A stretch of DNA of 28,545 bases. Source: a virus. Both the position numbers and the translations under genes were made by a program. Shown one piece after another: positions 1 through 28,545 of this stretch (the first letter of the stretch is position 1; the number at the start of each line of letters is the position of its first letter). A model generated the notes under the pieces. It saw only the letters and a program-made list of their open reading frames with translations, did not search any database and was not told the DNA's origin. The stretch lies in the IMG/VR virus record IMGVR_UViG_3300030333_003194, positions 1 through 28,545 of that record. One strand, 5' to 3'.

Positions 1-129
1 GGGAAACTAGGTGCAGAGGATGGCACAATCAACGCTCAGTCCACTTCGTTTGGGACTATTTGCGGTTCGTGCTTGAAAGAAGCAATACAATTCTGGAAGC
101 ATCATCACGACTTGGGGTTGTTAGAATGA
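1..129 (+). CDS. C-terminal part of an unknown protein, cut by the window edge
   Basis: Frame 1 is open from the first base to a TGA at 127-129 and encodes the last 42 residues of a protein. It contains a CxxC pair (GTICGSCLKE) followed by a His run (WKHHHDLG), which could bind metal. I prefer this frame because its TGA overlaps the ATG of the next gene as ATGA, the junction used throughout this strand. A competing frame from a TTG at position 60 would need a non-ATG start inside this one. The family is not recognised and the N-terminus lies outside the window. Confidence 0.55.
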   Translation, partial: GKLGAEDGTINAQSTSFGTICGSCLKEAIQFWKHHHDLGLLE

Positions 130-296
130 TAATTCTGAACCCCGATGATACTGATGTGGAAATAATCAGCCTAACAGAAGAAACAGGGGTTAAATATCCA
201 AACGCCGATTATATCCCAACCGAAATGAAATGGTATAGAATAAGGGTTAAAATAAAAGGTAAGTATTATGTCGGACATTTGGAGATGAGCGAATGA
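126..296 (+). CDS. small hypothetical protein, 56 aa
   Basis: The ATG at 126 overlaps the upstream stop as ATGA and the TGA at 294-296 overlaps the next ATG, so both junctions look translationally coupled. The product is acidic at its N-terminus (MIILNPDDTDVEIISL), then has a basic beta-type stretch (YRIRVKIKGKYYVGHLEM). I see no Cys, signal peptide or membrane segment. The frame stays open upstream of 126, but that extension would duplicate coding already assigned to the preceding gene. Function unknown. Confidence 0.55.
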   Translation: MIILNPDDTDVEIISLTEETGVKYPNADYIPTEMKWYRIRVKIKGKYYVGHLEMSE

Positions 297-475
297 TGAG
301 AACAATGGAGACTAAAGTTATTGAGTCAAGATGCAATCACGAGTGGCTTAACGATAAGGGGCAATTTAATGTGCTTGCTTGCGAAGAAGGAAAACTAGGT
401 GGTAAGCACTTTGTTTTAGCCTCTATACTTTGTTGGAAGTGTGGCAAGGAATTAGAATTAGAGGGAGAAGTATGA
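293..475 (+). CDS. zinc-ribbon-like small protein, 60 aa
   Basis: The start is at the ATGATG following the previous gene (ATGA overlap); a further in-frame ATG at 305 is an alternative. The product has a CNHEW motif near residue 14 and a CWKCGKELE knuckle near residue 48, a spacing suited to one zinc site in a small beta fold. It resembles the protein at 558-764, which has CNHEY and CKECW in the same order, so the two may be diverged duplicates. Role unknown; possibly a nucleic-acid or protein adaptor. Confidence 0.6.
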   Translation: MMRTMETKVIESRCNHEWLNDKGQFNVLACEEGKLGGKHFVLASILCWKCGKELELEGEV

Positions 476-561
476 AGCGCCTAAAAAACGAAAAGATGAA
501 TTCACTTCTGTATTGGGCACAACAGGCTAGACTACAAAAAAAGGGAGATGAGGAAGAATGA
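472..561 (+). CDS. microprotein, 29 aa
   Basis: The ATG at 472 overlaps the previous stop (ATGA) and its own TGA at 559-561 overlaps the next ATG (ATGA). That double coupling is the main reason to call so short a frame. The peptide is charged, begins MKRLKNEKMN, contains LLYWAQQARLQKK and ends in GDEEE, so it would most likely form one amphipathic helix. It could be a peptide or simply a spacer that keeps ribosomes coupled between the two zinc-ribbon genes. Confidence 0.4.
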   Translation: MKRLKNEKMNSLLYWAQQARLQKKGDEEE

Positions 562-764
562 GTGGCATTGAGAATCACATGGTCGCTCTACCTCAACCGG
601 AGTTAGACTATGAACCAAAGTGCAACCACGAATACTATGACATTGTTAATATTCACGATTACGATGAATCTAAAATAACCTTTCATATTAAGTGTAAAGA
701 GTGTTGGCACGAAGGATATGTCGAGGCTAAAATTCACGATTATGACGAACCGGAGTGGGATTAA
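558..764 (+). CDS. zinc-ribbon-like small protein, 68 aa
   Basis: It starts at the ATGA overlap with the preceding microprotein. CNHEYYD near residue 22 and CKECWHEG near residue 46 could form a CxH...CxxC zinc site. The segment IHDYDE occurs twice, at about residues 32 and 59, flanking the second knuckle; the DNA at 651-668 and 732-749 is nearly identical, so this is a short internal duplication. The acidic C-terminus ends EPEWD. It is probably related to the 293-475 product. Function unknown. Confidence 0.6.
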   Translation: MSGIENHMVALPQPELDYEPKCNHEYYDIVNIHDYDESKITFHIKCKECWHEGYVEAKIHDYDEPEWD

Positions 765-766
765 TA

Positions 767-877
767 GTGCCTAAAGGATTGGTATTAGATGACAAAAATT
801 ATGATTGCGTGGGCAGAACGAAGGTTTTATTAAGGAACATCTGGTGGAAGATATATGCCCAATGGGAGAAAAGGTAG
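767..877 (+). CDS. putative small protein, 36 aa, GTG start
   Basis: A GTG two bases after the previous stop opens a 36-codon frame ending at TAG 875-877. The peptide begins MPKGLVLDDKNYD and ends in an aromatic, basic stretch (NIWWKIYAQWEKR) that would make an amphipathic helix. It overlaps the next gene by 23 nt, more than is usual here, and I see no clear ribosome-binding site. It may be real or a chance frame filling the gap. Confidence 0.35.
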   Translation: MPKGLVLDDKNYDCVGRTKVLLRNIWWKIYAQWEKR

Positions 878-1169
878 GTATCAGATAAGAGTCCATATTG
901 CCGAAGTTTTGCGTGGTAGTGATGAAGCACTATCGGCAGAGCAGATAGCAAGTAGACTTTCATCTCTAAAGAATAAGAAAGGAAGGTCGAGAAGGAGAGT
1001 AGGCTACAGTCCTAACTCTATCTCTCAACTATTGCGAGGCGCTAAAGGCATAGACAATAGCACAGAGAGCAAGGGTAAGGAGTTTTCTTACAGTAAGGTC
1101 AAGACCTTCCGAGTGACAGATGATGAGCAATTCACCCATTGGGTAGAAAGTAAAAAGAGAGTGAAATAA
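855..1169 (+). CDS. small winged-helix DNA-binding protein (family member 1), 104 aa
   Basis: A basic N-terminus (MPNGRKGRY) is followed by a helix (IRVHIAEVLRGS), a segment LSAEQIASRLSSL that fits the first helix of an HTH, a basic turn (KNKKGRSRRR) and a probable recognition helix (SPNSISQLLRGAKG), then a beta wing ending TFRVTDDEQF. The same order recurs in the products at 3194, 6103, 7918 and 9124. The likely role is DNA binding, perhaps in viral transcription control. The stop overlaps the next start as TAATG. The ATG lies inside a TATATG string, but nothing suitable for a leaderless start lies 25 nt further on. Confidence 0.65.
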   Translation: MPNGRKGRYQIRVHIAEVLRGSDEALSAEQIASRLSSLKNKKGRSRRRVGYSPNSISQLLRGAKGIDNSTESKGKEFSYSKVKTFRVTDDEQFTHWVESKKRVK

Positions 1170-1366
1170 TGACAATAGAGGAAAAAGAAATGACGAATGA
1201 AGAATTACTGCGGAGAGCCTATGCTTGGTTTGGAACAAAGCCACCAAGCGGTCACACGAGAGCGTTAAGAGACGACTACATGACGACCATGAAGGCGTTT
1301 AGTGCGTGGATTAGGAAGGATAAGACCGACAATCCCGACAGGTGGGAGAATGGAAAGCCTGTTTGA
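1169..1366 (+). CDS. small hypothetical protein, 65 aa
   Basis: The ATG at 1169 shares one base with the previous stop (TAATG). The product is helical and charged, with ELLRRAYAWFGTKPPSG and a second helix YMTTMKAFSAWIRKD. It has no Cys pair and no membrane segment. Its 3' end overlaps the next gene by 17 nt, and the sequence GGTGGGAGA inside its last codons probably serves as the ribosome-binding site of that gene. Function unknown. Confidence 0.55.
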   Translation: MTIEEKEMTNEELLRRAYAWFGTKPPSGHTRALRDDYMTTMKAFSAWIRKDKTDNPDRWENGKPV

Positions 1367-2270
1367 TGCCTGCGGAGTTTTCGTAGGGCATCACGGTATA
1401 CCAACACACCACGATATATTTGTGAAGAAATTAAAGGTTAAAGATGCGGTGGCATATCGAGTAGAAAAAAGATATGACGAAAAAGGAAAACCCTATACCG
1501 TCTATCTTAAGCAACCAAAGGTTCACCTAAAATACGGAGTAAAGGATTTCTATATTGTAGACAGAAAGGTTGTCTGGGATTTGTTGAGAAACTTTGACCC
1601 CTATTTAGATTACCGAACCTTCCTTGAGATGCTAGATTACTTTAGCCTGCATAAGATACTAGAGGATTACATTAAGGACTATTCAGACAAGACTCTGGGG
1701 ATATGGTTAGGTAGTGCCGGTGACAAGCGAGCAAAACCCCGCATAATTATGGCGGTGCAGACCACAGAATCAACGGAAAGCCTGCTACATGGGGAAATCA
1801 TAGCCCATGTAAAAGAGAGGCTTGAGATTGACTCCACAGAGTCATTTTTCAAGATAGGTAAGACATTGAAAAGAGTGGCAGACGAGAATATTTCAGCAAC
1901 GGCGATACCTAAAGTCTGTCGTGATGTATACCTAAGAATCATAAAAGGAGATAAGATTTTAGAGATTAAAGAACAAGTGGGTAATGACTTCGATAGGAAA
2001 TACAAACATTCTGCGGCAAGCCTAAAAGTATTTTTAGAAACCTTCGATGGCATGGTGCAAATGAAACCCGCTACTTATTTCCAAAAGAATTTAGAGTTTA
2101 TAGAAAGTGAGAAACTATACGAAGCAATAGATTCAGCACTAAAGTTAATGGATGAGGAATGGGAACAGGTTAAAGATTACGAGTATAGAAGTAAGGGAAG
2201 CATGACCGAAATGCAGTATGATGAAGTGCAATATCTGTGGTTTGCTAATTCTTTCAGTCAAAAAAAGTAA
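1350..2270 (+). CDS. hypothetical protein, 307 aa
   Basis: I place the start at the ATG at 1350 rather than an upstream in-frame codon at 1302, because GGTGGGAGA lies directly before 1350 and the longer form would overlap the previous gene by 65 nt. The N-terminus has a His/Cys-rich stretch (MESLFDACGVFVGHHGIP, then THHDIF), then a charged alpha/beta body with LKQPKVHLKYGVKDFYIV and IIMAVQTTEST, and a helical C-terminal third. I recognise no catalytic motif or family. It is the last gene before the promoter at 2455. Confidence 0.65.
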   Translation: MESLFDACGVFVGHHGIPTHHDIFVKKLKVKDAVAYRVEKRYDEKGKPYTVYLKQPKVHLKYGVKDFYIVDRKVVWDLLRNFDPYLDYRTFLEMLDYFSLHKILEDYIKDYSDKTLGIWLGSAGDKRAKPRIIMAVQTTESTESLLHGEIIAHVKERLEIDSTESFFKIGKTLKRVADENISATAIPKVCRDVYLRIIKGDKILEIKEQVGNDFDRKYKHSAASLKVFLETFDGMVQMKPATYFQKNLEFIESEKLYEAIDSALKLMDEEWEQVKDYEYRSKGSMTEMQYDEVQYLWFANSFSQKK

Positions 2271-2302
2271 TCACTACATAAAAAAAGGGGGGCAGTATCA
2301 CG

Positions 2303-2326
2303 TTTTTGGTAATTATTTTATTTCTT
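2303..2326 (+). terminator. T-rich termination region after the first gene block
   Basis: The 210 nt between 2270 and 2482 hold no well-supported gene. They begin with A- and G-runs, then an oligo-T (TTTTT at 2303-2307) followed by further T-rich sequence to 2326. Archaeal polymerases commonly stop at such non-template T tracts without a hairpin, so this is a plausible end for the upstream unit. There is no strong stem-loop. Confidence 0.35.
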
Positions 2327-2449
2327 CAATAGTGTTTTAGATAAATAAGAGAGGTCTATTCTAAAATGTCTTTGAAAGAATTAAAAATATTAGAAACAAT
2401 AGAGCAGTATAACGGTTTTTTATTTCTGGGATTGCGTGGTCATTACAAA

Positions 2450-2482
2450 ATTATTATATGCGGAATGCACTAGGGGATATTA
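2450..2482 (+). promoter_or_regulatory. archaeal promoter, TATATGCGGA class, leaderless start at 2482
   Basis: TATATGCGGA spans 2455-2464 and TAGGGG begins 16 nt after its first T (2471). The ATG at 2482 lies about 25 nt from the TATA centre, the usual distance to the transcription start in archaea, so the mRNA should be leaderless. The ATG inside the TATA box at 2458 is in frame with the gene but would lie upstream of the transcript. Confidence 0.75.
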
Positions 2483-3024
2483 TGAACATATTTGTATTAC
2501 ACGAGCATCCGGTGACGAGTGCCAAGATGTATTGTGACAAGCACGTTCCCAAGATGGTTGTAGAAATGCTACAACAATTGGGTTCTGCCGTCATACGACA
2601 CGGTGCTACTCCCGAAGTGATGCCATTGACTAAGAAAGGAACGCCACTCAAGGGCGGTTATCACAATCACCCTTGCACCCTCTGGGTAGGCGAGACACGA
2701 GACAATTTCTATTGGGCTTGCGACCATGCGCTTGCGCTATGCACCGAGTATACCAAGCGCTTCGGTAAGACGCACTTCTGCGAGCGAGGCATTGAGAAGT
2801 TATTCTGCATGGCCGAGTTAATACCAGAAGGCGACCTAACGCCCTTCGCTCTCGCTATGCCCGATGAGCATAGGCCCGAAGCCTGCCACATCAAAAGCGG
2901 TTATCTATTTCATGCTACAGGCACTACGGCAGTAGAAGCATACAGGCGCTACTACCACAGTAAGGAGTTTGCCAAGTGGGAGAAGGGCACAGATGCGCCC
3001 GAATGGTGGATGGGTGCAGTATGA
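2482..3024 (+). CDS. conserved marine-phage protein of unknown function, 180 aa
   Basis: The start at 2482 (MNIFVLHEHP) rather than 2458 follows from the promoter geometry. The sequence has the signature of a family I know from many marine phages: MNIFVLxExP, then CDKHVPKMVVEMLQQ (about residues 18-32), HNHPCTLWVGE (61-71), and a helix with DHALALCTEYTKRFGKTH (81-98). The conserved Cys/His residues suggest a metal site or nuclease-like chemistry, but no activity has been established to my knowledge. Its presence with archaeal expression signals suggests exchange between bacterial and archaeal marine viruses. It opens the operon running to about 7879. Confidence 0.75.
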   Translation: MNIFVLHEHPVTSAKMYCDKHVPKMVVEMLQQLGSAVIRHGATPEVMPLTKKGTPLKGGYHNHPCTLWVGETRDNFYWACDHALALCTEYTKRFGKTHFCERGIEKLFCMAELIPEGDLTPFALAMPDEHRPEACHIKSGYLFHATGTTAVEAYRRYYHSKEFAKWEKGTDAPEWWMGAV

Positions 3025-3194
3025 CCTATTGGGGAGAATTATTTGAAGCAGTAAGGATAAGTGAGGAAAAGAAAATGAGTGAGAAATGGTATTTAGACCA
3101 CATGGGAGTAATGGCGTTTTGGCGCACTATACTAGGCGGAATTAATTTGGTTGTTGCGATAGCAATAGCCCTTAAAGTATTTGAGGTAATCTAA
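3021..3194 (+). CDS. small single-pass membrane protein, 57 aa
   Basis: The ATG at 3021 overlaps the upstream TGA (ATGA), which favours it over an upstream TTG at 2976. A charged N-terminal half (RISEEKKMSEKWY) is followed by one hydrophobic segment from about residue 38 (GGINLVVAIAIALKVF) that would span a membrane once, with Arg/Thr before it. No catalytic residues. It could be a membrane-anchored viral accessory protein or holin-like peptide; one helix is too little to choose. Confidence 0.6.
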   Translation: MTYWGELFEAVRISEEKKMSEKWYLDHMGVMAFWRTILGGINLVVAIAIALKVFEVI

Positions 3195-3640
3195 TGTCAC
3201 GAGCAACAGGTAGCATGGAATTCCATGAGGTTGTTTACCCGATAATGTTAGAGGAAGGGCCAATGTCTACAGGCGAAATCTATGACAAGGTAAATAATTT
3301 AGAGATGAATTATAGAGGCGGTGGCTACGGAAAAAAGACTAGGCGCTCGTGGACTATGAACCAAGTAGCGCAAACATTAAGAGTTTCCCGCTTCTTTAGA
3401 TGTGTAGGAGAGCAGAGAGAGTGGGGCGCACACCAGAGGCGCACAGTAAAGGTTTACGAATGCGTTCCTGTCAAAGAAGTGATACAAAAAATAGTGGGTA
3501 AAAAACACACCATACAAGACTACTCAAAGACACTACCATTTTTTGCCAGAGAAGAATACAACGAGAGAATGGCAGAGATAGACGAGAATTTTACACCGAT
3601 AAAACAAACTAGAATAGGCGTGAAGGAGAAGGAGACATGA
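3194..3640 (+). CDS. small winged-helix protein (family member 2), 148 aa
   Basis: The ATG at 3194 shares a base with the preceding TAA. The N-terminal 90 residues follow the layout seen at 855: a helix (FHEVVYPIMLEEGPMS), a second helix (TGEIYDKVNNLEM), a Gly/Arg-rich basic segment (RGGGYGKKTRR), the probable recognition helix (TMNQVAQTLRVSRFFRC) and a wing strand (RRTVKVYECV). The remaining 60 residues are basic and carry no known motif. Probably a DNA-binding regulator; overlaps the next gene by four bases. Confidence 0.65.
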   Translation: MSRATGSMEFHEVVYPIMLEEGPMSTGEIYDKVNNLEMNYRGGGYGKKTRRSWTMNQVAQTLRVSRFFRCVGEQREWGAHQRRTVKVYECVPVKEVIQKIVGKKHTIQDYSKTLPFFAREEYNERMAEIDENFTPIKQTRIGVKEKET

Positions 3641-4476
3641 AGATAGAGCAACGTATGGATATAGATATGGTGTGGGTAGACGATGCCCCAAAAAATGAGC
3701 CGACCAATATCCTAGTCTATCATCAAGAGGAACATGGTGGCGCTACTGCTATGGCAGGCAAGGCATTGATAGGAAAAGAAACTCCTATCGCTAAAGTATA
3801 TTCCAAACTAATGACGGTGCCTGCAATAAATTATATGCCGAGTCCACTCTGGCCCGAATACAGGATTTATGAGACACGTTCAATGGATGGTCAAAGGTGG
3901 TTTGTTATACGCATCCCTAGATGCCATCCTGTGGAGATTACGATGAGTGACAGACATAACGTGAACAATTGGTTATACACTTATCCTATCGTGCGTGATA
4001 TAATCCTTGTTTTAAACCAATATGGTGCTAGGAGTTTGACATACATGACCGCCGACTTGTTCTCTATACATGATGAGTTTAAGGGCTATGGTAGAATCAA
4101 GCATGGGCATTTGGGTGTATTTAACTTCAACAATATCGAGGAAGAAGTGCTTGAGTATTTTGGGGATAAAAGAAGTGAGCATGGTTCTGACTTTGCTTTA
4201 ACCCCTAATGTTTGGATATGGTGCAATACCTTTGCTAACTTTAACCCTCATGGTTTCTCTAGGGTTCTGTTGGCGGCTAGTAGTCCTCAGTTTGTGGACT
4301 TGGATGCGGCCGACACCCTACTAAACTACATACAAAACCACTATCACCTACCGTATGATGAAAACCTTCTTAATCAGTTTGCTTCGCAGTTAGAAGCGGC
4401 GACAGACCTGAGCCTAGTGAAGATTGATTTGGAAGACGAACAAGACGAGTTTGAATTTGGGGAGTTTACACCATGA
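3637..4476 (+). CDS. PAC2-like protein (proteasome-assembly-chaperone fold), tentative, 279 aa
   Basis: Start by ATGA overlap at 3637. The body alternates beta strands and helices. The C-terminal half has a pattern that recalls the archaeal PAC2 family: FNPHGFSRVLLAASSP, then DLDAADTLLNYIQNHYHLP and YDENLLNQFASQLEAA, comparable to the 'DP.aA..ll..l...lgl..d...L...a' end of PAC2 proteins; a further strand and helix precede it (PIVRDIILVLNQYGARS). The tail is strongly acidic (DLEDEQDEFEFGEF). The resemblance is by eye only. It sits immediately before the AAA+ ATPase with a four-base overlap, so it may be that ATPase's partner instead. Confidence 0.35.
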   Translation: MKIEQRMDIDMVWVDDAPKNEPTNILVYHQEEHGGATAMAGKALIGKETPIAKVYSKLMTVPAINYMPSPLWPEYRIYETRSMDGQRWFVIRIPRCHPVEITMSDRHNVNNWLYTYPIVRDIILVLNQYGARSLTYMTADLFSIHDEFKGYGRIKHGHLGVFNFNNIEEEVLEYFGDKRSEHGSDFALTPNVWIWCNTFANFNPHGFSRVLLAASSPQFVDLDAADTLLNYIQNHYHLPYDENLLNQFASQLEAATDLSLVKIDLEDEQDEFEFGEFTP

Positions 4477-5768
4477 ATATATTCACAGAAGTTTCCGAGT
4501 TTGCGGAAAAAAATCACTACGTTGATGTGGCTGACAAGATACCCATATTCTTGTGTAGTATAGGGGGCCATCTATTCAACACTATTAACAAGTGTAGCCG
4601 ATGCGACTTTGACCCCGATAGCCCGCTAGTGGATGAAGAACATGACTTCACTATCCCTAACTGTCCTCTGAGACATAGCAACATACCTTTCTATACGCCT
4701 ATGTCACAATTGCCAGACACTAGGATTCATCTGATGCTAAGAGGCCCGAAGGGTAGCGGTAAATCAGTCCTTATTTTAATGTTCTTGGCAGAGGGAACGG
4801 GCCTTATCCATTCCCAAAATGCTGACATGGGACAAGGATTTAACACTATGATGGGGCCAAACTCCGTGACAGAAGCGGGTATGTTTGGTAGCGTGGATGA
4901 AGAAGGCAACATTATGGGTCGCCCTCTCGCTAGAGAGTTATGTGGTGGCTTTCTTGGCTTTGAGGAATTTTCCTCAATGTCCGATGCTTCCAAGAAAGAC
5001 CACAGTATGGACATGAAAAACCAACTACTTACTTCCCTAGATAATGGCAGGGTAAACAAGTCAATGAGAGCGGGGTGGGTATCTTACACTACTCGTTATA
5101 CTTGTTGGGCGGGAACGCAACCGGCCAGATTTGAGTTAGACTCTGGGCTTGACAGGAGATTCTTCATTATAGACATAGAGATGACACCAGAAAAAGAATT
5201 ACTATTCAAGAAGGCCCAACACCTTCAATCCAACATGAGCGTAGATGAGCGAACAGAATTAGCCTCTAAAGCATTTGGTATCAAACAATGGCTTCGTGAT
5301 AGAATGACCGAGGCGGTTTCCAACCCACCTATAGGGGTTATTTTTGATGATGACATAGGTGAATGGATTAACAGACCAGATGTGCGTTCTTTTGAGGCTG
5401 ATTTATTCCGCCGACTTGCTATCGGGTATCACATGATGCAACCGGAGTGGCGTGGTGGACAACCACTTATCATTACTCTTGACCCTACTTTAGAGGCTAT
5501 ATTATCACAGTCACTAGAGCAGAGGCGTAGGGTAATGGATGCAGACCTAGAATTGATACGAAGCACCTTCTGGCTACAAGACCTGCCGAAATCACAACTC
5601 TTAAAAGAGATTTCCCGTATGGTCACTATGGGAGACTATCAAGGTGCGAAGCGTTGGGTTATCGAAAACCTTGAAGGACAGTCATGGTATCACGAGTTTG
5701 AACCAAGCACTAACAGGCGGGGGCGGAAAGGACTTTTGTGTAGGATAGGGCCGAGAAGTGAGGAATGA
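4473..5768 (+). CDS. AAA+ ATPase, MCM-like replicative helicase candidate, 431 aa
   Basis: Walker A is GPKGSGKS at residues 91-98 and Walker B is GGFLGFEEF at 158-166. LLTSLDNGRVNKSMRAG (185-201) matches the MCM segment after Walker B, YTCWAGTQPAR (209-219) fits sensor 1, and SGLDRRFFIID (224-234) fits the arginine-finger strand written as SRFD in MCM. The N-terminus has Cys at 28, 41, 44 and 64 and could bind zinc. The last 80 residues look like a winged helix (LPKSQLLKEISRMV). At 431 aa it is shorter than cellular MCM (about 650), with a reduced N-terminal tier. It is the only replicative helicase candidate here. A sigma54-type or other AAA+ activity is the main alternative. Confidence 0.7.
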   Translation: MNIFTEVSEFAEKNHYVDVADKIPIFLCSIGGHLFNTINKCSRCDFDPDSPLVDEEHDFTIPNCPLRHSNIPFYTPMSQLPDTRIHLMLRGPKGSGKSVLILMFLAEGTGLIHSQNADMGQGFNTMMGPNSVTEAGMFGSVDEEGNIMGRPLARELCGGFLGFEEFSSMSDASKKDHSMDMKNQLLTSLDNGRVNKSMRAGWVSYTTRYTCWAGTQPARFELDSGLDRRFFIIDIEMTPEKELLFKKAQHLQSNMSVDERTELASKAFGIKQWLRDRMTEAVSNPPIGVIFDDDIGEWINRPDVRSFEADLFRRLAIGYHMMQPEWRGGQPLIITLDPTLEAILSQSLEQRRRVMDADLELIRSTFWLQDLPKSQLLKEISRMVTMGDYQGAKRWVIENLEGQSWYHEFEPSTNRRGRKGLLCRIGPRSEE

Positions 5769-5881
5769 AAATGCCGTATGTAATAGTATGTGTAGAATGC
5801 AGAAAAAGACTATCGTGTTATGAGGAAGGATTAGAGATTATAGTAGAGAAGTGTGGTTGCGATGAGCGAAATAGAGGATAA
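5765..5881 (+). CDS. zinc-ribbon microprotein, 38 aa
   Basis: The ATG at 5765 overlaps the helicase stop (ATGA). The 38-residue product, beginning MKMPYVIVCVECRKRL, has CVEC, a further Cys, then CGCDE: a four- or five-Cys arrangement typical of a minimal zinc ribbon. Its 3' end overlaps the next gene by 20 nt. Such peptides recur across the window (18893, 20066). Function unknown. Confidence 0.6.
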   Translation: MKMPYVIVCVECRKRLSCYEEGLEIIVEKCGCDERNRG

Positions 5882-6092
5882 AGTAATAGAGAAGATTGCA
5901 GAAAGAGCCGAAATCGGCTTGAGTAAGTATGGCACTACGATGGAACGTGGAGACTTGTCTCTGGTAGAGTGGATGACTCACCTTCAAGAAGAATTGATGG
6001 ATGCTACTGTCTATTTGGAACGATTAATACAGGACTTTTCTGCTATAGAAGATGAAATAGAAGAAATTGTGGAAACATATCCACTCCTATAG
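5862..6092 (+). CDS. MazG-like mini-protein, 76 aa
   Basis: The ATG at 5862 is preferred over a GTG nine bases upstream. The sequence LSKYGTTMERGDLSLVEW (about 20-37) followed by EELMD at 43-47 and a helix YLERLIQDF is the pattern of short phage proteins related to all-alpha NTP pyrophosphohydrolases (MazG/dUTPase superfamily), where EExxD binds magnesium. Only one EExxD helix is visible and the protein is short, so hydrolysis of nucleoside triphosphates is possible but not shown. The acidic C-terminus may form a coiled coil. Confidence 0.55.
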   Translation: MSEIEDKVIEKIAERAEIGLSKYGTTMERGDLSLVEWMTHLQEELMDATVYLERLIQDFSAIEDEIEEIVETYPLL

Positions 6093-6102
6093 AGGTTATA
6101 GT

Positions 6103-6414
6103 ATGGCAAAGGGTTGGAGAAAATCACAGAGGAAAAAGGCCGCATGGTGGCCCGCAGTAGTGGCATACCTAAGAGACGAGGCTATTGAGCCTGTGACTAT
6201 AAAGACTATAATAGGCAACGCCAAGACACAAAGGCATTACAAAATGAATGCTTCAACCGGCGGTAAGAGGTCTAGGGATTACCTACTCTGCAAGTCTGCC
6301 GTTTGCCCCACTCCTAATCAAGTTTCACAATATTTAAGGGTTAAAAAAGTCCCATTTGTAGAGCAGACTAGGGGCGGAAGGCTTTATTATTGGAGTGATG
6401 ACGTTGAAGAATAG
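6103..6414 (+). CDS. small winged-helix protein (family member 3), 103 aa
   Basis: The ATG at 6103 follows AGAGG by a short spacer; an upstream TTG at 6067 lies inside the previous gene. A very basic start (MAKGWRKSQRKKAAWW) leads into a helix (PAVVAYLRDEAIEP), a second helix (VTIKTIIGNAKTQ), a basic insert, the recognition-helix segment (TPNQVSQYLRVKKV) and a wing (GGRLYYWSDD). The NQVSQYLR string is close to NSISQLLR at 855 and NQVAQTLR at 3194, which supports common ancestry. Probably DNA-binding. Confidence 0.65.
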   Translation: MAKGWRKSQRKKAAWWPAVVAYLRDEAIEPVTIKTIIGNAKTQRHYKMNASTGGKRSRDYLLCKSAVCPTPNQVSQYLRVKKVPFVEQTRGGRLYYWSDDVEE

Positions 6415-7021
6415 AATAGAGATAGAACAACGTCTCGCTAACGAGAATGATATGTTTGTCGTTGAGGTTTTACGATGGGTTCTTGATGGTGGGTGCGCTA
6501 TGTGCGACCACAAAAAAAGAAAGGAGTATGAGAGAGGACTTCTAGCAGAGGAATATGGCCCAGATTATTTAGAGAGTAAACATGGTTGGAAGGATGGCAC
6601 AGTCATCAACCACATGGATGCTCACGTTGAATATAGTCCAGAAGAAGCGATTCACGTTGAGGAAGCGAGGCAACAGTCAATTAACACACTAGATGCGGCA
6701 GAGGACATAGTGTTGAGGATTCAAGGCTACTTAAATGAGTTAGAGGAACAGAAAGACGCTCACGGTATGACTTCCGATTTCGTTGCCGATGCCGCCAAGT
6801 TAATTGGTCAAGCAAATTCAAGCCTAAAGTTAGTGGGGCAATTGAAGAAGGAAATAGGCGTAGATTCACAGTTATTGTTAGCGCAAGCGCACATGAATAA
6901 CATGAGTCACATACTCGTTAATGCTCTCAAGGAACACCCAGAGTTATTGGATGACATAGAATTGAGAATGGCGGCACTAAAGGCACCTGTCCAAGATGTT
7001 GCTTTTGAGGTTATAGAATGA
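6398..7021 (+). CDS. terminase small-subunit-like DNA-binding protein, 207 aa
   Basis: The N-terminal 80 residues read CxxC (C33, C36), HKKRKEYERGLLAEEYGPDY, then HGWKDGTVINHMDAHV with H72 and H76. This is the pattern of phage proteins often annotated as small terminase or HTH proteins, in which a zinc-held helix-turn-helix ends in HxxxH. The rest is helical: DAAEDIVLRIQGYLNEL, AKLIGQANSSLKLVGQLKK, and an end ILVNALKEHPELLDDI that also recalls small terminase C-termini. If correct it selects viral DNA for packaging; a replication or transcription role is possible because the large terminase is not in this window. A GTG at 6395 precedes the chosen ATG. Confidence 0.5.
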   Translation: MTLKNRIEIEQRLANENDMFVVEVLRWVLDGGCAMCDHKKRKEYERGLLAEEYGPDYLESKHGWKDGTVINHMDAHVEYSPEEAIHVEEARQQSINTLDAAEDIVLRIQGYLNELEEQKDAHGMTSDFVADAAKLIGQANSSLKLVGQLKKEIGVDSQLLLAQAHMNNMSHILVNALKEHPELLDDIELRMAALKAPVQDVAFEVIE

Positions 7022-7293
7022 AACAATGGCGCAGTAAGTCGAATAAGTCTCTATTCTCAAGACCTATCTACAAGAAGGATTGGCCTAAACTAATAGAGGC
7101 TATGGTAGATGATGGTTTAATAGGCATTATAACAGACAAAGGTATTTCTTGGAGTGTAGGTGGGTATTCTTTAAGTGCGGCTTCGGTTAGGGAAGCATGG
7201 AGTCTAAGCGCAACACAATACAGGAGATTTACTACTTATATCTATGAACATGACCCATTCATTAATCTTTATAAAGACAAAATAGAAAGTTAG
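7018..7293 (+). CDS. hypothetical protein, 91 aa
   Basis: Starts at an ATGA overlap with the previous gene. The N-terminus is basic (MKQWRSKSNKSLFSRPIYKK), then a helix (DWPKLIEAMVDDGLIG), a possible beta hairpin (IITDKGISWSVGGYS) and helices SAASVREAWSLSATQYRRF. The size and the hairpin between helices could suit another winged-helix protein, but the conserved recognition string of the other members is absent. Function unknown. Confidence 0.55.
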   Translation: MKQWRSKSNKSLFSRPIYKKDWPKLIEAMVDDGLIGIITDKGISWSVGGYSLSAASVREAWSLSATQYRRFTTYIYEHDPFINLYKDKIES

Positions 7294-7316
7294 TGTGAAA
7301 AAATTTTGGTGGGCCT

Positions 7317-7730
7317 ATGAGCAGAGAGCAATTTAACATAGACGTTAATGCTTTGCTTAAGTTTAGCGACAGGAAACAGGTGTGGCTACAAGTGCAGAGG
7401 CTACCCGTTCCCTATGCTCTAGCATTCCTTCGTGTAAATAGAAACGAGATTGATTTCTGGCGTAGGGTGGCGAGCGCTAACATGGAATTACCCGACAGTT
7501 ATGTTAGGGCTATTTTTGCTTACGGAACATACGGGGTAAGAGGTAGGATAAATTACCCCCAAAAGAAAAAAGCAGAAGATGTGGTTCCGCTACCATTCAG
7601 AGAGAATGACAAGTATTGGAGAGAAATCGTGGCAAACTTTAAATCCGTAGCCAATGAAGTCCGAGACAAGTCTGATACGCTACCCAAAGGGATGCGTAAG
7701 ACTCGTGATAGTGATGTAAAATGGCCGTGA
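7317..7730 (+). CDS. hypothetical protein, 137 aa
   Basis: Separated from the previous gene by 23 nt that include GGTGGG before the ATG, a likely ribosome-binding site. The product is basic and mostly helical at first (VNALLKFSDRKQVWLQVQRL, then a helix with NEIDFWRRVASA), followed by a Tyr/Gly turn (YGTYGVRGRINYP) and a Lys/Arg-rich C-terminus. No known motif is visible. Nucleic-acid binding would suit the charge, but I do not assign it. Confidence 0.55.
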   Translation: MSREQFNIDVNALLKFSDRKQVWLQVQRLPVPYALAFLRVNRNEIDFWRRVASANMELPDSYVRAIFAYGTYGVRGRINYPQKKKAEDVVPLPFRENDKYWREIVANFKSVANEVRDKSDTLPKGMRKTRDSDVKWP

Positions 7731-7879
7731 ATTTATGTGGTTTGTTTGGTGTTTTGTTTTTTGTTTGGTGGTTTATGAGTATGACTACACCGCCCCATTT
7801 CGTTAATGATGGGCAGGTAGTAGGCGATACAGAGCATGACCACTTTGCATCGGCTATGTTTTTGGAAGTGCATGACTAA
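7721..7879 (+). CDS. small membrane-anchored protein, 52 aa
   Basis: The ATG at 7721 overlaps the last ten bases of the preceding gene. The first 20 residues are very hydrophobic (MAVNLCGLFGVLFFVWWFM) with no basic residue before them, like an uncleaved signal anchor; the remaining 32 are polar and acidic with several His (GDTEHDHFASAMFLEVHD). It is the last gene before the promoter at 7886. It may be a second small viral membrane peptide alongside the one at 3021. Confidence 0.5.
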   Translation: MAVNLCGLFGVLFFVWWFMSMTTPPHFVNDGQVVGDTEHDHFASAMFLEVHD

Positions 7880-7885
7880 TAAAAG

Positions 7886-7918
7886 TATTTAATTACTCTT
7901 AAAAACCGGCTCTCCATG
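7886..7918 (+). promoter_or_regulatory. archaeal TATA box with leaderless GTG start
   Basis: TATTTAATTA (7886-7895) lies in the only gap of its neighbourhood and its centre is about 25-28 nt from the GTG at 7918, so transcription would begin at or just before the start codon. It lacks the GCGGA and TAG elements of the five main promoters, so it may belong to a different expression class. Confidence 0.5.
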
Positions 7919-8316
7919 TGAGCGCCAACAATAGACGTATCAGACGGGTCATAGTCGAGTTGCTTTTTGAGTATGGCCCCCTCACAAAAGAGGGTATGGC
8001 CGCTTTACTCAGTAAAGTAAAGTCTGTGCGAACCGTTCCGAGTCCTCACAGTTTGAGTGCTTTAATGTCTAAGAATTCCCAGATTGTTGTGACGGGTAAA
8101 GAAGTGGTAGAGAATGCCGTAGGTGCTAAGGCAACACATTTGGTTTATGATATAAACAGAGAAATAATAAAGTCTAAAGATGATATAACTTACACTCGTT
8201 CTTTAACGGTTATGAGTCCGGCCGAGAAAAGGAAGGCCCAGAAATGTAAGTGTGGTAAGACCAGAGTTTTCCGTGAAAACGAAGATGTTTGTCTGCATTG
8301 TATTAGGCAATCTTAA
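7918..8316 (+). CDS. winged-helix protein with C-terminal zinc ribbon (family member 4), 132 aa
   Basis: Starts at GTG 7918, positioned by the TATA box upstream; the overlapping ATG at 7916 runs straight into a stop. Residues 1-75 follow the family layout: basic start (SANNRRIRR), helix VIVELLFEYGPLT, helix KEGMAALLSKV, then SPHSLSALMSKNSQIVV as recognition helix and wing. Residues 105-132 add a ribbon with CKCGKTR and CLHCIRQS, giving four Cys. A DNA-binding regulator with a metal-stabilised tail is the likeliest reading. It is the first gene of its unit. Confidence 0.65.
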   Translation: MSANNRRIRRVIVELLFEYGPLTKEGMAALLSKVKSVRTVPSPHSLSALMSKNSQIVVTGKEVVENAVGAKATHLVYDINREIIKSKDDITYTRSLTVMSPAEKRKAQKCKCGKTRVFRENEDVCLHCIRQS

Positions 8317-8335
8317 TATCCCGATACTGTATCAC

Positions 8336-8554
8336 ATGGGTATGGGCAAACCAAACACCAAACTTTACCCCAACATACCAAGAATGATTACCTGTAGGAA
8401 ATGTAAAACACCCTACGTTAATCCCTTTAAGACGAAGGGGTATCTTTCTTCTATGTGTAAACCTTGTTTAGACGCCATGAGAGCGCAGTTTAAGCCTGTT
8501 AAGAAGAAGCGAAAGACCAGAAGCGACAAGGGAACGAAAAGGAAAAGGACATAA
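8336..8554 (+). CDS. zinc-finger protein with basic tail, 72 aa
   Basis: I start at ATG 8336; a second in-frame ATG at 8342 lies about 25 nt after TTAATAT (8313-8319) and could be a leaderless start. The longer frame from 8252 would overlap the previous gene by 65 nt. The protein has TCRKCKTPY near residue 19 and SMCKPCLDAMR near residue 40, a clear two-knuckle zinc site, followed by a strongly basic tail (KPVKKKRKTRSDK and KRKRT) suited to DNA or RNA binding. Confidence 0.6.
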   Translation: MGMGKPNTKLYPNIPRMITCRKCKTPYVNPFKTKGYLSSMCKPCLDAMRAQFKPVKKKRKTRSDKGTKRKRT

Positions 8555-8579
8555 ATCACTAGGGGCATAGGTTCGGACA
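8550..8579 (+). promoter_or_regulatory. possible leaderless promoter before 8579
   Basis: ATAAAT at 8551-8556 is centred 25 nt from the ATG at 8579, and TAGGGG (8560-8565) plus a second TAGG (8568-8571) lie between them, as in the main promoters. The TATA match is weaker and overlaps the stop of the upstream gene. Confidence 0.4.
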
Positions 8580-8941
8580 TGACAGAGGATATTAGGTTGA
8601 TGTTGGATATGATTGAAGGCGTGATAAGGCAGGGTGCAGACCCATACTTGACGGACATTCTAACACAAGACAATATCCATGAAATTGAGATGGTAAAGCG
8701 CTCGATTTATTTCTGTTCTGATATTGATAAGCCAGACCCAGAGAGTGAAATAGACTTCATGGTTCACGACACTCTTTCCGGTGCAGAAGGTTGGTCTGTG
8801 GAATATATTAGGGGTTTAATGATGGGTATTCTTATGTCGTTAGACGGACAAACTAGAGATGTGTTTGCTAACAAAGAGGAAATGGCGATACTTTACAGAC
8901 TATTATCTTCTATGATTATAGAACGCATCATTGACGAATAG
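8579..8941 (+). CDS. acidic helical protein, 120 aa
   Basis: Starts at ATG 8579, which fits a leaderless start. The protein is acidic and almost entirely helical (EDIRLMLDMIEGVIRQG, VEYIRGLMMGILMSL, YRLLSSMIIERIIDE), with no Cys pair or charged catalytic cluster that I recognise. Low charge density of Lys/Arg makes DNA binding unlikely; a protein-binding or DNA-mimic role is conceivable but unsupported. It stands alone between two promoters. Confidence 0.55.
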   Translation: MTEDIRLMLDMIEGVIRQGADPYLTDILTQDNIHEIEMVKRSIYFCSDIDKPDPESEIDFMVHDTLSGAEGWSVEYIRGLMMGILMSLDGQTRDVFANKEEMAILYRLLSSMIIERIIDE

Positions 8942-8959
8942 TGCTTGCGTAGTCACAAT

Positions 8960-8995
8960 GCAATACTTATATGCGGAAGCGTGTAGTAGTGTTTG
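8960..8995 (+). promoter_or_regulatory. promoter of the structured leader (GCAATACTTATATGCGGAA class)
   Basis: GCAATACTTATATGCGGAA (8960-8978) is identical over 19 nt to the promoter at 10354. TAGTAG starts 16 nt after the first T of TATATG. No ATG lies at the expected transcription start (about 8995), so unlike the 2455, 13310 and 17714 promoters this one should make a transcript with a long 5' leader or an independent RNA. Confidence 0.7.
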
Positions 8996-9123
8996 TAGGA
9001 GTGTGGTAGTAGAGTTAAAACAAGCGTGGGTTTTTCTTCTTTTTCCCCACCTAAACAAATCGTGGTTGTTCGTTGTTCTTTTGCATACCGACTCTACCCC
9101 ACTCCTACACCGGAAATGATAAC
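8994..9123 (+). ncRNA. structured 5' leader or small RNA closed by a long stem
   Basis: No convincing ORF occupies 8942-9123. Bases 8994-9002 pair perfectly with 9101-9109; the helix continues with G9003-C9100, one T/C mismatch, two G-C pairs, a three-base bulge (9007-9009), and 9010-9015 paired with 9091-9096, about 18 pairs in total. The 5' arm begins where the upstream promoter should start transcription. Inside are GTGGG/CCCAC (9026-9030 with 9046-9050) around a T-rich loop, and a second GTGG (9062-9065) that could compete for the same CCAC. It may be a regulatory 5' UTR of the winged-helix/clamp-loader unit (ATG at 9124) or a separate RNA. Confidence 0.55.
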
Positions 9124-9456
9124 ATGGCATTCAATACTCAAAGCCCTAACACTAGGAAAGACAAGAGCAGAATCGGCAAGTGTAAGACCAACGGCAATAT
9201 CATGCGGGCGGTGGCTAGATACCTAAAGGAAAATGGCCCATCACCTGCGGTTTCTATCTGGGATGGTGCTACATTAGTAAATGGGAAGCCTATGAGAAAC
9301 AGTAGAACCGCACCAACAAAGGCTACTATGATTAACGTTATCCGTATGAGAGGCGATGACTTCTACAAGGTAGACACCACTAGGGTTCAAGGAAAGAATG
9401 CTAAATACGATACTATCCTATGGATGGTAAAAGACGATTCGGAGTTATTACAATGA
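9124..9456 (+). CDS. small winged-helix protein (family member 5), 110 aa
   Basis: The ATG at 9124 is the first start after the stem-closed leader; frames opening earlier at 9026 or 9073 run through the paired region and use poor starts. The basic N-terminus (RKDKSRIGKCKTNG) leads to a helix (NIMRAVARYLKENGPSP), a variable insert, then TAPTKATMINVIRMRGDDF in the recognition-helix position and a wing (YDTILWMVKDD). The layout matches the proteins at 855, 3194, 6103 and 7918. If autoregulatory, the leader would be an obvious target. Its stop overlaps the clamp-loader start (ATGA). Confidence 0.6.
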   Translation: MAFNTQSPNTRKDKSRIGKCKTNGNIMRAVARYLKENGPSPAVSIWDGATLVNGKPMRNSRTAPTKATMINVIRMRGDDFYKVDTTRVQGKNAKYDTILWMVKDDSELLQ

Positions 9457-10385
9457 GTCAAGTATGGGCTATGAAACATCGCCCTACTTTAGAGGGTATA
9501 GTAGGACAAGACCATATTCTAAATGCTTTGACTATACCTGTGTCTGTTGCGAAGAACCACAGTCCCGAACACCAACCCTTCCCCCACATGATATTCTATA
9601 GCCCACAGGCAGGGACAGGGAAGACAAGTTTGGCCCATGCCCTAGCAAACGAAATAGATTACACTCTCCATATCTTTAATGCGAGCAGTAAGAAAACAAG
9701 GGGTATAGAATTCGTAGAGGAAGAATTACTACCCATGTCTAGGACAGGGAACACCAAGCAGATATTCCTATTAGATGAGGCAGACCAATTGACTCCCGCC
9801 GCACAGTCGGCATTGAAGGGGGTGATTGAGAATGCACACGGCATATTCATCCTTACTTGTAATGACTTGAGTAAGGTTTCTTCGTGGTTGAAGTCTCGTT
9901 GCATGGTTCACACTTTTAATCCTGTATCAGACAAACTTATGATGCAAAGGCTAGTAGAAATAGTCGGTAAAGAAGGGGTGGAGATAACCGAGGAACAATT
10001 GGGCTTAATCATTAGAGCGAATGAAGGTGACTTGCGCTCGGCTATCAATTGTCTACAAGCCTATCATGGTGCGAAGAATGGTGACGCATTTGTTCGTGGT
10101 TTGGTTGATGAGGGTCTTGATTGTGATTTATTCCTTACGCTTTGTTTTAGAGACAAGGAATTTGTATCAGCCCTAAAGTTATTGGAAGGTAGAAACTCAA
10201 TAAGGAGTATTTTCTATCATGGCATGGACTCTAACGGTTCTATAGCCTCAAAAAACATTCTCATAGATGCGGCCGTGACCGCAGAGAGAGACTACATTTC
10301 TGGCGTTGAGCCAAGCATCATACTCGCTAATTTCACCCGTATGTGTTGTGAAGGCAATACTTATATGCGGAATGGAATAGCGTGA
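9453..10385 (+). CDS. RFC small-subunit-like clamp loader ATPase, 310 aa
   Basis: Start by ATGA overlap at 9453. Walker A is SPQAGTGKT (50-58), NASSKKTRGI (76-85) matches the NASDxRGI box of RFC, Walker B is LLDEAD (106-111), ILTCNDLSKV fits sensor 1, and KSRC (147-150) is the SRC arginine finger of clamp loaders. GDLRSAINCLQ is the sensor 2 region. It should load a sliding clamp (candidate at 14298) at primer ends. I see no RFC large subunit, so the virus may use a homomer or the host's large subunit. Its last codons carry the next promoter, so the C-terminal residues NTYMRNGIA are encoded by TATA-box DNA. Confidence 0.88.
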   Translation: MSQVWAMKHRPTLEGIVGQDHILNALTIPVSVAKNHSPEHQPFPHMIFYSPQAGTGKTSLAHALANEIDYTLHIFNASSKKTRGIEFVEEELLPMSRTGNTKQIFLLDEADQLTPAAQSALKGVIENAHGIFILTCNDLSKVSSWLKSRCMVHTFNPVSDKLMMQRLVEIVGKEGVEITEEQLGLIIRANEGDLRSAINCLQAYHGAKNGDAFVRGLVDEGLDCDLFLTLCFRDKEFVSALKLLEGRNSIRSIFYHGMDSNGSIASKNILIDAAVTAERDYISGVEPSIILANFTRMCCEGNTYMRNGIA

Positions 10386-10389
10386 GATT
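10354..10389 (+). promoter_or_regulatory. promoter GCAATACTTATATGCGGAA with a short leader
   Basis: The 19-nt box (10354-10372) is identical to that at 8960, and TAG lies at offset +16 (10378). Transcription is expected near 10389, leaving about 18 nt of leader before the ATG at 10408, with AGGTGA at 10398-10403 as ribosome-binding site. The promoter sits inside the end of the clamp-loader gene. Confidence 0.7.
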
Positions 10390-10407
10390 ACCGAAAAAGG
10401 TGACACA

Positions 10408-11610
10408 ATGATTGATGATAAGATAATTGAGAGAACGGCAAAGACGTTGAATGTAGATGCTTCGGCATTGAAGGCAAAGGCTGATGAAGTCTATGCTAAT
10501 CAAGGGGCTACATGGAGAGCCGCCGGTAAGAGTGAGGCTGACGCCTACGCTCTTTCCCTAAAGGTTGCGGGTTCGCAGGTAAGAAATGAGAATGCGGCAT
10601 TGGCTCGCTCTGGCGCCTCTAAATTAGAGGGTATGTTTATTTCTGTGCCCCGCACTAAGGAGTGGGGAAAACTCACCTACAACAAGATGAAGAACCAATT
10701 GCTATCAGCATCGGAAGAGATGCGGCAACAGTTTGTTGATAGGGGTGACGTTGTTCTACTAGAGGACAACGGAGACGGGTCTTATACTCGCTACGCTCGT
10801 GAGGACTTCTTTGGTTCTGACACTACTACTGTGACAGACCTACCACGCCATAGCATGATGCTAGATGGCACGACTCACTTCTACTGCGTATGGGATAAGA
10901 ACAACGCAACATTCCCTAACGGTAATGCTAACTTCAAGTTTGGAAACCCACGCCCACAGGATGACAGGGCACGAGATTCCCTATTCTTGGGTAAGGTAGC
11001 AGGCGAGACTGACTACAGGCTAATTACTGTGGTCGGACAAGGTAAGGCGGCTGACGTTCAATGGCCCACTTTCACACCCGGTTCTATCGCCGCAGGCGTA
11101 GGCCAGAACGGTGACAAGGCTTACCTAAAGGCAACAATGCTAGACTTCAATGCTGACGCTTCATTGGCTGATATGTTCCCATCTGCCCCCTACATGGATG
11201 GTGGTAAGGGACTACTTTCATCAGAGAAGATACCCATTGATGTTCTCAAGGGACTAGATGACTTGCCCGCATACGGTAAGGCTAACGAAGGCAATTGGAA
11301 CGCTATCTGCGCCCTACCTGCTGAGATTATCCACATAGACCCAAGAGACAACGGGGCTTCGACTCTAATCTGCGCTGACATGAACCCTGCATCAACCGCA
11401 CCTGTGGTTGAGGTTTACTGTCCGGCTGAGAGAGACATTGACTTCGGTGTAGGTTCAAGCATCCTACTTGTAGGAAGCACTTGGGCTGACAAGATGACCG
11501 GCGAACAGAGGATGGGCGTCTCCGGTTGGTGGGTCTTTAACGAGATACCAACGGTCACACCAGAGGCTATGGACACCACACAGGCTTCCCTAGACGATGG
11601 TGAATGGTGA
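10408..11610 (+). CDS. candidate ssDNA-binding protein (OB-fold/RPA-like), 400 aa, tentative
   Basis: The helical N-terminal 75 residues (IIERTAKTLNVDASALKAKA, then ALSLKVAGSQVRNE) precede a long beta-rich body. Segments such as DYRLITVVGQGKAADVQW and PVVEVYCPAERDIDFGVG with ILLVGSTW resemble OB-fold strands, and the C-terminus is an acidic tail ending in an aromatic residue (TTQASLDDGEW), as in many single-strand-binding proteins. Its own promoter with a leader and good RBS suggests high expression, as expected for an SSB. It lies between the clamp loader and chaperonins. A capsid or other structural protein is the main alternative; I find no decisive motif. Confidence 0.4.
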   Translation: MIDDKIIERTAKTLNVDASALKAKADEVYANQGATWRAAGKSEADAYALSLKVAGSQVRNENAALARSGASKLEGMFISVPRTKEWGKLTYNKMKNQLLSASEEMRQQFVDRGDVVLLEDNGDGSYTRYAREDFFGSDTTTVTDLPRHSMMLDGTTHFYCVWDKNNATFPNGNANFKFGNPRPQDDRARDSLFLGKVAGETDYRLITVVGQGKAADVQWPTFTPGSIAAGVGQNGDKAYLKATMLDFNADASLADMFPSAPYMDGGKGLLSSEKIPIDVLKGLDDLPAYGKANEGNWNAICALPAEIIHIDPRDNGASTLICADMNPASTAPVVEVYCPAERDIDFGVGSSILLVGSTWADKMTGEQRMGVSGWWVFNEIPTVTPEAMDTTQASLDDGEW

Positions 11611-11858
11611 TGATAGCGCTTGGCAATTATATCCTTTTAAGGCTTAAAGATAGTGAGGCAACGGCAAGAGATTCCGGTCTTTTGTTGTCTCCTATCCGAG
11701 AGTATGAGGTAATGAGTTTAGGCTCTAATGTTGATGACCCTAGAGTAAAGGTTTCTTCAACGGTTATAATTGCTGATGAAAGCCTACTACTTACTAATGT
11801 CTCCATAGACACTAGCATAGTAGCGACAATCATAGATAATATAATAGCGGTGGTTTAA
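11604..11858 (+). CDS. GroES-like co-chaperonin, 84 aa
   Basis: The pattern GNYILLRLKDSEATARDSGL followed by LLLSP, a central YEVMSLGSN strand, a loop DDPRVKVSSTVII and the closing TSIVATIIDNIIAVV follows GroES order (DRVxVKR..., GGIxL, VGxG, VKxGDxVxF, ...DIxAIV). It is slightly shorter than cellular GroES (about 97). The mobile-loop region that contacts GroEL is present around residue 25. Gene order, directly before a group I chaperonin with a TAATG overlap, supports the call. Starts at 11604 or at the in-frame ATG 11610 are both possible. Confidence 0.7.
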   Translation: MVMIALGNYILLRLKDSEATARDSGLLLSPIREYEVMSLGSNVDDPRVKVSSTVIIADESLLLTNVSIDTSIVATIIDNIIAVV

Positions 11859-13306
11859 TGGAAACGGTTTTACACGGCAAGGATGCTAGAAAAAAATTAC
11901 TAGCGGGAGTAAACAAGGTTGCTAACACAGTTAAGGGAACGTTAGGGCCGGGTGCAAAGACGGTCATCATCCAGAGAGAGGGTGCATATCCTACTATTCT
12001 CAACGATGGTGTATCTGTTGCTAAGGCGGTCACAGACCCAGACCCTCATGTGCAGATGGGGATTGACTTGATTAAGCAAGTCGCTTCTCAAGCACAGGAT
12101 AAGTCGGGTGACGGCACCACTACCGCTACTGTATTAGCGCAATCTCTCTGCAACATAGGCTTTGCTATGATAGAAGATGGTGTAGACCCTGTTGAAATCA
12201 AGGCGACACTAGAAGCAGAGGCGGAAACAATAATCCGTAAAATTAAGACTGACGCATTCCCTTGTGATGAGGATAGGCTTGAGGCAGTAGCAACAATAGC
12301 CGCTAATAATGATGCTAAACTAGGCGCTTTGATAGCAGAGGTTATGATTGAGTCCGGTGAAGATGGGGCGGTTTCCGTTGAGACAGGTAGTGGTTTTGAT
12401 ACTACGATAGAAAATGTCAATGGTTTTGAGATACATTCTGGCGCACTAAGCCCACACTTCCCAAAAGAATTGAACGATGCTCTTATACTCCTAGTGGAAT
12501 ACATAGATAACTTTGATAACTTAATCCCCGCATTGGAATTGGCTATCAAAGAGGGTCGAAGCCTGCTAATCATAGCAGAAGACTACAACCAACGAATACT
12601 CCCTAATTTACTTATCAATGTTATGCAGGGTAAAGTAAATGCGGCACTAATCAAGGTGCCAGAGATGGGTAAGGCTAGGTTAGATTGGTCTTGGGATATT
12701 AGAGAAGCCACAGGCTCAATGATACATAGCGCCAACGATGATACATTCTCCCTAAAAAAGCCCACACTAAGACACATGGGTTCGGCTACTTCTGTAGTGA
12801 TTGGTAGGGACACTACCATTATCTCAACAGGTAAGCATAAGGTAGCGGAGATGTATATTGACAGGTTGTTTGAGGCTAAGGACAAAGCCGAAACCGATTG
12901 GGAACAACAGATTATCACTAGGAGAATCGCCCGCTTACAAAGCGGTATCGCTTCGATAAAGGTAGGCGGTCATACAGAAGTAGAGATTTTAGAGACTAAA
13001 GAACGTGTGGATGATGCGGTGAATGCGGTCAAAGCAGGCATGAAGAATGGTGTAGTAGCAGGCGGCGCTACACTTCTTACTCGGTATGCTAGGGAAAGTA
13101 AATATGATTTAGTCAATACCGCTTTCCAGATACCGCAACAAATCATTATGATGAATGCCGGTATAGATAAGGAGTTTAGTGCTGATGATATGCTAAGTAA
13201 TGATGTTTATGACCCACTAGATGTGGTTGTAAACTCTATTAGAAGTGCCGTGTCTGTCGCATCGCTAGTCCTATGTAGTGATGCTACGGTTTCTCTAGGA
13301 CACTAA
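11858..13306 (+). CDS. group I chaperonin (GroEL-like), 482 aa
   Basis: Diagnostic GroEL strings are present: TVKGTLGPGAKTVII (24-38), NDGVSVAKAV, QDKSGDGTTTATVLAQ (80-95) with the magnesium-binding DGTTT at 85-89, and ERVDDAVNAVKAGM (382 on) with D386 at the position of the hydrolytic Asp of GroEL, then NGVVAGGATLL. It is about 65 residues shorter than bacterial GroEL, mainly in the apical/intermediate part, and lacks the GGM-rich tail. It is group I (bacterial type), not the thermosome (group II) usual in archaea. With the GroES-like partner it should fold viral proteins, capsid or large tail proteins being likely clients. Confidence 0.9.
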   Translation: METVLHGKDARKKLLAGVNKVANTVKGTLGPGAKTVIIQREGAYPTILNDGVSVAKAVTDPDPHVQMGIDLIKQVASQAQDKSGDGTTTATVLAQSLCNIGFAMIEDGVDPVEIKATLEAEAETIIRKIKTDAFPCDEDRLEAVATIAANNDAKLGALIAEVMIESGEDGAVSVETGSGFDTTIENVNGFEIHSGALSPHFPKELNDALILLVEYIDNFDNLIPALELAIKEGRSLLIIAEDYNQRILPNLLINVMQGKVNAALIKVPEMGKARLDWSWDIREATGSMIHSANDDTFSLKKPTLRHMGSATSVVIGRDTTIISTGKHKVAEMYIDRLFEAKDKAETDWEQQIITRRIARLQSGIASIKVGGHTEVEILETKERVDDAVNAVKAGMKNGVVAGGATLLTRYARESKYDLVNTAFQIPQQIIMMNAGIDKEFSADDMLSNDVYDPLDVVVNSIRSAVSVASLVLCSDATVSLGH

Positions 13307-13337
13307 CTTTATATGCGGAATCGAGTAGGGGATAATA
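13307..13337 (+). promoter_or_regulatory. promoter, TATATGCGGA class, leaderless start at 13337
   Basis: TATATGCGGA (13310-13319) and TAGGGG at offset +16 (13326-13331) repeat the arrangement at 2455 almost base for base up to the ATG. The ATG at 13337 is about 25 nt from the TATA centre. The in-frame ATG at 13313 lies inside the TATA box and should not be used. Confidence 0.75.
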
Positions 13338-14314
13338 TGAGTTGGGGAACACAAACCACAAACGTAAACAGTAAGAGTGCCGTAGAGTCTGCACCAAAGA
13401 CTCTATACAATCGAGAATACTACAGAAATCTTCTCGACACAAGACGCCAAGATACACAAGAGCAGAGAGCCGCTTTGGTTGGACATGAAAATACCGCCAA
13501 GACCGGACTTGCACTTTCTCTCATGGATAAAGAAATCATGTCCGGTAAGAAGGTTGTCATTCTTGACGTAGATAACTCTGCAAAGTCTACTGTGGATTAC
13601 ATTTACCCAGACCGTGAGAACATTATCGTTATCCCTCTACTAGATGAGTCGGATGATTCAATCTTCCATGAGGATAACTCAGTAGACCACCACGCTCTTG
13701 TAAACAAGACCAAGTGGTTCATCAATCTTCTAGCAGAAGACCTAGAAGAAAAACCCGGTTCTATAGCGGGTATTATATTTGATGGCGGTTCTACTTTCCT
13801 AAAGTGGTGCGAGTTTGCTATGCGACAGTCTCTACTATCTAAGGGCATTATAGAGAATGAGGATGACTCCTTCAATCAGAAGGAATGGCGAGAGCGCAAC
13901 CGAATGAACCGAGATGTTCTCGACAGACTACACGCTCTCCCTGTCCCTAAGATATTCAACACCTTCCACTTGAAGGCTATTCAAGAATACATGGATGACG
14001 GCACAGGTAAGAAGGTTCTAATGACTACGGGTGAGAGGCCCGATTGGGAGAAGGGAACAATGCGCCGATTCTCTCAGCAGATATTCCTATCCCGCTACAT
14101 GAAGAAGGCTGACATGGCCGCAGGCGTTAAGGGAGATAAGACACTACCGGATGACGAGTGGTGCATCAGAGCAACAATAGAAGAAATGAAGGGTAAGAAC
14201 ATGGAGTATGTAGGTTCAACACATACTATCCTTACAGTCAATCCACAAGGAGTAGAGTGGGTCGGGCTTCCTTTCCTCACAGACAAGAGTGATAAGGATG
14301 AGAATAAGGAATGA
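13337..14314 (+). CDS. RecA/RadA-superfamily ATPase (Sak4-like), 325 aa
   Basis: Walker A is GHENTAKTG (49-57) after a short beta strand, and Walker B is IAGIIFDGGS (143-152), with VVILDVDNSAKS between them. The size, the compact core and the absence of an N-terminal HhH domain fit phage RecA-like ATPases (Sak4/AAA_24 type) better than cellular RadA. Such proteins promote strand annealing or recombination with an SSB. The conserved Gly and Lys are present, so NTP binding is likely. It is the first gene of the unit containing the probable clamp and PolB; its start overlaps no other gene. Confidence 0.7.
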   Translation: MSWGTQTTNVNSKSAVESAPKTLYNREYYRNLLDTRRQDTQEQRAALVGHENTAKTGLALSLMDKEIMSGKKVVILDVDNSAKSTVDYIYPDRENIIVIPLLDESDDSIFHEDNSVDHHALVNKTKWFINLLAEDLEEKPGSIAGIIFDGGSTFLKWCEFAMRQSLLSKGIIENEDDSFNQKEWRERNRMNRDVLDRLHALPVPKIFNTFHLKAIQEYMDDGTGKKVLMTTGERPDWEKGTMRRFSQQIFLSRYMKKADMAAGVKGDKTLPDDEWCIRATIEEMKGKNMEYVGSTHTILTVNPQGVEWVGLPFLTDKSDKDENKE

Positions 14315-15140
14315 TGTTCTCCAAACTCTCTTGAAGAAGACCAAGAGAACGCAGACTATAGACGGTAAAATACAAGACCAAGTTTTATCTTGCGTCTTGA
14401 ATAACTCTGGCGGTTCAGCCAATACTGTCTCGTTAGTTAAAGATGGAGTTTCCTCTCTCTCTTATTTCTCTGGGCCAACAGAGGATAATGTCATCGGTGT
14501 TGCTGAGTCGTTATTTATAACGAGTATAGATAGTTTACTAGATGTGTTGAAATATCACTCAAGCCCTGTCACGCTGACGCAAGACGCACATAAATTAAGG
14601 GTAAAGTCATCTAACAAACAGACTACTTTACTAGCATCACCAGATGCTACTGCGTTTCCTCATAACCCTGCTACCCTCAAGGAGTGGACAGAAAAAGCAA
14701 AGTCTCTGCAACAGAGAATTGATATGAGTTTCGATGTTCCTACCTACACTTCTGTAGACGGCACCGAATACGATGCCAAAGGTGGGTATAAGATAGACTC
14801 AACAACCTTGTTTGAGGCTCTTAGGTGTGACTCTATGAATAAACAAAAGACTAACCAATACAGATTCTACCATGACCAATCCGGCCTTCATGTTGATGTG
14901 GGTAATGAGTTAAAGGGATTGACTACTTCAACCGTCTGTGGCAACGATGATATGCAGGGGGAAGAAGGTAAGTGGGAATACTTTGATGTGACGGTGCAGG
15001 GTGGATTACAACACTCCTTCGCTCACATTAACGGTGATATTTATTTGTGGTTCTTTGACTTTAGAGAGCAAGGTCAAGGGATTAGATTACTATTCGACTT
15101 GGGTGGACAAGATTTTATCTTCCAAGCGGGGCTGATATAA
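14298..15140 (+). CDS. probable PCNA-like sliding clamp, 280 aa
   Basis: I use ATG 14298; a GTG at 14289 in frame is equally possible. The protein opens MRIRNDVLQTLLKK and has repeated strand-helix-strand units (FITSIDSLLDVLKYHS, YKIDSTTLFEALRCDS, GLHVDVGNELKGLTTS) and an end IRLLFDLGGQDFIFQAGLI, similar to the pseudo-twofold layout of PCNA (about 250 residues). It is placed between a RecA-like ATPase and PolB and would be the partner of the RFC-like loader at 9453. Sequence identity to PCNA is low by eye, and an unrelated beta protein is possible. Confidence 0.5.
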   Translation: MRIRNDVLQTLLKKTKRTQTIDGKIQDQVLSCVLNNSGGSANTVSLVKDGVSSLSYFSGPTEDNVIGVAESLFITSIDSLLDVLKYHSSPVTLTQDAHKLRVKSSNKQTTLLASPDATAFPHNPATLKEWTEKAKSLQQRIDMSFDVPTYTSVDGTEYDAKGGYKIDSTTLFEALRCDSMNKQKTNQYRFYHDQSGLHVDVGNELKGLTTSTVCGNDDMQGEEGKWEYFDVTVQGGLQHSFAHINGDIYLWFFDFREQGQGIRLLFDLGGQDFIFQAGLI

Positions 15141-15424
15141 TGACTGTAATAAATGACGTAAGTGAGACGCTTAGAAAGATGATTGAATTAGGGGTAGAGG
15201 GAGATGCGATAGCATCAGACTCCCAATACACAGTAAGATTTACCCTTATAGATAATACCAAGCCAAAAAAATACCGTGACCCTGTATGGTTGCACGATGA
15301 ATATGTGGGACAAGAGAGAAGCATGGCTGACATAGGCAGAGAGTTTGGTATTAGTCCGGCGGCAGTAAACCAATGGCTCACCAAACATAATATACCGACA
15401 CGACCCAGAGGAAATCACAGGTGA
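15140..15424 (+). CDS. helix-turn-helix protein, 94 aa
   Basis: ATG 15140 shares a base with the previous TAA. Residues 45-90 read YRDPVWLHDEYVGQERSMAD, then IGREFGISPAAVNQWLTKHN and IPTR. This is the archaeal HTH pattern with a first helix after an aromatic WL..Y motif, a turn before GIS and a recognition helix AVNQWL. The N-terminal 40 residues are a separate small alpha/beta region. Likely DNA binding; its position just before PolB suggests a replication or transcription role. It is not of the five-member winged-helix family. Confidence 0.65.
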   Translation: MTVINDVSETLRKMIELGVEGDAIASDSQYTVRFTLIDNTKPKKYRDPVWLHDEYVGQERSMADIGREFGISPAAVNQWLTKHNIPTRPRGNHR

Positions 15425-15428
15425 GGTA

Positions 15429-17711
15429 ATGATAGTCACTAAGGGCAGAGGCAGAAGTGTCCTTGTCCGTTCTCGTAATGAAGATGGGACTAGAGTAGAG
15501 GAACAGATAAATGGTTATTGGCCCTACTTTTTCGTTAAAGAGGAAGATTCCTACCTATGCCATGCCGTGAGGAAAGAGAGGGGCTACAAAGGCGTCTATG
15601 GAGAAGACTTGGTGAAGATTGTAGTAGCAGACCCCAACGATATTTTTGAATTCAAACAAGAGCATCCCCACATACAAACATGGGAAGCAAACATACCTTA
15701 CCCTAACAGAGTCTTGATTGATAGAATCAATGAGGGTAAGAAGCCCTTCAAGAATTATGACCATAGAGTATGGTATCTTGATTGTGAGTGGAACCCCATA
15801 ACTAACGCTCTTACTGTAATGATAGTCTACGACTCGTATACAAATAAAGAGTATATTTGGTTTGTAGACAAGGAGAGGGAAGAGACAGTTTTACTCAATA
15901 AACTAGGGGATTATGACTATGAGACGCCCGCTAAGGCATTCCCCTCGGAAAGAGAGATGCTTGATAGTTTCTTAAGTCACATGGACTTACAAGACCCCGA
16001 TGTGATAACCGGATGGTATGTTGTCGGCGCTGATATTAAGACTATTATAGAAAGGTGTCGGGTTCACAATCTCTCTGCTTCCAGAATGTCACCCACAAGA
16101 GGCATAAGATACTCATTCAAGGATTGGGAACAACCCATAGATGGTAGGCTTTGTATAGACTTGATGGTAGCATTCACAAAACTATGGGAGTTAAAGAACG
16201 GTAAACTTCCCTCTAAGAAACTAGATGATGTTGCTTGGGAAGCACTCAAGCAGAAGAAGGTAGAATTACCAGACGGGCACAATACCTATTATACTGACTT
16301 GCCACTTTACATTCACTATTGCCGACAAGACGTAAGACTCTTGCCATTATTAGACAGTAAAGTAAATGCCATAAAATACTATCTGGCTTTACAACACCTA
16401 GTCCAATGCGACATACGTTCCACTCCTTTTATCACTAAAATGTTTACAACACTAGCACTTACCGACCCACAGTTTGAGGCAAGAATACCCACTAAACCAC
16501 AGTTTGGTAAGGTGGACTATCAAGGCGCAGATGTTATGGAAGTCGAACCCGGAGTCTATGAGAAGGTAGGTATTTTAGACATTAAAGCGATGTATCATAG
16601 CAACGCCGCCCTACATAATATCTCATGGGAAACCCTGTATGAGATAGACCCGCTAACTAAAGAAATTACTGATAAGTGTGACCTTTACTTGGGGGCGTTA
16701 TCCGATGTGGATGATTTCAAAGACTGTGGCAACGGCACCTTCTTTAGACAAGACAGAAAGGGTTTGTTGGTTAGGCAAATGGATAACATGACTAACCTAA
16801 GAAACAGGTTCAAGACGTTAATGAAAGATGACCCAGATAACTATGATAGGTGGGACACTATGCAGTTTGCTTGTAAGTCCTTAGTAGCATCTATGTATGG
16901 GGTCGCAGGTGACGCAAAATACGGGTTATATCACCCAGAAATTGCGGCCGCAATTACCCATACTTCAAGGGAAACTCTAAACACACTCAAGACGCTCGCT
17001 GAGAATGCCGGTTCTAAGGTGCTTTACGGCCACACAGATAGCGTCTTTTGTGAAATAGGTAGTCCGACTACCGGACAGAAATTAGTGGCCGCTATCAACA
17101 CGCAAATGGCCCCTATCGAGGTCGAGTTTGAGAAGTGGTGTTCAAGCATGATTTTACTCGCTAAAAACAGGTATGCAGGTAGGGTCACTTGGACTGATGG
17201 GAACACCCACGAACCTACACTTTATGTTAAGGGTATAGAATTGAAACAATCCCGTATGCCACCTGTGATGAAGGAATGTATGACCACTACTATAGAGGGA
17301 ATACTTGCCAATAAAGAGGAAGAAGAAATAACCAACACCCTACAAGAGACTATAAGCACTATTTTAAATGGAGACTACCCACTACTAGAATTATCTATGA
17401 AGGGTAAACTAGAGAAGAACCTTAGTGAATACAAAGTGTTGTCCGGTAATTCTGCGGCGGCGGCTTGGGCTAATGAGTTTCTAGGTAAGGGTTATAGTAA
17501 AGGCTCATACTTCCGTGTGTTGCTAGATACTAACGGAAAGTATATCGGGTTCGATGAACCAGAAGATATAGGTCATATAGATATAGGCTTTAAAGTAATG
17601 TGTAAGCGATTTATTGTAGACAAGGTATCACCATACTATGAAATGGTAGGGTGGTCTATGCAACCATTACACAACACTCTTGAAGGTCTAGGCAATATGT
17701 CTTGGCTATAG
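15429..17711 (+). CDS. polB: family B DNA polymerase with altered motifs, 760 aa
   Basis: Replicative polymerase candidate, preceded by GAGGT near the ATG. The 3'-5' exonuclease acids are present: D118 and E120 (LDCEWN), D202 (GWYVVGAD) and Y297-D301 (YCRQD). Polymerase motif A is DIKAMYHSN (384-392); motif B is KSLVASMYG (483-491); motif C is YGHTDS (533-538). Three usual residues differ: Exo II has GWY for GWN, motif B has Ala at the usual Asn, and motif C has His for the first Asp of YGDTDS. The catalytic Asp of motif A (D384) and the second Asp of motif C (D537) are kept, so activity is plausible. The length is typical of archaeal PolB. Last gene of its unit. Confidence 0.92.
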   Translation: MIVTKGRGRSVLVRSRNEDGTRVEEQINGYWPYFFVKEEDSYLCHAVRKERGYKGVYGEDLVKIVVADPNDIFEFKQEHPHIQTWEANIPYPNRVLIDRINEGKKPFKNYDHRVWYLDCEWNPITNALTVMIVYDSYTNKEYIWFVDKEREETVLLNKLGDYDYETPAKAFPSEREMLDSFLSHMDLQDPDVITGWYVVGADIKTIIERCRVHNLSASRMSPTRGIRYSFKDWEQPIDGRLCIDLMVAFTKLWELKNGKLPSKKLDDVAWEALKQKKVELPDGHNTYYTDLPLYIHYCRQDVRLLPLLDSKVNAIKYYLALQHLVQCDIRSTPFITKMFTTLALTDPQFEARIPTKPQFGKVDYQGADVMEVEPGVYEKVGILDIKAMYHSNAALHNISWETLYEIDPLTKEITDKCDLYLGALSDVDDFKDCGNGTFFRQDRKGLLVRQMDNMTNLRNRFKTLMKDDPDNYDRWDTMQFACKSLVASMYGVAGDAKYGLYHPEIAAAITHTSRETLNTLKTLAENAGSKVLYGHTDSVFCEIGSPTTGQKLVAAINTQMAPIEVEFEKWCSSMILLAKNRYAGRVTWTDGNTHEPTLYVKGIELKQSRMPPVMKECMTTTIEGILANKEEEEITNTLQETISTILNGDYPLLELSMKGKLEKNLSEYKVLSGNSAAAAWANEFLGKGYSKGSYFRVLLDTNGKYIGFDEPEDIGHIDIGFKVMCKRFIVDKVSPYYEMVGWSMQPLHNTLEGLGNMSWL

Positions 17712-17743
17712 TTTATATGCGGAGACGGTAGGGGTAGTAATTA
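17712..17743 (+). promoter_or_regulatory. promoter, TATATGCGGA class, leaderless start at 17743
   Basis: TATATGCGGA (17714-17723) follows the PolB stop directly, and TAGGGG starts at offset +15 (17729). The ATG at 17743 is about 26 nt from the TATA centre. The spacing is one base shorter than in the other four copies. Confidence 0.72.
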
Positions 17744-18045
17744 TGGGAAGAAGCAGAAGACTAAGTGGAAAACTAACGACAAAACAAATTGATAGTAAGG
17801 TAGATAATCTGATAGATGCAGTATCGGCAGATTTGGCTAGAGTAAATGGATTACTATACGGACTATTGAAAGAGTTTGACTTACTAGAGGAAACGGCGTG
17901 TGGTGCCTGTGGACAGGTGCTATTCCAACCGCTACTCCAAGCAATACCAAAAGATACTACTTGTCCTAAGTGTGGGTCTAATGTGGCACCAGAAGGCCAG
18001 ATGACTATAGACCAATGGGATAACGGAAAGACCGAGGAAGAGTGA
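17743..18045 (+). CDS. coiled-coil zinc-ribbon protein, 100 aa
   Basis: A basic N-terminus (MGRSRRLSGK) leads to a helix with heptad-like spacing (DSKVDNLIDAVSADLARVNG, then LLYGLLKEFDLLEE), then a ribbon with C53, C56, C74 and C77 (CGACGQV ... CPKCGS) and an acidic tail. The helix may dimerise it. Its stop overlaps the nuclease start (TGATG), suggesting coupled production. It could be a replication or nuclease cofactor; function unknown. Confidence 0.65.
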   Translation: MGRSRRLSGKLTTKQIDSKVDNLIDAVSADLARVNGLLYGLLKEFDLLEETACGACGQVLFQPLLQAIPKDTTCPKCGSNVAPEGQMTIDQWDNGKTEEE

Positions 18046-18902
18046 TGTGCCCTGCGGCAACAGAGGCACAAACTAAAGCCTCATCTTACAGACCCGGTGG
18101 CCCTGTCTTAAGGGTAAGTAAGTCATCCTTTATGACTTACAAGATGTGTCCTAGACAATTCTATTGGCGCTATGTGGCAGATGTTCCTAGCCCCCCACCA
18201 ACAGAGGCGGCTATTAGAGGAAGTCTCATACACTCTGCTATGGAACATGGCATCTTAGGTGAACCAGATGACATGATAAGATTCCTAGAAGCAGAACAAT
18301 TAGATGAAGATGACGGTGCGGTTTCATTACAACAATTACTACATTCTATCGCCGCAGACTTAGGTGGTTTTGATGTTGTAGAGGCAGAAATAAAACACCA
18401 AGTCTATGAGGAATTGAAATTAGAAAGTGGAATACTCCCTATAGTATGGGTTGGTATGATTGACGGTGTTATTCGTCATCCACAGGGCGGATTGATACTT
18501 GTAGAATTAAAGACAGGAAAAATGAATATGGGCAAGTTAGGTAGAACGAGAAAAGAATTGGTTTATTATAGCCGTCTTTTGAAACTAATGGGTTATGATG
18601 AAATAACACACTTCCTGTATCTCTCGCCCGACTACGAACTAGTAGACGGAGATAAACTTTTAGACGAGTATAAAAAGAGAGGAAAGACGATGTGGCTTGG
18701 TAGCGAAGGTGGCTTCGCTCTTTTAGAGCCTATACTTAACAGGTCTATTAATGCCTTTGAGAACAATTTATATGACACCATAGAATCTCTCAATTCCCAG
18801 AATTACCCCATGAATTGGAACGAATATTTTTGTCCTGTATGGTGTGACTTTCACTTAAATTGTGAATCTGAATTAACGGGAGATGTGGAGACATGGCAAT
18901 AG
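18045..18902 (+). CDS. Cas4/RecB-like PD-(D/E)XK nuclease, 285 aa
   Basis: The ATG at 18045 shares one base with the upstream stop; a GTG at 18042 is in frame too. SKSSFMTYKMCPRQFYWRYV near residues 25-44 is the N-terminal motif of the family with C35; RGSLIHSAMEHG gives the GxxxH motif with H63; GMIDGV contains D140; LVELKTGK contains the E154-x-K156 pair; ELVYYSRLL is the conserved Q/Y helix. FCPVWCDFHLNC gives C263, C267 and C273, which with C35 would hold a 4Fe-4S cluster as in Cas4 and AddB. Single-strand exonuclease or end-processing activity is likely. No CRISPR array or cas1/cas2 is present, so a replication/recombination role is more likely. Confidence 0.85.
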   Translation: MCPAATEAQTKASSYRPGGPVLRVSKSSFMTYKMCPRQFYWRYVADVPSPPPTEAAIRGSLIHSAMEHGILGEPDDMIRFLEAEQLDEDDGAVSLQQLLHSIAADLGGFDVVEAEIKHQVYEELKLESGILPIVWVGMIDGVIRHPQGGLILVELKTGKMNMGKLGRTRKELVYYSRLLKLMGYDEITHFLYLSPDYELVDGDKLLDEYKKRGKTMWLGSEGGFALLEPILNRSINAFENNLYDTIESLNSQNYPMNWNEYFCPVWCDFHLNCESELTGDVETWQ

Positions 18903-19060
18903 AAAAAATGATTAAATGCGAAAGTTGTGGTGCAGATGATATGTGGGAAGGATATGAAGATGTGGTTAGGCTTACCGGCCGTCAAGGAGATAAGCCAGAG
19001 ATGATTACCGTAGCGGGTTGCGCTTGTGGTTATCAACAGACAATAGTTTTACCAGAGTGA
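18893..19060 (+). CDS. zinc-ribbon microprotein, 55 aa
   Basis: The ATG at 18893 overlaps the nuclease end by ten bases. The product has CESCGADDMW near residue 9 and AGCACGYQQT near residue 41, two knuckles with a separation typical of a zinc ribbon, connected by a strand/loop. TGA at 19058-19060 lies just before the primase ATG. A nucleic-acid-binding accessory is plausible. Confidence 0.6.
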   Translation: MAIEKMIKCESCGADDMWEGYEDVVRLTGRQGDKPEMITVAGCACGYQQTIVLPE

Positions 19061-19064
19061 TAGT

Positions 19065-20069
19065 ATGTTGTTCCCTAGAGAGATGGGTCTTAGGCGTAGA
19101 CCTTGTGATACTAGGGAAAAGTTTGACGAGTATGTAAGAAAATTAAACGGTAAAGCATCCATCTATACTTCATTGTATTCCTATGAGAGAAGGCATCCTA
19201 CTAAGGCTTGGAAATATGACCCAGAATCAGTAATCATAGATAGAGCATGGTGGGACTTTGACACTACACCTACGCATGGAATAGAACAAGTCAAAAAAGA
19301 CGTTGCTACTTTACTCTCTAAATTAAATGGAGATGTGAGGGTGGTTGCTACGGGTCGTGGCTTCCATGTGCATGAGATATTTGAGAAGCCCGTAAAGGGA
19401 CAAGCAATAGCACGACACATCACACGATACCAGACACAAAAAGCCAAAGGGCTTGTGACTTTAGATGGGGTAGGAAACCCCCAAAAACTTACAAGGGTTC
19501 CAGACACATTTAATGTGGCTCGTGGTAAGTGGGCAGTAAATATTGATGTGGATAAATTCAAAGAAAGTCCATTGACTTATACAATCCCTAAAGAACCCAA
19601 GAAGGAGTTAAAGAAAAATGACCCGTTTAGGGGAGAAAAAAGACCCTCTAATTTTAACATAGTTAGGTGGATTGCTGATAACCCTGCTCTTGAAATCCAA
19701 GAGCCTAGCCTAGAGCCATTCGATGGTGAGATAAGCACGATGAATCAAGTGCCTATTCCCCCTTGTCTAGCAAAGGCCATCAAGCACGAGAACCCTAAGC
19801 ACGAGATAAGAGTAGCACTAGCACTCTATCTAGCAGACAATCTTAGGTGGTTTGCCCCACCAGACAATTTCAACGCAGAAGAGACGGCCCAAATAGGGGA
19901 AGAGATAACAGAATTTATCTCTACTCTGGGGTGGCGTGATTACAATAGGCAAACTACTAAAAGTCAAGTCATGTCTCTTCTAAAATACGCTCGCACTCCC
20001 TCGGCTAATTGGTTCAAAGCAAGAAACCTTTGTAATGATTCCTGTTGGCTACACGGAACAGGAGAATGA
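19065..20069 (+). CDS. archaeo-eukaryotic primase, PriS-like core with PriL-like C-terminus, 334 aa
   Basis: WWDFDTTPTHG contains the DxD pair (D64, D66), TGRGFHVHEIF (96-106) matches the GxGxHxH motif of AEP primases, and RVPDTFNVARGKWAVNID (144-161) fits the nucleotide-binding Arg/strand region. The C-terminal third (PPCLAKAI with C234, HEIRVALALYLADNL, QTTKSQVMSLLKYA, and NLCNDSCWLH with C323 and C327) resembles the PriL iron-sulfur domain with its 'PPC...C...C' layout; a fourth ligand is not obvious. This suggests both functions joined in one chain. It would make primers for PolB. The next gene's ATG overlaps the stop. Confidence 0.8.
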   Translation: MLFPREMGLRRRPCDTREKFDEYVRKLNGKASIYTSLYSYERRHPTKAWKYDPESVIIDRAWWDFDTTPTHGIEQVKKDVATLLSKLNGDVRVVATGRGFHVHEIFEKPVKGQAIARHITRYQTQKAKGLVTLDGVGNPQKLTRVPDTFNVARGKWAVNIDVDKFKESPLTYTIPKEPKKELKKNDPFRGEKRPSNFNIVRWIADNPALEIQEPSLEPFDGEISTMNQVPIPPCLAKAIKHENPKHEIRVALALYLADNLRWFAPPDNFNAEETAQIGEEITEFISTLGWRDYNRQTTKSQVMSLLKYARTPSANWFKARNLCNDSCWLHGTGE

Positions 20070-20215
20070 TAAATATGACAATGACACAGAAGAAAGTTAG
20101 ATGCCCGCTTTGTTTTAGCGATAAGGGATTTATAGAAGTGCATGGTTCATCCGCTTGTCTAAATTGCCACACTAAGATAGTATCTTGTTGTGGAGATGAC
20201 GGTTGCATCATATAA
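20066..20215 (+). CDS. zinc-ribbon microprotein, 49 aa
   Basis: ATG 20066 overlaps the primase stop (ATGA); a second in-frame ATG lies at 20075. The protein has CPLCFSDKG, then CLNCHTK, then SCCGDDGCII: four Cys for a ribbon and three more near the C-terminus. It is the last gene of the unit that starts at 17743. Function unknown. Confidence 0.6.
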   Translation: MINMTMTQKKVRCPLCFSDKGFIEVHGSSACLNCHTKIVSCCGDDGCII

Positions 20216-20218
20216 CTA

Positions 20219-20249
20219 CTTAAATATGCTACAGGTTCACAAGTATTTG
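20219..20249 (+). promoter_or_regulatory. archaeal TATA box with leaderless GTG start
   Basis: CTTAAATATGC begins just after the preceding stop; its AT core (20220-20227) is centred about 25 nt from the GTG at 20249. It shares ATATGC with the main promoters but lacks GCGGA and the downstream TAG, so it may be weaker or of another class. Confidence 0.5.
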
Positions 20250-20968
20250 TGCTACTAATAGACGATAGAGAAAACCCCAAAGTCGTGAATAAAATACTGA
20301 TGAGGCTAGGCGATTGGTCGCAAGACAATAAAAATGGCAAGGCTAAAGTAAAGCGCATGGTTAGTGCTGACTATGGCATGGGCCAATGGGGAATAGAGGC
20401 TAAAGAAATCAATGACCTCTATCGAAGTATAATTGGTAGCGGTAGAACAAGGACTATAGTAGACCAATTAAGGGACTTGGAAGAAAATTGGGAGAACCCT
20501 ATGTTGGTTGTCTACGGCACTAAACTTAAGCCCTATGTTCCCGGCTATGCTAACAGACAAAAAATGGCAATCGAAATGAGCAAGATGAAAAAAGTTATTT
20601 CCAGATTTAAACTGACTTTTTATCAGCGCTTCCCAAAAATAAAATACATGGAATTACAGAGCATGGAAGAGTTTGTAGATTGGCTTATCATAAACCATAC
20701 ACAAATGATGATGGATGGCGGCGCCCAGATAAATAGACTTCCAGACTTCGTAAGAAAGGAAAATAGTAAACCAAGCGATGATAGGGTTGCGGTGCTTTCT
20801 TCTATATCGGGTGTGACTCCCGCTATGGCAGTAGATTTACTACAACACTTTGGTTCTCTCCCAAAAGTTTTGCACAGTAGACAAACTCAAAAATCTCTAA
20901 TGGAAGTAAAGGGGATAGGTAGAACCAAAGCCAAAAAAATATTAGCCCTAAGAGATAAATTCAATTAG
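20249..20968 (+). CDS. XPF/ERCC4-type nuclease, 239 aa
   Basis: LLIDDRE (2-8) is the first acidic motif and GIEAKEINDLYRSIIGSGR (48-66) the nuclease core. The usual ERKxxxD appears as EAKxxxD (E50, K52, D56); the middle Arg is Ala. VVYGTKLK follows as the next strand. The C-terminal 60 residues form a double helix-hairpin-helix (LSSISGVTPAMAVDLLQHFG, then MEVKGIGRTKAKKILALRD). The size matches compact archaeal XPF and phage homologues without a helicase domain. It would cleave branched or flap DNA in recombination. The GTG start follows the TATA box at 20220. Its last eight bases overlap the end of the opposing giant gene. Confidence 0.85.
   Translation: MLLIDDRENPKVVNKILMRLGDWSQDNKNGKAKVKRMVSADYGMGQWGIEAKEINDLYRSIIGSGRTRTIVDQLRDLEENWENPMLVVYGTKLKPYVPGYANRQKMAIEMSKMKKVISRFKLTFYQRFPKIKYMELQSMEEFVDWLIINHTQMMMDGGAQINRLPDFVRKENSKPSDDRVAVLSSISGVTPAMAVDLLQHFGSLPKVLHSRQTQKSLMEVKGIGRTKAKKILALRDKFN
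20933..20939 (-). terminator. oligo-T termination site for the - strand transcript
   Basis: Seven A residues on the + strand read as TTTTTTT on the - strand, about 20 nt after the stop of the giant gene. A non-template T run is enough to stop archaeal RNA polymerase. It lies inside the coding sequence of the opposing nuclease gene. Confidence 0.45.
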
Positions 20969-23900
20969 GGACAAAACTATCCGATGAAGATTTAGAAGAT
21001 GTGGCGGCTCGGTTAAGACCTACGTTTACGTTGTGTATAATTACACTACTATAATCTGAATCATCATTAACATTTGCCGTTCTTTCTATTCTGATAGTAA
21101 GCCTATTACCACTTACACCCATGTTCTTTATCATTCTTCTAGGCAACAAAACCACACGAGTATTTCTAGTATTACTCCTTATTGTTTGCGAGTGGCTTTT
21201 TGCGGTTCCTGTGTTATTACAAATAACGGTTGTTTTAATATTACATTTTGTCGAGGTATCTACGTCTGGTGCGTGAGTGACTTCTCCCCACAATTCTATC
21301 TCATCGCTTAGAATATCTGGTGGGACTATTATTTCTCCTTCAAACGCATTGTTATCTTGCTTTCCACTTTCGCCAGAGAATGTTCCTTTACCGGGCAAAG
21401 TAAATCCATCTTCCGTATTGACCGCAGACCCGCCAACAGGCTTCATATCTATGGGTGCGTCTGCGCCTCTTATACTCTTAGGTGTGGGTGCGGGCTTTCT
21501 CTGACCTAGTATAGACCATTGGCCCTGTCTACTAACGTGTTGCATTAGCATATCTCCATGACCCCTAATATTAGCGTAAGCACCACTACCTATTTGATTG
21601 ATAGTAGAACCACCACTATTTTCACCATAGTTTTGTCCGGTATTATCATTGTAGCCACCACCTTGATTCGCCCCACCATCATTAACTATTTGTTGTTGGA
21701 AACCTTGTTGGTTAATTGCTTGTGATACGTTTTGGTCTGCTTCTGTATAATTGAAACTTGGTGGAGAGTTAGGTGGGTTAGTAGATATTCCCGGCGCCGT
21801 ATTGACACTACCACCATCAGCAGGGTTTTGTGAGGGTGTGACATAAGCACCTACTGTATGGAACGTGGAAGAGTCATCTGGCCCACCCGGTAATATACTA
21901 CCAAAAATACTTTTACCCCTAAAAGATACATCTTTTTCTAATAATAATCGTATGTCTGCTATTGCCCCTTGCTTCACACTCCACTTAACTTCTTCTATCG
22001 TTAAAGTTTCGTTGTCAAGACCAAGCCCCGCATCAGTATACTTGATGAAGGTTCCCGGCCAATAAGCCAAGTCTTGACAGACATGGATTCTAGGTGCGTA
22101 ATAAAATGACCTAAGACCAGAATACATACCGTTTGATTGCGTAGTCCAATGCCTTACTCCCAGAGGGAATATAGAATCTGCATTTCCTGTATCGAAGGTG
22201 ACGTTAGTGCTTCCTAAATTGGGAACATCGTGAGCATTCTTGAGTATGTTAGTGGCTTTGGGGTTTCCGCATCTATGTCTTAGAAGCGCTCTTAGGTATT
22301 CTGCGTTTACAGAAATAACCATATTTTTACCTGCATAGTTAGGCATTTCAATCTCATAGAATCCACTACCCTTTACATTTACAGAGGTATGAGCCACCTG
22401 CGTTGCGCCCTTTCTTCTTGCTCTAGCATCCCCTGTGTTGCCATTGGAGAAGGTGCATTGGAATAAATGCACAGTAAACTCTGCCGCCTCTATATCGGCA
22501 TCTGTAGCGCTATCGTTAGCGAAGGTGCCCTGTCCATTCTTTAGGCTAATTACTACTCTCAAATCATTCTCATCATCATCCGACAAAGGCGCCCCGTTAG
22601 GTATGTGGACTACTTGAAGAGCATAAGATAGACTGTTAGCCCCATAGAAAAAGAAATTTTCTGTGTAATCCGTTGGAGTTTGACTGTTTGCGGCGTTAGG
22701 TCTATCAGAAGAACCGGCCCTATGTCCTTTATCTCCCAAGTCGCTATAATCTATATTTTGCCTTCCATCTAAAGCGTTTACCATACCGTTGATAAACGCA
22801 CCACCTGTCCCTATTCTAGTCCATTGGTGACTGTTAAAATGGTCTGTAGAATCATCTGTATCTTCAACCCCTTGATTTGCTAGATATGGGTCTGCTAGAT
22901 AACCGTATCTTCCTTTGTGTATCATTTTATCTTTTTCGTTAATATCTAGTTTTGGTTTAGCCTTTATAGAAAGCGATGAATTTTGTAATGTGGCATATTC
23001 CGATTCTGCTATAGCCTTTGCTTCTGCGGCGCTTTTAATTCCCGGCTTCTTAAATATTTTCCACTTGGTAGTATCGGCTATGGAAGTAGCGGGGTGGTCA
23101 TAGAAAGAAGCGTTATCATTATAGTAAACTCTAACATGAGTAATTTTAGAGGTTATACTACTATCCATTTCGCTAACCATTAGACTATCTCTATTCATTA
23201 CTAAACCGCTATTATATTTGGGTCTAAAGTCTACTCTGCCATCTCTACCTAATTGGAAACTAAAAGTATTAACTGTATTATTATCTCCTACCCCAGAAGT
23301 CTGTTGTATTTCTTTTATAGTATTGAAGATATTTTTACCTCTGGAATCTACTATACTCCCAAAACTATCTGAGTTTGTAGTCGTTCCATCTGTAGTCATG
23401 TTTCTAGTTATAGGCACGTTATTTATGTCCATAGGTGTAGCAATATTTGTGGGTGGCAACCAACTCTTCATTAGACCGGCATTCCACATTATTCTAAATT
23501 TATCGCTATCATAATACGAACCTATGTTTTTATCTTCTACTTGTCCACCTATAAACATCATCATTCTTAGAATAAACTCAGAAGACACGGAGTTAGAAAC
23601 TACTAAGGTAGGGAATGTTGCTCTATCTATTTCTACTTCTGAACCATAACCTACATCTCCCAAAATGTTGTCGCCCGTTTGATTAATTACTGCTTGGCTA
23701 TATAGTCTTGCTATTTCTCTTTTATAACTAATACCACCAATCATTCTTTTGTTATTATCAGATACTTGACCACTAGTAAAACCAAATGAACCTAGATTGC
23801 TATCAGATATATCTACACCAATTCTCCTGTCATAAGCATCGCTCGCACCACCGGCTAGATTATGTTTACTTTCTGTAAAAACATCTGTAAAACCATTAAC

Positions 23901-26900
23901 AGTATCATTTACATCTCTTTTAGCAGTTAATGTCACTTCGTTATCATTTAAAGAAGAGTCAAAAATAGTAGGGAATTTAGTCGTTATAACATGATGAAAT
24001 ACTGCGGCGGTGTTTTCCCTGCTTTCTGTCACGGCATTACCGTCTTTATCCTTTTTTACATTAATAATATAAGCACCCTGTCTACTCATGGCTTTAGGCC
24101 AACCCGTATGTCCTTGAAAAGTAGAATCACTAAATTGAAAATCACTATGGCTATCTTGGTCGCCTTGCGTTCCACTTTTTCTAAACACAAAACTCATTAC
24201 CTTTCTATTCCATTGGTATGTTTCATAATTTAACGTATCGTGATTTTTCATATACTCAGACCAAGTAGGGCCGTATTTATTTTCCCACCATTCATCTATT
24301 TCTGTTTTGGTTTTATCTTGGTAGTAGATATGTAGCATAGCATAATTACCGGCCGCTTTTGCTACCCCTGTTAATTCTGAAATAGCCTCTATATTATCGT
24401 GTGTAAATTTAAAGGTGCAAGTAGGTTTAACTTGATTGTCTACTGTGACTATTTCTGTGGTGTCTCCAAACTCTGTTTCTGCTAGTGAAGTTATGTAGAC
24501 CTTACCTAATTGTGGATGGAATGTGAGGGTTTCACCCACGCCCGCACCACCTAAGTTATCATCTAAGTCTCCATTACTAATTAAACTCCCAAAACCTCTA
24601 GGTATTCTTTTAAGATTAAGAGAGACTTCACCAATAACTCTACTCACACTATAAAAAGCACCAGAAGCAGATGCTTGACACACCATACCCGGCTCTATCC
24701 CATCAGAAACAAAGGTAGACGCCGCAATACCACCATAAGGGTCACTACAATTTACATGAAATTCATCGCTAGTAGTATAGTTTGCACGAGTCTTAATAGC
24801 ATAAGTTTTCTTAGTATCTAATTTTGACCCCCAATGATAAAAGTAAGTTTGTGTATTGTTTTCTCTTGATGTGCTATCTGCTCTAGCCTGTAAAACACCA
24901 TAACCATAGTCACCAAACTCTTCTGTAGACTCTACCATAATAGCCGTATCGCCAACATATATATTTCCTACTACCCTAGTAGTATCATTGACCAAATTTC
25001 TTTCATTAGGGTGATTACTAAAATCATCTCCTGTATTTTTAGACGTAGTAATTACTTGACTCCAATAGTTATCAATAAGAGCGGGGTAGCCACGAATACT
25101 AGCAACAAAGTCTTCTAATTGTGTATCGCCACCCGACTCTCTACCTGCCATACCACCATTACTACCTGTATTAAGATTAAAGAATCTGGAAGAATCTACT
25201 ACAACTAGAGAGCCACCCTTGTCTGCCCAATTTTGATATTTAGAAGCCATTAGTGGAGTTCCAACTACTTTACCCACTATTGTTCCCCCATCTAGGTCAA
25301 AGTTTCCACCAACGTTGTCTGTGCCACCGGGCCTAGCCATTTGTGGGGTTGTCAATGTGCCATATATTGTTGATACTCCATTACCATGATTTATTATAGC
25401 GTTAGTTCCAGAAGTAATAGTAAATACTTTACCGTCTAATTGCGTTCCGGGGTGTGTATTTAGTAATGTAAATTTATCACCGGAAACTAAATCTCCCGTA
25501 GGCACTTGGAATTGGTAGTGGTTATTACCAGACAAAGTTAAGTCTGCATTTTGTTGTGTAGTAGTAGTGTTGAATTTTATTCCTCTTACGGCATTCCAAT
25601 CAACCGGAGTATGGAACGGCATACTTGTGGTTGGGTCGTTGCTTGGGTCTATATTCCACATACCAATGTCTTCGCCTATTTTTAACTCTGTAAAAACTTC
25701 TGGAAACCCTTCCTTATCTACTTGGTCTATAAAGGCTAATTTTACTGTGTAGTTATCCATAAGTGGGTGAGCAAAACCAAAGTTTACTTTTCTTGTATTG
25801 TTAGAGGCGTTTGCCTTACCGTTATTTCTCATGTCAGACCAAAGCAACCAAAGATGTTTATAATCATCGGATATTTTTTCTATTCTAATATAATGCTTAT
25901 TTGTAGTGGGTATAGTTTGACTAATATAGAGACATTTATGCAAATAATAACGAGTAATGTCTTCTCCTGTATCAGCATTAGTCACTACCTTTGTAGCAAG
26001 ACCTCTATAAATAAACCTAAAAGGAATACCTACTTTATTATCTGCATCTACATTTATCATCTCAGCAATACCACTAGATTGCCCTGCTGAAACTAATTCG
26101 TTATATGTTGATTCGGGTATAGGAACATCAGTAGTAGTATTGGTTATGCCTGTGTTGTGTATATGAGTAGGGTTTATCTCTCTCCAATTAGAGTCTGCGA
26201 TAACAGAATCATTACTGTTTACAGTATTTTTATGTATTTGCCCGAAATGATATTGGAACCACAAAGAATGAGGCAAATCTCTCATCCACGCCGAATGTAT
26301 TGCTTTGTGGGCCGCAGTTTCGCCCGTAGTATTTGGTGTGCAAACCCCAGAGTCTTTACACCAAGTCCACCTTTTATTACCCATAAGGGGTCTGTTTCTT
26401 GTAATCACAAAGTTTACTGCGTTTGTTCCACCATTAGAAAGCCACGGAGTTTCCGCTTTTATTGTAGTAGCATCTACCTTCTCTACAATTCTTGCGCTAT
26501 AACTACCAGAAGATGTGCTAATTTTATCCCCTACTTTAATACTAGCGATAAGATTGCTTGTTCCTGTAAAGTTAAATCTAGTAGCACCAGAAGTAGCGAC
26601 AGGCGTTAAGGACTGTGTTGTTTCTGTAATGTGTTCTGCTTCTCCACCAAGCAATTGTGTTGGGTGGTCTGTAAAGGTTCTAACAATATAGAATTTATGA
26701 CTCCATTCATAATCTGCATTTTCATTCCATTCACTAAAATGATTATTGAAAGGAATATACCCCTTTCTGTTTTGGTTGTAATAATTTCTTCCAGAGAGGA
26801 CTTCTCTTACTTCGTGCTTAACGTGTGCATAACCTGTCCCTGCACCAAGAATGCCACTATCAACATTCATCTGAGCCGTGACATAAAACGTATCTCCTAT

Positions 26901-28545
26901 TTCTAAGTTAGGGTTGCCATCGAAAATAAACGTTGTAAAATCATAAGTAGCATCTGTAGTTTGAGGATGATTTGTCTCAACATCATCCCACACCATTAAG
27001 TTATTTTTCCATTTATTATCTTCATATTTGCTTTTGTATGTATCGTAATCCCAAACAGGGTCTATCACATAATTAGTAGCCATAATAATTTTTGCCGATT
27101 CTGGCGAATAGGGAAGAGTAGAAGATGTTATATTTACAGTCTTTCTTGCGTTATCTACAGAGGCTACCGTATAAGTGCCGTTATGGTGCCCACTATCAGT
27201 TATTGTAATACTGTTGCCTGCGCTATATCCGGGTGCTACATTGAAATATAGAATTGTGTTTAAGTTTCCGCTTACATCTTCTTGGCTAAAACCCATAATA
27301 CCTTTACCGTCATACCATTTTTCGGCATAGTTAGGCCCGGTTTCATCTTCGTTGTTATACATTTGTATGGGGTGAGCAGAACCCAACTGCGTTCTTTGGT
27401 CTGTTTGCTCTTTATACCCACTACTTACATCAAACCCTATTTTGTTAGAGAGCATTTCTAACTCTCTGGCACCAAAATTCATTATCTTCCCAAAACCTTT
27501 TGCGTCATATAACCAATAGGCAGACGTATCTCCCTCATCTGATGTGGCTTTTTGACCTACTTCCCAAAGAGGAATTTGCTTACCTAACATACTAACTCTA
27601 TCTTCTGCTGATACTTCTATTAATCTACCTGCGGCATTTGCTTGTTTTATTTTAAGATTTGATAACACCCCACGCCAAATAGGTCTATCTACATTGTTAG
27701 AATTTTCATCACCAAATATTAACACTTCCCAATCATCACCCTCTGTAATAATTTTTTTAAGGTTAAGGTAATAACTAGAAGTTAGTTTACCAAAAGAATC
27801 TGTATTGGCTTCGTATTGTGCATCATCAAACAATATTAATCTAGCGTTAGAAATACCGTTGGTAGGTAAAGTCACTTCTAAACTATTGAGTATGGTATCG
27901 TCTGGATTATCAAATATAGGAGAATCATTTAGGTGGTGAACCAACCCTACCCTATCTAACATAAGATATTGCGTAGTTTGTTTTGGGGCATAACTAGCGT
28001 TTACACCATCATCTCTTTGACCCGCAGTAAAGAATTGGGGTCTTAAGTCCATTTCCCAACCATACAAAGAACCGGCAGTAGGGCTACCCGATAAACTATA
28101 TACATTCGATGTATCTTCTACCCCATTAATAAAAACCCTATATTTTCCTGTGGTGTAATTAATAACAAACTCAAAATCTATCCACATATCTTCTGTTTTA
28201 ATATCAACCTTAGTATTGTTATCAAGATATTTTGCACCGTAAAAATCATAATCTAATAGTGGGTTGTCGGGGGAACCGCCGCCCGTATAAAAATCATGGT
28301 TATACTGTATAGCAGGCGTTCCACTAAAGCCCGTCTCTGTTAGCATTGGGTCTGCGGGTTTTGCATATCCTATTCTAAATTCAAGACTAGGATAAATATG
28401 TGATTTATGTGTAGAAGAATCCATAGGGTGTGCAAAATCACTACCATTAAATGACCTTACACAAACTCTAGCAGTAAAAACATCGTTATCTAATCTGGAA
28501 TTTAAATCACCATCATAAATAATAGTGGGTTTCTCGTTCTGAGCA
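20961..28545 (-). CDS. giant tail/baseplate-hub-like virion protein, N-terminus outside window, at least 2,527 aa
   Basis: The frame has no stop from 20961 to the window end. The Met at 28424 is internal, because upstream codons continue a beta-rich sequence (TARVCVRSFNGSDFAHP). In order from the N-terminal side: a ConA/LamG-like domain (WIDFEFVINYTTGKYRVFI, about 28400-27900); a hub-type beta domain (DDWEVLIFGDENSNN, IEVSAEDRVSMLGKQIPLW, about 27900-27540); a long beta-rich stretch of small domains such as SITITDSGHHNGTYTVASVD; a second hub-like part (FSFQLGRDGRVDFRPKYN, ITHVRVYYNDN, TIEEVKWSVKQGAIADIRL) to about 21900; a Gly/Asn/Gln/Pro linker (about 21840-21520); and a C-terminal beta sandwich. 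This suits a tail hub or fibre that recognises host surface. Candidate client of the chaperonin. Confidence 0.7.
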   Translation of the reverse strand, partial: AQNEKPTIIYDGDLNSRLDNDVFTARVCVRSFNGSDFAHPMDSSTHKSHIYPSLEFRIGYAKPADPMLTETGFSGTPAIQYNHDFYTGGGSPDNPLLDYDFYGAKYLDNNTKVDIKTEDMWIDFEFVINYTTGKYRVFINGVEDTSNVYSLSGSPTAGSLYGWEMDLRPQFFTAGQRDDGVNASYAPKQTTQYLMLDRVGLVHHLNDSPIFDNPDDTILNSLEVTLPTNGISNARLILFDDAQYEANTDSFGKLTSSYYLNLKKIITEGDDWEVLIFGDENSNNVDRPIWRGVLSNLKIKQANAAGRLIEVSAEDRVSMLGKQIPLWEVGQKATSDEGDTSAYWLYDAKGFGKIMNFGARELEMLSNKIGFDVSSGYKEQTDQRTQLGSAHPIQMYNNEDETGPNYAEKWYDGKGIMGFSQEDVSGNLNTILYFNVAPGYSAGNSITITDSGHHNGTYTVASVDNARKTVNITSSTLPYSPESAKIIMATNYVIDPVWDYDTYKSKYEDNKWKNNLMVWDDVETNHPQTTDATYDFTTFIFDGNPNLEIGDTFYVTAQMNVDSGILGAGTGYAHVKHEVREVLSGRNYYNQNRKGYIPFNNHFSEWNENADYEWSHKFYIVRTFTDHPTQLLGGEAEHITETTQSLTPVATSGATRFNFTGTSNLIASIKVGDKISTSSGSYSARIVEKVDATTIKAETPWLSNGGTNAVNFVITRNRPLMGNKRWTWCKDSGVCTPNTTGETAAHKAIHSAWMRDLPHSLWFQYHFGQIHKNTVNSNDSVIADSNWREINPTHIHNTGITNTTTDVPIPESTYNELVSAGQSSGIAEMINVDADNKVGIPFRFIYRGLATKVVTNADTGEDITRYYLHKCLYISQTIPTTNKHYIRIEKISDDYKHLWLLWSDMRNNGKANASNNTRKVNFGFAHPLMDNYTVKLAFIDQVDKEGFPEVFTELKIGEDIGMWNIDPSNDPTTSMPFHTPVDWNAVRGIKFNTTTTQQNADLTLSGNNHYQFQVPTGDLVSGDKFTLLNTHPGTQLDGKVFTITSGTNAIINHGNGVSTIYGTLTTPQMARPGGTDNVGGNFDLDGGTIVGKVVGTPLMASKYQNWADKGGSLVVVDSSRFFNLNTGSNGGMAGRESGGDTQLEDFVASIRGYPALIDNYWSQVITTSKNTGDDFSNHPNERNLVNDTTRVVGNIYVGDTAIMVESTEEFGDYGYGVLQARADSTSRENNTQTYFYHWGSKLDTKKTYAIKTRANYTTSDEFHVNCSDPYGGIAASTFVSDGIEPGMVCQASASGAFYSVSRVIGEVSLNLKRIPRGFGSLISNGDLDDNLGGAGVGETLTFHPQLGKVYITSLAETEFGDTTEIVTVDNQVKPTCTFKFTHDNIEAISELTGVAKAAGNYAMLHIYYQDKTKTEIDEWWENKYGPTWSEYMKNHDTLNYETYQWNRKVMSFVFRKSGTQGDQDSHSDFQFSDSTFQGHTGWPKAMSRQGAYIINVKKDKDGNAVTESRENTAAVFHHVITTKFPTIFDSSLNDNEVTLTAKRDVNDTVNGFTDVFTESKHNLAGGASDAYDRRIGVDISDSNLGSFGFTSGQVSDNNKRMIGGISYKREIARLYSQAVINQTGDNILGDVGYGSEVEIDRATFPTLVVSNSVSSEFILRMMMFIGGQVEDKNIGSYYDSDKFRIMWNAGLMKSWLPPTNIATPMDINNVPITRNMTTDGTTTNSDSFGSIVDSRGKNIFNTIKEIQQTSGVGDNNTVNTFSFQLGRDGRVDFRPKYNSGLVMNRDSLMVSEMDSSITSKITHVRVYYNDNASFYDHPATSIADTTKWKIFKKPGIKSAAEAKAIAESEYATLQNSSLSIKAKPKLDINEKDKMIHKGRYGYLADPYLANQGVEDTDDSTDHFNSHQWTRIGTGGAFINGMVNALDGRQNIDYSDLGDKGHRAGSSDRPNAANSQTPTDYTENFFFYGANSLSYALQVVHIPNGAPLSDDDENDLRVVISLKNGQGTFANDSATDADIEAAEFTVHLFQCTFSNGNTGDARARRKGATQVAHTSVNVKGSGFYEIEMPNYAGKNMVISVNAEYLRALLRHRCGNPKATNILKNAHDVPNLGSTNVTFDTGNADSIFPLGVRHWTTQSNGMYSGLRSFYYAPRIHVCQDLAYWPGTFIKYTDAGLGLDNETLTIEEVKWSVKQGAIADIRLLLEKDVSFRGKSIFGSILPGGPDDSSTFHTVGAYVTPSQNPADGGSVNTAPGISTNPPNSPPSFNYTEADQNVSQAINQQGFQQQIVNDGGANQGGGYNDNTGQNYGENSGGSTINQIGSGAYANIRGHGDMLMQHVSRQGQWSILGQRKPAPTPKSIRGADAPIDMKPVGGSAVNTEDGFTLPGKGTFSGESGKQDNNAFEGEIIVPPDILSDEIELWGEVTHAPDVDTSTKCNIKTTVICNNTGTAKSHSQTIRSNTRNTRVVLLPRRMIKNMGVSGNRLTIRIERTANVNDDSDYSSVIIHNVNVGLNRAATSSKSSSDSFVPN

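What the first reader, a model, noticed from the sequence alone, without database searches (positions are those of the whole stretch)
8994..9109. Stem-closed RNA leader starting at the predicted transcription start
An 18-pair helix joins 8994-9015 to 9091-9109 across about 75 nt, with one mismatch and one three-base bulge. It lies in the only sizeable non-coding gap inside this part of the operons, and its 5' arm starts where the 8968 promoter should begin transcription. I match it to no riboswitch, tRNA or ribozyme: there is no T-arm motif and no hammerhead CTGATGA. It may be a new regulatory leader for the winged-helix/clamp-loader unit or an independent viral RNA.
Basis: partly seen in the sequence, partly recalled or inferred. 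Interest (0 to 1): 0.8.

Follow-up and report, generated by a model that had tools for sequence, protein, structure and literature searches.

The report
Stem-closed small RNA of marine archaeal viruses
A virus of uncultured ocean archaea carries a short RNA gene whose two ends pair into a conserved stem; relatives carry the same kind of RNA, sometimes several in a row, and no catalogue that was searched lists it.

Summary
The helix 8994-9016/9090-9109 is the strongest short-range inverted repeat in the window, and its 5' end lies 28 nt behind a TATA box. In this virus group the commonest offset of a leaderless ATG behind that box is 29, so the helix starts at the predicted transcription start. 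At the same place in three relatives (L011, L015, L038) a helix starts at exactly the same offset, with different bases but kept pairing: 6 of 13 pairs change on both sides. No conserved protein reads through it, and Rfam has no match.

The 'leader for the clamp-loader unit' reading is weaker. Some relatives lack the RNA and keep promoter and gene. Others have a longer RNA (type A) in the slot. The same architecture (about 12-bp terminal helix, 5' G, 3' ACC after the last pair, variable interior) recurs elsewhere, in arrays of up to four behind a DUF932 gene.

Best reading: a member of an unreported group of independent structured small RNAs of Magrovirales-like viruses, with a constant terminal helix and a variable interior. 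What it does is not shown. The 12-bp helix plus ACC resembles a tRNA minihelix, but the T-loop is not conserved and ARAGORN finds no tRNA.

The parts
8966..8974 (+). TATA-like archaeal promoter element CTTATATGC
   Evidence: same box at 10360, 13308 and 17712 before genes; offset statistics
8994..9016 (+). 5' arm of the closing helix; RNA 5' end predicted at 8994/8995
8995..9006 (+). outer 12 pairs, 5' side (partner 9097-9108), the part shared with relatives
   Evidence: covariation
9023..9052 (+). predicted inner hairpin with U-rich loop
   Evidence: single-sequence fold only
9090..9109 (+). 3' arm of the closing helix
9109..9111 (+). ACC directly after the G8995-C9108 pair, shared by most relatives (A9109 can also pair with T8994)
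9124..9456 (+). downstream gene, 110 aa, no known family; found with the short RNA in L011, L015 and L038
9453..10385 (+). clamp-loader gene
8579..8941 (+). upstream 120-aa gene, no known family; its relatives flank the slot in most loci that hold an RNA there

Best explanation
The segment is the gene of a structured non-coding RNA of about 115 nt. Its own archaeal promoter sets the 5' end at the foot of the terminal helix. It belongs to a group of stem-closed small RNAs of Magrovirales-like viruses of marine archaea. Most are closed by a helix of about 12 bp that begins with G and leaves ACC after the last pair, with a variable interior. Most likely it acts in trans: the helix brings the two ends together, protects them and serves as a processing or protein-binding handle, and the variable interior carries the specific function. 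Shown: the helix, its compensatory changes, the promoter offset, the shared ends, the recurrence at a second genomic site in arrays, and the absence of a conserved protein. Inferred: that it is released as a separate RNA, that something binds the helix, and that the interior is the effector.
For: Helix and stability. Same offset from the TATA box in the window, L011, L015 and L038, and one more in L002; helices at +28 are enriched over control offsets, 5 of 60 against 3 of 480. Compensatory changes on four orthologous sites and on 11 RNAs of both sites (partly circular). Empty or differently filled slot in relatives. Arrays of up to four stem-closed RNAs behind a DUF932 gene, with the same ends. 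No conserved frame. No Rfam match.
Against: No expression data. At the clamp-loader slot the RNA is followed within about 10-20 nt by a gene, so it may simply be that gene's 5' leader. Only four short-type orthologues are held. The interiors of the short RNAs are too different to align across the two sites, so common descent of all stem-closed RNAs is not shown. The bases between the arms have no tested covariation.
Confidence: 0.62

Rival explanations
1. Cis-acting leader: the helix sits in the 5' untranslated region and controls translation or stability of the downstream 110-aa and clamp-loader genes, as an autoregulatory or ligand-binding element.
For: It lies between the transcription start and the first gene, which starts 12 nt behind the ACC; in L011 and L002 too a gene follows at once. 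The four short-type RNAs all go with the 110-aa gene.
Against: L003 and L012 keep promoter and clamp loader without it; a different RNA fills the slot in others; the same build occurs in arrays at another site with different genes downstream.
Confidence: 0.22
2. tRNA-minihelix mimic: the 12-bp helix with 5' G and 3' ACC copies the acceptor-T-stem of a tRNA, so that host RNase P, RNase Z or the CCA-adding enzyme release or modify the RNA, or so that it decoys a tRNA-binding host factor. This is a special case of the best explanation.
For: Helix length near 12 bp and ACC in most of 18 RNAs; UUNRA directly above the helix in the window and several array members; GTTC in 12 of 15 loops, P 0.005; tandem arrays with short spacers.
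Against: UUNRA is missing in L011, L015 and L038; ARAGORN finds no tRNA; no Rfam match; the window helix runs on past 12 bp.
Confidence: 0.13
3. DNA element: the inverted repeat acts as double-stranded DNA or a cruciform, for example as a protein-binding site at the promoter, and the RNA is incidental.
For: Any inverted repeat can do this; covariation alone does not tell RNA from DNA.
Confidence: 0.05
4. Chance inverted repeat in a gap, or part of a small protein-coding gene.
For: Open frames of 62, 66 and 75 codons cross it, and one of 84 codons crosses it in L015.
Against: Frames are not conserved and lengths differ without regard to three; the 62-codon frame starts upstream of the transcription start; the helix recurs with compensatory changes at the same offset.
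Confidence: 0.03

Closest known systems
tRNA minihelix / viral tRNA-like structures
   Same: About 12 bp of continuous helix, 5' G, ACC after the last pair
   Different: No cloverleaf, no anticodon arm, T-loop motif not conserved, long variable insert, CCA not encoded; no tRNA detected
cis-regulatory leaders and riboswitches
   Same: Position between promoter and first gene at the clamp-loader slot
   Different: No match to any Rfam family; replaced or absent in relatives; arrays at another site
Structured non-coding RNAs of phages and metagenomes, such as GOLLD and ROOL (named in PMC12286853)
   Same: Virus- or mobile-element-borne, structured, not coding
   Different: Far smaller, simple terminal helix, in arrays; no Rfam match

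Membership tests
tRNA or tRNA-like structure | cloverleaf or anticodon arm found by a tRNA finder | tested here: not met
   ARAGORN: 0 genes in window and relatives
tRNA or tRNA-like structure | 12-bp acceptor-plus-T helix with a one-base discriminator and CC(A) at the 3' end | tested here: inconclusive
   about 12 bp and ACC in most members; the true 3' end is unknown
tRNA or tRNA-like structure | conserved T-loop (UUNRA) above the helix | tested here: not met
   present in the window and several array RNAs, absent in L011, L015, L038
any of 4227 Rfam families, riboswitches and ribozymes included | match to the covariance model | tested here: not met
cis-regulatory leader | kept in front of the same gene in relatives | tested here: not met
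   absent in L003 and L012 and replaced by type A in others for the clamp loader; but kept with the 110-aa gene in the four short-type genomes
cis-regulatory leader | changes expression of the downstream gene | not testable with these tools
   needs a reporter assay
independent structured RNA gene | kept pairing with compensatory changes | tested here: met
independent structured RNA gene | discrete transcript | not testable with these tools
   no transcript data at hand
Magrovirales-like virus (host of the element) | PolB, clamp loader and chaperonin genes in a marine virus contig | tested here: met
   gene set described for Aoguangviridae in PMC10768690

The most novel reading that the evidence does not exclude
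Magrovirales-like viruses carry a family of tRNA-minihelix-like small RNAs with exchangeable inner domains, cut out of tandem arrays by host tRNA-processing enzymes and used in trans on host targets.
Probability: 0.13. Interest if true: 0.88.

Novelty: new variant of a known kind. Interest (0 to 1): 0.62.

Why it matters
Magroviruses are widespread in the surface ocean and known only from sequence. I found no report of structured RNA genes in them in the papers searched. A group of small RNAs with a shared end structure, in tandem arrays and at a defined promoter, gives exact predicted ends to test in transcript data, and adds a layer of virus biology that protein annotation misses.

Tried and rejected
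Known RNA families: none by Rfam at gathering or permissive thresholds. tRNA or tmRNA: none. Terminator: no hairpin plus T-run at the site. Coding frame: rejected. Antisense to the virus's own sequence: the longest complementary run of the loop is 13 nt, P 0.07 against shuffles, not convincing. Exact pattern for the 5' arm in IMG/VR: no hit. A covariance model of the arms alone (R1) recovered three of the four sites it was built from, missed the window itself, and gave otherwise only chance-level hits. Species genomes: no exact hit for the type A core and no relative of the clamp loader. Annotated phage records: no DNA match to the RNA or to the array, no match to the neighbouring proteins. 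The TCGT motif in loops (9 of 15) does not survive correction for all 4-mers.

Full report
What the window is. The window is a virus record of 28,545 bases. [quoted passage not shown] This gene set is described for Aoguangviridae of the order Magrovirales, viruses associated with marine archaea (PMC10768690). Clamp-loader relatives were found in IMG/VR contigs; among annotated phages all matches are below 60% identity.

The observation. The helix TGTAGGAGTGTGGTAGTAGAGTT (8994-9016) / GACTCTACCCCACTCCTACA (9090-9109) is there, with 19-20 pairs. It is the only near-perfect inverted repeat of its size with a short spacer in the window. The folded segment is more stable than shuffles, z = -2.6. 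An inner hairpin at 9023-9052 is predicted but was not tested by comparison.

Start of transcription. The TATA-like box CTTATATGC starts at 8966. The same box occurs at 10360, 13308 and 17712, each shortly before a gene. At 33 such sites in related genomes and the window, the commonest distance to an ATG that opens a reading frame is 29 (9 sites), with 30 and 31 next. These look like leaderless genes, so transcription should start at about offset 28-29. The helix begins at offset 28 in the window, L011, L015 and L038, and at 29 in L002. Over 60 TATA sites, strong helices (score 27 or more) begin at +28 in five cases, against three in all over eight control offsets.

Comparison at the same slot. 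I read the DNA between the upstream 120-aa gene and the clamp loader in the relatives. L011, L015 and L038 have a short RNA of the same build: TGTAGTAGGGTGG/CCACCCTGCTACA, TGTAGGGGGCG/CGCCTCCTACA and TGTAGGAGGCGGT/ACCGCCTTCTACA. On the four pairs of arms 98.1% of cells pair, six of 13 pairs have changes on both sides, and 0-1 of 500 shuffles match this; sliding the partner destroys it. One bulged C of L015 was removed by hand for this count. L011 and L015 were picked by reading the slot, L038 by a helix scan. Fold z-scores of the three are -2.9, -1.5 and -5.9. No reading frame is conserved across the four, and their lengths (118, 70, 59 and 81 nt) do not keep a frame.

Other fillings of the slot. 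L001, L002 and L004 to L010 have a longer RNA in the slot, here called type A, with the core GGCGAG-hairpin-CC(N)AAACC ... GTCGGATAAGCC and variants of it. In L002, whose clamp loader is 70% identical to the window's, the outer stem resembles the window's (TGTAAGGGTGTGG / CCACCCCTTACACC) while the interior is type A. L003 and L012 have a promoter and the clamp loader but no RNA; in L012 a leftover TTTGTGAGCGA directly before the gene, as in L008, looks like the scar of a deletion.

A second site. Searches for type A led to other places. The richest is the gap behind a DUF932 gene (PF06067). There L204 holds four stem-closed RNAs in a row (the last one type A), L208 and L209 three, L205, L207 and L211 two, and L195 one short and one type A. 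The contigs of L002 and L006 carry RNAs at both sites (L210 and L211). The type A core is 99% identical over 71 nt between the contigs of L014 and L082, whose clamp loaders are each only about 49% identical to the window's.

Shared build. Of 18 RNAs folded one by one, most start with G, close with a helix of about 12 bp and leave ACC after the last pair; L210 r2 does not. The members were first collected with ACC as a filter, but a scan of both sites without that filter shows ACC after most of the same helices. Loops share GTTC in 12 of 15 cases, P 0.005 over all 4-mers. For 11 RNAs from both sites, 11 of 12 pairs vary on both sides; this count is partly circular, because the array RNAs were found by their helices, and bulged bases were cut out by hand.

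What it most likely is. The evidence favours an independent structured RNA gene over an obligatory leader: it can be absent or replaced while promoter and clamp loader stay, and the same build occurs elsewhere. The constant part is the end structure, the variable part is the interior. I take the helix as a protective, processing or protein-binding handle and the interior as the effector; this step is inference. The 12-bp helix with ACC recalls a tRNA minihelix, and some members carry UUNRA above the helix as a T-loop would, but the motif is missing in L011, L015 and L038 and no tRNA is detected. I keep it as a lead, not as a family.

Novelty. Rfam has no match in the window or in the relatives. 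Paper searches on magroviruses, Poseidoniales and structured RNAs showed no report of such RNAs; only open-licence papers are held, and only three were opened. Virus-borne structured RNAs are a known kind; this is a new group within it.

Limits. There are no expression data, and both ends are inferred. Few independent members are known at the slot. Common descent of the short RNAs, type A and the array RNAs is suggested by shared ends and places but not shown.

Noticed in passing
window 2271-2457 (core 2286-2428): A second conserved non-coding element: AU-rich, about 145 nt, with a central inverted repeat (CTTCAATAGTGTTTTAGA ... TCTAAAATGTCTTTGAAAG) and GCAGTA(NN)ACG repeated directly at both ends. 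Found in nearly every magrovirus genome fetched, one to three places each. Not more stable than shuffles as RNA; it may be a DNA element such as an origin.
   Followed up: partly
L014 7136-7431, L099 972-1084, L100 5-121, L129 around 10680-10800, L133 around 1430-1560: Type A RNA: strongly conserved core GGCGAG-hairpin-CC(N)AAACC...GTCGGATAAGCC with variable inserts; two tandem copies in L014; hairpin stem with compensatory changes; core 99% identical between distant contigs; no Rfam match.
   Followed up: partly
L208 2722-2922, L209 2713-2851, also L002, L005, L014: A second module GGTCGGAGAGAGAT(A/T)A recurs beside or inside type A RNAs, as if inner domains are exchanged.
   Followed up: no
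window 10360, 13308, 17712: Further copies of the promoter box YTTATATGCGGA on the + strand, with leaderless-looking starts 29-48 nt behind.
   Followed up: partly
window 7918-8316: A 132-aa gene without a Pfam or PHROG match, with a CxC...CxxC end, is present in almost every magrovirus locus fetched (31-81% identity); a useful marker gene.
   Followed up: no
window 2482-3024: A gene with a pyrimidine-dimer glycosylase match (PF03013); its relatives lie behind the RNA arrays in several genomes.
   Followed up: no
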